Assembly (NCBI GenBank): GCA_030826945.1
Contig: JAPQLC010000010.1
Span: 1-64,000, forward strand
DNA: 64,000 nt
From: Candidatus Thiobius zoothamnicola
GTDB taxonomy: Bacteria; Pseudomonadota; Gammaproteobacteria; Chromatiales; Chromatiaceae
Direction: 5' to 3'
Every line of letters starts with the position of its first letter. Position 1 is the first letter of the stretch. Positions 1-64,000 of this stretch are shown here, piece after piece. The position numbers were made by a program, and so were the translations under genes. The notes beneath the pieces are model-generated. The model made no database searches and was not told where the DNA came from. It saw only the letters and a list, made by a program, of their open reading frames with translations.

Positions 1-118
1 AAACGGCGAGCTGGCCGAGGAAGGGTTCGGATAAATGCTCCTGCCAGTCGAAACGGATGACGGGCGTTTCGATCCCGGCCAGTTGCGCCGTGATCCGGTA
101 GTCCGGTTGGCCGGGCAT
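1..118 (-). CDS. VgrG-like type VI secretion tip protein, N-terminal fragment
   Basis: Only the first 39 codons are inside the window and the gene runs off the left edge. It starts at the ATG complementary to 116-118, with an AAGGAG Shine-Dalgarno about 7 bases upstream. The peptide has the pattern of VgrG/gp27-like N-termini: a short strand, then a VIRFDWQEHLSEPF-like stretch matching the family's typical 'V.RF...E.LS.PF' motif, then a hydrophobic strand. VgrG proteins form the trimeric spike of the type VI secretion tube. With so little sequence, other contractile-tail hub proteins remain possible. It is separated from pilQ by a 180-bp non-coding stretch. Confidence 0.5.
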   Translation of the reverse strand, partial: MPGQPDYRITAQLAGIETPVIRFDWQEHLSEPFLGQLAV

Positions 119-267
119 GATTTAGCTCCTTGGAGGTTATTTCAATGCAATCAGTATAGTTATTTTGCGGATCAAAACCAGTAAAAAATCCCTTTTAGCC
201 AATATCGTCCACGCTCAATGCGTTAGCTTAAAAAGTTTCATTCCTGCCTGACATGCACGCGCATAAT

Positions 268-284
268 AGTGCAATAAAAGCACT
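268..284 (-). terminator. Weak stem-loop downstream of pilQ
   Basis: AGTGC and GCACT arms flank a 7-base A/T loop, 15-31 bases past the pilQ stop on the minus strand. The stem is short and there is no clear T tract, so termination here is only a possibility. Confidence 0.25.
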
Positions 285-298
285 TGTGAATTCAGAGT

Positions 299-2404
299 TC
301 ATTTTAGTGGATTGATGCGGCGTTGACCGGCTGCCTGAGCGGCTTGACCGTCAACCAGAATGTGCGGCGTCACAAAGATCAGCAATTCATGTTTTTCATC
401 TTGCACCTGATGTTGACGGAACATCACGCCCAGCAGCGGCAGATCGCCCAATAACGGTATTTTGGCGATGCGACGTGCCTGAGTCCGCTCAAATATGCCG
501 CCAAGCACCACAGTCTCGCCATGATCAACCAACACAGTGGTTTGCAATTCACGCGTGTCCACAGGCGGCACACCGAGTACGGCGCGGGTGAAATCCGGAT
601 TATCCTTATTCACCTTCAAATCCATGATGACCCGATTATCCGGCGTAATATGCGGGATCACTTCAAGTTGCAGCACGGCTTCTTTAAACGAGACCGAGGT
701 GGCCCCATTGGAGGTGGCTTCCTGATAAGGAATTTCCATGCCTTGTTTAATGATCGCTTTGTTTTGATCTGAGGTGATCACCCGAGGGCTGGAAATGATT
801 TCCCCCTGACCTTCCTGCTGCATGGCGCTGAGTTCCAGACGGAGCAGGTGTTGGCCCACTTTACCCAATACGAAGTTCATCGCCCCACCACTGCCAGTCG
901 CTAACGTTTGTGGCAAATTCACCAATAATGCTTGATTACCCGAGCCGGCCGGGTTTTCAATCATTGTTTGTCCGACCTTGGGATCCCAGGCCATATCGCC
1001 CGGTAAACCACCGCCCAGACCAAGATTGGTGGAACCGCCAGCATAATAATCCGCCCCTAAACGAACGCCCAGATCCCTGGCGAAATCGTCATTGGCGATG
1101 ACAATCCGCGATTCAATCAATACTTGGCGGATCTGCACATCCAGTTCACGGATCAACTGGCGGATTTCCGATAATTTGGCCGGAATATCCTGCACCAGTA
1201 ATGTGTTGGTGCGTTCATCCATGCTCACATTGCCGCGCTCAGAAAGTAAACGATTGTCGGTTGATTTCAACAGCGCGGCTAAATCACTCGCTTTGGCGTA
1301 GCTGACCGGAATCAGCGCCGAACGCAATGGCACCAGATCTGCTTTTTGAATCTGTGATTCCAGCTCCAATTTTTCCCGCGCCGCCAATTCTTCCGTGGGG
1401 GCAACGAGTATCACGTTGCCTTCGTGCCGCATCGACAAGCCTTTGGTTCGCAAAATCATATCCAAAGCTTGATCCCAGGGCACGTCCCGCAGACGTAAGG
1501 TGATATTGCCAGTGACGGAGTCATTGACGATGATATTTAATCCCGTGAAATCAGCCAGTAGTTGGAGTACGGAACGCAATGGAATATCCTGAAAATTCAG
1601 GGACAACGGCTCGCCGGTATAAGTGCCCTCAACGATTGGCTGGTCAAGCTGGACGACAACCGGTGACGGGCGAAATGCCAATGTATGAATGTGGTTACGC
1701 TGATAAGCCAGATAGGTGAAATTCGCCATTGTCTGGATAACCACGCGTACGCCATGCGCCCCGGTTTGCGCCGTGATTTTACGTATGGGCGGTATAAAAT
1801 CCGTCTGAAGCACTTCATCCAACCCGGCAGATAAACGCGTATTGAATAAATCCACCGCAATTTCCTGACCTTGTTGATAAATATGCGTCGGCACGCCGCC
1901 ACGGCTCAGATGGATTCGCACTTTGCCGCCACCCTGTGAATCAGGTTTGAAATCAATATGATGCAGCATCGCCATATCCGCTAAATCCAGATTCGGGATT
2001 TGATGTGCTTTTTCCGACGCAATCTGAATGTGGATTTCACGACCCTGAACACTGACCTGATGCACCGTCGGTTTGAGCAGGCTAATCACCACACGCGTCA
2101 TTCCGTCGGCTTCGACGGCACTGATGCGGTGTACCAAGTCGTTCGTCATCCATAACGTTTTCTGTTTTAACCCGCTCTCGGTTTGTGGTAAATCAAGCAC
2201 TATGCGCGGCGGATGATCCGTGGTGAAAGTCAACGGACGCACTGCCTCATGATCCAGTAGCAAACGAATCTCCAACTGATCCGCCGATGATTCATGATGA
2301 TGAATGGCTTCTAATTGGGCCGCCTGAACTTGTCGGCATGCGCCCAACCAGCCAAGCCATAAAATCAAAAAGATCGAGAGGTGGCGATAAAACGGCCCAG
2401 GCAT
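299..2404 (-). CDS. pilQ: Type IV pilus secretin PilQ
   Basis: 701 aa. Outer-membrane secretin through which the type IV pilus is extruded. The N-terminus has a hydrophobic export signal (residues about 9-29) that contains an LGAC tetrapeptide resembling a lipobox. Two AMIN-type peptidoglycan-binding domains follow (about 31-120 and 147-240), then the N0/STN domain (about 270-320), an N1 domain (about 360-430) and the C-terminal secretin barrel (about 480-690). The barrel carries conserved VPPVDTRELQTTV and ETVVLGGIF segments and the terminal KIPLLGDLPLLG motif. It is the last gene of pilMNOPQ and begins 2 bases after the pilP stop. Length and order match gammaproteobacterial PilQ. Confidence 0.97.
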   Translation of the reverse strand: MPGPFYRHLSIFLILWLGWLGACRQVQAAQLEAIHHHESSADQLEIRLLLDHEAVRPLTFTTDHPPRIVLDLPQTESGLKQKTLWMTNDLVHRISAVEADGMTRVVISLLKPTVHQVSVQGREIHIQIASEKAHQIPNLDLADMAMLHHIDFKPDSQGGGKVRIHLSRGGVPTHIYQQGQEIAVDLFNTRLSAGLDEVLQTDFIPPIRKITAQTGAHGVRVVIQTMANFTYLAYQRNHIHTLAFRPSPVVVQLDQPIVEGTYTGEPLSLNFQDIPLRSVLQLLADFTGLNIIVNDSVTGNITLRLRDVPWDQALDMILRTKGLSMRHEGNVILVAPTEELAAREKLELESQIQKADLVPLRSALIPVSYAKASDLAALLKSTDNRLLSERGNVSMDERTNTLLVQDIPAKLSEIRQLIRELDVQIRQVLIESRIVIANDDFARDLGVRLGADYYAGGSTNLGLGGGLPGDMAWDPKVGQTMIENPAGSGNQALLVNLPQTLATGSGGAMNFVLGKVGQHLLRLELSAMQQEGQGEIISSPRVITSDQNKAIIKQGMEIPYQEATSNGATSVSFKEAVLQLEVIPHITPDNRVIMDLKVNKDNPDFTRAVLGVPPVDTRELQTTVLVDHGETVVLGGIFERTQARRIAKIPLLGDLPLLGVMFRQHQVQDEKHELLIFVTPHILVDGQAAQAAGQRRINPLK

Positions 2405-2406
2405 GC

Positions 2407-2925
2407 TTAATTCCCCAAACGAAGCACAACCATTTTCTCATGCAAACGATGCCCTAATGGCGCCCGTTCAACCAGCCTGATTTGATCGGCCTGGATATCA
2501 ATGACCTGCCCCTGCTGCTGCCCCATATAATGCCCAACAGCCACCCGATGAATCACTTGGTTTTGATCACGCACCAAAGCCCAACGCAGATCATCACGCA
2601 GGATACTGCCTACCATACTCAGGCTATCCAAAGCATAACTTTCCAATACGTCCTTTGACCGCTGTCGCTCGGGTTGCACCGCCTGTTTTGGGGAGTTTAG
2701 CTGTTGGGTTGTCAGGAATATCCGGTCCGCCGTAAATGGATCACGTCGATCCTTGGCTTCGTAGGTAAAAGCAGGTATTGGCGAAGGTTTGATTGGCGTT
2801 TCGATATCACCTACCGCCGGACGTGAATGAATCCGCTCGACGTAGGCCGTCAAATCCGGCATGCGTTCTTCCGCACAGCCAGCCAACCATAGCAACGAAA
2901 GCCCATAAATGCGTATGCAAATCAC
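2407..2925 (-). CDS. pilP: Type IV pilus lipoprotein PilP
   Basis: 172 aa. Inner-membrane lipoprotein that links the PilMNO platform to the PilQ secretin. The signal peptide ends in an LAGC lipobox (lipidated Cys17). A proline-rich linker follows, then a C-terminal beta-rich domain (about 85-170) with the PilP pattern around SMVGSI and WALV. The start codon overlaps the pilO stop by 4 bases, indicating translational coupling. Confidence 0.95.
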   Translation of the reverse strand: MICIRIYGLSLLWLAGCAEERMPDLTAYVERIHSRPAVGDIETPIKPSPIPAFTYEAKDRRDPFTADRIFLTTQQLNSPKQAVQPERQRSKDVLESYALDSLSMVGSILRDDLRWALVRDQNQVIHRVAVGHYMGQQQGQVIDIQADQIRLVERAPLGHRLHEKMVVLRLGN

Positions 2926-3524
2926 CCGTTATTTTCATCCGGCTGGTAACGATAGGTTTTGACTGTCGCCTCCATCACCAGCAAATTATGCGCCGTTCGA
3001 TCCACAGATTGCGGCTGGATCGTCATATCATGCAAAGTGATGATCCGAGGCAAAGCCGCCAATGCGCTGATGAACTGGCCCAACTGATGGTAATCGCCAA
3101 GCACGCGAAACCGGAGTGGCAATTCAACGTAAAACGCGCCGGTGACAGCATCCAACGGCTGAAAAAAGACAAACTCCAATCCCGCTGCCAAACCTGTTTG
3201 CGACACATCGGTCAATAAATCAGACACATCCACCTGTTCCGGCAACTGCTTCAGCATGGCGGCAAAGGTGGTTTCCTCCCGCCGTAATTGCGCGCGGCGG
3301 CGCGCTAGATTCGCCGCCTGGCTTTGTTGCGATTCAAAAGTTTCGCGCAGCACGCCTTCCTGTTCGATCAGTTGCTGTAATTGATGCTGTTGCGGTTGAA
3401 TCAGCCCGAAATAAGCCACCACCAATAACCCCAAACACAACACCATCATGAATAACCACTGCGCCGACTGCGGCCAATCAGCCATCTCCCCCAAATCCAA
3501 CTCGTTCAACGCTGGTAAGTTCAT
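2922..3524 (-). CDS. pilO: Type IV pilus alignment protein PilO
   Basis: 200 aa. Bitopic inner-membrane protein that pairs with PilN and binds PilP. It has a short cytoplasmic N-terminus, one transmembrane helix (about 24-44), a periplasmic coiled coil (about 46-100), then a ferredoxin-like domain with the ELPLRFRVLGDYHQLGQFISALA pattern typical of PilO (only part quoted: ELPLRFRVLGDYHQ). It overlaps pilP and pilN by 4 bases on each side. Confidence 0.95.
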   Translation of the reverse strand: MNLPALNELDLGEMADWPQSAQWLFMMVLCLGLLVVAYFGLIQPQQHQLQQLIEQEGVLRETFESQQSQAANLARRRAQLRREETTFAAMLKQLPEQVDVSDLLTDVSQTGLAAGLEFVFFQPLDAVTGAFYVELPLRFRVLGDYHQLGQFISALAALPRIITLHDMTIQPQSVDRTAHNLLVMEATVKTYRYQPDENNG

Positions 3525-4096
3525 TGATCAACCTCATTCAGCGGCATCGTTTGTCGCAAACTCAGACTGAAATGATTGATCATGGGGTGGAAATACGCAT
3601 CGGCAACTTTTTTCTGTTCAATCAATAATAATTCAGGGTCGGCCAACCATGCCGACAGCTCAATATTACGCATCAATGCTGAAACATGCGCATCCGTTTC
3701 CGCCTGACCAGTGAGCGTGATCAATTGACCCGTTCGCACCAAACGGGTCAATCGCACACCTTGAGGCATGACATCCACCAATTCATTCCACCAATGCGCC
3801 ACTTGAAACTGACTGAACTGCAGGCGATCAATTGTCTGCAAGCGTAAAATCAAGGTTTGTCGCCTCGACACCAAACGCTGAACTTCCTGAATATCACGAT
3901 TCGCCTGATCAATGACGCTTTGCAAATATTGATTACGTTGTTTTTGGTGACGCGCTTGCTCCAGGCTATACCAATACCAAAAGCAGGTCGGAAGCAGCAT
4001 CAGTATGCCGCCGGTCAACAAACGCATCAGCGCCTGTCTTTGCCGCTGCACGCGCGCTTGTTCGCGCCAAGGCAGCAGATTGATCTGCGCCATCAA
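3521..4096 (-). CDS. pilN: Type IV pilus assembly protein PilN
   Basis: 191 aa. Inner-membrane partner of PilO. The extreme N-terminus carries the INLLPWRE motif that binds the PilM cytoplasmic ATPase. A transmembrane helix (about 24-44), a coiled coil and a periplasmic ferredoxin-like fold follow. The start overlaps the pilM stop by 4 bases. Family, length and position all agree. Confidence 0.96.
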   Translation of the reverse strand: MMAQINLLPWREQARVQRQRQALMRLLTGGILMLLPTCFWYWYSLEQARHQKQRNQYLQSVIDQANRDIQEVQRLVSRRQTLILRLQTIDRLQFSQFQVAHWWNELVDVMPQGVRLTRLVRTGQLITLTGQAETDAHVSALMRNIELSAWLADPELLLIEQKKVADAYFHPMINHFSLSLRQTMPLNEVDQ

Positions 4097-5124
4097 TCAA
4101 CACCTCGTAACGCCAACCCATAAGCCAGGAACATCGCTGGTGAGTGATGCTGAAAGCGAATCCGTTCCGCTGGGTTACGGATACTCATCCGCTGGAATGG
4201 ATTCATCAAAGTCACTGGCGTTGAGATTTGCTGACGGATAGCCTGAATAGCACCTGACAATAAAATGCCGCCGCCGACCAATATTAATCCCTGCAACTGA
4301 TGATACGAACCATACGATTGTATCGCCCGGTTAATTTGCTGTGTCATTTTATGGACAAATGGTTTTAGTAGGTGAAGTGGGTAATCACCCTGCCGTTTCG
4401 CCAGCTCAGCTTTGTCATAGGGCAATCCATAATGGTGCTGGATTTGTTGGGTAAGCTGTTGTCCGCCAAACCCTTGATCACGCCGATAAGTCAATTGACC
4501 ATTCCGCAATACATACAAACGGGTGGTGTAAGCGCCGATATCCAACAAGGCGACATGTTGACGTATGGACGATGGCAGCAAGTATTCACAAGCTCGCTCA
4601 ATCACCAGATTTTCCAAATCCACAACCTGTGCTTGCAAGCCCGCCATCTCCAACGCCGCCACGCGCTCATTGACGTGATCCGTACGCGCCGCCGCCAGTA
4701 ACACATCCACTTTGTCCGCCTCATCAGGACTCGGCCCGAGCACAACAAAATCAATGTTGACTTCATCCAGTGGAAAAGGAATATGCTGCCCAGCTTCCAA
4801 TTCGATCAGGCTTTCCAACTCCCGTTCGGATAACCCTTTGGGCAGACGAATGGTTTTCGTCATAGTGGTGGAACCGGCAACGGCAATCGCCGCATGGTGG
4901 GCTGTCGTCCTGGATCGTCGTAATGCACGTTTGAGCGCCATGCTGACCAGCGGCGCATCCATAATGCGGTTCCCGGCGATAGCACCTGTCGGCAAAGGCT
5001 CCACGGCATAACTCTCCACACAATAAGGCTTTCTATCCCGCCGACTTAACTCCAATAATTTGACGGCACAGGCACCAATATCAATGCCCAATAGCGGAGG
5101 CTTTTTATGGAAAAGGAATCCCAT
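4093..5124 (-). CDS. pilM: Type IV pilus actin-like ATPase PilM
   Basis: 343 aa from the ATG complementary to 5122-5124. The reading frame is open for 56 further codons upstream, but those do not look like coding sequence and overlap the end of the preceding adaptor gene. FtsA/actin-like fold: phosphate-1 loop GIDIGACAVKLLEL near the N-terminus, a second phosphate motif LLDIGAYTTRLYV in the middle, and an adenosine motif LVGGG near the C-terminus. PilM binds the PilN N-terminus on the cytoplasmic side. There is no strong Shine-Dalgarno before the chosen start, so initiation may depend on a nearby hairpin or on upstream translation. First gene of pilMNOPQ. Confidence 0.93.
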   Translation of the reverse strand: MGFLFHKKPPLLGIDIGACAVKLLELSRRDRKPYCVESYAVEPLPTGAIAGNRIMDAPLVSMALKRALRRSRTTAHHAAIAVAGSTTMTKTIRLPKGLSERELESLIELEAGQHIPFPLDEVNIDFVVLGPSPDEADKVDVLLAAARTDHVNERVAALEMAGLQAQVVDLENLVIERACEYLLPSSIRQHVALLDIGAYTTRLYVLRNGQLTYRRDQGFGGQQLTQQIQHHYGLPYDKAELAKRQGDYPLHLLKPFVHKMTQQINRAIQSYGSYHQLQGLILVGGGILLSGAIQAIRQQISTPVTLMNPFQRMSIRNPAERIRFQHHSPAMFLAYGLALRGVD

Positions 5125-5139
5125 GACGACCGTATAGAT

Positions 5140-5160
5140 GGCGGCTGAAGTAATGCCGCC
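5140..5160 (-). terminator. GC stem-loop between the efflux-type operon and pilM
   Basis: Perfect 6-bp arms GGCGGC/GCCGCC with a 9-base loop, located 4 bases after the stop of the HlyD-like gene and 15 bases before the pilM start. No T tract follows. It could attenuate read-through into pilM or shape pilM translation. Confidence 0.35.
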
Positions 5161-5164
5161 AAAT

Positions 5165-5932
5165 TCACCAAACCAAACTGGCCGGTTGACCAGCCTGCAA
5201 TATGAAGTCATCCGGTTGATGAAAGGCTGCGGCCAACCGGTACAGTGGCCCCTTTGCGCTTTGCTTGGCGGGTTCCGGGCTGAATTGCACATTCACCACA
5301 TTGAAACGCTCACCTTCAATCAAAACGGCGACAGGCGCGGCGCGTTGAATCGCTTTCGCCGTCCCCAGATCAACATATCCAGTAAAATGCATCGGGTCAT
5401 CATCCGCCAGCACCAACAATGTTTGGCTTTGTTGCGTATTGACCACCGATTGTCCAACAACCGCATCAAGCTTGACCACCACACCGTCAAATGGCGCTTC
5501 CAATACACGATATTGCTGGCGCAAACGCGCCTGGATCTGATTAGATCGAGCTGCCTGATAGGTGGCCAAAGCTTGTTTTAAAGCGATATGGGTCTGAGTG
5601 CGTTCATGTTCAGAGAGTACGGTGCGATCATATAGCTCCATCGCGCGCGCCTCTTCACGTTTTGCCTCTTCCCATAATGCTTCGGTATATTCCACCTGGG
5701 CATCCGCTTTATCCACTTCCGCCTGAAAACCTCGTTGATCCAACGCCAACAGCAAATCCCCGGTTTTAACGCGCTGTCCGATTTTGGCCGGAACCTGAGT
5801 GACCACCCCGGAAACCATCAACCCCATCGGTAACCGCTGAGACCAATCCAGCCTGCCGCTTAACTCAGCGGCCTGCACAAGACCACCCATTATGAGACTT
5901 GACAGACCGATAGCCGCCAATATTGATTTCAT
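5165..5932 (-). CDS. Periplasmic adaptor (HlyD/RND membrane-fusion family), short form
   Basis: 255 aa. Signal peptide 1-21. Two half lipoyl (barrel-sandwich) segments at about 33-75 and 140-172, joined by a coiled-coil alpha hairpin (about 75-138), then a beta-barrel domain. Membrane-fusion proteins bridge an inner-membrane pump to a TolC-type channel. At 255 aa this is shorter than typical RND adaptors (about 350-400) and lacks most of the membrane-proximal domain. Its start overlaps the tolC-like stop by 4 bases. No RND, ABC or MFS pump gene lies nearby, so the substrate is unknown. Confidence 0.85.
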   Translation of the reverse strand: MKSILAAIGLSSLIMGGLVQAAELSGRLDWSQRLPMGLMVSGVVTQVPAKIGQRVKTGDLLLALDQRGFQAEVDKADAQVEYTEALWEEAKREEARAMELYDRTVLSEHERTQTHIALKQALATYQAARSNQIQARLRQQYRVLEAPFDGVVVKLDAVVGQSVVNTQQSQTLLVLADDDPMHFTGYVDLGTAKAIQRAAPVAVLIEGERFNVVNVQFSPEPAKQSAKGPLYRLAAAFHQPDDFILQAGQPASLVW

Positions 5933-7236
5933 CGCATTTCACCCTCTTCGGCAGACAGATTGCGCGCATAGACTTCAGCACCACTTAACGCCCGCAACCG
6001 TGCTTGATTGATCGCCCAGTTGAATAACGCATCCATCAATCGCCAATGCACCGCTGTGGTCTGCGTCATCGCATCGCCCAGATCCGTACGCACCTCCAGT
6101 TCATAAAGCGCCCGACTACGATCCAGATACAGATCGCGATAATCCCCCAAAGCCTTAAAAGCTTCGATATCCACCAGAATTTCCTGGCGTCGCATCCAAA
6201 TCTCCAGTGCTTCTTGGCGAAGACGCAACTCAGCCGTCAACAAATCCGCTCGCGCTTGCTGCAAAACCGCATTTGCTTTGGCGATACCGGCCTCCTTGGC
6301 ACCGCCGCTCAGAATAGGCAACTCCAGCAACAATCCAGCGAAGACAGGATGAGTGGAAGCGGTTGAACGATTATGCGCCGCTACGCCCAACTCAGCACTC
6401 AGAACTGGCCCATAAGCGGCGCGCGCGGCATCCGCCTTTTTCTGTGCGGCAACGATAGAAGCACGCAGCTTGATCAGCTCAGGATTATTCTCAACCAGCT
6501 GCCGCCAATACGCTGAAAAGTCATCCTCCAACTTTGCCGGTAACGGAATCTCCGGCATCACCAAATTATTCGCCAGATCGTCTGGTCGTCCCATGGCGAT
6601 CGCCAATGCCGCCCGGGTAAGACGCTGCTGGATGGCACTGGAGGAGCGTTGCCGCCTCGCTTGCTCGTAATGTGATTCAGCCGCTAACAAGTCCACATCA
6701 GACAACACCCCCAACTCATGCCGATCACGCGCCTTATCAGCGGCGACAAATGCGATTGACATCGCTTCATTGTCACGAGCGAAAGCAATGTCCGCCAGCA
6801 ATACATCATAAAAGGCCCGCATAATCGCCAATTGATACTGTTGCCTGGCGATCAATGTCTGTACGTTATGGGTTGATTGCGCCATTTCCGCCGCCGCTTG
6901 CAAATGATCAGCATAGCCGGAGTCATACAAAGGTTTTTGCAGAATCAGGCTGGCATGGCTGTCATTACGATCCTCATTAACCGATTTATAGGATGGCTCA
7001 ATCCAACGCAGGCGACCTTGAGCGGTTAAACGAACACCATCCAATGATGCGGCAGCCAAAGCCTCTGCATTAACCGCCTCAATCGCCGCCTTGACATGGG
7101 ATAAAACCGGGATTTGCCGACTGCTGAAATGCATGGCATCATCCAGCGATAAAGGTTCTGGCAACACCGCCAAACCGGCACGCGACTCAATGGATAAGCA
7201 CAACAAAACCATCAGTACCGAGTAATGATGCGCCAT
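5929..7236 (-). CDS. TolC-family outer membrane efflux protein
   Basis: 435 aa. Signal peptide (about 1-20), then two repeats of the OEP domain (about 40-225 and 240-425) rich in long amphipathic helices with Ala/Gln/Glu/Arg, as in TolC channels. The start codon shares one base with the stop of the upstream thioredoxin gene (TGATG junction), and the end overlaps the HlyD-like adaptor by 4 bases. The three proteins are therefore probably made from one message. Substrate not predictable. Confidence 0.9.
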   Translation of the reverse strand: MAHHYSVLMVLLCLSIESRAGLAVLPEPLSLDDAMHFSSRQIPVLSHVKAAIEAVNAEALAAASLDGVRLTAQGRLRWIEPSYKSVNEDRNDSHASLILQKPLYDSGYADHLQAAAEMAQSTHNVQTLIARQQYQLAIMRAFYDVLLADIAFARDNEAMSIAFVAADKARDRHELGVLSDVDLLAAESHYEQARRQRSSSAIQQRLTRAALAIAMGRPDDLANNLVMPEIPLPAKLEDDFSAYWRQLVENNPELIKLRASIVAAQKKADAARAAYGPVLSAELGVAAHNRSTASTHPVFAGLLLELPILSGGAKEAGIAKANAVLQQARADLLTAELRLRQEALEIWMRRQEILVDIEAFKALGDYRDLYLDRSRALYELEVRTDLGDAMTQTTAVHWRLMDALFNWAINQARLRALSGAEVYARNLSAEEGEMR

Positions 7237-7769
7237 CAGTTTTTCCGTTTAAAGCGCGCAAAGGTCTGTTGTTTATAATGCCCCTCCACCACATAGCGGC
7301 CCAGCCGCATAAACTCCGCTTTATTGCGGGTGGCTCCGGTATAACGCGCGCGCTGAATATAGCGACCCTGTAAATCGAAAAAAGCAAAAACCGGCGTGGC
7401 ACGAACCCGGTATTCCTGAAAGGCGAAGTTTTTCATGGTGGTCTCTTCACCCTGAAAATTACTTAATTCAACATCACCTTCAATATCAATCGGCAAAATC
7501 AGAAAATGCCGCTTAAAATAATCTTGCACTTCCGGCTGATTAAGCACGGTGGTTTTCATCCGATGACAGAATGGGCACTCATCCATTTCAAACATCAGTA
7601 AAATCCCTTTTTTCCCAGCTTCACGCGCAACTTCCAGTTCCTCCTGCAAATCCCAGAAAGACTCATCAAAAAAGTATTCGTGCGGATCGCGTGGTTTTAC
7701 TTCAGCGGCTGATAACCCCATGGATATTAGCAGCATGCTGGCGAATAAAAGATACGTTTTGGCTATCAT
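7236..7769 (-). CDS. Periplasmic thioredoxin-fold protein with CPFC active site
   Basis: 177 aa from the ATG complementary to 7767-7769, preceded by a GAGGG ribosome-binding site; the longer open frame overlaps the upstream gene and is not needed. Signal peptide about 1-21. Thioredoxin fold with C65-P-F-C68 and a downstream RATPVF cis-proline motif. Resembles the SoxW/DUF255-like thioredoxins that reduce or charge periplasmic disulfides. It lies between a TlpA-like protein (7-bp gap) and the TolC-like gene (1-bp overlap), so a thiol-redox role linked to an export channel is an inference. Confidence 0.85.
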   Translation of the reverse strand: MIAKTYLLFASMLLISMGLSAAEVKPRDPHEYFFDESFWDLQEELEVAREAGKKGILLMFEMDECPFCHRMKTTVLNQPEVQDYFKRHFLILPIDIEGDVELSNFQGEETTMKNFAFQEYRVRATPVFAFFDLQGRYIQRARYTGATRNKAEFMRLGRYVVEGHYKQQTFARFKRKN

Positions 7770-7776
7770 GCGAGCT

Positions 7777-8271
7777 TTACCCTCCCTCATAATGATCAAT
7801 AAATTGACGGATGGCTTCCAGGGTGACGGGGCCAACCTGACGCGCCACAGCTTCACCCTGTGGCGACACCAAATAGGAAGTTGGCAAACCAGGAATATCA
7901 CCGAGACGTTGATCAGCAGGCAAAAGCGTGTTCGCTCTGAGTATGGGAAAGGAGAGAAATTGATCGTCAACAAACGCTTTTAGCGCCTCCTTGCCAATAT
8001 CTTCCATGTTAATGCCGAGTACAACCGCTTTACCTGCGGATTCGCTATGAAACATTTCCAATTCGGGCAATTCCTCCAGGCATGGGGGACACCAAGTCGC
8101 CCAATAATTCACCAACACCCATTGCTCCCGGTAATCCGACAGGCGATGTACATGATCATCCAAATCCGGCAAAGTGAAGTCAGGCCGGACTCCAGCGAAG
8201 CCAAGTTGGTGAAACAGGAGGAATAAAAGCCCGATCAAAGCATAAGGGTTTCTATTTACTGAAATACGCAT
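7777..8271 (-). CDS. TlpA/ResA-family thiol-disulfide oxidoreductase
   Basis: 164 aa. N-terminal signal or anchor helix (about 10-27), then an AhpC/TSA-type thioredoxin domain with VNYWATWCPPC (C61/C64) and a GLPTSYLV cis-proline segment. TlpA/ResA proteins are membrane-tethered periplasmic reductants used in cytochrome c or cuproprotein maturation. It is the first gene of the minus-strand set that continues through a second thioredoxin, TolC and HlyD-like genes. A divergent AT-rich region separates it from xerC. Confidence 0.9.
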   Translation of the reverse strand: MRISVNRNPYALIGLLFLLFHQLGFAGVRPDFTLPDLDDHVHRLSDYREQWVLVNYWATWCPPCLEELPELEMFHSESAGKAVVLGINMEDIGKEALKAFVDDQFLSFPILRANTLLPADQRLGDIPGLPTSYLVSPQGEAVARQVGPVTLEAIRQFIDHYEGG

Positions 8272-8478
8272 ATCAAAAAATAGATAAATTCAGCTTGCAA
8301 TAACAAGCGCAGAATATCAGCAAAACAACATAACGGATATGGTTGATGAAACATTAAGATCTATTGATATTTCAAGATATGCTGATGTTTGCGCGATTGC
8401 TTCATTATCAAAACAGAAAATATGTTCAATTCCGCAAATTTTGACGCAATTTAAAAACCGCCTCTCAGATTAATCTCT

Positions 8479-9387
8479 ATGTCTTCAAATACCCCTACCG
8501 AGTTACAAACTTTTTTTGACTACCTGCGTTTCGAGCGTCGTTTGGCGGCGCAGACATTGGCAGCTTATGAACGTGATTTAGGCGATTTTACGACTTGGTG
8601 CGAACAATCTGGTTTGTCACCATGGCGAATTACGGAACAGCAGCCTATTCGCTTATACCTTGCCGCCAGTCACCGGCAAGGGTTGTCACCCAAAAGCTTG
8701 CAGCGCCGTCTATCCTGCCTGCGAGGTTTTTATCGTTTCCGTTTGCGCGAGGGTTTGGCCACATCGAATCCGGCTGAAGGAGTACGCGCGCCCAAAGCAG
8801 AGCGTAAGCTTCCAGTCACCTTAGATGTTGATCAAATGACGCATTTACTGGCGATTCCTGGTGATACGCCATTGGACCGGCGTGACCGGGCAATAATGGA
8901 GTTGTTTTACGCGGCTGGTTTACGCTTGGCTGAACTGGCCGGTTTGAATGTCAGTGACGTACAGACATCAGATCACTGGCTGCGCATCCTTGGCAAGGGC
9001 AGTAAAACCCGCCAAGCACCAATGGGAAAAATGGCCGAACAGGCGATACAAAACTGGCTAAGCGTCAGAGGGCAATTAGCCGCATTGGAGGAACCCGCAT
9101 TATTCGTCAGCCAACGCGGGGGACGCCTGGGTCGCCGGGCCATTGAGCAACGTATTCAGCAACGCGCCATTCAGCAAGGCATGCCGCGTCATGTGCATCC
9201 ACATATGCTGCGCCATGCTTTCGCCAGCCACTTGCTGGAGTCGTCAACGGATTTACGCGCCGTACAGGAATTACTTGGTCATGCGGATATCAGCACCACA
9301 CAAATCTATACCCATCTGGATTATCAACATCTGGCGCGGGTCTACGATCAAACCCATCCGCGTGCGCGCAAAACCCAGTCCAAATGA
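8479..9387 (+). CDS. xerC: Tyrosine recombinase XerC
   Basis: 302 aa. Site-specific recombinase that with XerD resolves chromosome dimers at dif. N-terminal SAM-like core-binding domain (about 5-95) and C-terminal catalytic domain (about 110-290). The catalytic set is visible: R149 (AGLRLAEL), K173 (GKGSKTR), H242 and R245 (HPHMLRHAF), H268 (LLGHADIS) and nucleophile Y277 (TQIYTHLD). The tail ARVYDQTHPRARK is characteristic of XerC rather than XerD. Monocistronic here and convergent with sspB, leaving 8 bases between stops. Confidence 0.95.
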   Translation: MSSNTPTELQTFFDYLRFERRLAAQTLAAYERDLGDFTTWCEQSGLSPWRITEQQPIRLYLAASHRQGLSPKSLQRRLSCLRGFYRFRLREGLATSNPAEGVRAPKAERKLPVTLDVDQMTHLLAIPGDTPLDRRDRAIMELFYAAGLRLAELAGLNVSDVQTSDHWLRILGKGSKTRQAPMGKMAEQAIQNWLSVRGQLAALEEPALFVSQRGGRLGRRAIEQRIQQRAIQQGMPRHVHPHMLRHAFASHLLESSTDLRAVQELLGHADISTTQIYTHLDYQHLARVYDQTHPRARKTQSK

Positions 9388-9395
9388 ATTTGAGA

Positions 9396-9803
9396 TTACT
9401 TGACGACCTTTAATGCCGGACGTGCACTTTTTTTCTTTTTGATGGGAGAAGGCTTAGGCGGTGGCGGCTCATCACCGTTATCTCCAGTTGAAGCTTCTTC
9501 ATCAGGAAATAACATGCCTTGTCCATTTTCACGCGAATAAATACCCAGAACAGCCGCCGATGGAATATAAACCTGCATGGGTTGTCCGCTGAAACGGGCG
9601 TTAAAGCTGATGGCTTCATTATCCATGTTCAAATCACGCACCGCTGTCATGCTGACATTCAGCACAATGCGTCCATCCTCGACATAATCCAACGGGATTT
9701 GCACATCGTCGTATTCAGCATTGACCAACAGATAGGGCGTTTGATGATTGTCCGCCAGCCACTCATAAAGCGCGCGAATCAGGTAAGGACGATTAGAAGT
9801 CAT
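9396..9803 (-). CDS. sspB: ClpXP adaptor (stringent starvation protein B)
   Basis: 135 aa. Delivers ssrA-tagged proteins to the ClpXP protease. The N-terminal substrate-binding domain (about 1-100) shows the conserved RPYLIRALYEWLADN start and IPLDYVEDGRIVLNVS core. A charged flexible linker (EEASTGDNGDEPPPPKP, then Lys-rich) follows, and the extreme C-terminus RPALKVVK is the XB motif that docks on ClpX. The start overlaps the sspA stop by 4 bases. Confidence 0.97.
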   Translation of the reverse strand: MTSNRPYLIRALYEWLADNHQTPYLLVNAEYDDVQIPLDYVEDGRIVLNVSMTAVRDLNMDNEAISFNARFSGQPMQVYIPSAAVLGIYSRENGQGMLFPDEEASTGDNGDEPPPPKPSPIKKKKSARPALKVVK

Positions 9804-10432
9804 AATGATAATTCCTGACGCATATCTTGTTCCGCCTGAGTCAGGCTTTTGATGAAGCCAGACCGGATAAATAATCGTTTGGCATAGTGATCAATTTGTT
9901 GTAGCACCGCACTGCTGAGCGGTAATTTCAATAATGGCAGACGCCAGAGCAAAGGGGCCAGATCAGTGTCCAGTAATGAATGAACATCGTTCATGAAAAA
10001 AGCTTTTGCGTTAAATATCGGAGCGCTGGCGGTCAAAGATTCAGACAATCCCTTGCGTGCTTCGACCGCTCCAGAACCATTCGATAGGATCATTTCCGCC
10101 GGGGCTATCCAGTCACGTTGAATACGATATCGATATAAACGCATCGTCGCACGAGAAACCGGATCAGATGGCATCAGCGAAGGTTGTGGGAAACGTTCAT
10201 CCAAATATTCGCAGATGATATGCGCATCATATAGCGCAAGTTCCCGGTCAGCGAATGTGGGCAGACTACCATAGGGATTTAAGTCCATGACGTCATCCGA
10301 CAGGTCCAACGGATCAACATCCATCACCCGACAGTTAAGATTTTTCTCCGCAATAACCAGACGGACTTGATGGCTGGCCAAATCAACGGCATCAGAAAAT
10401 AATGTCATCACCGCTGGATTACTTGTCGCCAT
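9800..10432 (-). CDS. sspA: Stringent starvation protein A (GST-fold RNA polymerase-associated)
   Basis: 210 aa. Glutathione-transferase fold: thioredoxin-like N-domain (about 8-85, with MTLFSDAVDLASHQVRLV and NPYGSLPTF) and an all-helical C-domain. SspA binds RNA polymerase and affects stationary-phase and stress transcription; it lacks GST activity in studied species. In many gammaproteobacteria sspAB follows petABC and rplM-rpsI; here it follows the sulfur-globule-like gene instead. Confidence 0.95.
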   Translation of the reverse strand: MATSNPAVMTLFSDAVDLASHQVRLVIAEKNLNCRVMDVDPLDLSDDVMDLNPYGSLPTFADRELALYDAHIICEYLDERFPQPSLMPSDPVSRATMRLYRYRIQRDWIAPAEMILSNGSGAVEARKGLSESLTASAPIFNAKAFFMNDVHSLLDTDLAPLLWRLPLLKLPLSSAVLQQIDHYAKRLFIRSGFIKSLTQAEQDMRQELSL

Positions 10433-10546
10433 AGAAACTTCTTGGAATGCTGTGATTAACGCTTATTCAGATTTCAGATGAATGGCGTCTGATGAAGTGA
10501 TAAATCATATCAATGAAACTGAATATTTCAGCAAGCTGGCATAGAT

Positions 10547-10614
10547 AATAGCGTGCAAGGCTCCAGGCAAAGACATTATGCCCATTTGGCCTGGAGCGAG
10601 CCAATAACGCTATT
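10547..10614 (-). terminator. Two-tier stem-loop at the 3' end of the sulfur-globule-like gene
   Basis: Outer arms AATAGCGT (10547-10554) and ACGCTATT (10607-10614) are perfect 8-bp complements and overlap the stop codon. Inside them, GCTCCAGGC (10560-10568) and GCCTGGAGC (10589-10597) form a perfect 9-bp stem with a 20-base loop. No long T tract follows. It is likely a 3' stabiliser or terminator of the message. Confidence 0.6.
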
Positions 10615-11113
10615 TCGGCGTCTCTGGCGTCATCACAGGTGGTTCGACAGTCGGATTATATCCTGTCGGCTTATCCACTTTGGGGGCGCTTTTATTAGGC
10701 ATAGGAGGCCGCTTAAATGGCTTATAACCTCGTGGCGGTGGAGGCATATAACCGGGAGGCGGCGCATAATAGGGATATCCGCCACCATAATAACGGTTGG
10801 GGCCGTTATTTCCCCATAAGCCATTATTTCCCCAGGGGCTGTTATTCCACGGCATCCACCCATTGCCCCGTGGACCATCCGTCCAAGGTCCCCAACCACC
10901 ACCGTTAGGACCATTTCCGCCCCAAGGCGTCCAGTTAGAACCACGCCCTCCCCACGGGTTATTCCAATTGGAACTGTTCCAGCCCATATTCCAGGGTCCA
11001 TTACTATTGCCGCCCCACGGCCCTCCGCTACCCATATTCCAAGCAGCGTTGGCTGAACCAAATGACAAGGCGGCGGCCAAGCCCAATACGATCAGTGATT
11101 TTTTCATTGGCAC
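10610..11113 (-). CDS. Sulfur-globule-protein-like secreted Gly/Asn/Trp/Pro-rich protein
   Basis: 167 aa from the GTG complementary to 11111-11113, which has the best spacing (9 bases) from an AGGA ribosome-binding site; the ATG six bases further in is an alternative. Signal peptide about 1-23 (cleavage near SANA/A). The mature part is low-complexity: about 80 residues of repeated Gly-Pro-Trp-Gly-Gly-Asn and Asn-Ser-Pro-Trp-like units, then a Tyr/Pro segment (YYGGGYPYYAPPPGY) and a Pro/Lys-rich tail. This composition resembles the structural proteins that coat periplasmic sulfur globules in sulfur-oxidising gammaproteobacteria. Low complexity limits certainty. Other Gly/Trp-rich envelope proteins are possible. 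Confidence 0.6.
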   Translation of the reverse strand: MPMKKSLIVLGLAAALSFGSANAAWNMGSGGPWGGNSNGPWNMGWNSSNWNNPWGGRGSNWTPWGGNGPNGGGWGPWTDGPRGNGWMPWNNSPWGNNGLWGNNGPNRYYGGGYPYYAPPPGYMPPPPRGYKPFKRPPMPNKSAPKVDKPTGYNPTVEPPVMTPETPK

Positions 11114-11202
11114 GATAGTGCTTCCTCATGGTGAATGTTTATGGTTTTGTTTTCTGGCATGGTTTGCACGCCGGTCTGACGCACTACATGCTTTTTCCTC
11201 AT

Positions 11203-11276
11203 GCTGAAAAATATCTTTTCAGCCGAGTCAGTCCGTACTCTAGTGGAGTTTCCACTTTACCGCAAAATCCATGCGG
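11203..11276. repeat. Cluster of three hairpins upstream of the sulfur-globule-like gene
   Basis: GCTGAAAA/TTTTCAGC (11203-11223, 8-bp arms, 5-base loop), GTGGA/TCCAC (11243-11255) and CCGCA/TGCGG (11260-11276) lie in a row between the stop of the RND adaptor and the start of the sulfur-globule-like gene. They could end the upstream transcript or form a structured 5' leader. Confidence 0.45.
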
Positions 11277-11321
11277 TCAAATCCTTGATTTTGATGGCGT
11301 ATCTTCAACAAGGCATCAATA

Positions 11322-12476
11322 TCAATCGGTGATGCCCACATTCAGCAGGCGGGGTGAATTGTGTTGTGGTCGCACTTTAAGGCCAGGCAATAGGCCATCC
11401 AGATTACCCAGCAAGATACGCTCACCAGACCTGAAGGGTGGAAAATAAACTTGATCAACACCAAGGTATATCGGTTTGATCTGACGAACAAGCAAAGCAT
11501 CTTCGTCATCAACCAACCAAATACGCTGATTGTCGCGCCAAACCGCATAAGGTGCTGCGACCGTATTGGGCAACATTCCGGCCTCTATCTCCGCGCGCAG
11601 ATGACCACCAATCAAGGGTATGTGATCTACAGGCAGATCGGTGAATTCGGCCACAACTTCAACCATATGCCTCTCAGGATCCAACTCAACACTGACTTGA
11701 ATCACCTCCGCCTGATAACGCTTTTCGCCTTGCTGAATATGCACGATGGAGCCTGCGCGAGTCGGCGTACGCTTCTTGATGCGGCGAATCAGGTGTTGCG
11801 GCACATGCAACTGCGCTTGGTACTGATCCGCCAGAGCGACTTTTCCCAAAACATCCTGCGCCCCAATCACCTCACCGACGACGCGCGCTTGTTCCAGCAC
11901 AATCACGTCATCAGATAAACTGGCCTGGGTGCGCTGCAGATCGATTTGCGCTTGCGTCAAGCTGTTTTGCGCCTGCCGCAATTTGGCGCGCGCCTGGCGT
12001 AATTGAGGTTTTCGTAACACCAGCGCGCGTGATTGGGCACTTAATGGGATGGCTCCTTGCAACAACTGGAGTTCTTTGTCGGCAGCCTGATGCTTTCCCT
12101 GCTCAAGGGCAACCTCCGCTTTCGCCAAATCGACAGCAGCCAGCGCCGTCTCAACCGTCAATTTGTAATCTGTTGGATCGACAGTATAGAGGGTTTCGCC
12201 AGCTGGAATACGCTCGCCTGGCGCAAACCGAGGATGCACCGCCAAGAGTTGGCCGCCGACCTGTGAGCGAATCGTCAATACCTGAGCAGCCTGAATAACA
12301 CCGAAGGCTTCAATTCGCAGCAAATGATCCGCCGCTTCGGCAGACATCACTTGCACAATGGGCGGCTGCGCTGGCGGGCGTTGTTGTCGTGGTTGGACGT
12401 CAGTTTGCAGGATCCGCCAAACTCCCCAGGCAAAGACCGCCAGCAACAAGCTGATGATCAGCAGGCGCAACGCCAT
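11322..12476 (-). CDS. RND-type periplasmic adaptor (membrane-fusion) protein
   Basis: 384 aa. N-terminal transmembrane/signal helix (about 4-22). Lipoyl halves at about 63-105 and 190-225 enclose a long alpha hairpin (about 105-185). A beta-barrel domain (about 225-300) and a membrane-proximal domain that includes ILLGNLDGLLPGLKV follow. Such proteins link an RND pump to TolC, but no pump gene follows: the next feature downstream is the hairpin cluster. The start codon lies one base past the stop of the flavoprotein gene, so the two are co-translated. Confidence 0.88.
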   Translation of the reverse strand: MALRLLIISLLLAVFAWGVWRILQTDVQPRQQRPPAQPPIVQVMSAEAADHLLRIEAFGVIQAAQVLTIRSQVGGQLLAVHPRFAPGERIPAGETLYTVDPTDYKLTVETALAAVDLAKAEVALEQGKHQAADKELQLLQGAIPLSAQSRALVLRKPQLRQARAKLRQAQNSLTQAQIDLQRTQASLSDDVIVLEQARVVGEVIGAQDVLGKVALADQYQAQLHVPQHLIRRIKKRTPTRAGSIVHIQQGEKRYQAEVIQVSVELDPERHMVEVVAEFTDLPVDHIPLIGGHLRAEIEAGMLPNTVAAPYAVWRDNQRIWLVDDEDALLVRQIKPIYLGVDQVYFPPFRSGERILLGNLDGLLPGLKVRPQHNSPRLLNVGITD

Positions 12477-13892
12477 TTAGAGGGTTGATAACTCAGTGAT
12501 AGGACCGGCGTTTTTCTGCTCTACCTTACGATAAAGATCTTGCAGCGCCGCTTGCAGCGCCTCCTCCATCACTGGATGGTAAAAAGGCATTTGCAACAAC
12601 TGCCCCACAGTCAAATTCAGTTGAATACACCAAGCCATCAAGTGAGCCAAATTCTCACCTTTGACGCAGACCATTTCAGCACCCAGTAATTTGCCACTGG
12701 CTTTTTCGGCATATACGCGGATCAAGCCTCTATTTTTCCCCATAATGAGCGCACGGCCTACGGGTGGAATCGACATTTCACCAATAACAGCAGTTTCCAG
12801 ATCCAATTCATGGTGGCGTAAGCCAACTTGTACAATATTAGGATCGGAAAACACGATATTGATCGGCGTCTTACGTTTAAAGGCCAGTATTTTGTCCCGC
12901 GATGCATTGTAACCGGCAATGCGACCTTCATCCCCAGCCTCATGTAACAATGGTCTCTCACCATTCGCATCGCCTGCAATATAAATGGATGAATCACCAA
13001 TTTGCAGCGTGTTGGGGTCATAAACAGGAACACCGCGCACATCCGTATCAATCCCGGCGGCGGCCAGATTCAGTGCATCAACATTAGGGACACGTCCCAA
13101 ACTGGCGAAAATCTTATCAACCACAACCTGCTTATCACCGGCGCTTACTTGAATACGCCCATCTTCAGTACGTTTCAATTCAGCGGCTTGTCCCAACCAT
13201 AGTGGAAACTCTTTGCCGAAAATGTTGATCGCCTGTTGCGCAATAGCCGGATCACTGATGCCGCCAAGGGTTTCCGCCATATCAATACCGGTCACCTGCA
13301 CACCCATGCGATGCATGGTCTGGCCAATCTCCAGGCCAATCACGCCCAGGCCGATCACGGCTACGGATTCGGGTAAAGATTCCAGCTCGAAGAATTCATC
13401 CGAAGTGATAATGTCTTGCTTGAATTCATCCCAGGCAGATGGAATCAACGGACGTGAGCCGGTAGCGATAATGATGCTGTTGGCGCGGATACGCTGACCA
13501 TCTTCCATCTCAAGCAAATCAGGTCCAATAAAGCGCGCACGCCCCTCAATCAACAAACCTTCCGGGAAATTATCTGAGCTGTTAGAAAGGACTCGATCCA
13601 CAAAGTTATCCCGTAAATCACGGACATACTCCATGGCTTCAGCGGCATCTAACTGTAATTGATACCCACCACTCAAACCAAAACGTGGATAAATCGCTCG
13701 ACGGTGGAAATCCTCAGCGACCTGGATCGCTGCCTTGGACGGCATACAACCTACCCGCGCACAAGTAGTGCCCAGATGCCCATTGTTAATTACCACGACA
13801 CTTTTGCCGGAAGGACGTACCTTACCCAAAGCATACAATCCGGCACTGCCTAACCCGATGATCGCAACATCAACTTTGCGTTCTGCTTGCAC
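12477..13892 (-). CDS. Dihydrolipoyl-dehydrogenase-like pyridine nucleotide-disulfide oxidoreductase
   Basis: 471 aa from the GTG complementary to 13890-13892, which follows an AGGAG site by 6 bases; the open frame extends 19 codons further but without such a site. FAD-binding GLGSAG near residue 13, redox-active C44-x4-C49 in TTCARVGCMPSK, NAD(P)H-binding VIGLGVIGLEIG, FAD motif IYIAGDANG, and a C-terminal dimerisation domain with FYHPVMEE supplying the His/Glu pair. It belongs to the lipoamide dehydrogenase / mercuric reductase family. There are no 2-oxoacid dehydrogenase genes beside it, so the true substrate disulfide is unknown. Directly followed by an RND adaptor. Confidence 0.87.
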   Translation of the reverse strand: MQAERKVDVAIIGLGSAGLYALGKVRPSGKSVVVINNGHLGTTCARVGCMPSKAAIQVAEDFHRRAIYPRFGLSGGYQLQLDAAEAMEYVRDLRDNFVDRVLSNSSDNFPEGLLIEGRARFIGPDLLEMEDGQRIRANSIIIATGSRPLIPSAWDEFKQDIITSDEFFELESLPESVAVIGLGVIGLEIGQTMHRMGVQVTGIDMAETLGGISDPAIAQQAINIFGKEFPLWLGQAAELKRTEDGRIQVSAGDKQVVVDKIFASLGRVPNVDALNLAAAGIDTDVRGVPVYDPNTLQIGDSSIYIAGDANGERPLLHEAGDEGRIAGYNASRDKILAFKRKTPINIVFSDPNIVQVGLRHHELDLETAVIGEMSIPPVGRALIMGKNRGLIRVYAEKASGKLLGAEMVCVKGENLAHLMAWCIQLNLTVGQLLQMPFYHPVMEEALQAALQDLYRKVEQKNAGPITELSTL

Positions 13893-13911
13893 GAAATTCT
13901 CCTGATAAATT

Positions 13912-14097
13912 TTAGATGTGTGGATTGTTGGCAACTGGCTCGCCAACAATTTGCAGATGATGCGAAAGATACCAGTTCATGCGGGAAAAAAGACCTTGCT
14001 TGCCACTGGTTTCAGAGAAGCTGGCAATTCTGGATAAAAATGCTTTATCCCATGTGTCGTCATGAAGGCGATCGTCACGACAACATGCAGAACGCAA
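13912..14097 (-). CDS. Possible small or truncated protein upstream of the flavoenzyme
   Basis: 61 codons beginning with TTG (complement of 14095-14097) and ending 19 bases before the flavoenzyme start, directly ahead of its ribosome-binding site. The peptide looks coding-like (for example AFLSRIASFSETSGKQG and MNWYLSHHLQIVGEP). The second part faintly recalls the N-terminal region of lysophospholipid acyltransferases, but the match is too short to rely on. A stop lies in frame a few codons upstream. It may be the relic of a longer gene. Confidence 0.3.
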   Translation of the reverse strand: MRSACCRDDRLHDDTWDKAFLSRIASFSETSGKQGLFSRMNWYLSHHLQIVGEPVANNPHI

Positions 14098-14497
14098 CTT
14101 CCCAATTCAACAGGCGGCGACATTGTCAACAGAATGGATGGGCTATCACTTCGCAATCTGCGAAACCAGAGTTCCACAAACCCTCTGCTTAAGACTATCC
14201 ATTTTTCTGGATAAGTAACGTTGGGGTACGGTGAGATACGTTCACAGAATAAGATGAAGTGTTAGCTCGTCGCCTGTTTTCCATCACTGACCGAGTCCCG
14301 TCCGCCATTCGATATCCGATGCAAAGGCAAATCAAATTTAGATCGCCGATGGAGTACGCACCCCGCCGCCGACTAAAAGGGAAAACCGCTCCTCTTTGGA
14401 AACACCATCGGCTTTGCACCCGCCGCAAGCGGCGGAGAATTGAGATTGAATCAAAAGGCTCAGAAAACAGGTCAATCTGTGCCATTCTACGGATTTA
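14098..14497. other. Non-coding region downstream of nuoN with inverted repeats
   Basis: No convincing gene. It holds GCCGATGG (14345-14352) and its perfect complement CCATCGGC (14405-14412), and a CCGCCG/CGGCGG hairpin with a 4-base loop (14420-14435) about 63 bases past the nuoN stop. The hairpin lacks a T tract. These could form the end of the nuo transcript. Confidence 0.4.
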
Positions 14498-15934
14498 CTA
14501 ACCAAATGCAGCCTGGCAAACACCAAACAACGCAGCAGGAAAAATACCGAGCAATAAAATCGCCATGCCATTAACGCTAATCGCTGCCTGACTATCAAAG
14601 GAAACAATTAATGGCTGATCAGATTCGGGCTTATCAAAGTACATCACCTTAACGGCGCGTAAATAATAGTATGCACCGATAATGGAGAAGAACACGGCGA
14701 CGCCAGCCAGCCAGACCATATCGACACTGATAACCGCTTCCAACACAAATAATTTCGCAAAGAAACCAACGGTAGGGGGTACTCCAGCCATAGAGAACAA
14801 AATGAGCATCATCATCCCCGCCAACCAGGGGCTACGATCATTCAAGCCTTTTAAATCATCAATGTTTTCTGCATCAAATCCGTGACGGCTAAGCATAGCC
14901 AGTACGCCAAAGCCACCCACGGCAGTCAACGCATACACCACGCTATAGAACAAAGCTGCCGCATAGCCTTTATCATTTGCAGCCAGCAAACCCAAAAAGA
15001 TGAAACCAACATGCGAAATCGTCGAATAAGCAAACATACGCTTAATGTTAGTCTGCGCAATGGCGACGAGATTACCCAACCCCATCGACAATACCGCCAA
15101 AATCATCAGCATATCCTGCCATTGCGCCGCCAAGCCACTCATACCATCGACCAATAAGCGAATCGCCAAAGCAAATGCAGCAATTTTTGGCGCGCTGCTC
15201 AACATCAAAACCACAGCTGTCGGCGCACCATGATAAACATCTGGCACCCACATATGGAAAGGCACTGCGCCAAACTTAAAGGCGACACCAATGACAATGA
15301 ACACCAGACCAAACACCAATAAGGCTTCATCAGCCTGCCCACTGTTGATAGCGGCTGAAACATCGGTAAACGACAAGGCACCCGTCGCGCCATATAACAT
15401 AGAGATGCCATAAAGCAACATGCCGGAGGCTAATGCGCCCAGCACGAAATACTTCATACCTGCTTCAGAACCCGCTTCCGAATCGCGTTTAAACGGCACC
15501 AAGCTGTACATGCTGAGAGCCAACAATTCCAATCCCAGATAAACAGTCAAAAAACTGTTGGCAGACGCCATCACCAACATACCTAATGTGGCGAACAACA
15601 CCAAAGTAAAATATTCGCCCCGATAGATATCCTGCTGAATCAAATAATCCTTAGCATAAATCAGCGCAAATAAGGTAACGACTAATAAACCGATTTTCAC
15701 GACATCGGCGACCGGATCCCGTATATAGGCACCATCGAACAGAATCTGCGTCTCGCTATTGCTGACCCCAATCGCCACCGCAATAGTGCCCAGAATGGCG
15801 GCCAAGCTCAAACCATAGGTAAGCAAACGGGTACGCTTGTCCAAGAAAAGATCAATCACCAGAATCAGGCAAGCCGCACTAAGCAGGAAGATTTCCGGTA
15901 ACGCCGGTTGTAATGTGGTGAGGTTGTATTCCAT
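14498..15934 (-). CDS. nuoN: NADH-quinone oxidoreductase subunit N
   Basis: 478 aa. Antiporter-like proton-pumping membrane subunit of respiratory complex I, with about 14 transmembrane helices. The conserved quinone-oxidoreductase core includes GLELLALSMYSLVPF, the KFGAVPFHMWVPDVYHGAP stretch (key Lys and Pro on the discontinuous helix) and NIKRMFAYSTISHVGF. Last gene of the nuo operon; it starts 3 bases after nuoM. Confidence 0.97.
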   Translation of the reverse strand: MEYNLTTLQPALPEIFLLSAACLILVIDLFLDKRTRLLTYGLSLAAILGTIAVAIGVSNSETQILFDGAYIRDPVADVVKIGLLVVTLFALIYAKDYLIQQDIYRGEYFTLVLFATLGMLVMASANSFLTVYLGLELLALSMYSLVPFKRDSEAGSEAGMKYFVLGALASGMLLYGISMLYGATGALSFTDVSAAINSGQADEALLVFGLVFIVIGVAFKFGAVPFHMWVPDVYHGAPTAVVLMLSSAPKIAAFALAIRLLVDGMSGLAAQWQDMLMILAVLSMGLGNLVAIAQTNIKRMFAYSTISHVGFIFLGLLAANDKGYAAALFYSVVYALTAVGGFGVLAMLSRHGFDAENIDDLKGLNDRSPWLAGMMMLILFSMAGVPPTVGFFAKLFVLEAVISVDMVWLAGVAVFFSIIGAYYYLRAVKVMYFDKPESDQPLIVSFDSQAAISVNGMAILLLGIFPAALFGVCQAAFG

Positions 15935-15937
15935 AGT

Positions 15938-17449
15938 TTAGAGCTTACTCATTCCAATATGCTGAACCAGATTGGCAATTGACGCATCCATAACTTCAAT
16001 CAAAGGCGCAGGCCAAATACCTAAAATCAACACGGCGACCGCCAAAGTTCCCAATATCCAGGCTTCACGTCCATTAATGTCTTTTAAAGCAGCGACTTTG
16101 TCAGATGTTACTTCACCAAATACAACCCGCTTGACCATCCATAAGCTATAGGCGGCACCAAGAATCAAAGTCGTGGCAGCCAGCACGGCGAACCAAAAGT
16201 CTGCCCGGAATGCCGCCAGTATCACCAGAAACTCACCCACAAACCCTGAGGTGCCAGGCAAACCGGCATTTGACATGGCGAAAAACACCATAAAAGCAGC
16301 GAACCAAGGCATGACATTCACCACACCGCCATAATCAGCGATTTGACGACTATGTAATCTGTCATACAACACGCCAATACATAAGAACAAGGCTGCAGAG
16401 ATAAAGCCATGCGAGACCATCTGCACCATACCGCCCTGCATGCCCAAAATAGCGCCAGTTTCAACATCTTCACGCGCAACAATCATGAAAACAATGAAAA
16501 AGCCCAGAGTCACGAACCCCATATGGGCGATGGAAGAATAAGCAATCAGCTTCTTCATATCCTGTTGCACTAAAGCGACAAAACCAATATAGACCACGGC
16601 GATCAAAGACATACCGATAATCAACCAATCCAGCGTCGAGCTGGCATCAGGCGTAATCGGCAAGCTGAAACGCAAGAAGCCATAGCCACCGATTTTCAAC
16701 ATAATCGCCGCCAGAATAACCGATCCGCCAGTTGGTGCCTCAACATGAGCATCGGGCAGCCAAGTATGCACCGGCCACATGGGCACTTTGACCGCGAAAG
16801 CCAACAGGAAGGCAACGAAAATCAGTATCTGTTCCTGCAAACCCAGCTTGAGGTCATGGAACATAAGAATTTCCATAGAACCGCTTTTAAAGTACATATA
16901 AACCAAAGCGACCAGCATGAAAACTGAACCCAAAAAGGTGTACAGGAAAAACTTGATTGTGGCGTATACCCGGTTTGGGCCACCCCATACGCCAATAATA
17001 ATAAACATGGGAATCAACATGGCTTCCCAAAACACATAGAACAGCATGGCGTCCAAAGCGGCGAACACACCGACCATCACACCTTCCATGATCAGAAAAG
17101 CCGCCATGTACTGGGAGGGTTTATATTGAATAACCTCCCAACCAGCGCCTATAACCAGAATCGAAATAAAAGTCGTCAGAATGATCAGCGGCATGGAAAT
17201 TCCATCCACACCCAAATAATAGTTCACCTCAAACGCAGGTATCCAAGGCGACTTTTCAACAAATTGCATCGCCGCAGTGGAAACATCAAAACCAACATAC
17301 AAAGGTATGCTCAACACAAAGGTTAATACCGCAAATGCAAGCGCCAACCAGCGCGACACATTAGGCGCACGATCACCACTCATTAACACTAAAGCGCCGC
17401 CAAGAATCGGCAACCAGATGAGTATGCTTAAAATCGGCCAATCAGTCAT
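15938..17449 (-). CDS. nuoM: NADH-quinone oxidoreductase subunit M
   Basis: 503 aa. Second antiporter-like proton pump of complex I, about 14 transmembrane helices. Conserved features: FYVFWEAMLIPMFIIIG with the functional Glu, KVPMWPVHTWLPDAHVEAPT, and KKLIAYSSIAHMGFV. It is separated from nuoL by 168 bp, unlike the overlapping genes earlier in the operon; no gene or clear RNA was recognised in that gap. Confidence 0.97.
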   Translation of the reverse strand: MTDWPILSILIWLPILGGALVLMSGDRAPNVSRWLALAFAVLTFVLSIPLYVGFDVSTAAMQFVEKSPWIPAFEVNYYLGVDGISMPLIILTTFISILVIGAGWEVIQYKPSQYMAAFLIMEGVMVGVFAALDAMLFYVFWEAMLIPMFIIIGVWGGPNRVYATIKFFLYTFLGSVFMLVALVYMYFKSGSMEILMFHDLKLGLQEQILIFVAFLLAFAVKVPMWPVHTWLPDAHVEAPTGGSVILAAIMLKIGGYGFLRFSLPITPDASSTLDWLIIGMSLIAVVYIGFVALVQQDMKKLIAYSSIAHMGFVTLGFFIVFMIVAREDVETGAILGMQGGMVQMVSHGFISAALFLCIGVLYDRLHSRQIADYGGVVNVMPWFAAFMVFFAMSNAGLPGTSGFVGEFLVILAAFRADFWFAVLAATTLILGAAYSLWMVKRVVFGEVTSDKVAALKDINGREAWILGTLAVAVLILGIWPAPLIEVMDASIANLVQHIGMSKL

Positions 17450-17617
17450 TTGATTAACATTCCACTTTTGCTATTCATATACGCCTTGACAGAAATTCCC
17501 GAAAACCAGTATTTCCGCTCAACTAAAGACATACGGTAACCAGAGATCACTCCGACTTGCTCAGATGAGAAAGCGAATTCCGTACAACATCATCGTGAGA
17601 TAAAAACCCCACTTTCA

Positions 17618-19564
17618 TTACATGACAAACCAAACTAACAGACCTAACAGGCCCAAGATAATGGCGATCGCATAATGGTAGAGAAAGCCAGTTTGCACCC
17701 AACGCGCAACAGACGCCAACCAACCAATTGAGCGGGCTGAACCATTCACCGCCAAGCCATCAATTAATTGTCGATCACCGGCATACCACAAACCTTTACC
17801 CAGCAATTGGCTGCCTTTAGCGAATACCACTTGGTTGAAATCATCAAAACCATATTTCTTATCCAGAATGAAATGCAACCAACTCAAACGTTCGCTCAAT
17901 ACCTTCGCAATACCAGGTTTCCAGGTATAAATAAACCAAGCCAACGCTAAACCGCCCAAAGCGAGATAAAGCGGCAAAGTAAAGAATGCATGAGTAACGA
18001 AGCCAAACGCGCCATGAAAATCGATATGGCCTAGCGTGTCATGTATCGCCGCCACTGTAATAGCTTCATCAAAGAAATCACCGAAAACCATCGGCCCTAC
18101 CGTAAAGTAACCGATGAATACTGAAGGAATAGCCAACAATATAAGCGGCACGGTAACGACCCAAGGTGATTCATGTAGATGCGCCTTGGCATGTTCATCA
18201 CGCGGGCCTTGACCATGGAAAACCAAGAAATACATACGGAAACTATAGAGAGCCGTGACAAAAACCCCAGCAACCAACAACACATAGGCGTAAGTCGCGC
18301 CAGCGATATGCGAATGATGCACGGCTTCAATAATCGCATCCTTGGAGAAAAAGCCCGAGAAACCTGGAAAGCCAATCAAAGCCAGGGAACCCAGCAAAGC
18401 CGTCCAGTGAGTGATCGGCATATATTTACGGATACCCCCCATATTACGAATATCCTGATCATGATGCATACCCATGATCACGGAACCCGCCGCAAGGAAT
18501 AACAAAGCTTTAAAGAAAGCATGGGTCATCAAATGGAACAAACCAGCCGCGTAAGCCGAAACACCCAACGCAGCAATCATGTAACCCAATTGTGACAATG
18601 TGGAATAAGCCACGACGCGCTTGATATCGTTTTGAATGATCCCGATCAAACCCATGAAGAAGGCGGTCGTCGCTCCAATGACCAAAATGAAAGTCAGCGC
18701 TGTTTCAGACAATTCATATAAAGGCGACATCCGCGCAACCATAAATATGCCTGCCGTAACCATGGTCGCCGCATGAATCAATGCGGAAATTGGTGTTGGG
18801 CCTTCCATCGAATCCGGCAACCAGACATGCAAAGGCACTTGCGCAGACTTGCCCATGGCACCAATGAACAACAGGATGCAAATCACCGTCATCAAAGACC
18901 ATTCAGTCTGACCAAAGATACTGATCGTGGTTTCAGCAAATTCAGGGGCTTTTGCAAAAGCCTCCTTATAATCCATGGTACCGAAATACATGGCAATGGC
19001 AGCAATGCCTAACAGAAAACCAAAATCACCGACACGATTAACAAGAAATGCCTTCATATTGGCGAAAATGGCGGTTTCGCGTTTGAAGTAAAAGCCAATC
19101 AGTAAATAAGAAACCAAGCCAACCGCTTCCCAGCCAAAGAACAACTGCAGGAAGTTATTCGACATCACCAACATCAGCATGGAGAAAGTAAACAGCGCGA
19201 TATAACTAAAGAAGCGCTCATAGCCCTCCTCATCATGCATATAACCAATGGTATAGATATGCACCATCAGAGAAACGAAAGTAACCACTGAAATCATCAT
19301 CGCAGTGAGCCGGTCCACCAAAAAACCGATCTCAAACCGCAGTCCATCCGTCACTAACCAAGTGTATACCGACGCGTTATAAGTCGGCGCATTATTAAAA
19401 GCGTATTGCCACAAGACATACAACGAAAGTACGCATGAAATACCCACGCCAGTGATCGTGACCCGATGCGCGCCAGCGCGTCCAACTTGACGCCCGAACA
19501 AACCGGCAATAATAGCACCGACCAGCGGAGCCAAAACTATGGTGAGAAAGATGGCTTCCATCAT
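17618..19564 (-). CDS. nuoL: NADH-quinone oxidoreductase subunit L
   Basis: 648 aa. Largest antiporter-like subunit, with the long amphipathic lateral helix (C-terminal about 100 residues) that clamps NuoM and NuoN. Signature segments: FFGWEAVGLVSYLLIGF, KSAQVPLHVWLPDSMEGPTP, NDIKRVVAYSTLSQLGYM, and GFPGFSGFFSKD. The start codon overlaps the end of nuoK. Length is slightly above the usual 610-620 aa. Confidence 0.97.
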   Translation of the reverse strand: MMEAIFLTIVLAPLVGAIIAGLFGRQVGRAGAHRVTITGVGISCVLSLYVLWQYAFNNAPTYNASVYTWLVTDGLRFEIGFLVDRLTAMMISVVTFVSLMVHIYTIGYMHDEEGYERFFSYIALFTFSMLMLVMSNNFLQLFFGWEAVGLVSYLLIGFYFKRETAIFANMKAFLVNRVGDFGFLLGIAAIAMYFGTMDYKEAFAKAPEFAETTISIFGQTEWSLMTVICILLFIGAMGKSAQVPLHVWLPDSMEGPTPISALIHAATMVTAGIFMVARMSPLYELSETALTFILVIGATTAFFMGLIGIIQNDIKRVVAYSTLSQLGYMIAALGVSAYAAGLFHLMTHAFFKALLFLAAGSVIMGMHHDQDIRNMGGIRKYMPITHWTALLGSLALIGFPGFSGFFSKDAIIEAVHHSHIAGATYAYVLLVAGVFVTALYSFRMYFLVFHGQGPRDEHAKAHLHESPWVVTVPLILLAIPSVFIGYFTVGPMVFGDFFDEAITVAAIHDTLGHIDFHGAFGFVTHAFFTLPLYLALGGLALAWFIYTWKPGIAKVLSERLSWLHFILDKKYGFDDFNQVVFAKGSQLLGKGLWYAGDRQLIDGLAVNGSARSIGWLASVARWVQTGFLYHYAIAIILGLLGLLVWFVM

Positions 19565-19869
19565 CAGCCCTTTAAGGTGTCCAAATCAGCAACATTAATC
19601 GTGTGTCTCGTACGGAACAAGACCACCAGAATAGCCAGACCAATCGCCGCCTCGGCAGCAGCCACCGTCAGGATGAAAAAAACAAATATCTGTCCCTGCA
19701 CATCACCGAGAAAATGTGAGAATGCAATGAAATTGATATTCACCGCCAATAACATCAATTCGATGCACATCAACAGCAAAATCACGTTTTTGCGATTAAG
19801 AAAAATACCAGCGACGCTAATCGCAAATAACAGCGCAGCAACAATCAGATAATCGGACAAAGCAATCAT
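19564..19869 (-). CDS. nuoK: NADH-quinone oxidoreductase subunit K
   Basis: 101 aa, three transmembrane helices. Conserved [19 protein letters not shown] with the buried Glu of helix 2, and a second Glu in [13 protein letters not shown]. Membrane-arm subunit of complex I in the proton pathway. Overlaps nuoJ by 4 bases and nuoL by one. Confidence 0.97.
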
Positions 19870-20471
19870 TGTGTGCTCTCCGCCTCCATTTTGACGATCC
19901 GCAGACGGTCTTTTGCCTTGACCACAACCTGTTTACCCGGATCTTGATATTTATTATCAGGACGACGGCGCATCGTCAGACTGATAGCGGCGATAATGCC
20001 GACCAACAAAATAACCGCCGCAATTTCAAACGCATATAAATGCTGAGTAAACAGTGCCAAACCCAGCTCTTCGGTATTACTGTAATCTGCCGACTTAGGT
20101 TCAGGCGCAGGCATACTGCTTAAACCAAAGCGATCAGCACCAACCACTAACACCATCTGCACACCCATCAATAAGGCAACCAGAATCGCCACCGGCGCGC
20201 TCTTGACAAAACCAGCGCGTAATTCAGCCAGATTAATATCCAGCATCATAACCACAAACAAAAACAACACCATCACAGCGCCGACATACACCAGCACTAA
20301 CGCAATAGCCAGAAATTCCGCTTCCGCCAACATCCATAACCCGGCGCTGTTAAAAAACGCCAATACCAGAAACAAAACCGAATGCACCGGGTTTTTCCGG
20401 GTAATGACCATCATGGCCGACCACACCAAAATACCAGCGAATACATAAAACAGAAATTTCTCAAAACTCAT
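19866..20471 (-). CDS. nuoJ: NADH-quinone oxidoreductase subunit J
   Basis: 201 aa, five predicted transmembrane helices, with the conserved [22 protein letters not shown] segment of helix 3 (part: [16 protein letters not shown]). Membrane-arm subunit next to the quinone site. The C-terminal tail is hydrophilic and Lys/Arg-rich. Shares one base with the nuoI stop. Confidence 0.97.
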
Positions 20472-20959
20472 CAGCGCACCCCTGCCTGAGCCAGACGATC
20501 TTCGGCAAGTTGCTCTTCATATTTATCACCGATCGCCAATAACTTTTCCTTGGTCATGATCTGTTCGCCACGCTGCTCAAAATGATATTCATACACCCGG
20601 GTTTCCACAATCGAATCAACCGGACAAGACTCCTCGCAAAAACCGCAAAAAATGCATTTAAACAAATCAATATCGTAGCGCGTCGTACGCCGCGAACCAT
20701 CACTCCTCGGCTCAGCTTCAATAGTGATCGCTAATGCGGGACAAACAGCTTCGCATAATTTGCACGCAATGCAGCGCTCCTCGCCATTTGGATAACGGCG
20801 CAACGCATGCAAACCACGAAAACGCGGAGAAACCGGTGCTTTCTCTTCTGGATATTGCAAAGTGAACGATTTGGTCCACATGTATCGCCCGGTCAGCGTC
20901 AAACCACGAAGCAGTTCGAACAAAAACAGGCTGCGAATATAATTAATGACTGTTTTCAT
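20471..20959 (-). CDS. nuoI: NADH-quinone oxidoreductase subunit I (two 4Fe-4S clusters)
   Basis: 162 aa from the ATG complementary to 20957-20959 (a TTG two codons earlier is also in frame). Ferredoxin-like subunit carrying clusters N6a and N6b through [12 protein letters not shown] and [12 protein letters not shown]; electrons pass from here to NuoB. An N-terminal amphipathic helix touches the membrane. Starts 7 bases after nuoH. Confidence 0.97.
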
Positions 20960-20966
20960 AACCAAC

Positions 20967-22022
20967 TCAACTAAACCAAATTGGCGCTTCGTAAACCTTC
21001 ATCAAGGCAACGACAACTATCCATACGATGGTAATCGGGATAAACACCTTCCAACCCAAACGCATAATCTGATCATAACGATAGCGCGGGAAAGTGGCCC
21101 GGAACCACAAGAAACAGAACATAAAGAAGAATGTTTTGGCTAACAGCCAGATAATGCCTGGTACCCAGGCGAACCAGGACTCCAACGCAGTGCCTTGGAA
21201 TGGCGACAACCAACCGCCGAGAAACATCAATGCCGTGAGCGCCGCAATTAGAATCATATTGGCGTATTCAGCCATGAAGAAAACGGCGAAAGTCATACCC
21301 GAATATTCCACATGGAAGCCAGCCACGATCTCAGATTCGCCTTCGGCCACATCAAAGGGCGCACGATTGGTTTCAGCGACACCGGAAATAAAATAAATCA
21401 AAAACAAGGGCAATAAAGGCAACCAAAACCAATGGATTAAACCACCGCTCTGCGCTTCGACGATAGCGCCAAGATCCAAACTACCCGAGGCGATCAGTAC
21501 ACCGACCAAGGCGAAGCCCATGGCGATTTCATAGGCCACAATCTGCGCCGCCGAGCGCATCGCGCCCAATAATGCATACTTGGAATTGGACGCCCAGCCA
21601 GCGATGATAACGCCGTACACCCCTAAGGAAGTCAACGCCAGGATATACAACAAACCTGCATTAATATCCGCCAACACCAAACCGGCATCAAACGGGAACA
21701 CCGCCCAAGCCGCCAATGCGGTGGCAATCGCCAGTACAGGCGCAGACAGAAACAAAAATTTATTCGCCCCGCTGGGAATGATGATTTCCTTGAACATCAG
21801 CTTGACGGCATCAGCGATCGGCTGACCCAACCCCATCAAACGGAAACCAAAGAAACCGACCCGGTTCGGCCCCATGCGCACTTGCATATGCCCGATGATC
21901 TTACGCTCCGCATAGGTGTAATAAGCGACCAAAATCAATACCGGACCCATGATGGCAACGATCTGCAAAACAATCTGCACCACTAAAGGCAGGGCATCCC
22001 ACAGTGCAATCAAGATTTCCAT
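20967..22022 (-). CDS. nuoH: NADH-quinone oxidoreductase subunit H
   Basis: 351 aa, eight to nine transmembrane helices. Forms much of the quinone-binding chamber with NuoB and NuoD. Conserved [20 protein letters not shown] and [20 protein letters not shown] (acidic quinone-chamber loop), and [16 protein letters not shown] near the C-terminus. Start shares one base with the nuoG stop. Confidence 0.97.
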
Positions 22023-24358
22023 CAGGGTTTCTCCACGCTGACATTAGCAAAACCACAACCCAATCCAGCACTGGATGGTATCGCCCCAGGCAACCAGACA
22101 CAGCCATCCGGCACGGCGTCATCAATCTGCGCCGTTAAAATGGCTGTCTGCTTATCTTGATTCAAACGCACCCTCTCCCCTTCCGCGACAGATAAACCAG
22201 CGGCCATTTGTGAATTCAAACGCAAGGTATCAGGCCATGCGTCGGGTGACTGTTGTAATGGCTTGGAACGACGCACAACAGCGTCTGATGAATACATGGG
22301 AACACCGCCGACGCGCTGTATGCCCCGCTTAACCAGATTGGCACGCAATGACGTACCGCCATTCAATTGATTATCCGGCCGCACTTCACCTCGTACACCC
22401 AGCAATTCATCCCGTATTTCAGGCGTGCTGAGATAATCAAATCCATCCAGATTCAACAGATTCCCCAATACGCGCAACACTTTCCAGGTTGGCCGGGCTT
22501 CACCTTGTGGTGAAGTCGCACCAACGAAACTCTGCACATCCCCTTGAAGATTCACAAAGGAGCCGGATGTTTCCGAAAATACGCCAATCGGCAACACCAC
22601 ATCCGCAGTTGCCTCTAATACTGGCGTCAAATAAGCACTTAAAGCTACAACCCGGGTTTGCGCCAATGCCTGAGCAGTCTGATAAGGATCAGCCACATCA
22701 GCTTCTGGCTCAATTCCCAGCAAAACCAGAGTATCGCAAACCTCATCCTGCTGCATGGCGGATGCATTCATCCCGGCAGTCGCAGAACCATCCGCCGCGC
22801 GATGCGGCACAGCACCCGCCAACCAAGCACCCGTGTCATTCGCGCCGAAACCCACCACACCCCAATCCAGGCCGGTTGCTTCAGCGATATTTGCTGTTAA
22901 ACGACGCAATAGAGCGAAATCAGGATGCATCATCGCCGCTGTGCCTAAAATCAAGCTGCCCTGATCCGCCTGCTTCAATATATCCGCCGACGCTTTATGC
23001 GCGTCATCGGCCTTAACAGTGACGCTCTCCGTGGAGACACCCAATGCCTGCGCAATTCCAGCAAGCTCTGCCACCATTTCGGCTGGCGTACAGACAACAT
23101 CAACATCCAGATCATAGTTGAAGTCATAACCAACCGGGTTGATCGCAATCACCGCGCCACCATTCAACGTTGACCGCCGAATTCTATGGTTCAATAACGG
23201 CTGATCTTTGCGCAACCAGGAACCAATCAGCATCGTCACCTGATTGCTTTCCAAATCGACAAACCGACGACCTAACCAAGGCAGTGCTGGATCAGCGCTA
23301 TCCGCACGAAAATCCATTTGACGCAATCGATGGTCAATATTGTCGCTTCCCAAACCACGCATTAACTTACCGGCTAAATACAACTCCTCCAAGGTGGCGT
23401 TAGGCGAAGCCAACAAGCCCAGCTTTTCAGGCAGAGTATCCTTGATCGTTTTAGCGGTTATTTGCAGCGCCTCCTCCCAGGAGGTCTCACGCAATGCGCC
23501 GTTATCCCGCACCATCGGGCGCAATAAACGATCCTCACTATAAATACCTGCGTAAGAAAACCGATCACGGTCAGACAACCAGGTTTGATTACAGGCCTCG
23601 CTTTCTTTAGGCGCGACGCGCATCACTTGATCACGACGCAAGTGAAAGTGGATATTGCTGCCCACACCATCATGCGGCGCAATAGAGTCCTGCTGGGTCA
23701 ATTCCCAGGCGCGAGCTGTAAAACGATAAGGCTTGGATGTCAAAGCCCCTACCGGGCATAAATCAATCACATTGCCGGATAGCTCGGAAGCGACGCTTTT
23801 TTCAATAAAAGTGCCAATACGCATATGCTCGCCGCGTCCTGTTGCGCCTAACTCACGCAAGCCAGCGATCTCACCGCCAAAACGGACGCAACGGGTGCAA
23901 TGAATACAGCGCGTCATATCGGTAGCAATCAAGCTGCCGATATCTTGATCTTTAACAACCCGCTTGCGCTCAGTGAAACGGGACACATCGCCGCCATAAC
24001 CCATGGCGACATCCTGTAATTCACATTCACCACCCTGGTCACAAATCGGACAATCCAGCGGGTGGTTGATCAGCAGAAACTCCATCGTCCCTTTTTGCGC
24101 TTGGCGAGCCAACGGCGAACGCGTGAAAACCTTCATTCCGTCATTACAGGGCGTTGCACAAGCGGGCAGCGGCTTGGGCGCGCCCTCGACTTCAACCAGA
24201 CACATACGGCAATTCGCCGCCACAGACAAATGTTTGTGATAACAAAAACGCGGCACTTGCACGCTTGCGCTATCAGTGACTTCAATCAGCATCTGACCTG
24301 GCTTGGCTTGCAACGCCTGACCGTCAACTTCAATCGTGATGTTTTCTTGTTCAGCCAT
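22022..24358 (-). CDS. nuoG: NADH-quinone oxidoreductase subunit G
   Basis: 778 aa. Large peripheral-arm subunit. An N-terminal 2Fe-2S ferredoxin domain (about 1-80, [19 protein letters not shown]) is followed by a His-ligated 4Fe-4S region ([18 protein letters not shown]) and a CTRCVRF four-cysteine cluster. A molybdopterin-oxidoreductase-like domain without cofactor follows to the C-terminus. It is separated from nuoF by about 94 bp with no gene. Confidence 0.97.
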
Positions 24359-24452
24359 CTATTGTCTCAGTATTACAGACTTTGCTTAGTTCCCTGTTAA
24401 ATCAGCCTTAACTCACTGACTCATCAAATGCCCGGCCAGCAATATGTTGCTG

Positions 24453-25718
24453 TCACACCATGCATTTTCGGTGCTCAACGTGATAAGCGAATTCATCACG
24501 AAAATGTTTCACGAAGCTGGCAACCGGCATTGCGGCGGCATCACCCAAAGCACAAATCGTGCGTCCCATGATTTTATTCGCCACATCATCCAACAAATCC
24601 AAATCTTCCGGCTTGCCTTGACCATGCTCAATCCGATGCACCACCCGATGCATCCAGCCAGTGCCTTCCCGACATGGCGTACATTGACCACATGATTCCT
24701 CGTAATAAAAATAAGAAATACGATCCAGTACCTTAACCATGCAATTAGCGTCATCCATCACAATGACTGCACCAGAACCTAACATCGAACCCGCGCCCGC
24801 GATGCTGTCGTAATCCATGGTCAAATCCAGCATGACATCGCCTGGCAAAACCGGTGCCGACGAACCGCCGGGAATAACCGCTTTCAGCTTATGTCCATCA
24901 CGCACGCCACCTGCCATTTCAAGCAACTCGGCGAATGGCGTGCCCATTGGCACTTCAAAGTTGCCCGGTTTATTCACATTACCTGACACGGAAAACAGCT
25001 TGGGACCGCCGCTTTTTTCGACGCCGATCTCACGGAACCAGTCCGCACCCTGACGTACAATATCCGGGACAGATGCCAATGTTTCGGTGTTATTAATGAC
25101 AGTGGGGCGACCATACAAACCAAACATGGCGGGAAATGGCGGTTTAAAACGCGGCTGCCCCTTCTTACCCTCTATGGATTCCAACAATGCGGTTTCTTCG
25201 CCGCAAATATAAGCACCCGCGCCCAGATGAGTATGCAACTCATAACTGAAATCAGAACCGAGAATTTTTTCGCCTAAATAGCCCGCTTCACGCGCTTCAG
25301 CCAGCGCCTCTTCAAATCGCTTGTAAGGCTCATGAAACTCGCCTCGGATATAGTTATAACCCGCGCATGCGCCAATCGCATAACCCGCAATGATCATGCC
25401 TTCAATCAAAGCATGCGGGTTATAACGTAGGATATCGCGGTCTTTACAAGTGCCAGGTTCGCCTTCATCTGAATTACAAACAATGTATTTGTCAACAGGT
25501 GCTGCGCGATTGATGAAGCTCCATTTCAAACCAGTCGGAAAACCTGCGCCGCCACGACCACGCAAACCAGACTGTTTGACTATTTCAATCAAATCTTCCT
25601 GCGGCGTCTGCTCGCGGATGATTTTCTCCAACGCCTGATAACCGCCTTCCGAACGGTAGGTCTCTAATGTCCAGGGCTTGTCTTTATGCAGCGTCCTGAA
25701 GCAGACTTCATTCGCCAT
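24453..25718 (-). CDS. nuoF: NADH-quinone oxidoreductase subunit F (NADH/FMN-binding)
   Basis: 421 aa from the ATG complementary to 25716-25718, which follows GGAGG by 6 bases; this start lies inside the end of nuoE. It holds the NADH and FMN sites and cluster N3: [14 protein letters not shown] (nucleotide/FMN loop), [20 protein letters not shown], and [11 protein letters not shown] with a later Cys (ICALGDAA) as 4Fe-4S ligands. Entry point of electrons into complex I. Confidence 0.97.
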
Positions 25719-26253
25719 CGGTCGCCTCCAGTTCATCCAAGATGTTATCCACTGACTCAGGCGTTAAATTTTCGTAATAATGTTCACCAATCTGCATCAT
25801 TGGTGCACCCACACAAGCCCCGAGGCACTCCACCTCTTTCAGGCTAAACCGCCCATCTTCAGACACTTCACCAAAACCCACGCCCAAACGCGTTTTCAAA
25901 TGCTGATAAATGGCATCAGAACCATTAATCATGCAGGACACATTGGTGCACAAACAAATCTTATGCTTACCAACAGGTTTATGCTCATACATGGAATAGA
26001 AACTGGCGACCTCATACACCGCAATCGGCGGCATATCCAGATAATCCGCCACTTTATCCATCAACTCCGTGGTGAGATGCCCACCATTATCCTCTTGCAC
26101 AACCATCAACGCGCCCATACAGGCGGATTGTCTCCATGCCTCTGGATACTTGGCGATCCAATGATCAATCTTTTCGCGTACTTCAGCAGAAAACAAAGTG
26201 TTTTTATCTTCAATGCGGTTCGTACGCTGTATGGGTTCGCTACGCATGCTCAT
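25708..26253 (-). CDS. nuoE: NADH-quinone oxidoreductase subunit E (2Fe-2S)
   Basis: 181 aa. Thioredoxin-like fold with the 2Fe-2S cluster N1a, ligated by the cysteines in ICLCTNVSC and [11 protein letters not shown]. Partner of NuoF. The first codons MSMRSEP follow an AGGGG site. Overlaps nuoF by 11 bases. Confidence 0.97.
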
Positions 26254-26298
26254 GTATGAACCCCTTTTTAATGAGATGAGTAAGACCGAAACCGCGCA

Positions 26299-27552
26299 TC
26301 ATCTGTCGATCTCCCCGAAAACAATATCCATCGTGCCAATAATCGCGACGACATCCGCCAGCATATGGCCCTTGGCCATTTCATCCATCGCCGCCAAATG
26401 CGCGAAGCCAGGCGCGCGCACCTTCAAGCGATAAGGCTTATTCGCACCATCTGAAATAATAAAGACGCCAAATTCACCTTTGGGCGCTTCAACAGCCGCA
26501 TAAACTTCACCTGCCGGCGGACAAAAACCTTCGGTAAACAATTTAAAGTGGTGAATCAAAGCCTCCATGTCATCCTTCATTTCAGTCCGCTTTGGAGGCG
26601 TGATTTTATGGTCTTCAATCATCACCGGGCCGGAATGCTCGCGTAGCCACTGAATACACTGCTTGATGATGCGCGTGGATTGACGTAATTCCTCAATCCG
26701 CACCAGATAACGGTCATAGCAATCACCGTTCACGCCAATCGGAATATCAAAATCAACCTGATCATAAGCGGCATAAGGCTGCTTCTTGCGCAAATCCCAG
26801 GCGATGCCTGAACCACGCAACATCGGGCCGGAAAAACCCAATTGACGCGCCCGCTCCGGCGACACGACGCCAATTCCAACCGTACGCTGTTTCCAGATAC
26901 GGTTATCGGTCAACAAGGTTTCGTATTCATCCACCAACTTGGGAAAACGATCCGCGAAATCCTCAATGAAATCCAGCAATGAACCCTGGCGAGCCGCATT
27001 ACGATATTTCGCCTCTTTTTCCGAGCAAAATCGACCTGCCTGGAATTGCGGCATCTGCTCAGGCAAATCACGATAAACACCGCCAGGACGATAATAAGTC
27101 GCATGCATACGCGCACCGGAGACAGCCTCATAGCAACCCATCAAATCCTCACGCTCGCGGAAGCAATACAGAAACATCGTCATGGCACCCACATCCAACG
27201 CATGGGTGCCCAACCACATCAAGTGATTCAGAATACGGGTGATTTCATCATACAGAGTGCGGATATATTGCGCGCGAATTGGCACTTCAACGCCAAGCAA
27301 TTGCTCAATTGCGCGCACATAACCATGCTCGCTACACATCATGGACACATAGTCCAGACGATCCATATAGCCGATGGACTGATTGTAAGGCTTGCTTTCA
27401 GCCAGCTTTTCAGTCCCCCGATGCAACAAGCCGACATGAGGATCAGCGCGATCAATGACTTCGCCGTCCATCTCCAACACCAAACGCAATACGCCATGCG
27501 CAGCCGGGTGCTGGGGTCCAAAATTCAACGTATAGTTGCGGATTTCAGCCAT
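26299..27552 (-). CDS. nuoD: NADH-quinone oxidoreductase subunit D
   Basis: 417 aa from the ATG complementary to 27550-27552 with a GGAG site 8 bases before; an upstream in-frame start would overlap nuoC. The 49-kDa-type subunit, related to the large subunit of NiFe hydrogenases, forms the quinone head-group site ([20 protein letters not shown] near the N-terminus, with the conserved His). Other conserved blocks: [13 protein letters not shown] and [11 protein letters not shown]. Confidence 0.97.
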
Positions 27553-27557
27553 TTTGA

Positions 27558-28268
27558 TTACTCCGCCTCTTCCGCAACGGCAGGCTTCCAACCTTGCTCA
27601 TAACGGGAATCCTCACGGATGACGCGTGGCGTCAGTACACGGGGTTCAATACTGACCGGCTCATATACAACTCGACGCTGCTCCGGGTCATAACGCATTT
27701 CAACCTGCCCTGTCAGTGGAAAGTCCTTACGGAACGGATGACCAATGAAGCCATAATCCGTCAATATACGGCGCAAATCAGGATGACCCTTGAACATGAT
27801 GCCGTATAAATCAAAAGCTTCACGCTCAAACCAATTCACCGCAGACCAGACGCCAACCATTGAATCGACCACGGGATAATCCGCATCCAGAAAACACTTC
27901 ACCCGCAGACGCACATTGTAGGTTAATGACAGCAAATGATAGATCACAGCGAAACGATTTGCTGGATCAAACTCGGGGCGGTCTTCGTTACGTTCGACCC
28001 CGCGACCAAAACCGGAATTGGCTGCACCGCTGGTGATCCATTCAGATTCGCCATAAGCCGCATAGTCCACACCGCATACATCAATACACTGCTCCATCGC
28101 GATGTTTTTATTGGTGCGCAACAACTGCATCACGCCAAGCAGATCATCACGCGGCACCGTCAACGTCAATTCGCCACGCGCCAGTTCCCAAGCACAATCG
28201 GCGTAATCCTCTTCCAGATACTCTTCAAGCGCTTCTTCGAGTGTTTCGAGACGTTCTTGCAAACTCAT
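27558..28268 (-). CDS. nuoC: NADH-quinone oxidoreductase subunit C
   Basis: 236 aa. The 30-kDa-type peripheral-arm subunit. Conserved block: [17 protein letters not shown], then [23 protein letters not shown]. Separate from nuoD here (5 bases apart) rather than fused as in enterobacteria. Confidence 0.97.
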
Positions 28269-28280
28269 ATCGACACCCGA

Positions 28281-28757
28281 TTAGCGCGCGATGGTATTAG
28301 TACGGCGAATTTTATTCTGCAATTGCAGAATGCCGTACAACAAAGCTTCAGCAGTGGGTGGACAACCCGGCACATAAACATCCACTGGCACAATGCGATC
28401 ACACCCACGCACCACAGAGTAGGAATAATGGTAATAACCGCCGCCGTTGGCGCAAGAACCCATGGAAATCACCCAACGCGGTTCAGGCATCTGATCGTAA
28501 ACCTTACGCAAAGCCGGAGCCATTTTATTCACCAAGGTGCCAGCAACGATCATTACATCCGACTGACGTGGACTCGGACGGAACACCATCCCAAAACGGT
28601 CCATATCGTAACGTGAGGCCGCCGCATGCATCATTTCAACCGCGCAACAAGCCAAACCGAAAGTCATTGGCCACATGGAACCCGTGCGCGCCCAGTTGAT
28701 GAGCTTATCCGCCGTCGTCGTGACAAAGCCCTGTTCGAGAATACCCTCTACTCCCAT
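28281..28757 (-). CDS. nuoB: NADH-quinone oxidoreductase subunit B (cluster N2)
   Basis: 158 aa from the ATG complementary to 28755-28757, with AAGGAG 7 bases before; seven further upstream codons are open but lack a site. Ligates cluster N2, which reduces quinone: tandem cysteines in [11 protein letters not shown], then MGSCANGGG and VPGCPPTAE. Overlaps the end of nuoA by 10 bases. Confidence 0.97.
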
Positions 28758-29104
28758 TCCAGCGCTCCTTTCTTCCACTCATAAATAAAACCGACAACCA
28801 AAATGCCAAGGAAAATCATCATCGCCCAAAATCCCGCCATACCGATTTGATCCAGCACAACCGCCCATGGAAACAAAAATGCGATTTCCAAATCGAAGAT
28901 AATGAACAGGATAGCCACGAGGTAATAGCGCACATCGAATTTCATGCGGGAATCTTCAAACGCCTCGAAACCACATTCATAGGGCGAGAGTTTGTCACTA
29001 TCAGGCTTACGGGGAGACATAATGAAGCCCACTCCAATCATCGCTGCGCCAAACAACAGGCCAATGGCGATGAAGATCAGAATAGGTAAATAATTTTCCA
29101 GCAT
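28748..29104 (-). CDS. nuoA: NADH-quinone oxidoreductase subunit A
   Basis: 118 aa from the ATG complementary to 29102-29104, which has GGAG 11 bases upstream; an in-frame GTG four codons earlier overlaps that site. Three transmembrane helices, with the conserved loop [12 protein letters not shown] (Cys loop that moves in the active/deactive transition of related enzymes). First gene of the nuo operon, about 60 bases from its predicted promoter. Confidence 0.96.
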
Positions 29105-29164
29105 AATGCCGAGCACTCCAGGCTTGTCTTTACCAACAGGACATCATTGTATTCAGATCGGCGA

Positions 29165-29193
29165 AGCATAGCGATAGGCTCGCAGCCTGTCAA
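29165..29193 (-). promoter_or_regulatory. Predicted sigma70 promoter of the nuo operon
   Basis: On the minus strand: a perfect TTGACA -35 box (29193-29188), a 17-base spacer, and a TATGCT -10 box (29170-29165, 4 of 6 consensus). The nuoA start lies about 60 bases downstream. Right strand, right spacing and right place. Confidence 0.7.
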
Positions 29194-29281
29194 ACCAGGC
29201 AACTTCATACTAAATCATTGTTTATATTAAACTAAAGCTCATCATTTTCTCTGCCATAAAAAATCAATATTACTTAATTCA

Positions 29282-31180
29282 ATGCTTTATACAGAAACTT
29301 ACCCCGTCATCATCGTCGGCGGCGGACACGCTGGCGCTGAGGCGGCACTCGCCGCAGCGCGCATGGGCATTAAAACTTTGCTACTGACGCATAACATCGA
29401 CAGCCTGGGCCAAATGAGCTGTAATCCAGCGATCGGCGGCATCGGCAAAGGCCATTTGGTCAAAGAAATTGATGCGCTTGGCGGCATCATGGCGCATGCG
29501 ACAGACCAGGCAGGCATTCAATTTCGTACGTTAAATTCACGCAAAGGCCCTGCCGTACGAGCGACCCGCGCCCAAGCGGACCGTTTACTCTACAAAGCCG
29601 CCATTCGCGCCGCCTTGGAAAACCAGCCCAATCTGGATATTTTTCAACAATCGGTTGACGATCTGATCATTGAAAATGACCGAATCGCTGGCGTCATCAC
29701 TCAAATGGGGCTGAAACTTCGCGCTCAGGCCGTTGTCCTCACCGTAGGCACTTTTCTTGGGGGACGCATCCACATTGGTCTGGAAAACTTCCAGGGCGGA
29801 CGGGCAGGCGACCCACCCGCCAATGCCCTATCACACCGTTTACGTGAACTGCCATTTCATGTCGCAAGACTGAAAACCGGTACGCCGCCGCGTATCAACC
29901 GTCGTAGCATTAACTACGACGATCTGGAAGCCCAATTTGGCGACACCCCAACACCCGTGTTTTCTTACACCGGCAAACGCGAAGAACATCCGCAACAAAT
30001 CGCCTGCCACATCACTCACACCAACGAAAAAACCCACGACATCATCCGCACTGGCATGTCGCGCTCCCCTTTATACACCGGTATCATTGAAGGAACAGGG
30101 CCACGCTACTGCCCTTCCATCGAAGACAAAATCACACGGTTTGCGGATAAAAACTCGCATCAAATCTTTATCGAACCCGAGGGACTGACCTCCAACGAGG
30201 TATACCCAAATGGCATTTCAACCTCTCTCCCATTTGATGTGCAATGGGAGCTTGTACGCTCTATGCGCGGCTTTGAACAAGCCAAAATCACCCGACCCGG
30301 CTACGCTATTGAATATGATTTCTTCGATCCCCGCGACTTACGCCCTTCACTGGAAACCCAATTCATTCAAGGCCTGTATTTCGCCGGGCAAATCAATGGC
30401 ACGACCGGTTATGAAGAAGCCGCCGCGCAAGGTTTACTGGCCGGATTGAATGCCGGTTTGCAAATACAAGAAAAAGCCCCTTGGCATCCACGTCGCGATG
30501 AAGCTTACCTCGGCGTTTTGGTTGACGACCTGATCACGCGCGGCACCCCGGAGCCTTACCGCATGTTCACCTCCCGCGCGGAATACCGTTTAATGCTGCG
30601 TGAAGATAATGCCGACCTGCGTCTGACTGAAACCGGTCACAACCTGGGCCTCATCAGTGATGCGCAATGGGCATTCCACGAACGCAAACGCGAAGCTATT
30701 GCTCAGGAACAACAACGCTTAAATCATATCTGGGTCAAACCCAAAGACCTGTCCGACGAACACGCCAGAAACCTCATCGGCGACGTATTACGCAAAGAAA
30801 CCCGCGCTCTGGACTTGATCGCCAGACCACAATCCAACTACACCAACGTCATTCGCATCCCAACCGTTGGCGAAACGGAAATAGACGCCGACTTAACCGA
30901 ACAAGTCGCCGAACAAGTCGCCGAACAAGTCGAAATCCAAGCAAAATACGCCGGCTACATTGAACGCCAGCACACAGAAGTGGAACGTGCGCGACGCGCT
31001 GAAACCATCAAATTGCCCACTGATTTTGACTACGGCGGCATTAAAGGACTCTCCGCCGAAGTCAGCGAAAAATTATCAAGGCACAAACCCGATACCATCG
31101 GCCAGGCAGGGCGCATACCCGGCATCACGCCAGCGGCAATTTCATTATTGATGGTACATCTAAAAAAGCATTCCACCTGA
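29282..31180 (+). CDS. mnmG: tRNA uridine-5-carboxymethylaminomethyl modification enzyme MnmG (GidA)
   Basis: 632 aa. FAD protein that with MnmE installs cmnm5 at the wobble uridine of certain tRNAs. N-terminal [10 protein letters not shown] dinucleotide-binding loop, [30 protein letters not shown], and the C-terminal helical domain that binds MnmE. Near residue 540 the protein carries an [12 protein letters not shown] repeat encoded by a 12-bp tandem repeat, an insertion relative to the usual TEQVEIQ segment. Divergent from nuoA. The common neighbours rsmG, parA and parB are not present. Confidence 0.97.
30899..30932 (+). repeat. 12-bp tandem repeat inside mnmG
   Basis: The unit GAACAAGTCGCC occurs at 30899-30910 and 30911-30922, followed by a ten-base partial copy to 30932. 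It adds two EQVA tetrapeptides in frame. Confidence 0.85.
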
Positions 31181-31205
31181 TAAACCATTAACCCTGGGAC
31201 ACAAC

Positions 31206-31766
31206 ATGTCAGCAAAAAAAATCTATCAACTAAAAATCACCCTGGAAGGTGCCAAACCACCCATCTGGCGCAGAATTCTCGTGCCAAGTAACATTTCACT
31301 GGGTGAGTTACACCAAATCGTGCAAGCATCCATGGGTTGGTTTGATTGCCACCTGCACCAATTCACCTTCAACAATACCGATTACGGCATACCAGATGAC
31401 GACATGGGGATAATGGGCATGCAGATACAGGATGAAAACAAATACCGCCTGGATCAATTACTGAAATCAGAAAAGCAATGGATGCGCTATGAATACGATT
31501 TCGGTGATGGCTGGCTGCATAGAATTGATTTGGAAAAAATCACACCTTATAAAAAAGACCAACCACTGCCCTACTGCACCAAGGGCAAACGGGCCTGTCC
31601 GCCGGAAGACTGTGGCGGAATCTGGGGCTACCAAGAACTCATAGAGATCTTGAAAAACCCAAAACATGAGCAACATGAAGAAATGATTGAATGGGTTGGC
31701 GAAAACCTGGACCCGGAAGCCTTTGATACCGAGTCAGTAAACGCGATACTTGCCGAAATGCGTTAA
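31206..31766 (+). CDS. Plasmid pRiA4b ORF-3-like family protein
   Basis: 186 aa. The start KIYQLKITLEGAKPPIWRRILVPSNISLGELHQIVQ (quoted in part: LKITLEGAKPPIWRRILVP) and the later YEYDFGDGWLH and CPPEDCGG segments are hallmarks of the pRiA4b ORF-3 family. These proteins occur on plasmids and chromosomes, often near mobile elements; their biochemical role is not established. It follows mnmG by 25 bp and precedes a decayed insertion sequence. Confidence 0.9.
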   Translation: MSAKKIYQLKITLEGAKPPIWRRILVPSNISLGELHQIVQASMGWFDCHLHQFTFNNTDYGIPDDDMGIMGMQIQDENKYRLDQLLKSEKQWMRYEYDFGDGWLHRIDLEKITPYKKDQPLPYCTKGKRACPPEDCGGIWGYQELIEILKNPKHEQHEEMIEWVGENLDPEAFDTESVNAILAEMR

Positions 31767-31835
31767 AACCTCACTGGCCTTTGCCATCCACTCATACCGA
31801 AGATTTTGAGCAAATATCGCTATCCCTTAAATATA

Positions 31836-32875
31836 GGACTTACGCCTTGACGGTGGCGTGGAATTGCGGGTTGAGATGGTCCTTGCCTTGGATAAAGGTA
31901 CGAACGAATGCGGCGACCACCTCTTGATACAAGCCCTGCTTCCAGTGGTAAGCGTTTCGGATGAGATCATCGAATTGCATCTTTTGCCGATGTGTATACC
32001 CACATAACGCGGCAAAGATGTGATTGAGGATGGGCGTTTTGTTGCGCACCTGGAACTTCTCAATGGAACAGGCCTGCTTGATGACACGATGATACTGTTC
32101 GATATTCCAATGCTAGTCATGCAGTTTTTGAAAGTCATCCATCCCAAAGTGCTCGTTATCACTCGATTCAGAGAGCCAAACGATGTCATGGCGTGGCTGG
32201 TCTTTCAGCCACGTCCGAAACCACTTGACCTTACCGAAATCGCGTAACCAAACCTTCAGGCCGATATCGGCAATCTCCAGTTGCTGCACTTGGGTCCAAG
32301 TGCCTTTCTCCAACGAAACTGTGCGGTTGCTTTCAATCGCAAAGAGAAACCCCATCCGGTGTTTTTTGACCGTCTTGAGATTTTTCACCCCTGCATACCC
32401 ACCGTCTCCGGTTACAAAGGCTGGTTTCAGTCCCCATTCGAGCACTTCGGCCAGCATGTCTTGGAAGTAGTCATTCTTGGTTTTGGCCTCGGACTTGTCG
32501 TACACCCGGTAATTCACCAGCAAGCTGCGCCCTAGCCATGTGTCGGCTGTAGGGCTTGTCCAACGTGCTGTCGTCCACATTGAGCGTCCCACCTTGTAGA
32601 TTCAGGTAGCGACTTGCTTCTTCGAATAGATCGCCAGGCACATACGATTCGCGCAGCAGAAATCGATTCACGCTGTCATGCGAAATGCCCATCACGTCAC
32701 TCAGGCGCGTGCAGGTCGGCGATTTCGATTCACTCATCAGCAAGCCCATGTACATGGGTAACGTGCACTGCGCACTCGGCAGGCGGGTCGTCGTTCGAAT
32801 CATGCAGCTATCACCACGTTCAACTGGGGGAGTTTCATGAATATTATCTACATCTCTCCGTCAATGCGTAAGTCC
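31836..32875 (-). mobile_element. Decayed insertion sequence with terminal inverted repeats
   Basis: About 1,040 bp. The left end GGACTTACGCCTTGACGG (31836-31853) and the reverse complement of the right end (32858-32875) agree at 17 of 18 positions; the match extends by TA on each outer side, which may be the target duplication. It contains one broken DDE transposase gene. No longer direct repeat was seen at the flanks. Confidence 0.85.
31840..32803 (-). pseudogene. DDE transposase pseudogene (IS4/IS701-like)
   Basis: Three pieces of one protein. The N-terminal part (from 32803) includes SHDSVNRFLLRESY and the first catalytic Asp in LNVDDSTLDKPYS. A frameshift near 32545 moves the frame, after which SLLVNYRVYDKSEAKTKNDY and FVTGDGGYAG continue. 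An in-frame TAG at 32113-32115 then precedes WNIEQYHRVIKQACSIEKF (catalytic Glu region) and the C-terminus, whose stop lies inside the left terminal repeat. Two independent lesions mean no active transposase from this copy. Exact IS family not resolved by eye. Confidence 0.88.
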
Positions 32876-32997
32876 TAAAATAGAACCGCCATGAGAACAA
32901 TCACAGAGAATTTACGCCCAAAATGGATTGGGAGATCTTCCTGGAAAAGGATTTCACGGTAAAAGGCTGCGAAACAAAAGAAAATAAACCGAACAAA

Positions 32998-33351
32998 TTA
33001 GTAAAGACCTTCCAAAACCCAAAGAACGACACCATAACATGTCGCCCCAACCAGCGAAGGAAGAGCCACCCCTCCAAATATCCTCTGTGTGAAAAACGTT
33101 CCTGCAAAACCTACAAAAACAACGACCAAATGACCAAACAACATATCATTGGAAAATAATGGAACACTCATCGCAATCAGCAAAGACGCAATTGCAGTCG
33201 GCCCTATCACTTGCGAGAATAGCGAAACAGACAATCTATCTGTTTCAGTTTTGGTATCATCGAATTTATACCAAATAGGAAACAACCTAATCAAAAATGT
33301 GCCCACACCGCAAAGCAATATAATCTGTAGAGTCGTTCCAGCATCAGGCAT
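32998..33351 (-). CDS. azlD: AzlD-family branched-chain amino acid exporter subunit
   Basis: 117 aa, four predicted transmembrane helices. AzlD proteins are small partners of AzlC; the pair exports branched-chain amino acids and related analogues. The GVGTFLIRLFPIW start is typical of the family. It lies directly downstream of azlC with no gap. Local base composition is AT-rich. Confidence 0.9.
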   Translation of the reverse strand: MPDAGTTLQIILLCGVGTFLIRLFPIWYKFDDTKTETDRLSVSLFSQVIGPTAIASLLIAMSVPLFSNDMLFGHLVVVFVGFAGTFFTQRIFGGVALPSLVGATCYGVVLWVLEGLY

Positions 33352-34035
33352 TTACTTTCTCCAAATCATTGAACTAAACGCGCCAGCCAGCATCCCAACA
33401 AGGATAGCAATATAGACAGGCTGAATTAACAAAAGAAAAGCGGTTAAAGCGGCGGAAATCGCAACAGATGCTGCATACTTATGCCAATCCATACTCAATA
33501 GCAACGATAAAAAAAGCGCTGGCAAAATAAAAGCCAACGCATCCTTAATAATCCAATTATCTTCAAGTAGCTCATACCCAGCGACAACCCCAATCAACGT
33601 TCCAACCACCCATGAGAGATAAGCACCTAATTGCAACCCAATTAACCAATACTCACGATCATTTGGAGCAATACTATCCATTCCCCCTACGGCGCTGGCA
33701 AAAACTTCATCTGTTAAACCAAATGCAAGCAGTGGCGCAGGCACTGTTCTTACCCCATCTTTAAGGCGATCAATAATCGCCTTACCATACAGGAAATGTC
33801 TTGCATTCATGAGTAATACAGTTGCCACAATGCCATATATGGCTCCTCCTGTAGAAAGCAAACCAATAAGAACAAATTGGCTTCCCCCTGCGAAAATCAA
33901 CGCTGAAATAAGAATAACTTGATCAGGAGAAAGTCCCGACTGTAGCCCACTTACCCCAAAAGAAAAAGCAATCGGCAAATAACCCACAACGATTGAGAAA
34001 CTACAAAATAGCCCTTTTATCACTGCTAGAAACAT
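33352..34035 (-). CDS. azlC: AzlC-family branched-chain amino acid exporter
   Basis: 227 aa, about seven transmembrane helices. Recognisable AzlC features are GYLPIAFSFGV near the start, ILISALIFAGGSQFVLIGLL, LLMNARHFLYG, and LTDEVFAS. The start overlaps the end of the XRE-cupin-methyltransferase gene by 10 bases, so regulator and exporter are co-expressed. Confidence 0.93.
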   Translation of the reverse strand: MFLAVIKGLFCSFSIVVGYLPIAFSFGVSGLQSGLSPDQVILISALIFAGGSQFVLIGLLSTGGAIYGIVATVLLMNARHFLYGKAIIDRLKDGVRTVPAPLLAFGLTDEVFASAVGGMDSIAPNDREYWLIGLQLGAYLSWVVGTLIGVVAGYELLEDNWIIKDALAFILPALFLSLLLSMDWHKYAASVAISAALTAFLLLIQPVYIAILVGMLAGAFSSMIWRK

Positions 34036-36044
34036 TTATCTTTTGTCTTAGGCTTACTGAATGTAAAAACATGAGTACCACTATCAAACTCATCACTCCC
34101 GCTAGTGGAAAAAACACGCCTGTGTCTCAATAAATTAAGTCCCGCCAAGTGCGCCAGTTCATTGAATCTACGCGAGTAGGTCTTTCGCTCCACCTCATAA
34201 TCAAATCCCGCAACCATAGCTTGTAATTCAAGCCAGTAAAAACGCACAAAAAACCCAACCACATGCACTGGCTGCTTTTCAATGCCCTCATCCCGCAAAT
34301 CCGTAAAAAGTTTTCGGCAAATATTCACCGCTTGCTCCACCTTAAATTCAGTTGCTGCAAGTTGAGCGGTAATCATTGCGCTCTTAATTTTTCGATAAAG
34401 TACGACATCTCTATTTTCAATGGGTAAATCCTCCCCCTCGACCCAAGCCATACTTGCAAGAATGTATGCACTATGGTGGCGAACAAGAGTAAGATTCCGT
34501 TCACTCTGATTGGAGAACTCAGATAAAAACTCATCTGCAACAATAAGTAAACCACCTGATTGTAGCAAGGTATAGGCTTTTTGCAGCATAAATGCTGTAT
34601 TAAAATGGTGAGAAGCACCGACAGAAGTGATGACAGAAACCGATGAAGATTTTTTGCTAAATTCAAGAAAATCAATTTGCTGTACATCAATCATTCCAAG
34701 ATTTTCTGTATTGTCTATTAGACAAGAAAAAGCATAGCTATCAGGCTCAATTGCTGTAAAATGAAGATGTGGATATAACTCTTGAAGCATCAACAACGGC
34801 ACTCCAGGACCAGAACCAACATCTATTACTGAAGAAGTAATATGGAAATCAGCAAACTCACAAAGATCTTCTGCGAGCGCCACAACTTGTCTTGCATAAG
34901 CAGGATGAAGAAGTTCAAATGCATCATAATGTTCAACATTGATGCGACTTGAGAATGTTTGATCTGACATAAAAGAGCCCGCACTCTCTACCTTATTATC
35001 AGACAAACCAGTAAGTTGATGAGGCAAACGCAATATTCCACGCTGCTGCAAGACTTCAGATGCCAGGCTATTAAGAATCCATGAATCACCCTCAATATAA
35101 TGTAAAAGTTCCTCTAACTTTTGTTCGTCTAAAGGAACTGATGCTGACTCAGCCAACCAAGCAAGCTCTCGTGTCGTATTCATCACTGAAACATTCGGCC
35201 AGTTAGTCCTAAAGTCACTCCGTGCAAAACAAGAAGTTATACCAAGTCGAATAATGGCCACAAAAATACCCTGTGAATCTGATTCAACTAAAACCAATAA
35301 TGGCCATAAGAAATTAGTGGTTTTAAGACTTTGCAACTCCTTTATTAACGTTTTTTTATCAACAGATTTATCTCTAACGCCTCCTTCTCGGAAAGGCAAC
35401 ACACGCACAACAATTCCGTTTGCAACCTCAATCAATGCGCGATCTAGAGCAGAGCGAACCCCGTCCCATGCGGTAGCTGTAATTGGCCAATCAATATACG
35501 TGCTTAACACATAATCTGAATATGCCTTGGAAGGATATTCAATAAAAACAACAGCCCTAGTATTTTGGTCAGTTGCTGCATAAATATGAGGGATATCGGC
35601 ATCAAACAAGTAAGACTCACCAGCCCTGATTAAACGTGGACGATCAGCATCACCAACCAACATAATGCCCGATAAGACCGTCACACGCTCCTTAACACCT
35701 CTGGGATGTGGAGCTGATTTTTTGCAATGACCAGCTTGAAGATCAATTGAATAAACTTCAATTTCAGGCTCTCCTGTTGATTTTTCTATAAAACAAACAA
35801 TTTCTCCTTCATTTCGCAGCTTATCGCTCCCACCACCCTCCTCTTCAACAAGGCGACCAAAAGAAATATCAAGTGCGTTAGCAATCGCCCACAATGTTTC
35901 AACAGTAGGATTTCCTTCACCATTTTCCATTTGAGACAAAGTGGATTTAGCAACACCACTATGCTCCGACAGCCCCGTCAAGGTTAAACCACTCTGATTT
36001 CGGATTCGACGCAAATTACGACTTATTGATTCTGTAATATTCAT
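34026..36044 (-). CDS. XRE regulator-cupin-methyltransferase fusion protein
   Basis: 672 aa with three recognisable parts. Residues 8-62: XRE-type helix-turn-helix (SGLTLTGLSEHSGVAKSTLSQMENG in part). Residues about 95-170: cupin sensor barrel, including the VLSGIMLVGDADRP and AGESYLFDADIPH strands. Residues about 370-530: Rossmann methyltransferase with motif I VIDVGSGPG (406-414) and an acidic residue ending strand 2 in AIEPDSY. Residues about 190-360 and 530-672 match no family I know. XRE-cupin regulators commonly sit beside azlCD, but a fused C-terminal methyltransferase is unusual. AT-rich. Co-translated with azlC. Confidence 0.85.
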   Translation of the reverse strand: MNITESISRNLRRIRNQSGLTLTGLSEHSGVAKSTLSQMENGEGNPTVETLWAIANALDISFGRLVEEEGGGSDKLRNEGEIVCFIEKSTGEPEIEVYSIDLQAGHCKKSAPHPRGVKERVTVLSGIMLVGDADRPRLIRAGESYLFDADIPHIYAATDQNTRAVVFIEYPSKAYSDYVLSTYIDWPITATAWDGVRSALDRALIEVANGIVVRVLPFREGGVRDKSVDKKTLIKELQSLKTTNFLWPLLVLVESDSQGIFVAIIRLGITSCFARSDFRTNWPNVSVMNTTRELAWLAESASVPLDEQKLEELLHYIEGDSWILNSLASEVLQQRGILRLPHQLTGLSDNKVESAGSFMSDQTFSSRINVEHYDAFELLHPAYARQVVALAEDLCEFADFHITSSVIDVGSGPGVPLLMLQELYPHLHFTAIEPDSYAFSCLIDNTENLGMIDVQQIDFLEFSKKSSSVSVITSVGASHHFNTAFMLQKAYTLLQSGGLLIVADEFLSEFSNQSERNLTLVRHHSAYILASMAWVEGEDLPIENRDVVLYRKIKSAMITAQLAATEFKVEQAVNICRKLFTDLRDEGIEKQPVHVVGFFVRFYWLELQAMVAGFDYEVERKTYSRRFNELAHLAGLNLLRHRRVFSTSGSDEFDSGTHVFTFSKPKTKDKCF

Positions 36045-36074
36045 TATAAACTACCATAATTCCATTATTTGTTC

Positions 36075-36103
36075 AATATAAAGAACATTAAGCCGATAAT
36101 CAA
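36075..36103 (-). promoter_or_regulatory. Predicted sigma70 promoter of the XRE-cupin-methyltransferase / azlCD operon
   Basis: On the minus strand: TTGATT (36103-36098), a 17-base spacer, TATATT (36080-36075, 5 of 6). The start codon is at 36044, giving a leader of about 25 bases. The AT-rich context raises the chance of a random match. Confidence 0.5.
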
Positions 36104-36162
36104 GCATAATTCCAATGAAATTCGAAATAATGTAAGACACTGAATATAATAGAAAATTATAT

Positions 36163-36588
36163 TTATCCGACTCTATTGCGCCACCTAATAGACAAAGAAT
36201 AAGAAATAAAACGGGGAACAATAATTTCATATACAGGAACATCGCGCGACAATATACCCACAATTTTCTTGGCACGCCAAGCAGCCTGATTGAGTGGATA
36301 TACCGCAACTAATTGCTTTATTTTGGCACCGTCAACCGAGATATCACATGCATCCACATGATTTTGCGCCAGATCCAATAATATCCGCTCCAGCATGGCT
36401 TGCACTGAAACCAAATCACCCACACTGCGTCACCAGATGGGGTTTTTTCGCAAGAACGCCTGGACCATTTGCAATATAACTTCAATTCTGAATAACACGA
36501 GATCACCGACAAAATGACATTGATACTCAAGTGAGAAATCCACTGCGCGCATCTGACGTTGGACAACTATTACAAAGTCATATTTCAT
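36163..36588 (-). pseudogene. Unrecognised gene with an in-frame stop
   Basis: An open frame starts at the ATG complementary to 36586-36588 and runs 52 codons (including VDFSLEYQCHFVGDLVLFRI and MVQAFLRKNPIW) to a TGA at 36430-36432. The same frame then continues with RSVGDLVSVQAMLERILLDL and DISVDGAKIKQLVAVYPLN to a stop at 36163. Both halves have normal coding character, so a single nonsense mutation is the simplest reading. I do not recognise the family. The last 25 or so residues look non-native and may follow a frameshift. Confidence 0.55.
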
Positions 36589-36794
36589 ATGACGGATAAA
36601 AAGCATGGCTATTCACTTAACTCAGGCTTCCAAATATTATCTATATGAAACAAATAGTTGGGAGAACTTTAAATGGCACGAGCGTTATGGCCTCATAAGA
36701 GGAAGCTTAGCGAGATTGCTTATCTTTCAAGGCGTTACCCAGTTTGGTGTAAATTAGCCAGCAATCTCTCCCAGATTAAAACGGATACCCATGG
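36589..36794. other. Intergenic stretch left of the IS630 element
   Basis: Mostly non-coding. A 41-codon plus-strand frame (36673-36798, MARALWPHKRKLSEI start, GGAG before it) is present but cannot be supported as a gene. Confidence 0.3.
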
Positions 36795-36842
36795 ATAAAA
36801 AGTGTCATATTAAGTCCTCCATCATAAAGGGGCCACCGAGCT

Positions 36843-37307
36843 ATGCCGGCGAAAAAATATCGCGTGGAATTGACTCCAGAAGAACAGGCGGAGTTGAACG
36901 ATTTGTTACGTAAAGGGAACTGCGCGGCACACAAACGCCGCCATGCGGAAGTCTTGTTGAAAGCGGATGAGGGGACCGAAGGCCCGTCCTGGATGGACGC
37001 ACAAATCAGCGAAGCCTTTGGGGTCAGTGTTCGCACGGTAGAACGTATCCGGCAGCGTTTGGTGGAACGGGGTCTGTCGGCGGCGCTGGAGCGTGCCCCA
37101 TCAACGCGTCACCGCGCCCCGCGATTAGACGGAGAACAGGAAGCCCATCTGGTGGCCCTGGCTTGCCAAACCCCGCCGGAAGGGCGTAGTCGCTGGACCC
37201 TGCGCCTATTGGCAGAACGGATGGTCGTGCTGGACTACGTGGATGAGTTATCGCATGAAACCGTGCGTCGGGTTTTAAAAAAACGCGATCAAGCCCTGGC
37301 AGCGTAG
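36843..37307 (+). CDS. IS630-family transposase, N-terminal frame
   Basis: 154 codons. Helix-turn-helix region: ELTPEEQAELNDLL, then AQISEAFGVSVRTVERIRQRL, then a winged-helix second half ending in ETVRRVLKKRD. The frame diverges after a run of seven A residues (37277-37283). One base further along, the alternative frame reads NAIKPWQRREWCIP, the expected continuation of IS630 proteins. So this reading frame is the front half of a protein completed from the next frame. Confidence 0.85.
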   Translation: MPAKKYRVELTPEEQAELNDLLRKGNCAAHKRRHAEVLLKADEGTEGPSWMDAQISEAFGVSVRTVERIRQRLVERGLSAALERAPSTRHRAPRLDGEQEAHLVALACQTPPEGRSRWTLRLLAERMVVLDYVDELSHETVRRVLKKRDQALAA

Positions 37308-37353
37308 GGAATGGTGTATTCCTGCGCGGGCCAATGCTGAATTTGTTTGCGCG

Positions 37354-37980
37354 ATGGAAGATGTCTTGGCGGTCTATAAGCAACCCTATGATCCCAAACG
37401 CCCGGTAGTTTGCCTGGACGAAAGCAGCAAGCAACACACGCAGGAAGTGCGTGAACCCTTACCACCGAAACCGGGCAAACTGGTGCGCTATGACACGGAA
37501 TACCAACGCAATGGCGTCAGTAACCTGTTCCTTTTCTTTGAACCGTTGGCCGGTTGGCGACAGCTATCCGTCACCGATACCCGCACAGCGGTAGACTGGG
37601 CCCAACAAATCAAACACCTATTGGATGTGCGCTACCCGGACGCGGATCGGATTCAACTCGTGATGGACAACCTCAATACCCATACGCCGGCATCGCTCTA
37701 TAAAGCCTTTGACCCGGCGGAGGCACGACGTTTGGCGGAACGTTTGGAGATTCATTACACGCCGAAACACGGCAGTTGGCTCAACATGGCGGAAATTGAA
37801 TTCAGCCATCTCGGGCGCCAATGCCTGGATCGGCGGATACCCGACCAAAACACGCTCAAACAAGAAGTGGCCGCCTGGACAGACCAACGCAACGAAAACA
37901 AAGCACAGATGAGCTGGCGTTTCACCACCGAAGATGCACGCATTAAGTTGAAACAACTTTATCCGACAATAAAAGAGTGA
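37354..37980 (+). CDS. IS630-family transposase, C-terminal DDE frame
   Basis: The true coding part of this frame begins near 37279, before the ATG at 37354. DDE catalytic domain: first Asp in VVCLDESSKQ, second in LVMDNLNTH, and the Glu in WLNMAEIEFSHL. It ends in the RFTTEDARIKLKQLYP tail usual for IS630. Needs a +1 (or -2) frame change from the first part at the A7 run, by ribosomal or transcriptional slippage, or the element is simply mutated. Confidence 0.87.
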   Translation: MEDVLAVYKQPYDPKRPVVCLDESSKQHTQEVREPLPPKPGKLVRYDTEYQRNGVSNLFLFFEPLAGWRQLSVTDTRTAVDWAQQIKHLLDVRYPDADRIQLVMDNLNTHTPASLYKAFDPAEARRLAERLEIHYTPKHGSWLNMAEIEFSHLGRQCLDRRIPDQNTLKQEVAAWTDQRNENKAQMSWRFTTEDARIKLKQLYPTIKE

Positions 37981-37987
37981 CAGTGTA

Positions 37988-38131
37988 CTAGCCGACATTC
38001 AGCCAAACCGGGTCACCACCAAAATGCGCCAGTTGCAAGCTGATGACGGCATCCTGATGTCGATAGGCCATGACGCAAGTCGGATGTTCGCCATCAAAAA
38101 AGCTTTGCATGCAATGGATAAAATCCGTCAC
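37988..38131 (-). pseudogene. Truncated coding fragment at the right edge of the IS630 element
   Basis: About 47 codons read as coding on the minus strand (CMQSFFDGEHPTCVMAYRHQ and AVISLQLAHFGGDPVWLNV) and end at a TAG formed where the element begins. A stop lies two codons before the first GTG. It looks like the remaining part of a gene cut by the insertion. Family not recognised. Confidence 0.45.
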
Positions 38132-38511
38132 GCGTCAGCTTGGCTATGCCGACCTTGATAAACGACATTGATAAAATTGAGCCTGTGCAGACCATGAGAA
38201 ACCCAATAAATACGCCATGTCATGATATGCCGCGCTCGCAGATGGCTGGTTGGCGGTATGAAGCAACAAACCACATCGCTTGGGTATCGCATCACTTACT
38301 GTAAAAATTTCAGCGTATCCAACAACAAAGCTCCAGCTATCACTAAGGGCGAAACTGGCAGGTCATCGATCACCTTGCCAGTTAGCACTTCCAATTGATA
38401 TTGACTGAACAGACAAGCGATATTGCCCCTGGTTCCGCAGGTAAAAACGCTTTTATACATTACCGCAACAGGTTATGGTCAACCCCAACTCAATTCCTGA
38501 GAGAAATACTG
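38132..38511. other. Region between the IS630 flank and the ferredoxin reductase
   Basis: 380 bp. No supportable gene or structure seen. A frame open into the reductase exists from 38395 but the real start is the ATG at 38512. Confidence 0.4.
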
Positions 38512-39252
38512 ATGGCTTGGCTAAATGGCACCGTGATTGACCGCACAGTCTGGACGGAAACTCACATTTCGTTGCGTATTGCGGGTCCGCGCCCGGATTT
38601 CACGGCTGGTCAATTCATTCGCGTGGCCTTGGATATTCATGGCGAAAGAATCGCCCGCCCTTATTCTTGCGTCAATTCACCGGATGCGCCCTATCTCGAA
38701 ATTTTCCTCAATAAAGTTCCCGCCGGACCATTAAGCCCTTTACTGATGCAATTGCAGGTTGGCGATCATCTTTGGATCAGTGACCGTTGCAGCGGCTTTC
38801 TAACACTGGATGAATTACCAACCAATGTACGCGACCTATGGATGGTGGCAACTGGCACCGGGATTGGCCCTTTTCTGTCGATCATGCAAACCGACGACGC
38901 TTGGAAGCGATTTGATCATCTGACTTTAGTGCATGGCGTACGTCATGCGGATCAACTTGCTTACACGGGTCTGTTGGCCAAATTGATGCATGACCATGTC
39001 AAACTCAAAGTGATTCCATGCGTCACCCGCGATGCGCCCGTAGGCGCCTATGCTGGACGGGTGACGCAGGCATTGCAGGATAGACAACTGGAAATTCGTG
39101 CTGGCTGCAATATTGATCCCGCATTCAGCCATTTCATGCTATGCGGCAACACCCAAATGATCCGCGACATGAGCGATGCGCTGCATATGCGTGGGTTAAA
39201 GAAACATCTGCGACGCCAACCGGGGCAGATCAGTAGTGAAAAATATCATTAA
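38512..39252 (+). CDS. fpr: Ferredoxin-NADP reductase (Fpr type)
   Basis: 246 aa from the ATG at 38512 with a GAGAG site before it. FAD-binding barrel (about 1-95, with ARPYSCVNSP as the RxYS flavin motif) and NADP-binding domain (about 98-246, with VATGTGIGPFLS and MLCGNTQMI). Exchanges electrons between NADPH and ferredoxin or flavodoxin. The terminal segment is short and ends in EKYH rather than the bacterial Fpr VEKYW, which may affect nicotinamide handling. Confidence 0.93.
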   Translation: MAWLNGTVIDRTVWTETHISLRIAGPRPDFTAGQFIRVALDIHGERIARPYSCVNSPDAPYLEIFLNKVPAGPLSPLLMQLQVGDHLWISDRCSGFLTLDELPTNVRDLWMVATGTGIGPFLSIMQTDDAWKRFDHLTLVHGVRHADQLAYTGLLAKLMHDHVKLKVIPCVTRDAPVGAYAGRVTQALQDRQLEIRAGCNIDPAFSHFMLCGNTQMIRDMSDALHMRGLKKHLRRQPGQISSEKYH

Positions 39253-39453
39253 CGGTTGACATGCCGTGGAATGGCGTCCAACACAATTCATTCCGCAAAC
39301 TATTATGCACGTCACAGCGCGTATTCAAACTGATGCAATCTCAGTAGCTGATAAACACTGTCAGCAAGAGCGCGATGCCAGGGAACTTGCGCCTAAAACA
39401 TGGAGGAAAAAATCAGTTTTACTGAGCGTCAATCAACCTGACTCTTTAGGTGA

Positions 39454-39867
39454 TTACAGAACATCCATCTGACGAATATAGGCGAAGCGGGTGACCAAAA
39501 GTTGCCGCTCCATGGCTTCAGTCTTCTCCAGACCAACTTGCATTTCCACCTTGCGCACATCCCGATCAGCCGTTTCTGTGGTGATCCGACGCCAATACCA
39601 CTGACGGCTATTCGCCGTAAATGACTCAGATTTCTCGCCAAGCGGCGGCCACTGACCAGTCAAACGCAATTCCCCCAAACGTTCGCTCAATAAAACATCA
39701 GCCTCCGTACGCTCATTCAACGCCTGCAACAAAGTGGTTGATTGGGAAACCACCCGGACAGATGCACCAAACGCAATACCCAAAATCAGCAGCGCCACCA
39801 GCACCTCAATCAAACTGAATCCACGGCGGCCTGACGAACCGGCTGTCAGCTTTGGTCTGGTGCCCAT
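39454..39867 (-). CDS. gspI: Type II secretion minor pseudopilin GspI-like
   Basis: 137 aa. Prepilin-type leader with cleavage after G16 (RRG/FSLIEVLVALLILG) and Glu at mature position 5, one hydrophobic helix, then a small domain with the GspI-like ASVRVVSQSTTLL and RTEADVLLSERLGELRL. Minor pseudopilins prime the type II secretion pseudopilus. It stands alone: no other gsp gene is nearby. It overlaps the upstream thioredoxin-like lipoprotein gene by 22 bases. Confidence 0.85.
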   Translation of the reverse strand: MGTRPKLTAGSSGRRGFSLIEVLVALLILGIAFGASVRVVSQSTTLLQALNERTEADVLLSERLGELRLTGQWPPLGEKSESFTANSRQWYWRRITTETADRDVRKVEMQVGLEKTEAMERQLLVTRFAYIRQMDVL

Positions 39868-40343
39868 TTTTCGAGGAATGCCCGCAGTTTTAATCCGTCA
39901 TAACTACGGCCTTTTTCCAATACCTCGGTTGGCTGTGAATGAATCAAAGTGCCATCGGCCTCAAGCACATAAAAATGCGGGGTACCCGGCATCAGAGGAA
40001 AACCCGACAAGAAGTTACGATTGTAATTTTCTTTGCCGTAATACACTTTCAACAACACATAATGCCGGTGTAGAAAAGCATTTAACGCCGGTTTTTCTTG
40101 CATCAGAAACTGATCCAGAGCGCGGCACCAAGGGCACCAGTTTCCACCGACGAATATCAATACCCGGCGCTGGGTCTCTTCCGCTTCTTTAAGCGCAAAC
40201 TCCAAATCCGCTTCAGGGTCATGTTCAGGCGCATAAGTTTTTGAATAAAGCGGTAAATCCTTTTCATTCCATGACGCTTTCTCGCACCCGGATAAAACCA
40301 GAAATACCATGAAAAATAAGGAAAAGCCTACTATACGCATCAT
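39846..40343 (-). CDS. Thioredoxin-fold lipoprotein (SoxW-like)
   Basis: 165 aa. Signal peptide with LSGC lipobox (lipidated Cys20). Thioredoxin fold with FVGGNWCPWC (C70/C73) and a PGTPHFYV cis-proline segment. Similar proteins act as periplasmic thiol reductants. It sits downstream of dsbA and the dihaem cytochrome on the same strand (206-bp gap). Confidence 0.85.
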   Translation of the reverse strand: MMRIVGFSLFFMVFLVLSGCEKASWNEKDLPLYSKTYAPEHDPEADLEFALKEAEETQRRVLIFVGGNWCPWCRALDQFLMQEKPALNAFLHRHYVLLKVYYGKENYNRNFLSGFPLMPGTPHFYVLEADGTLIHSQPTEVLEKGRSYDGLKLRAFLEKWAPDQS

Positions 40344-40549
40344 GCCTCGGTACTCAGATACTCAAAAACGCATCACTCCAGTGATGGTTTTACTCACAAT
40401 GAAAACCATTGATCCATTATGGTGGCCAAAAAAAATGGTGGAGAGACCGGGCCATATCGCCACAGGAACAAAAACCGGTAACTTTAAAAGGCGAAAGATC
40501 GCGCAGCACAGCCTCATAACGACGCAACCGAAGAAACGTCTTGAGCGGT

Positions 40550-41203
40550 TTAAGGCTGTTTAATCAAACCCTCAACAACATCCAACATATTCTCGTATCC
40601 TCCAGCAGTGGAAGGTGAAATCAGGTATTTCCCCCCAAGCACCAAAGAAGGCGTTCGATTAACGCCATAACGACGAACTAATGCATTATCTGCCAGAATG
40701 GCCGCTTCAGTGGACTGCGCATTCATTGCCTGGGTGAATTCAGCCGCATCAAAACCCAAAGATGCCGCGAATTGGGTGATTTGAGTCGCTGAATGCAGAT
40801 CCCGTTTTTGTTGATGGATCGCCGCATAAAACGCCTCATGGAAACTTGAGGCTCCTCCCAACATTTGGGCGGCATAAAATGCTCGAGCGTGATCCACCCA
40901 TTCGGGCTTCAGCCCAACCGGCACTGCCCGATATTGAATTTTATCCCCCCACTCCGTAAGCCAAGGCTGCAAATGTTCCTGAAAGGCATTGCAATGTGGG
41001 CAGCCATACCAGAAAAAGTTGATCAGGCGAATTTTACCTTGAGCATCGTCTTCGTCCACCTGCTTGACCAGCGTATAGCTGAATTCAATCGGTTGTTCAG
41101 CAAGTTCACTGACTTCCATCTGGGGAGCTTGACTGCACCCCCCAACAAACATCAGTAAAACCACGCCGATCAGCCACAAAGGCTGGACGAAGCGCGCAAT
41201 CAT
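40550..41203 (-). CDS. dsbA: DsbA-family thiol:disulfide interchange lipoprotein
   Basis: 217 aa. Signal peptide with VGGC lipobox (Cys23), so the protein is probably membrane-anchored. DsbA fold with FFWYGCPHC active site (C68/C71), an inserted helical domain (about 105-165) and the RTPSLVLGGKY cis-proline region. Introduces disulfides into exported proteins. Start overlaps the dihaem cytochrome stop by 4 bases, the usual dsbA-cytochrome c pairing in pseudomonad-like genomes. Confidence 0.93.
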   Translation of the reverse strand: MIARFVQPLWLIGVVLLMFVGGCSQAPQMEVSELAEQPIEFSYTLVKQVDEDDAQGKIRLINFFWYGCPHCNAFQEHLQPWLTEWGDKIQYRAVPVGLKPEWVDHARAFYAAQMLGGASSFHEAFYAAIHQQKRDLHSATQITQFAASLGFDAAEFTQAMNAQSTEAAILADNALVRRYGVNRTPSLVLGGKYLISPSTAGGYENMLDVVEGLIKQP

Positions 41204-41994
41204 TTGGATTGCTCAACCATATAATCCACCGCCGCCTGAATATCCTGATCAGACAAATCCATGCGTCCGCCTTTAGGTGGCATCGCGCCTTTACCCTTGT
41301 TGGCATTGGCATACAAGGTCGCCATGCCTTGCGCTAAACGATCTTTCCAGGCTGCTTTGTCACCCAATTTAGGCGCTCCGGCTGCGCCTGTCATATGACA
41401 AGCCAGACAAGCGGTGCTGTAAACCTCCTGGCCTTTCGCCGAAGTTGTCGCAACAATCTCTGACGCAGCAATACTGATCAATGCTGATTCAGTGGTTGAA
41501 GCCGACGCGCCAGCTTCCATTGAAGCCGCTACTTGGCTTTCCTCTAACATATGCTTGACTGCGGCCCGGATGTCATCATCACTCAGGCTGGCTGCCCCGC
41601 CTCGTGGCGGCATCGCGCCTTTACCATTAATCGCGTTGTGATATAAACCGTCCAAACCGCCGACAGCCAAACGATCACTCCAAACGGCCTTATCACCAAT
41701 TTTAGGGGCACCCAACGCACCACTCATATGACAAGCGTTACAAGCTTCGCTGACAATCTGGCTGGCGGGTTTCGGCGCTTCATTCACTGTATCGGCCTTG
41801 GCGATCTCCACTTCGCCAACCGGCATGATTCTTTCAGCAATAATCGCTTGCAGGCGACTATCCTGTTGATGCTTTTGGTTCAGATCATAGGAAACAAAGC
41901 CGGCCACGATCATAATAGACAAGGTAAAGACGGCTAAAGCGCCCAGTACGATTAAAAATACGCGCAAAAAGGCGGCATCATTCTGTGCAGACAC
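41200..41994 (-). CDS. Dihaem cytochrome c5-family protein
   Basis: 264 aa. N-terminal membrane anchor (about 9-35), linker, then two homologous class I cytochrome domains. Haem-binding motifs CNACH (C85, C88, H89) and CLACH (about residue 200); axial Met candidates in KGAMPP of each domain. The domains are joined by an Ala/Ser/Thr-rich linker. Expected role: periplasmic electron carrier to a terminal oxidase or in sulfur-compound oxidation. A perfect TATAAT box lies about 70 bases upstream. Confidence 0.92.
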   Translation of the reverse strand: MSAQNDAAFLRVFLIVLGALAVFTLSIMIVAGFVSYDLNQKHQQDSRLQAIIAERIMPVGEVEIAKADTVNEAPKPASQIVSEACNACHMSGALGAPKIGDKAVWSDRLAVGGLDGLYHNAINGKGAMPPRGGAASLSDDDIRAAVKHMLEESQVAASMEAGASASTTESALISIAASEIVATTSAKGQEVYSTACLACHMTGAAGAPKLGDKAAWKDRLAQGMATLYANANKGKGAMPPKGGRMDLSDQDIQAAVDYMVEQSK

Positions 41995-42065
41995 GATGTA
42001 GAACTCCTAAGGGTCAGAAACAGCCGCCCGGACCATATGGGCGACGAAATTTAATTAATCCTTTG

Positions 42066-42071
42066 ATTATA
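42066..42071 (-). promoter_or_regulatory. Candidate -10 box for the cytochrome c5-dsbA operon
   Basis: A perfect TATAAT on the minus strand, about 72 bases before the cytochrome start. The -35 region is poor (TTGTAG at 15 bases), so activation by a regulator is possible. Confidence 0.4.
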
Positions 42072-42219
42072 ACAAGCTTACCTTGGCTACAACCATGTGA
42101 CAATTTAGACTGAAGTCTCGCACCAGCTGTTAACCCGCCATTAATGCCCCACCAAGCCAATCACAACGGGGCCGACGGCGAATAAGCTCGCCTTCGTAAC
42201 CTGGAACACAAAATACATC

Positions 42220-42858
42220 ATGCATTCAAATCGGCTTCAAGTGACTAATCTACATTGCGCGCGTGGCGATCGACAACTGTTAAAACAGGTTAATTTTCAT
42301 CTGGAATCCACTCAACTGATGCATTTACGAGGCCATAACGGCAGCGGAAAAACCACCTTATTACGTACGATCGCCGGATTATTACCCGTGCAAAGTGGCA
42401 CCGTGCAGTGGAATGGCCAGGATATCAACCAGTCTCCGCAAGGTTATCGATCAGCCTTGCTCTATTTAGGCCACTCAAATGGCTTGAAAGACGAACTCAA
42501 TGCCGTGGAGAATCTGCGCATGCAGGCGATTATCCGTGGTGAGCCAGTCGAGGAAAAAGCCGTGTGGCGCACTTTACAGGAATTGGGGTTACAAGGGCAT
42601 GAGGATATTCCGACAAAATTCTTATCCCAAGGGCAAAAACGTCGCGTCGCGTTAGCACGCCTGTGGCTGAGCAAAGCCACGCTCTGGTTGCTGGATGAGC
42701 CATTCAGCGCCTTGGATCAGGCCGCATTAGAACAATTGCAGTTTATTTCACGCGAACATTTGCGTAATGGCGGCATTTTATTGCTCACCACTCACCAATC
42801 TGTTGAATTATTACAACAGGATCATCAAACATTGACGCTGGGAAAAGCCCATGCTTAA
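42220..42858 (+). CDS. ccmA: Haem exporter ATP-binding protein CcmA
   Basis: 212 aa. ABC ATPase of the CcmABCD complex, which releases holo-CcmE in cytochrome c maturation. Walker A GHNGSGKTT, signature LSQGQKRR, Walker B LWLLDEPFSALD, and the His loop LTTHQS. Overlaps ccmB by 8 bases. Divergent from the dihaem cytochrome gene. Confidence 0.96.
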   Translation: MHSNRLQVTNLHCARGDRQLLKQVNFHLESTQLMHLRGHNGSGKTTLLRTIAGLLPVQSGTVQWNGQDINQSPQGYRSALLYLGHSNGLKDELNAVENLRMQAIIRGEPVEEKAVWRTLQELGLQGHEDIPTKFLSQGQKRRVALARLWLSKATLWLLDEPFSALDQAALEQLQFISREHLRNGGILLLTTHQSVELLQQDHQTLTLGKAHA

Positions 42859-43519
42859 CGCCTTGTTCTGGATCATTCGACGGGATCTCATCATTGCGAT
42901 GAGAAGACGAACAAACATTCTGACCACGTTATTGTTTTTCATCATTGTGGTGAGCCTGTTCCCTTTGGCCATAGGCCCGGAAATCGCGACACTGCGCTTG
43001 ATCGCCCCTGGCGTTGTTTGGGTTGGCGCTTTATTGGCCTCCATGCTGGCGCTGAGCCAATTATTTGAGGCTGACTATCAAGATGGCAGTCTTGAACACA
43101 TTATCCTGTCACCTCAGCCCTTGTCGCTTTTAGTGCTTGGTAAAGTCATTGCGCATTGGTTAATCACTGGGCTGCCGCTCGCCATCGTTTCCCCCATACT
43201 CGGGCTGCAATACGCCTTATCCAACGACGTACTGCTAATCATGATTTATGCGTTGATGTTAGGCACTCCAATACTCAGTCTGTTAGGGGCAATCGGAGCC
43301 GCATTAACACTGGGATTGCACAGCGGCGGGGTTTTACTGGCACTACTGGTGTTACCGCTCTATATACCGGTATTGATTTTTGGTGCCGGGGCGATTGAAG
43401 CCACAGCCTCCGGTTTGGGAGGCATGGCCCACTTATCCATGCTAGGCGCAATGTTATTGGTCGCGTTGATAGCCACACCATTCGCCACCGCCGCCGCCTT
43501 ACGTATCGTCAGTGATTGA
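42851..43519 (+). CDS. ccmB: Haem exporter membrane subunit CcmB
   Basis: 222 aa, six transmembrane helices. Conserved SQLFEADYQDGSLE and the LVLGKVIAHWL segment are typical of CcmB. In most gammaproteobacteria ccmC-ccmH follow; here the next gene is an unrelated DUF2927 protein. Confidence 0.96.
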   Translation: MLNALFWIIRRDLIIAMRRRTNILTTLLFFIIVVSLFPLAIGPEIATLRLIAPGVVWVGALLASMLALSQLFEADYQDGSLEHIILSPQPLSLLVLGKVIAHWLITGLPLAIVSPILGLQYALSNDVLLIMIYALMLGTPILSLLGAIGAALTLGLHSGGVLLALLVLPLYIPVLIFGAGAIEATASGLGGMAHLSMLGAMLLVALIATPFATAAALRIVSD

Positions 43520-43639
43520 AATCAGGGTTAGTATTTAACTCACTGATAATATTAGAAATTAATGTAAAAAAGAAGCTGATTGCCGACGCTGGGAAGCTGT
43601 AATAAAGTCCAGACATCACCGCCTTTTCATGAGGGAACG

Positions 43640-44452
43640 ATGTTGTCACCACAGCTCAATATCCTGATGCCTCTGCTCTTCTTCGTCAGCCTGTTATTCG
43701 CGCATCCGTCTTCACAAGCGACAATCAACAAATCGCCTCATTGGCATGACAAAAACTATATCGAATACAGCTTCTACGATGTCGCATTGCGCGGTGAGCA
43801 CGAAGTCGTCCGGCCTGTGATTAAAAAATGGCGCGAACCATTGCGCGTATGGGTATCCAGCACCGCCGGAAATATGCGCGACCAACACACTTTATTAGCA
43901 TCACACCTGAAAATGCTGACCGATATCACGCAATTACCTATTCAATCAACGCAACAGCCCCAGCACGCCAACGTACGCATTTTTTTCACCCACGAACTGG
44001 AAGCCATCCAGGTTGCATCACAAGAAATCTCACCCACTGCGGCTCAACACCTGAAACAAAGCATCTGCCTGGGCCATATCCGTTATAACCAACGCGCGGA
44101 AATCACCCAAGCCACTGTGATCATTCCAGTGCAACGCGCAGAAGCTTTAGGGAAGCTGTCTTCCTGTATTGTGGAAGAACTGACTCAAATGCTGGGACTG
44201 ATCAATGATTCCAAAGTGGTTCACCCAACCGTATTTAATGACTATACGCACTATGACATGCTGACTGGGCTGGATTACTTATTACTCAAGCTGCTTTACT
44301 CGCCGGAGATCAAAGCAGGCATGACCTTTAATGAGGCAGCGCCATGGATACGCCAACGCCTCAACTCTTGGGAACGTAACGGTTTAATCCGTCATGCCAG
44401 TCTTTTCATGAGCCAACATGGCGAAGCGCAACCTCTTGACGACACAATCTAA
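43640..44452 (+). CDS. DUF2927-family secreted protein
   Basis: 270 aa from the ATG at 43640, which follows GAGGG; the frame is open 20 codons further but without a signal peptide. Signal peptide about 1-27. The body matches the DUF2927 pattern, including CIVEELTQMLGLINDS followed by HPTVFND and HYDMLTGLDYLLLKLLY. The HEXXH-like zincin relationship proposed for such domains is not obvious, since CIVEELTQ replaces a metal-binding HE..H. Function unknown. Convergent with the next gene, whose stop it overlaps by 4 bases. Confidence 0.85.
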   Translation: MLSPQLNILMPLLFFVSLLFAHPSSQATINKSPHWHDKNYIEYSFYDVALRGEHEVVRPVIKKWREPLRVWVSSTAGNMRDQHTLLASHLKMLTDITQLPIQSTQQPQHANVRIFFTHELEAIQVASQEISPTAAQHLKQSICLGHIRYNQRAEITQATVIIPVQRAEALGKLSSCIVEELTQMLGLINDSKVVHPTVFNDYTHYDMLTGLDYLLLKLLYSPEIKAGMTFNEAAPWIRQRLNSWERNGLIRHASLFMSQHGEAQPLDDTI

Positions 44453-44883
44453 TGATTGTGATGGGTAAACAACTTGCGCCACCACCGTTGGCGGTTTTTA
44501 GGCGGTTTCTGGAGCACAGACAAATTGACTGGTGCAGTGCGACTGATCACCCAACCCGGCAAAGGTGGGTTTTCGCTGTAGCCGCATGATACGCCAAGGT
44601 TATTGGGATCATAGACTTTGATCATTTGCGGCGAGACCAGATTATCTGTGTACACAATACCGCAGTAGGACTCACCATGTTCTGTGCGAAGCAATTGCTG
44701 CATCTCATCCAGAAAGCACATGAACAAATCGGCTTTTAGCGGACTTGTCGGCACTGTTTCCCCGATCGCATAGACATACCAATCACTGGGTTCCTCACGC
44801 AAAACATGCCATAAATCATCCAGATGAGACCATTGCATGGCAGACTTGAAATTACCATGGAACTGATTCAAATAATCCATCAT
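44449..44883 (-). CDS. Conserved protein of unknown function
   Basis: 144 aa, no signal peptide or membrane helix. Notable segments: MDYLNQFHGNFKSAMQWSHLDDLWHVLR, SDWYVYAIGET, YCGIVYTDNL, and KVYDPNNLGVSCGYSENPPLPGW (only parts quoted). The PNNLGVSCGYS block suggests a specific conserved family seen in other proteobacteria, but I cannot name a function. Ribosome-binding site GAGG six bases before the ATG. Confidence 0.75.
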   Translation of the reverse strand: MMDYLNQFHGNFKSAMQWSHLDDLWHVLREEPSDWYVYAIGETVPTSPLKADLFMCFLDEMQQLLRTEHGESYCGIVYTDNLVSPQMIKVYDPNNLGVSCGYSENPPLPGWVISRTAPVNLSVLQKPPKNRQRWWRKLFTHHNH

Positions 44884-44922
44884 TCATCACCTCATGCCAT
44901 TGTCCGCCTTCAGCAACCCTGA

Positions 44923-45459
44923 TCACCAATACTCAGGGTGATTGAGTGCCGCAACACAGTGCGACTCTCCGACGATAGATTCAATTTCATTACCAGTCAG
45001 TGACTGACAAAGCCAACCGATGGGATATGTCAACGCCAGAGGCGGTTTTGCGATATCGGTTGAAATCGCTTCAAATCCAACTTTTCGGTAAAAGTTTGGA
45101 TCACCATAAGTGAAAATCCGCTCAACACCGTCATTCTTCAGATGATTTATCCCGAAACAAATCAATTTCTGACCAATCCCCTGATTCTGACAGTCTGTTT
45201 GTACGGCGACCGGGGATAAAATAAAAGCGTTAATTTTGCTGTCAAATGTCAACCGGCTAAAAAATATACCGCCGACGATCCGCCCTGCCTGCATGGCGAC
45301 GAATCCGTAAAGATCTTCGGAAGCCGTATGTTCCACCAGATCATGGGCAAGCTTGCTTGTCAGCAAACCTTCTGATTGCCCGGCGGAATCGGTAAAAACC
45401 TTTTTAAACAAGGTTTCCACTTCATCACGATCTTTGGGATTAAATGCCGCCAGGTCCAT
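44923..45459 (-). CDS. GNAT-family N-acetyltransferase
   Basis: 178 aa from the second of two adjacent ATGs (complement of 45457-45459), which has the better spacing from GAGG. Acetyl-CoA-binding GNAT core with ALSPVAV-like strand (FILSPVAV), then QTDCQNQGIGQKLI as the pyrophosphate-binding loop, and YGDPNFYRKVGF in the C-terminal part. This YhbS-like arrangement acts on small molecules or proteins; substrate not predictable. 28 bp downstream of the SOR-like gene. Confidence 0.9.
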   Translation of the reverse strand: MDLAAFNPKDRDEVETLFKKVFTDSAGQSEGLLTSKLAHDLVEHTASEDLYGFVAMQAGRIVGGIFFSRLTFDSKINAFILSPVAVQTDCQNQGIGQKLICFGINHLKNDGVERIFTYGDPNFYRKVGFEAISTDIAKPPLALTYPIGWLCQSLTGNEIESIVGESHCVAALNHPEYW

Positions 45460-45487
45460 CATTGCCTCATGCGTTGACCACAAACCA

Positions 45488-45898
45488 CTAAACCTCAGCA
45501 ACGCTTAACCAATTATCATGCTTATTGCACAAGCTGAGAACATGAATACGGCCACGATATCCACCCAAATTAAACGCAGAAACCGCCGCCTGATCTTTCA
45601 TCGGATCGAACATATTTTCGGCAATAAACTTGAACTCGTGATCCAGCAAAACATGTTTAACAATGTAATGTTCATATCCTTTCATCTCATGAGGGGTGAT
45701 TGTCTGCACGCTGCGCCCTGACACCTCAATGATGGGTAAATGCGCCGCCACTTTTTTATGCCAGCGACCGGGAGCTTCTCTCGTGTAGTAAACGCCACCC
45801 GCCATACTGGATGTCATGGAGGCCAGAACATCAGTCGGCGCGATAACGGCGCCGGTAACCCCTAACAAAAACAGCTTGATAAAATTTCTTCTGCTCAC
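45488..45898 (-). CDS. Tat-exported superoxide reductase-like protein
   Basis: 136 aa from a GTG start (complement of 45896-45898) with GAGGG nine bases before. Twin-arginine leader MSRRNFIK followed by a hydrophobic stretch. The mature domain resembles the catalytic domain of superoxide reductase: H-x-P (AAHLP), two His in HEMKGYEHYI, and C-N-x-H (SLCNKHDNW), candidates for the four-His/one-Cys iron centre. The usual Lys-rich loop Glu is not conserved. The His spacing in the second motif is one residue longer than usual. Export by Tat suggests a folded metalloprotein in the periplasm. Confidence 0.75.
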   Translation of the reverse strand: MSRRNFIKLFLLGVTGAVIAPTDVLASMTSSMAGGVYYTREAPGRWHKKVAAHLPIIEVSGRSVQTITPHEMKGYEHYIVKHVLLDHEFKFIAENMFDPMKDQAAVSAFNLGGYRGRIHVLSLCNKHDNWLSVAEV

Positions 45899-46200
45899 TT
45901 TAATATGCCCTCTAATTATAAACTTTCAAATCTCAGCGAACTAAAACAACATGATTAATTACGGAAATAATCAAGATAACAAACGACTTATCTTAAAAAG
46001 ATATTTTAAGACAGCCAGATTCACACTTACCCCTTCACCAACAATATCCTACCAGGCCCCAAAACATAACCGTCAGTAGTTATGTTCAAGTATTATTGTG
46101 GGTTATACAAGTTCACCAATTCATTTGTCAATATTACGGCAATTGAACAAACTTCCGATGCGTTTATTAAGCTAGCCATACCTCCATCGCAAATTGAAAA
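45899..46200. other. Divergent AT-rich intergenic region
   Basis: 302 bp between the SOR-like gene and the STAS/ATPase cassette. Contains two hairpins: CTTAAAA/TTTTAAG (45992-46010) and AACATAAC/GTTATGTT (46063-46086, 8-bp arms, 8-base loop). No gene seen. Confidence 0.5.
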
Positions 46201-47208
46201 ATGAAACGAATAACGTCAGACCAAATTATCCGGCAAAAACGATTATTACATATACGAGCCAAGCGAAATAACCGCAAGAAACAACGAAGAGAATCAGGTT
46301 CGCCAAGCTATTCTAGAGTAAAAGCCCCTGAGACTTTCAATCTAAAGGATCAAAAAGCACGATCTAATCTCCTTAATTTCATTAACCAAATCAAACAAAA
46401 ACATTTAGAGAGAAAAAACATCTTGATAGATTTTTCAGCGACTAAGCAAATGTCTGCTGATGGAACGTTGCTTTTCAAAGCAGAATTATGCCGTTTAGCC
46501 AAATATTTATCATCAGGGCAAACTTACCAATGCAAGTTGCCACATCATAACCGGATCAAACAGGTACTCCAGCAAACAGAAATTCTTCAATTACTGAACT
46601 ACAAAGGCAAAGTTTCCACAACTTTGCAGGAAGTTATACATTGGCATACTGCCAATGGTTCAAATACTGATGGCTCCCAATATGAACCTGTATTAGGGAA
46701 TTACGAAGGTCAAGTGGAAGAGGAGCTACTCACCGGGCTGTACGTCGGTCTGACCGAAGCCATGACAAATACGACCCAGCATGCTTACCTCGAAACTCGT
46801 AACGACCTGCTTAAAGTGGGATCCAAAGAAGAAGGATGGTGGATGTTTTCACAGAAAAAAGATGGAAAACTGAGCATCCTGTTTTGTGATTTGGGTATTG
46901 GCATCCCTCGGTCACTACCGAAGAAAAGACCTAACTTATTGAAAATAATGAAAGAACTCAGAATCAATTCTCAAGACCATGAATACATTAAAGCAGCCAT
47001 TGATGACAGCCTCAGCCGTACAGAACAACCATACAGAGGAAAAGGTCTGGGACAGATGGTGCGTATATTGAAGAACATTCCCGAGTCATCTATGCTGATA
47101 TACAGTAATAAGGGATATTACCAAGCAAAACCAAATGATCAGATATACGCAGTAGACTACAAAGATTCCATCATGGGCACTCTGATTTGCTGGTCAATTA
47201 ATCTGTAA
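46201..47208 (+). CDS. STAS-domain and GHKL ATPase protein
   Basis: 335 aa. Basic N-terminal tail (1-48), a STAS-like domain (about 50-150, with NILIDFSATKQMSADGTLLF), then a GHKL/HATPase domain (about 170-335): N-box E186-x3-N190-x3-H194 (LTEAMTNTTQHAY), G1 box CDLGIGIP (229-236), G2 box RGKGLGQM (279-286). No sensor or dimerisation helices of a normal histidine kinase are visible, so a partner-switching ATPase of the anti-sigma type fits better. First gene of an AT-rich three-gene set with 12-bp and 16-bp spacings. Confidence 0.8.
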   Translation: MKRITSDQIIRQKRLLHIRAKRNNRKKQRRESGSPSYSRVKAPETFNLKDQKARSNLLNFINQIKQKHLERKNILIDFSATKQMSADGTLLFKAELCRLAKYLSSGQTYQCKLPHHNRIKQVLQQTEILQLLNYKGKVSTTLQEVIHWHTANGSNTDGSQYEPVLGNYEGQVEEELLTGLYVGLTEAMTNTTQHAYLETRNDLLKVGSKEEGWWMFSQKKDGKLSILFCDLGIGIPRSLPKKRPNLLKIMKELRINSQDHEYIKAAIDDSLSRTEQPYRGKGLGQMVRILKNIPESSMLIYSNKGYYQAKPNDQIYAVDYKDSIMGTLICWSINL

Positions 47209-47220
47209 AGGCTTACACCG

Positions 47221-47523
47221 ATGAAAACCGTTACCATAGCAACTGATTTCACCCGATATCCAGCAGGTCGCGTACGCACAGACGGGCCTTACAGCGGAGA
47301 AGCCTTCCGTGAGGATTACCTCGAACCCGAATTGAAAATTGGCGAACGTGTTCACATCATTCTTGATGGCGCAAGAGGCTACGGCTCCTCCTTTTTGGAA
47401 GAAGCTTTTGGCGGACTTCGCCGCCAAGGTTACACAAGGGAGCAGATAGAAAAGTTGGTTGAGGTTGAATCAAACGAGGATCCTAGCCTGATAGGAGAAA
47501 TCAACAGCTACATTAACACCTGA
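47221..47523 (+). CDS. STAS-like domain protein (DUF4325)
   Basis: 100 aa. ATDFTRYPAGRVRTDGPYSGEAFREDYL, then VHIILDGARGYGSSFLEEAFGGLRRQGY (quoted in part) match the DUF4325 STAS-like pattern: a strand with an Asp-Gly turn and a conserved GYGSSF(L)EEAF helix. Likely binding partner of the adjacent STAS-ATPase protein, by analogy with anti-sigma antagonist proteins. Starts 12 bases after the first gene; GGC/TTACACCG precedes ATG and the ribosome-binding site is weak. Confidence 0.85.
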   Translation: MKTVTIATDFTRYPAGRVRTDGPYSGEAFREDYLEPELKIGERVHIILDGARGYGSSFLEEAFGGLRRQGYTREQIEKLVEVESNEDPSLIGEINSYINT

Positions 47524-47539
47524 CAAAACATAATACGGC

Positions 47540-48046
47540 ATGGCAATCGCTGTTTTTGAATGGTGGAATGCCATTCCTTGGGTGTTGATCATCATCGGGT
47601 GGTTAATCATTAACCATCAACATAATGCCCGAGAAACACGGAAGGAACGCCGTGATCAACTTGACAGACTCATCAGCCAACTTGCTGAACTCGAAAAAAA
47701 AGCTATCGCTTTCCACACTGCGTCAAAACATGATGATTACCCTCAAAGAGAGCTGACTCGTAATATCAGTAAGATTTGGCCGCAAATCAAACAGCTTGGG
47801 TTATTGGAAAATAGTAACGATATCAAACAAATAGTTTCAGATATCCGTAAGGAAATTACTCTGAAGAATGCTGACCGAAGTACTTTTAAACCTCAATCTA
47901 TCAACGACTTGGATGGCATTTCCGACAGTATTGGCGTCCTCGTAGACAAACTGAATGCAGCATATATACGCAAATATCACCGGACATTTTCCATGCGTAT
48001 TTTGGATTGGATGACTTCGGTTTTGCCAAAGACTGGTTCACCCTAA
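47540..48046 (+). CDS. Membrane-anchored coiled-coil protein of unknown function
   Basis: 168 aa. A single N-terminal transmembrane helix (about 9-25), then a charged helical region (about 28-70, ARETRKERRDQLDRLISQLAEL start) and further helices. No family recognised. It is the third gene of the cassette, 16 bases after the STAS-like gene, and could hold the signalling pair at the membrane. It ends 38 bases before dapC. Confidence 0.65.
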   Translation: MAIAVFEWWNAIPWVLIIIGWLIINHQHNARETRKERRDQLDRLISQLAELEKKAIAFHTASKHDDYPQRELTRNISKIWPQIKQLGLLENSNDIKQIVSDIRKEITLKNADRSTFKPQSINDLDGISDSIGVLVDKLNAAYIRKYHRTFSMRILDWMTSVLPKTGSP

Positions 48047-48084
48047 TAAAATCAGCGGGTGAAAAAACTTGATATTTCCTGCTT

Positions 48085-49272
48085 ATGAACCAAGATTTGG
48101 AAAAACTGCATCCCTATCCCTTTGAAAAGCTGCGCAACTTATTTGCTGATCGCCAACCGCCGGATCTACCGCACATTGCGTTATCCATTGGTGAACCCAA
48201 ACATACCACGCCAGCTTTCATCGCCAATGCCCTGATTGAGCACATGGGTGCGTTAGGCAACTATCCGACAACGAAAGGTATATCAGCGCTCCGTGAAACA
48301 ATCGCCGACTGGCTGACGCAACGTTTCCAATTGCCATTGCACAGTATTGACCCTGACAAGCAGGTATTGCCCGTGAACGGCACGCGCGAAGCACTATTCG
48401 CATTTGCCCAGGCAGTGATTGAGCGCCATACGCAACCGCTCGTGATAGCGCCAAACCCTTTTTATCAAATCTATGAAGGTGCAGCCTTATTAGCTGGCGC
48501 TGAACTGGCATTCACCCCTTGTATCGCTGAAAATCATTATCAACCGGATTTTTCAGCGATCCAGGCAGCGGACTGGCGACGCTGCCAGTTGCTTTATATC
48601 TGCTCGCCCGGCAATCCCACCGGAGCCATTATCCCGCTAGAGACCTTGCAATCATTGATTGAACTGGCTGAAAAATATGATTTCATCATTGCTTCAGATG
48701 AATGTTATAGCGAATTGTATTTCAACGAAGCGCAAGCACCAGTTGGACTATTACAGGCTGCAGCGGCGATGGGCAATACAGCTTATCGCCGCTGCGTGGT
48801 ATTTCACAGTTTATCCAAACGTTCCAATGCGCCAGGGTTACGTTCAGGCTTTGTCGCAGGGGACGCGGACGTATTAGCCCGGTTTTTGCACTATCGTACT
48901 TATCACGGCTGCGCCATGCCAGTGCAACACCAGCAGGCCAGCATCACCGCTTGGCGGGATGAAACCCATGTCCAACAAAACCGGGACCAATATCAACGCA
49001 AATTTCATCACGTCATTAACAAACTCAGGCCCGTATTGCCAGTGCAACAGCCCCAGGCCAGTTTTTATTTATGGGTCAAAACGCCTTACAATGATAAGGT
49101 ATTCGCGCGTGATTTATATCAGCAACAACATATCAGCGTATTGCCTGGCAGCTATTTATCGCGCTCAGTGGAAGGCATAAATCCTGGTACCGGCCATGTT
49201 CGGATGGCGTTGGTCGCTGAATTGCAAGAATGCGTGGAAGCAGCCGAGCGAATCGTGAATTTTATGACGTAG
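48085..49272 (+). CDS. dapC: Succinyldiaminopimelate transaminase DapC
   Basis: 395 aa. Class I/II PLP aminotransferase of the lysine/meso-diaminopimelate pathway (succinylase branch), converting N-succinyl-2-amino-6-ketopimelate with glutamate. The N-terminus MNQDLEKLHPYPFEKLRNL is typical of DapC. PLP lysine in HSLSKRSNAPGLRSGF; YICSPGNPTGA and ASDECYSELYF are further cofactor segments. Monocistronic here. Confidence 0.93.
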   Translation: MNQDLEKLHPYPFEKLRNLFADRQPPDLPHIALSIGEPKHTTPAFIANALIEHMGALGNYPTTKGISALRETIADWLTQRFQLPLHSIDPDKQVLPVNGTREALFAFAQAVIERHTQPLVIAPNPFYQIYEGAALLAGAELAFTPCIAENHYQPDFSAIQAADWRRCQLLYICSPGNPTGAIIPLETLQSLIELAEKYDFIIASDECYSELYFNEAQAPVGLLQAAAAMGNTAYRRCVVFHSLSKRSNAPGLRSGFVAGDADVLARFLHYRTYHGCAMPVQHQQASITAWRDETHVQQNRDQYQRKFHHVINKLRPVLPVQQPQASFYLWVKTPYNDKVFARDLYQQQHISVLPGSYLSRSVEGINPGTGHVRMALVAELQECVEAAERIVNFMT

Positions 49273-49498
49273 GAGTGCTTTACCTAACTTGTCATGGCTG
49301 AGGTGCCAGCATTGCCGCGTCATTATAGAGTCATCATCAGAATGGAGTGAATGGTTTACATCCCAAATGGATCGAAAAAACGGCGTTACATCGCCTGACA
49401 ATAGGGTAAGCTATTCCCGCGAAACGCCGCAGGCAACACTGAACCCGTCATGATTAAGCTGACGAAGTATTGGATATATCACTAACGGTTTATATTGT

Positions 49499-49822
49499 AT
49501 GGCATTGACTAAAGCAGATATGGCTGAACAGCTATATGAGAAAATTGGCCTCAATAAGCGCGAAGCAAAAGACATTGTGGAAATGTTTTTTGAAGAAATC
49601 CGCCAATCATTAGAATCAGGTCGGCAAGTCAAATTATCTGGATTCGGTAATTTCGACCTGCGCGAAAAGAACCAACGCCCAGGGAGGAACCCTAGAACCG
49701 GTGAGGAAATTGCTGTTTGTGCACGGCGCGTGGTGACTTTTCGTCCCGGCCAAAAACTTAAGCAACGCGTGGACGAATATTACCAAGACCAACTACAACC
49801 TGATGGCCAAACAGCCCTATAG
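49499..49822 (+). CDS. ihfA: Integration host factor alpha subunit
   Basis: 107 aa. DNA-bending protein of the HU/IHF family. [24 protein letters not shown] (in part) and the RNPRTGEEI arm that intercalates its Pro into the minor groove; [22 protein letters not shown] is the IHF alpha signature (in part). Usually ihfA follows pheT; here it stands alone between dapC and a lectin-like gene. Confidence 0.95.
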
Positions 49823-50176
49823 CACACAATGAAAACTATTTTAGACCACGCCATCTTCATTCGATTCCCTTGAGTTTTCTATCCAGTCGGCTAAAGCTAA
49901 CCCTCAAGAAATTGGAATAACCAATCGGCGCGAACTTACTGCACCATTCGACCCCAAAAATCTCATTATCGGATGGTGGTGAAGAAGCAATAGGCCTAAA
50001 GCTGCCTACACGCAGAAGAATCCGAGTAAAAAGAAAGTACGTTCCCAGTTTTTGATATAAGCGAACAGCTTAACTTAACGACATTGAAAGCGTAATATCG
50101 TAATGTCAGGTGAATAAACCACTTATAACAACCCACCGTACTCAGGAACCAGATCACTCCATCAAAGGAATTACAG
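49823..50176. other. Intergenic region with a possible coding relic
   Basis: 354 bp. At 49845-49982 a plus-strand frame without a start codon reads coding-like (FSIQSAKANPQEIGI and LTAPFDPKNLIIGWW) and ends at TGA. Family not recognised; it may be the end of a lost gene. The remainder is non-coding, with AAGGA seven bases ahead of the next gene. Confidence 0.35.
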
Positions 50177-51133
50177 ATGAAACCCATCCAACCTTTTTAT
50201 CTCACCGTTTTAATTTTAATCTGCGCGTATTTCATATCAGGCAACGTATTATCCGCACATCACAAACAATCCTGCGGCAATCCTGTCACCAGTTTGGAGA
50301 TACCCAAAGGGACCAATAACATCAACAGCGCATATTACAGAACCTCCTCAGACACTATTGCCAGCTGGCATGTCATTGAAGGAAATATCGATTTTGTCGC
50401 TGTGGGCGCTTATCGCTGGAAAACCCAAGGCGGCATTATGGTTGACAGCGGCAGCCGGGACGGAAAAGTCACCACAGACATCACAACCACGCCCGGACAA
50501 ACCTACGACTTTATTTTTTACCATGCCCACCATAACTACAGAAAGGGACCCCATACAGGAAGAGTGGAAATATTGGATAACTCAACCATCCTGCAAGCCC
50601 TTGATGTCAGCAGCACTATTTCTGTCACCGAGCAAATCTGGCATAAGGAAATCATCACCTTTACCGCCACATCAAATAAAACCACCATTACGCTGGAACA
50701 AACAACAAACAATGCTGGATATGGCAATGTCTATTCAGGCATGGGTTACAGACAATCCTGCGAAAATCCATCCCCAATCAGCAAAACCCTGATCGTAAAA
50801 GCAACCGATACTTGGCTGGACACCGGCTTGGACATCCAAGCCGGTGATCAATTAATCATCACAACTCAAGGCAAATGGCAGGTAGATGGCAAACCGGAGA
50901 CAATTCAAGTAAATGCCGATGGCTATGGCATTCCATTGGGTGGCACACCTTTCAATGGCAGTTTCGCCGCCCTGATTGGTCGTATCAGCAATGATGGCGA
51001 ATCTTTCTTAGTGGGTAACAGCCTGAACCGCTCCATACCCAATACTGGACGCTTATTCCTGCAAATCAATGATGTGATTGGCACATTGGAAGACAATCAA
51101 GGCGAGCTTGAGGTCACTATTGACATTAAATAG
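50177..51133 (+). CDS. Secreted lectin-like protein with DUF642-type and LecA-like domains
   Basis: 318 aa. Signal peptide about 1-30. The N-terminal domain (about 40-195) resembles DUF642/choice-of-anchor C galactose-binding-like folds: SWHVIEGNIDFVAVGAYRW, then TTPGQTYDFIFYHA. The C-terminal domain (about 200-318) resembles the LecA (PA-IL) galactose-lectin fold: DTGLDIQAGDQLIITTQGKW, AALIGRI, and NTGRLFLQINDVIG with DNQGELEV. Probably a secreted carbohydrate-binding protein. It is followed immediately by a fragment of a second copy of the LecA-like domain. Confidence 0.75.
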   Translation: MKPIQPFYLTVLILICAYFISGNVLSAHHKQSCGNPVTSLEIPKGTNNINSAYYRTSSDTIASWHVIEGNIDFVAVGAYRWKTQGGIMVDSGSRDGKVTTDITTTPGQTYDFIFYHAHHNYRKGPHTGRVEILDNSTILQALDVSSTISVTEQIWHKEIITFTATSNKTTITLEQTTNNAGYGNVYSGMGYRQSCENPSPISKTLIVKATDTWLDTGLDIQAGDQLIITTQGKWQVDGKPETIQVNADGYGIPLGGTPFNGSFAALIGRISNDGESFLVGNSLNRSIPNTGRLFLQINDVIGTLEDNQGELEVTIDIK

Positions 51134-51225
51134 GACGCCTTTTCCTCCAAATCCATGAAGTGGAAGGCGATGTTCCCATGGCGGATAACGTCGGCGCGCT
51201 GCAAATACCCATTACCCAAACCTAA
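51133..51225 (+). pseudogene. Remnant of a LecA-like domain C-terminus
   Basis: Thirty codons directly after the lectin-like stop, in another frame, read GRLFLQIHEVEGDVPMADNV then GALQIPITQT and end at TAA. They align with the end of the preceding protein (GRLFLQINDVIGTLEDNQGE...). So this is the tail of a diverged second copy whose start is gone, most simply by deletion between tandem paralogues. Confidence 0.7.
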
Positions 51226-51399
51226 GCAAGCTACTTGGATAAGCCTCTGCAACACAAGGATGTGTCAACAAGCTGTTGAACCTGATTTGCATTAATCAAT
51301 TTCTATAGCGAAGGGAAAAGCGATCCGGACGAATCATGCAAAACTGTCCGAATTCAAGACCCTACCAATTCAACCTAGACAACATCAATTGATTTGCTG

Positions 51400-53586
51400 A
51401 TGGATGGCTTAATAAAAACATCGGAAGCACCGATTTTCACTCACCCCCAAACCACCCCCGCTGAGGCAGGGATACGCCGCCTAAAAGCAATAATGGATGC
51501 GCTGCTACTCGAAGCCATGCATGAATCACTCGATAATGGCGAAGATCCGTTATCTGGCCGCGTGACTCGCGCCCGCACCGCGCTTGAAACACTAACCTGC
51601 GCTATAACGCCCAACTTGTGGCACCGCGCCGCAGCCTATGCCATCTATGAAGGTCATTATGAACAGGCCACCAGCATAACGGATCGACTCCTCATGCAAG
51701 GCCCATGTTCAATGGAACTGCATTTAACCGCCGCTCTGGCTCAACTGTACGATCGACGCTTCCAGGAAGCCAGGGATGCCTTGATGTCAGCACAACAATG
51801 CGACAACAAAGACCGACATCTCACGCAGCACATCAATAGGCTGCGCGGTGCCTTGGATAGCATTATCACCGAACAAGCCGCCCAGACACCTTATACGATC
51901 CCACCCAAGCGCACTTATGTCTTGGCCGATCAGCATAACGGTTTGATTGACTTCCAACTGGGGGAAACTCTCCGCTCCCTCCTGCCAGGGGAGGATGTTA
52001 TCCTAGTTCAGGACCGCATAGACGCTTATGACGTAAAGTCCCAGTATGGTGAACGGATTCTCAGTATAGAAACCGAACACAGATTATGGGAACGCCATGA
52101 AGGCGAGCACAAAAACCTCCGGGTGATTTTAAAAAATAACAACAATGGTCACCCTATAAAGGCATTAAAGATGGGCGTACGCAAGGCGCTGGGCGCAGGT
52201 TCGCAAGAAGTGCTGACACGCACTGATAATCATCACTGGTCGGGCGTGATTGCCGGCCTCGTCAAAGAAGCCGACACGCGGACTAAGACCAAAGCCTCAA
52301 CCCATGCGCTCACCCGTCTGAATGCGCATCTTCCGAAAAAAAGAATCGCTTTATTTGGAGTCAGCAAAGAAGATTATGGACATGGCGTGCCGATCGTCAT
52401 GCTGAATATCGTACGCACCCTGAGCAACAGCGCATTCACTTTTTCCTACATCGCCAATGATTTCGACACCAACCGCATCACCTATTTTGATGAAACCAGC
52501 CAAGTTCTCGATTTTGAAAATCGCGCCGCTTTCATCAACTTCATACATCGTGTCGGTATCCAATTCGACATTCTTCATTTCCATTCCTGGCATTATGCCG
52601 ATCATTACAAACCCTTTCGTTGCGAGCACGATCCGCTTGGCATTGAAATACTGATCAAGCAACTCAACCCGTCCAAAGTCATTTACACGGATCACGCCAA
52701 TCCGACTGAAGACTTGAGAAGAATTCATGAACATCACGCCATTGATTACGCCGCTTTGGATGATGCCAGCAAAGAAACTTTCCTGCGGGATAACAACCTG
52801 AATCGTTTCAATGTTCAGGATTGGCGGCTGGGCTGGGAGGCCACTTCTATTCTGTGTCGCCGGCAAATCATGCAATTGGCCGATCATATCGTCCACGTAT
52901 CAGCGACTCAACGTCAGGAGGAAGACCAATTTATCCTGCCACATTACACGGTTAACGGAAAACATGCCGTCATCTGGAATGGCACTGATCTGCTGGACTA
53001 TCAGAATCTGCCGGAAATACAAACCAAAAGCCAGAAACTCAAAAAAGACAAACGCAACAACCAACAAGTGCTTTATGTGGGACGCGCTGAAAAAGAAAAA
53101 GGTATTTTCGATCTGGCAGCGGCAGCAGCCCAGTTACGCAAGGTCGGCGCGCCAATCAACCTGACTTTTGTTGGTCAATTCAGTTCAGATCTACGCCGTC
53201 AACTTGACCAAACTGCCACGCAAAAAAATCAATACACCGGTTTGATTAAGGATCGCGCCGAACTGGCCGCGCACTACGCCTCCACCGACTTGATTGCCCA
53301 GCCAACCTGGGGGGAATGCTTCAATCAGGTGATCTCAGAAGGATTGGCCGTCGGCACCGCTTCCGTGGTCAGTGATATCTCTGGCCCCAAAGAAGTGTAT
53401 GTCAGCAATGGCATCGCCATTGGGCACCAACCGCAAAACCCGCACAGTCTGGCGGCAGCCATCCAACAAGCGCTGACCAACAATCCATTACGACAATCGG
53501 TTATCGATAAAGGGCGTCAATTCGTCGCTCAACACCTGTCGGCAAAAACAATGGCCGCTCAATACTCCAATCTGTATAAAGCCTGA
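51400..53586 (+). CDS. GT4-type glycosyltransferase with long helical N-terminal region
   Basis: 728 aa from the ATG at 51400; no good ribosome-binding site is visible. Residues about 20-165 are helical and TPR-like (RAAAYAIYEGHYEQATSITDRLL). Residues about 315-725 form a GT-B glycosyltransferase: acceptor domain start KKRIALFGVSKEDYGHGVP, then the donor domain with VLYVGRAEKEKGIFDL and the catalytic-type E-x7-E region PTWGECFNQVISEGLAVGTASV. GT4 enzymes use nucleotide sugars with retention. Probably surface polysaccharide or protein glycosylation; no partner genes nearby except the lectin-like one. Confidence 0.83.
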   Translation: MDGLIKTSEAPIFTHPQTTPAEAGIRRLKAIMDALLLEAMHESLDNGEDPLSGRVTRARTALETLTCAITPNLWHRAAAYAIYEGHYEQATSITDRLLMQGPCSMELHLTAALAQLYDRRFQEARDALMSAQQCDNKDRHLTQHINRLRGALDSIITEQAAQTPYTIPPKRTYVLADQHNGLIDFQLGETLRSLLPGEDVILVQDRIDAYDVKSQYGERILSIETEHRLWERHEGEHKNLRVILKNNNNGHPIKALKMGVRKALGAGSQEVLTRTDNHHWSGVIAGLVKEADTRTKTKASTHALTRLNAHLPKKRIALFGVSKEDYGHGVPIVMLNIVRTLSNSAFTFSYIANDFDTNRITYFDETSQVLDFENRAAFINFIHRVGIQFDILHFHSWHYADHYKPFRCEHDPLGIEILIKQLNPSKVIYTDHANPTEDLRRIHEHHAIDYAALDDASKETFLRDNNLNRFNVQDWRLGWEATSILCRRQIMQLADHIVHVSATQRQEEDQFILPHYTVNGKHAVIWNGTDLLDYQNLPEIQTKSQKLKKDKRNNQQVLYVGRAEKEKGIFDLAAAAAQLRKVGAPINLTFVGQFSSDLRRQLDQTATQKNQYTGLIKDRAELAAHYASTDLIAQPTWGECFNQVISEGLAVGTASVVSDISGPKEVYVSNGIAIGHQPQNPHSLAAAIQQALTNNPLRQSVIDKGRQFVAQHLSAKTMAAQYSNLYKA

Positions 53587-53701
53587 TCTGACGACGGCAG
53601 CACGCAATCAGCTTGGCACGTTTTCCTTTCCCACCGCAAGCAGTCCTATGCAATCAATGTTACGATTAAGCGCAGATGACACTGGACTACAGGTATTTAC
53701 G

Positions 53702-54064
53702 ATGCAAGCGACCATCCTGACAGAAAATGATTTATCACTCACTTCGCCAGCCATTGAAAAAATGGCCGAGTTATTCAATCAGATTGAAGACAACATTGAA
53801 GGCATCCGGGTATTCGCCACGCCAGGCGGCTGCAGTGGCGTCAGTTTCGGTATGACTTTCACCGATCAACTCGACGCTGAAGACAATGTGCGTGATTACG
53901 ATCAATTCAAAGTCATTGTTGACTCAACCACGCTCGAACAAATGCGCGGTGTCGAAATTGATTTCGTCGGCGAAGGCAATGAAGCGCGCTTCATCTTTAA
54001 CAACCTGCAACCCGTTGCTGGCGGCGGATGCGGCACTTGCGGTTCGCAAGGCGGCTGTAGCTAA
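53702..54064 (+). CDS. A-type Fe-S cluster carrier (IscA/HesB family)
   Basis: 120 aa from the ATG at 53702; an ATG at 53648 gives an 18-residue longer form and cannot be excluded. HesB-like fold with three kinds of cysteine: C44 in TPGGCSGVSFG and C110, C113 and C119 in the C-terminal GGGCGTCGSQGGCS. These proteins pass Fe-S clusters to target enzymes. The extra C119 near the end is notable. Not linked to other isc or suf genes here. Confidence 0.85.
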   Translation: MQATILTENDLSLTSPAIEKMAELFNQIEDNIEGIRVFATPGGCSGVSFGMTFTDQLDAEDNVRDYDQFKVIVDSTTLEQMRGVEIDFVGEGNEARFIFNNLQPVAGGGCGTCGSQGGCS

Positions 54065-54083
54065 CACCCATTTTTAGCCGCAT

Positions 54084-54118
54084 ACGCCAACATCATCGTA
54101 AAACGCCGATGTTGGCGT
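54084..54118. terminator. Long stem-loop after the A-type carrier gene
   Basis: Perfect 11-bp arms ACGCCAACATC (54084-54094) and GATGTTGGCGT (54108-54118) around a 13-base loop, 20 bases past the stop. It is not followed by a T run on the plus strand (TAATATC). Probably the transcript end before mgtE. Confidence 0.6.
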
Positions 54119-54199
54119 TAATATCAATCAACCACTTTCTAGAACCATGATAGCGTAGCTGTACCTCCTGCATTGCGCCAACCCTTCAAGCGGTATTCT

Positions 54200-55558
54200 A
54201 TGAACGCGCAAATCGAAAAACATGAAGACTCCCGCTTGACGCGCCTGCAGGAAATTCTCGCTTCCGGCGCACTACGCGCCGCTGCGCGCCTACTCAAAAG
54301 CCTGGCTCCGGCGGAAGTGGCGCACCTACTGGAATCCCTTCCCCCCACCCAACGCGAGATTCTGTGGAGTCTGGTCGATGAAACTTGCGATGGTGAAGTG
54401 CTGTTGCTGGTCACCGACGAAGTACGCACCGACCTGACCCGGGATATGAGCACAGCCGAATGGTTGGCCGCTGCAGAAAATCTTGACCTGGATGACTTGG
54501 CGGATCTGGTACATGAAATGCCCGATACCGTGACGCGCGAAGTCATCAGCGCACTTGACGAACAACACCGCAAACGCCTTGAAAGCGTCTTGTCATATCC
54601 TGAAGATACAGCTGGCGGCTTAATGAACACCGACACTGTCACCGTAAGGCCGGAAGCCACTCTGGATGTGGTCTCACGCTATTTACGCCTGTTGGGCGAA
54701 CAAATGCCGAGCGACACCGACAAACTCTTCGTCGTCAACCGGGATGACAAATACCTTGGCGTATTGCCATTATGGAAATTAGTCAGCGGCAATCCGGAAG
54801 ACAGCGTCGCTGAAGCCATGAGCCTGAACATGCAGCCATTACCCGCAAGCATGCATGAATCCGACGTGGCCCGCCGTTTTGAAACTCATGACATACTCTC
54901 AGCACCCGTCATCGACCAACAGGGGCGCTTACTCGGACGCATCACCATTGATGATGTGGTCGATATCATTCGTGAAGAAGGCGAACACCAATTCATGGGA
55001 CAAGCTGGCCTGTCTGAAGCTGAAGACATGTTCGCACCAGTGCTCACCAGCATACGCCGCCGCGCATTATGGTTAGGCATCAACCTGTTTACGGCGCTTC
55101 TAGCGTCCTGGGTGATTGGTCAATTTGACACAGTGTTATCCCAAGTCGTCGCTTTGGCCGTGCTGATGCCGATCGTCGCCAGCATGGGCGGCATTGCCGG
55201 CAGTCAAACACTCGCCTTGGCAATTCGCGGCATCGCCTTAGGCCAGCTAAGCGGCAAAAACGCACGCCATCTACTGCTTAAGGAAATGGCCGTCGGCTCC
55301 CTCAACAGTTTGATTTGGGCTGCCGTCATCGCGGTAATCGCCGGCATTTGGTTCAATAATCTGACACTAGCACTATTGATCGGCACCGCCATCACCATCA
55401 ACCTGTTATTCGCCGCCATATCTGGCGCGACCTTACCGCTTATACTCGATCGCATTGGTATTGATCCTGCGCTGGCCGGTTCCGTTCTGCTGACCACAGT
55501 CACCGATGTCGTCGGTTTTCTCGCTTTCCTCGGCTTAGCCACATTATTCTTGCTTTAA
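54200..55558 (+). CDS. mgtE: Magnesium transporter MgtE
   Basis: 452 aa from the ATG at 54200. Cytoplasmic N domain (about 10-125, helical superhelix), a pair of CBS domains (about 135-255, which sense Mg2+), a linker helix and five transmembrane helices (about 285-450) with the conserved pore segment PIVASMGGIAGSQTLALAIRG and the TDVVGFLAFLG motif near the end. Dimeric Mg2+ channel. Its stop is 14 bases before ilvA, so the two are likely co-transcribed. Confidence 0.95.
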   Translation: MNAQIEKHEDSRLTRLQEILASGALRAAARLLKSLAPAEVAHLLESLPPTQREILWSLVDETCDGEVLLLVTDEVRTDLTRDMSTAEWLAAAENLDLDDLADLVHEMPDTVTREVISALDEQHRKRLESVLSYPEDTAGGLMNTDTVTVRPEATLDVVSRYLRLLGEQMPSDTDKLFVVNRDDKYLGVLPLWKLVSGNPEDSVAEAMSLNMQPLPASMHESDVARRFETHDILSAPVIDQQGRLLGRITIDDVVDIIREEGEHQFMGQAGLSEAEDMFAPVLTSIRRRALWLGINLFTALLASWVIGQFDTVLSQVVALAVLMPIVASMGGIAGSQTLALAIRGIALGQLSGKNARHLLLKEMAVGSLNSLIWAAVIAVIAGIWFNNLTLALLIGTAITINLLFAAISGATLPLILDRIGIDPALAGSVLLTTVTDVVGFLAFLGLATLFLL

Positions 55559-55572
55559 AGGGAAAATTCAGT

Positions 55573-57096
55573 ATGCCTGCAAGCTATGTCACAGAAACCT
55601 TAAAAGCGCGCGTCTACGATGTCGCCGAAGAATCGCCACTTGACCAAGCGATTCGACTCAGCGAGCGGCTACATCACCGAATCTTGCTCAAGCGCGAAGA
55701 TACCCAACCCGTTTTTTCATTCAAACTACGTGGCGCTTACAACAAAATTTTCCACCTGACAGAACAAGAAAAGTCTGCCGGCGTTATCGCCGCATCCGCA
55801 GGCAATCATGCTCAAGGCGTGGCGCTGGCAAGTAAGCAACTGCATGTGTCGGCCACGATTGTCATGCCTGTCACAACGCCCACCATCAAAGTGGAAAATG
55901 TACGCCGCCTGGGCGGCAAAGCGATACAAAAAGGGGATTCCTATGACGAAGCCTATCAACATGCGATGCAACTGGCGGAACAGAACCAATTAACGTTCAT
56001 CCACCCATTCGACGACCCGTATGTGATTGCAGGACAAGGCACCATTGGCATGGAAATCCTGCGCCAACACCCCGACCCGATTGAAGCCGTATTCGTACCA
56101 GTCGGTGGTGGCGGCCTGATCGCTGGCATAGCCGCCTATATCAAATCCATACGACCAGAAATCAAAATCATCGGCGTAGAACCTGAAGACACCCCAACCT
56201 TATATAGCGCCTTAAAATCCGGGCAACCAATCAATCTGGAGCGGACCGGCCTGTTCGCGGACGGCGTCGCCGTCAAGCGCATCGGGACGGAAACTTTCCG
56301 CATCGCTCAGCAGCATGTCGATGAAGTGATATTGGTCAATACCGATCAAATCTGCGCGGCGATCAAAGACATTTTTGATGACACCCGATCTGTCGCCGAA
56401 CCAGCAGGTGCTCTCGCCGTAGCGGGCATCAAAAAATATGCCGAAACCAGGCCAATAGATCAATACCAAACCCTTGTTGCAATTTTAAGTGGCGCGAACA
56501 TCAATTTTGACCGCCTGCGCCATGTCGCCGAGCGAACAGAAATCGGTGAGCAACGTGAGATTTTGCTTGCCGTTGAAATCCCTGAAAAACCAGGCAGCTT
56601 TCTGCAATTTTGCCAGCTTCTGGGCAAACACAACATAACGGAATTCAACTACCGTTATGCGGATGGATGCACCGCCCATGTTTTTTGCGGCATTGAACTC
56701 AGCGGCAACCAAAAAGAACGTAACAACCTGATTGAACGGCTTAAACACGCTGGCTATTCCACCATCGACATGACGGATAACGAAACCGCCAAACTGCACA
56801 TCCGTTACATGGTGGGTGGACATGCGCCACAAGCAACCAATGAGAAATTATATCGCTTTGAATTTCCGGAACGCCCTGGCGCTTTGCTCAGTTTTCTCTC
56901 CGGGTTAAGCGGTGGTTGGAATATCAGTCTGTTCCACTACCGCAATCATGGAGCCGCCTACGGCAGGGTCTTGGTCGGTATCCAACTCACAAAAACAGAT
57001 CAACAACAATTCGAATCCTACCTGCAAGACATTAAGTACAACTATATTGAGGAAACCCACAATCAGGCTTACCACTTATTCGCTCGCGGCGGATAA
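55573..57096 (+). CDS. ilvA: Threonine ammonia-lyase, biosynthetic
   Basis: 507 aa. PLP enzyme producing 2-oxobutanoate, the first committed step to isoleucine. PLP lysine K51 in SFKLRGAYNK; phosphate-binding GGGGL (VPVGGGGLIAGI) and ASAGNHAQGVALA. Two C-terminal ACT-like regulatory domains (about 330-410 and 420-505) indicate the isoleucine-inhibited biosynthetic form rather than the catabolic one. AAAGGG precedes the ATG. Confidence 0.97.
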   Translation: MPASYVTETLKARVYDVAEESPLDQAIRLSERLHHRILLKREDTQPVFSFKLRGAYNKIFHLTEQEKSAGVIAASAGNHAQGVALASKQLHVSATIVMPVTTPTIKVENVRRLGGKAIQKGDSYDEAYQHAMQLAEQNQLTFIHPFDDPYVIAGQGTIGMEILRQHPDPIEAVFVPVGGGGLIAGIAAYIKSIRPEIKIIGVEPEDTPTLYSALKSGQPINLERTGLFADGVAVKRIGTETFRIAQQHVDEVILVNTDQICAAIKDIFDDTRSVAEPAGALAVAGIKKYAETRPIDQYQTLVAILSGANINFDRLRHVAERTEIGEQREILLAVEIPEKPGSFLQFCQLLGKHNITEFNYRYADGCTAHVFCGIELSGNQKERNNLIERLKHAGYSTIDMTDNETAKLHIRYMVGGHAPQATNEKLYRFEFPERPGALLSFLSGLSGGWNISLFHYRNHGAAYGRVLVGIQLTKTDQQQFESYLQDIKYNYIEETHNQAYHLFARGG

Positions 57097-57114
57097 CATA
57101 ATCAACACACAAAA

Positions 57115-57146
57115 ATGCAGGCGGATTATCCAGCAGCAACCTGCAT
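57115..57146 (-). terminator. Rho-independent-type terminator overlapping the cyoE stop
   Basis: Minus-strand arms ATGCAGG (57146-57140) and CCTGCAT (57121-57115) with an 18-base loop that includes the cyoE stop, followed by TTTTT and GTGTG. It should end the cox-assembly transcript before ilvA. Confidence 0.65.
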
Positions 57147-58040
57147 CATGAACGGCAAATAATGATCAATCAGCAACAAAGCGAACAGAGCCATTAAATA
57201 GACGATTGAATAACCAAAGGTACGCATCGGCATACCCGCATCTTCACTGTGATACAGCACTACGGCATGGAAGAGGAAAACCAGATTCAACAACACGGCA
57301 CCAATTAAATACAACATACCGGTCATGCCATAACTGAATGGCAATAAGGTGACGACGAATAACAAAATCGTATACAGCAGAATCTGTAATCGCGTGTAAT
57401 CCTCGCCATGGGTGACCGGTAACATCGGCATATCCACTTTGCGATACTCATCCGCCCGATGAATGGCTAAGGCCCAGAAATGTGGAGGCGTCCAGGTGAA
57501 AATGATTAAAAACAACAGGAAAGCCTCAGGGTCAACCTGGCCCGTCACCGCAACCCAGCCTAACAACGGCGGAGCCGCGCCCGCCGCACCTCCAATCACA
57601 ATATTCTGCGGCGTGGCGCGCTTCAGATACATGGTGTATACCACAGCGTAGCCAATCAACGAAATAAAGGTCAACAAGGCCGTCAACCTGTTTACGAAGA
57701 AAATCAGAATCAACATTGAGAGGATGCCAATCGCACCTGCGAAAATCAACGCATCACGAGTACTCACCATTCCCTGAGGCAAAGGCCTGTTATAGGTGCG
57801 CCCCATGACGGCATCAATCTTCTGATCCACAATATGGTTGATCGCCGCCGCAGAACCGGCGGCCAGACCAATCCCTAAAGTTGCGAATATCAGAATGTCT
57901 AACGGCGGTAAGCCGGGCGAGGCCAGAAAAATACCAACGACCGCAGTAAATACAATTAACGCGACAACCTTGAGTTTACACAACTCAAGATAATTACGCC
58001 ATCCAACTTGCGTGGATTCCTTTAATGTTGTTGTCGCCAT
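57126..58040 (-). CDS. cyoE: Protohaem IX farnesyltransferase (haem O synthase)
   Basis: 304 aa, about eight to nine transmembrane helices. UbiA-type prenyltransferase motifs [15 protein letters not shown] and [15 protein letters not shown]. Converts haem B to haem O, the substrate for the adjacent CtaA. The start lies 19 bases inside the end of ctaA. Last gene of this run. Confidence 0.96.
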
Positions 58041-59002
58041 AGTAAAAAATTCACCTGAATAACGGAAAGCAACAACAATGCTGCCACCGCATTATGCGCA
58101 ACAGCAACCACTAACGGTAAATGGAAAACGACATTACTGATGCCCAAACCAATCTGAACAAAAAGCAAAATACCGACCAAAATCCCGGCCAAAGCCAAAG
58201 GGCCTCCGCGCTTCAATAGCGCATAAGTTAATAACCCCAGATAAACCAAAACGATCAATGCGCCAATACGATGGGTCAAATGAATTGCCGTGCGCGCAGG
58301 ATGCTCAAGAACGCCAAATTCATAATTCACGCCCAACCCACGCCATAACACGAAAGCTTCCGAAAAATCCACTTCCGGCCAAAAGCTGCCTTGGCAAGTT
58401 GGAAAATCGGTGCAGGAAAGCGCTGCATAATTCGCGCTGGTCCAACCACCCAAAGCAATCTGTGCAATCAACAGAAATAACCCAAAAGCCGCGCGGCTTT
58501 GCAACCCCTGATTCACGAACACAGTATGCCTGTCCGTACTCACCAGTAACAATAAAAACAACAAGGATATCGTGGCAAACCCACCCAATAAGTGAGCCAT
58601 AACAACCACAGGCTTCAACAACAAAGTGACTGTCCACATGCCTAACAAGGCCTGGAAAACCACCACCACAACCAACAGAACTGGCAACCAGATTGGCTGA
58701 CGATAATCATTTTTACGCCGCACCCAAGACCAAATCGCAATCAGAAAAATCATCATGCCCAAGAAACCAGCGACATAACGATGCACCATTTCAGCCCAAC
58801 CTTTTTCAGGCTCCAAGGGTCGCTGAATCAAATAATCCTGGTTTTCAATCTCCGCTTCACTTTCCGGCACCAACCACTGACCGTAACAACCCGGCCAATC
58901 AGGGCACCCCAGGCCAGCATCAGAAAGACGCGTATAAGCTCCCAGTACAATGACGCACAAAGCTAACAGAATAGCCAGTTTAATGAAGCTCGAATAACGC
59001 AT
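58022..59002 (-). CDS. ctaA: Haem A synthase (COX15/CtaA)
   Basis: 326 aa from the ATG complementary to 59000-59002 with GGAA nine bases before. Eight transmembrane helices with paired His ligands ([12 protein letters not shown] and ALLGMWTV...HLLGGF; then [11 protein letters not shown] and [11 protein letters not shown]). Oxidises haem O to haem A, which fits an aa3-type terminal oxidase. Its N-terminal loop has the [15 protein letters not shown] and later [10 protein letters not shown] cysteine pairs (in part). Confidence 0.95.
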
Positions 59003-59201
59003 AAATTCACTTTCCAGTGCCAAAATCAGATTTAGATCGTCAACAAGGTATAAACCGCCGCCGACCCAAAGAGAGAACTACGCCCCTCCCCTTCAAGAAA
59101 CCTCAATCGGTTTTGATCCTGTCGCAAGCAACAGGGAGTAACAAAATTGAATTGACAGCGGCGAACCAAAATTGATGCCTGGTATCATCAACCCAACCCA
59201 C

Positions 59202-59813
59202 TCAACCAATCTGAGAAACTTTCAACAATTTGGTTAAATCCTTCAACAATCGCTTAGGCTCAACCGTTAAATCGTAATACATCATCAAATTATTTAACGG
59301 ATCAACCAAAAAGAACTGTTTTCCCTGAGTGGAAAACTCATCGCCCACAAACGCCTTTTTCCATTGCGAACCCTGCTCCGTACTCATAACCCGAGCGATA
59401 ATTAGATCTGGGTGGTCATCCAATATCTTTTGCGCAGACGCGAGGCTTAACGCTTCACTCACGACGAGTAAACGCCTGATACGCTGCATATCCTTATGAG
59501 TACTGAAACGCGTCTGCCTGGTTAAATACAATTGATCCATGCAAAGCACGCCACAAGCCTCATTCGCAAACATGACATAACGCCAACGCCCCTTCATAGC
59601 ATCAAGCCCGGCACCACCAACAGGCTCCAACGCCTCATGCGCTAAAGGTCTGGCTGGAGTAATCAAGGTTCCCGCATTATTCGTGGAGCTGACACCATGA
59701 CTTTGCAAATATTGCCAAGCACTCCAAGCCAACAAAGGCGGCAACAAAAATATCACGAATATGGCGATTAATTGCCGCCGTCCCTTCGTTAATCCAATCG
59801 ATTCATTCTGCAT
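59202..59813 (-). CDS. SCO-like cytochrome oxidase-cluster protein
   Basis: 203 aa. One N-terminal transmembrane helix (about 15-33) and a periplasmic thioredoxin/SCO-like domain (WRYVMFANEACGVLCMDQLY, with two Cys four residues apart rather than CxxxC in full SCO consensus). Found in this place, between surf1 and ctaA, in many gammaproteobacterial cox clusters. Probably a copper or redox helper in oxidase assembly; the exact role is not known. Overlaps the end of surf1 by 11 bases. Confidence 0.75.
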   Translation of the reverse strand: MQNESIGLTKGRRQLIAIFVIFLLPPLLAWSAWQYLQSHGVSSTNNAGTLITPARPLAHEALEPVGGAGLDAMKGRWRYVMFANEACGVLCMDQLYLTRQTRFSTHKDMQRIRRLLVVSEALSLASAQKILDDHPDLIIARVMSTEQGSQWKKAFVGDEFSTQGKQFFLVDPLNNLMMYYDLTVEPKRLLKDLTKLLKVSQIG

Positions 59814-60558
59814 GAGACGATGCTCCAGTCGAAATACGGCGGGTATTCACGCCAAAATAAATAATCAATAACGCCACCGCCAAAGCGAACCATTGGACAG
59901 CATATCCAAGATGTTTTTCTGGGGAAATATGCTCAATAGCAGACCAATCATATTGCAGAACACCCTTTTGGTCAGCATCAATCACGAGTGTTAAAGGTAA
60001 TAGGTCCAAATTTTTGATCTCGTCCAACATCGCCACATCCAGATTCTGCAATAGAACGCGTTCAGCAATGCTATCGTAAGGCTGTTCTCCCAGCACCAAG
60101 CCAACAGAAGCAGGAGAATCCAAATGACCGGACAGCCTCATCTGACCCTGCGGCAGCGGCAAATCCGGCAAAAATTGACGGGATTGTCCAACACTCACCC
60201 ACCCCCGATTAATCAGAACCTGTTTACCGCTCAATAATTGAAATAAGCTAAACACATGATAACCAGCCAGTCCTTGATATAAACGATTATCCAATAACCA
60301 TTGCTGCCCACTCACATAATGCCCTTCCGCATAAGCCGGGCGAAACCGATCCAACACCGGATCCACCTGCCCCCCTCCATCTAACAACAATGTCGCAGCG
60401 GATCGACGCATTTGCTTCGCTTCAAGCAACGCTTGCTTCTCTTGTGCCCGATCCAACTGCCAATCACCCAGTGCCAACAAACCCATTAATAGGAGAAAAA
60501 AAGCGAGCGTCGGCAATAGACTCGGAGTAAATAAAAAACTTCCCACCTTTAATTGCAT
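59803..60558 (-). CDS. SURF1-family oxidase assembly protein
   Basis: 251 aa from the ATG complementary to 60556-60558; an earlier in-frame start (to 60594) has no better site. Two transmembrane helices (about 14-31 and 222-240) enclosing a periplasmic domain with the SURF1 motifs LGDWQLDRAQEK, GWVSVGQSRQFLPDLP, and a C-terminal KHLGYAVQWFALAVALLIIY. SURF1 assists haem A insertion into subunit I. Confidence 0.92.
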   Translation of the reverse strand: MQLKVGSFLFTPSLLPTLAFFLLLMGLLALGDWQLDRAQEKQALLEAKQMRRSAATLLLDGGGQVDPVLDRFRPAYAEGHYVSGQQWLLDNRLYQGLAGYHVFSLFQLLSGKQVLINRGWVSVGQSRQFLPDLPLPQGQMRLSGHLDSPASVGLVLGEQPYDSIAERVLLQNLDVAMLDEIKNLDLLPLTLVIDADQKGVLQYDWSAIEHISPEKHLGYAVQWFALAVALLIIYFGVNTRRISTGASSHAE

Positions 60559-60785
60559 GGCGAAATGTCTCGTTGAATGATCATATAAAATCAATAGGAA
60601 ATATCATCATGAAAAAATAAGTCACTCGATATTCATATATCGTTATTGGCCTATGCTAACGCACAACAAGCGCTGATTGAACGCTGCATCCTATCGAATA
60701 GCCTTTTCGGCAAATCCTCCCAAAGGCCCGCCAAAATATGATAGATTCGATGTAACGTCATAACATCATTAACTCTGGGACGATT

Positions 60786-61010
60786 ATGTCGATCGTTAGC
60801 ATCATTATCCTTATCCTTTTTGTCGGCATCTTACTCAGCTTAGGTTCCGCCTTATTTTATCTGGGGCATGACAAAGGTGATTCAAAACGCACCGTGCGCG
60901 CATTAACAGTCCGCATCAGTTTATCCATCGCGCTATTCCTCTTGTTGATGATATTGATTGGTCTTGGCGTTATCCAACCACATGGGCTTTATCCACCTCA
61001 AGCCAGCTAA
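60786..61010 (+). CDS. Twin transmembrane protein (DUF2909)
   Basis: 74 aa, two transmembrane helices (about 2-24 and 42-63) separated by a short charged loop (HDKGDSKRTVRAL). DUF2909 proteins recur beside SURF1 in cox clusters; the function is not known. It is on the strand opposite to its cox neighbours. Confidence 0.85.
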   Translation: MSIVSIIILILFVGILLSLGSALFYLGHDKGDSKRTVRALTVRISLSIALFLLLMILIGLGVIQPHGLYPPQAS

Positions 61011-61633
61011 CAACAATACGCCAAGATGAGCTGATTATGGACATTAACTCGTCATTCTTTTTAAATAAAGAACCGATAGGGTTCCTGCAAGAACACCGTA
61101 AGGCCCTCTGAGGCAAATTTCAAATCAGCTGAAACCCCAAGACAAAGCCCTCACCCAAAAATACTATTTACTAAAACACGAAAACTCTTGCACCTATCGT
61201 TTGGCTTAAAAGGATAAAAAATTTATCCACCTATCAACTCGTTTATTTCGCTTGGACTAATTATCCCCTTACCCCACAAGGCTGCTCTGTCCCGCCCATC
61301 ACGCACAACAGTTCTCCAACGTAGACTCAATCAAGGCCTCAACCACTCCGCTTAAGAGCACGTCACAAACGCAACCACTAATACCTCTATTTGAGCTGTA
61401 TGGGAGCAAATCCCAAAAAGTCCCTCTCAACTCACCCAGCCCCACTCAATACAGCCGGTATTGATATTGGCGCACCCTCACTTTCATTGGGCTCCTGCTG
61501 GTCGGAGTGCGTGGTCCACATTGCTTGAATCGAAGCAACCCTTCTCTGGAGATTCCCCGAGCGATGCGCTAAATTGAACGCCCACCAATCTGCAAAGATT
61601 TTCAATCTGCATGAAATAAAAAAGGACGATATT
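61011..61633. other. Intergenic region between DUF2909 and the haemerythrin-like gene
   Basis: 623 bp. No gene recognised. It contains a small GAACC/GGTTC hairpin just after the DUF2909 gene and the leader of the haemerythrin-like gene. Long non-coding tracts of this kind are rare in the rest of the cluster. Confidence 0.4.
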
Positions 61634-62065
61634 ATGACTGACTATGACAAATTGCATGAAGAAAACCACAAAATCACGGAACTCGCCAACATACTGACTT
61701 TATTACTGAGTGACCGTGCGCTGTGTGATTCAGAGGTCACCTGCGAACTTTTTTTCCGCTATGTGGACAAAGTGAACAACCATCTGTTACAGACAGATAG
61801 CGCTCTGTACGCCAAATTACTGGCTGCTGGCGACCAGAAATCGAGAAACCTGGTAGATCGTTTTGCCGGAGGTTCACAAGAGATCAATCGACTGTTCCGC
61901 AGTTACACCAAAAAATGGTGCAAAATGCGAAGCAAAACACTCCGGATCAGCGACTACGACGATTTTATGCGAGAAACCAGAGAGGTATTCCAAATGGTGC
62001 TGAACCGAATTCAGGATGAAACCGAGCACCTGTATCCCGCCGTGCGTCAAGCCAATTCATCTTAA
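61634..62065 (+). CDS. Haemerythrin-like (HHE) cation-binding protein
   Basis: 143 aa from the ATG at 61634 with AAGGA eight bases before; an in-frame ATG twenty codons earlier has none. All-helical domain with EENHKI near the N-terminus, VNNHLLQTDSALYAKLL, and a C-terminal QDETEHLYPAV, giving several His/Glu ligands in the order expected for an HHE four-helix bundle. Could bind di-iron and oxygen or nitric oxide. On the strand opposite to the cox genes around it. Confidence 0.75.
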   Translation: MTDYDKLHEENHKITELANILTLLLSDRALCDSEVTCELFFRYVDKVNNHLLQTDSALYAKLLAAGDQKSRNLVDRFAGGSQEINRLFRSYTKKWCKMRSKTLRISDYDDFMRETREVFQMVLNRIQDETEHLYPAVRQANSS

Positions 62066-62597
62066 AACACCATAGGGACATTCGTCCCCATCTTGCAGTA
62101 ACAGTAATACTCGACAGTCCCGGTATATGGTGCGAAAAAATTGAAGCATCCGTACCTCAAAACCGGAAAAGCTGTCGTGGTTTCAATACCCATTGGATAT
62201 TAATTTCAAACAAAAAATATCGTGCAACAATAGAATATTCTAAAATACAGTCTCCGACACGATGAAGCGTTATTACATCATAGCAGCCCACCAAGACCTC
62301 TCTTCACCTCGATAATCATTCAGAAATACCCAATTGATTACCTTCTGGCATTAGATTGCTAACACCCTTTAACATTCTTTTTAGTTTTACTTGGGAAGCA
62401 GTCCCTCATTAAAAGATTTTTTATCGACAAACAATACCCTTACCCAGGAATTCCGTGCGAAGACCAGCGGAAAAAACAGAGGCGCATGAAAAAATAGACG
62501 GTACGGGCAACCCCACACCATCTATTTCTTTGACCAAAAATCCTGTTTTGTATAAAGCTAAGAGATAATCATCCCCAAACTCTGCTGATCACCAGAT
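62066..62597. other. Intergenic region between the haemerythrin-like gene and coxIII
   Basis: 532 bp. No gene recognised. A GGGAC/GTCCC hairpin (62075-62088) lies after the haemerythrin-like stop, and a terminator of the cox transcript lies at 62489-62527. Confidence 0.5.
62489..62527 (-). terminator. Rho-independent terminator of the ctaG-coxIII transcript
   Basis: Minus-strand arms AAATAGATGGT (62527-62517) and ACCGTCTATTT (62502-62492) differ from perfect complement at one base (a G-T wobble pair), with a 14-base loop, and are followed by a T6 run (62494-62489). It lies about 70 bases past the coxIII stop. Confidence 0.75.
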
Positions 62598-63464
62598 TTA
62601 TAACACGTAAACAAAAATAAACAATCCCAGCCAGACGACATCAACAAAATGCCAATACCAAGCCACCCCTTCAAATGCGAAATGATGCTCAGGATTAAAA
62701 TGTGATTTCGCTGCCCGCCAAGTGATAATAATCAACATCGCCGTACCCAGCGTCACATGGAATCCATGAAAGCCCGTCAGCATATAAAAGGTTGACCCAT
62801 AAATACCGGACTCCAAAGTCAAATTCAAATCATGATATGCATGAATATACTCATAAGCCTGGAACCCAAGGAAGATAATCCCCAACAATACAGTCGCAAC
62901 CAGCCAAATGACGGTTTTCGCATTATTACCTGCTTTAAGCGCGTGATGAGCAATCGTAATAGTGACGCCTGAAGCCAATAGTAAAGCCGTATTCAGTGCC
63001 GGAACGCCCCAAGCTCCCATCGTCTGAAAATCACCGCCAACATTACCAGGACCATTTGTCGGCCAGTTTTCGCCATAGCCAGCCCACAGCGTCATATTGG
63101 TTGACATGCCAATGCCTTCGCCCAATAACCAGGGAACAGATAAAGCACGCGCATAAAACAAAGCACCGAAGAAAGCCGCAAAAAACATGACTTCGGAAAA
63201 AATAAACCACATCATGCCTTGACGAAATGAGCGGTCCACCTGCTCATTATACATACCTTTCAGGCTTTCATTAATGACAGCCCCAAACCAGCCAAACATC
63301 ATGAAAGCAACTAAAGCCAGACCAATATATAAAGTGATCTGTCCAGTACTGTTGCCATTAAACCAATTCGCTGCGCCAACGACTCCAATCGTCAAAGCAA
63401 CACTGGCGATTATTGGCCAATAACTGCTATGTGGCACATAGTAACTATCCGCTGAATGAGCCAT
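62598..63464 (-). CDS. coxC: Cytochrome c oxidase subunit III
   Basis: 288 aa, seven transmembrane helices. MMWFIFSEVMFFAAFFGALFYA with the conserved Glu, TGFHGFHVTLGTAMLIII, and HFAFEGVAWYWHFVDVVWLGLF are the diagnostic blocks (in part). Subunit III of an aa3-type haem-copper oxidase. It lies downstream of ctaG on the minus strand. Confidence 0.96.
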   Translation of the reverse strand: MAHSADSYYVPHSSYWPIIASVALTIGVVGAANWFNGNSTGQITLYIGLALVAFMMFGWFGAVINESLKGMYNEQVDRSFRQGMMWFIFSEVMFFAAFFGALFYARALSVPWLLGEGIGMSTNMTLWAGYGENWPTNGPGNVGGDFQTMGAWGVPALNTALLLASGVTITIAHHALKAGNNAKTVIWLVATVLLGIIFLGFQAYEYIHAYHDLNLTLESGIYGSTFYMLTGFHGFHVTLGTAMLIIITWRAAKSHFNPEHHFAFEGVAWYWHFVDVVWLGLFIFVYVL

Positions 63465-63540
63465 AACTCCCCCCTCTACCTCTATAATCTTTAAGTATAT
63501 GAAATTTTATGTCTGAATTTCTGCATCAAGCAAAATCCGT

Positions 63541-64000
63541 TTAATTCGCCACAGCTTGTTGAGTCACATCAAAAAGCGTGTATGCCAAAGTCAATGTCTC
63601 AATTTTCTCCGGTAACCTGGGATCAACAATAAACCGCAACGGCATTTCCTTGGTTTCCCCCGCCTCCAATGGCTGTTGATCGAAACAGAAACATTCTGTT
63701 TTATTAAAATAACGGCTGGCCTTAATTGGAGACACGCTGGGCACCGCCTGACCAATCATTCTGCGTCCCGTATGATTCTCGGCGATATAAGATGCAGCAT
63801 ATAACTTACCTGGATGCACCTGCATGGCCGCTCTAACTGGCGCGAAAGCCCAAGGCATATCAACGCTGTTATTCGCCACGAATTGAACCGTGACCTTACG
63901 CTGCAAATCAGGTTGATAACCGGCAGCCACTTCCGCTTCGCTCACACGTCCAGTTTTGCCATTAAGCCCCGTAATCTCGCAAAACACGTCATACAGCGGA
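63541..64000 (-). CDS. ctaG: Cytochrome c oxidase assembly protein CtaG/Cox11, C-terminal part
   Basis: The gene enters from the right edge; about 152 codons are visible. Begins in the conserved PLYDVFCEITGLNGKTG and contains FNKTECFCFDQQPLEAGETKEMP with the CFCF copper-binding motif and VDPRLP. Cox11 delivers copper to the CuB site of subunit I. The start lies beyond the window. Confidence 0.95.
   Translation of the reverse strand, partial: PLYDVFCEITGLNGKTGRVSEAEVAAGYQPDLQRKVTVQFVANNSVDMPWAFAPVRAAMQVHPGKLYAASYIAENHTGRRMIGQAVPSVSPIKASRYFNKTECFCFDQQPLEAGETKEMPLRFIVDPRLPEKIETLTLAYTLFDVTQQAVAN

Follow-up and report, generated by a model that had tools for sequence, protein, structure and literature searches.

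The GHKL kinase-like protein, the DUF4325 protein and the single-pass membrane protein (hereafter K, S and M) encoded side by side in the 64,000-nucleotide stretch of DNA analyzed here (the window) form a real, widespread and co-inherited module, which is rare, patchy and mobile. The best reading of this triplet is a VapKSC-like partner switch with its output at the membrane that, by analogy, probably serves in phage defense. Taken as a whole, we slightly favor the proposal of a mobile kinase-substrate-membrane module ('K-S-M') that would work by partner switching, with the freed M halting the infected cell. This proposal draws on gene order and linkage, motif conservation, predicted folds, co-inheritance and genomic location.

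Layout and spread of the cassette

The three genes are co-directional on the forward strand and are separated by gaps of 12 and 16 bases. K (46201-47208, 335 aa), S (47221-47523, 100 aa) and M (47540-48046, 168 aa) are open reading frames that coincide exactly with the three closely spaced genes described in an earlier note on this DNA. The GC content of the cassette is 39-44% per kb, compared to about 45-54% in its surroundings. The earlier note had called this composition foreign, and cassettes were AT-richer than their flanks in 136 of 136 loci, by a mean of 10 points, so that a foreign composition characterizes the cassette in general. A divergent small gene lies on one side and a DapC-like aminotransferase gene, named by sequence, on the other, starting 38 bases past M (48046-48085). 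A promoter scan of the leader (46080-46200, forward strand) scored no better than shuffles and gave no confident promoter, and a terminator scan revealed nothing exceeding chance; with no terminator found between the cassette and the aminotransferase gene, read-through is possible. The cassette is present once in the source genome and in none of 54 relatives. Eleven relatives carry the aminotransferase with varying genes upstream of it and show no sign of the cassette, a comparison that speaks to absence alone. None of the three proteins matched a PADLOC-DB 2.0.0 profile at E 1, and NCBIfam profiles gave nothing meaningful for them. Elsewhere in the window, a 672-aa AT-rich protein in which an XRE-type HTH was recognized by eye (34026-36044, reverse strand) is possibly another foreign gene, and two open reading frames that resemble an IS630-like transposase by eye (36843-37980, forward strand) probably represent a frameshifted insertion sequence.

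Relatives of the DUF4325 protein were found on 197 viral contigs and 215 genome contigs. With DUF4325 as the anchor, the best 160 loci had the ATPase gene directly 5' in 151 cases (four more were cut by contig ends) and the transmembrane third gene directly 3' in 152 (three more were cut). Distinct kinases numbered 138, because some viral and genome loci represent one element. The distance matrices of the three proteins were correlated (r 0.76, 0.60 and 0.55; permuted maxima ≤ 0.12), as would be expected if the proteins travel together. The self-contained unit proposed in the earlier note is thus conserved across phages, plasmids and genomes, and the objection that its genes might not co-occur elsewhere fails on the counts of 151/160 and 152/160. 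The same gene order occurs in Marinobacter phage AS1, in plasmids of Vibrio, Acinetobacter, Pasteurella and Leptospira, and in a Helicobacter prophage, and the hosts include alpha-, beta-, gamma- and zetaproteobacteria, Desulfobacterota, a Nitrospira MAG, Leptospira and Helicobacter. The kinase was present in 8 of 321 genomes of a class-wide draw, and a single-sequence ATPase search of the viral contigs returned no match. Two viral contigs (L022 and L041, about 500-3320) carry a second cassette back to back with the first, directly after it and on the opposite strand.

The three predicted proteins

K comprises a basic N-terminal helix (aa 6-31), a STAS-like stretch (about aa 37-168) and a SpoIIAB/RsbW-like GHKL ATPase domain (about aa 170-335). 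It matched phrog_3364 over nearly the full length of the profile (E 8.4e-50; K aa 39-335, profile 6-290 of 304), and Pfam HATPase_c_2 weakly. The GHKL motifs quoted in the earlier note (E186/N190/H194, DLGIGIP and RGKGLGQM) are all present, and the ATP-binding motifs of a GHKL kinase are complete. Conservation across the 138 distinct homologues was 100% (rounded) at E186, N190, D230, G232, G282 and T327 and 99% at H194, and W213 was invariant. An AlphaFold2 model of K (pLDDT 92) was compared with known structures by VIA-align, and the matches, which span only residues 147-335, placed SpoIIAB at the top (Z 12.9 to 1th8, then 12.5 and 12.4) and RsbW at 11.1, with a plateau near Z 9.5 of Hsp90, CheA and topoisomerases. 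A profile of the K family searched against PDB sequences gave RsbW first (E 0.002) and SpoIIAB second. The ATPase domain is preceded by a beta-alpha-beta-alpha-beta-alpha stretch. Its alignment with ordinary STAS domains is in register but weak (P 0.035), and an N-terminal STAS domain is likely on this evidence; no conserved phosphoserine was found in this stretch among the 138 homologues. The N-terminal tail (family medians of about 45 residues and net charge +13, one-third K/R) is a candidate for binding nucleic acid or the membrane.

Since SpoIIAB and RsbW are the closest folds to K, it is conceivable that K binds a host sigma factor that S releases in the manner of the SpoIIA and Rsb circuits, with M coupling membrane stress to the switch. 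We consider such an anti-sigma circuit very improbable. As the earlier note had observed for this locus, there is no adjacent sigma factor: no dedicated one was found, either within the operon or among its recurring neighbors, and the two rpoD neighbors belong to the housekeeping dnaG-rpoD site. Moreover, control of a dedicated host sigma factor fits poorly with a module that is carried on mobile elements and scattered patchily among phyla. The likeness of the triplet to SpoIIAB/SpoIIAA and RsbW/RsbV lies in the GHKL serine kinase fold, the N-box E..N..HAY and a candidate phosphoserine that opens a STAS helix; the triplet differs from them in having no sigma factor, a STAS-like domain within the kinase and a membrane third partner. 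We regard the kinase-switch part of K-S-M as likely, in agreement with the switch proposed in the earlier note. About three chromosomal copies of the cassette adjoin yqeY/dnaG/rpoD, which suggests a recurrent insertion site.

S is, on its sequence, certainly a member of DUF4325, as the earlier note had recognized (Pfam PF14213, 48.1 bits against a curated cut-off of 23). Its candidate phosphosite is Ser57 in the motif GYGSSFLEEAFGGL, which aligns weakly with FFGSSFIELL of the STAS protein 3t6o (E 0.067), an alignment that places Ser57 at the position of the SpoIIAA phosphoserine; the relation of DUF4325 to STAS by sequence is weak here both in this comparison and by hhalign (P 0.11). The SSFLEE stretch appeared completely conserved in scans for which it doubled as the search pattern, and we discount this conservation because the scans were made with that very pattern. 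A motif-free survey of PF14213 in 299 genomes found Ser57 kept in 7 of 7 triplet-type DUF4325 proteins, each flanked by a kinase gene 5' and a membrane protein gene 3', and the site varied outside this subfamily. An orphan DUF4325 protein without a kinase is encoded on an 882-kb replicon of Vibrio parahaemolyticus listed as a plasmid (L170, 6001-6342); it has Gly at the Ser57 position and adjoins an ImmA/IrrE metallopeptidase, and its family also occurs in V. vulnificus.

M has the single transmembrane helix that the earlier note had predicted, a hydrophobic N-terminal segment that runs on into a long cytosolic helix (AlphaFold2 helix 8-60), followed by helices 66-86, 92-107, 121-146 and 150-161 (pLDDT 92). 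In 130 of 152 loci, the residues that follow the transmembrane segment are more positively charged than those that precede it, which suggests that the C-terminal side is inside; in that case M would have no extracytoplasmic domain. No Pfam family matched M, and no relative among PDB sequences or structures was found below E 0.001. The top structure match in BFVD was an unnamed 159-aa viral protein (A0A3G2YTK2, TM 0.61-0.64), possibly the third protein of AS1, going by equal length; apart from it, no convincing relative emerged from Pfam, PDB or BFVD. No known fold matched M, and its proposed mode of action is a guess.

M is the least conserved of the three proteins (median identity 16%; the kinase has 26% and DUF4325 has 44%). 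This rapid evolution, together with a transmembrane segment, long helix and bundle that superficially resemble the sensor domains of sensor kinases (QseE, E 0.015), could reflect a reversed wiring, in which M senses membrane damage or the entry of phage DNA and signals to K and S, which would act on some other target. Such an arrangement is unlikely, because M appears to lack an extracytoplasmic domain, an operon with M as its sensor would have no effector, and the third gene of VapKSC encodes a toxin. We lean moderately toward M being an effector rather than a sensor.

Genomic setting

Of 69 viral loci, 38 have a CI-like repressor gene within four genes 5' of the cassette and on its strand. 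In 25 of these the repressor gene is immediately upstream; it almost never lies downstream. An independent Pfam census found Peptidase_S24 in 17 of the 58 genes immediately upstream, in addition to other CI/HTH repressors. Phage lambda keeps rexAB in the slot beside cI, as accessory genes that are expressed in lysogens and include one membrane protein. The cassette resembles RexAB in its position beside CI and in having one membrane protein, but RexAB includes neither a kinase nor a STAS partner, and we know of no sequence relation between them. In the UV-inducible Francisella phage KIRK, CI is followed by proteins of 293 aa, 112 aa and 125 aa, all called hypothetical (PMC7924643); the 112-aa protein is a DUF4325 member and the 125-aa protein has a transmembrane segment, so that the phage carries a triplet that went unremarked in that paper.

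In many viral loci the cassette lies next to CI and points the same way, and transcription is a common target of partner switches, so K and S might instead tune the neighboring CI, or prophage induction, according to host state, with M as an anchor or sensor. This control of lysogeny seems to us rather improbable, because intact triplets occur without a repressor on plasmids, on an ICE-like plasmid and on chromosomes among housekeeping genes, and a repressor is within four genes in only about half of the viral loci. The reading that we prefer, a defensive switch, would have temperate phages carry the cassette beside CI as part of a defense gene set expressed in lysogens.

Plasmid copies lie near toxin-antitoxin pairs, one copy lies in an ICE-like element, and chromosomal copies are mostly found among housekeeping genes or integrases. 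The earlier note had asked for counts of conserved triplets and of their nearness to defense genes; triplet conservation was borne out, but nearness to defense genes was not, as defense neighbors were only occasional, with type I restriction-modification genes beside about 4 of 63 chromosomal loci. Given that most chromosomal copies lie by housekeeping genes or integrases, enrichment near defense genes is not demonstrated.

Known kinase/STAS switches and a proposed mechanism

The closest characterized system to the triplet, judged by its organization, is VapKSC, a mobile, defense-associated anti-phage operon of a kinase, a STAS protein and a VapC toxin (Chambers et al., EMBO J 2026, PMC13373217). 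Its STAS-GHKL kinase is proposed to phosphorylate the STAS antitoxin at a conserved Ser/Thr, freeing the VapC nuclease. Cells that carry the operon are protected against phage Bas42 by about 2 logs, an effect that is lost in mutants of each component (PMC13373217). Both systems are mobile and have a GHKL kinase gene first, with an N-terminal STAS domain that is likely but weakly matched in K; the second gene encodes a substrate with a conserved Ser/Thr, for which S, with its weak likeness to STAS, is the candidate here; and the third encodes the output protein, a role that M would fill. They differ in the third gene, which encodes the PIN nuclease VapC there and a transmembrane, helical-bundle protein without a Pfam family here; in the substrate, which here would be a DUF4325 protein, from a family that PMC13373217 does not mention; and in the strongly basic N-terminal tail of K (median net charge +13). 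CapK, a relative of VapK that is activated by ssDNA in vitro, and CapS control transcription of a neighboring immune operon (PMC13373217). K and S resemble them as a GHKL kinase with a probable STAS domain plus a candidate STAS-like substrate, and lack the HTH of CapK and the wHTH of CapS; K was likened to VapK and CapK by their published description rather than by aligned sequences. CapK and VapK have essential aromatics at the start of STAS (W68 and F54, respectively; PMC13373217). No strictly conserved aromatic was found there in the K family, and the trigger may therefore differ.

The lack of a PIN protein in the cassette sets the triplet apart from VapKSC, and the lack of a sigma factor in the operon or among its recurring neighbors speaks against a sigma circuit; by analogy, the triplet would work like both kinds of switch. 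The plasmid matches comprised other kinase-DUF4325 pairs and no vapKSC. Our literature searches found nothing on DUF4325 together with defense, only Shedu/VcSduA, of different design, on GHKL proteins and phage defense, and no published account of the function of the triplet.

From the order and logic shared with VapKSC we infer a partner switch with its output at the membrane, most likely leading to abortive infection. K would be a SpoIIAB/RsbW-type serine kinase with Ser57 of S as its target. In the resting cell, unphosphorylated S, or a K-S complex, would bind the cytosolic helices of M and hold M in an inactive state. Some signal of infection by a phage, which may be ssDNA as it is for CapK, would reach K via its basic tail or via the STAS/GHKL groove. 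Phosphorylated by K, S would then swap partners, and the freed M, acting at the inner membrane, would arrest the growth of the infected cell or kill it, by toxicity or membrane damage. An anti-phage role for K-S-M is reasonably probable by this analogy, and the phage response suggested in the earlier note is plausible, given the prophage position and the VapKSC-like kinase/STAS logic. It is possible, and we put this forward tentatively, that an infection-activated serine kinase that phosphorylates DUF4325 and so unleashes a membrane-acting killer constitutes an undescribed class of phage- and plasmid-borne immunity. If so, this would be the first function for DUF4325 and would provide one for phrog_3364 and the unnamed membrane family, all of which co-occur in hundreds of contigs from phages and bacteria. 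The triplet would then be the membrane branch of STAS-kinase immunity, and the kinase/STAS switch of VapKSC and CapKS would be a plug-in controller whose output can be exchanged (transcription, RNase or membrane).

Natural fusions, namely a STAS-GHKL-DUF4325 single chain on a Nostoc plasmid (L270, 1914-3158) and GHKL-DUF4325 single chains (L200, L207, L208 and L215), point to K and S acting together. Single chains of winged HTH, GHKL and DUF4325 (L181, L182 and L184-L186) have Ala at the Ser57 position and are probably a transcription regulator branch. Pairs of kinase and DUF4325 without a membrane gene were also observed, in a Streptococcus agalactiae record (L282, 2566-3755) and on an Alicyclobacillus plasmid (L280), and one such two-gene pair lies directly after phage lysis genes.
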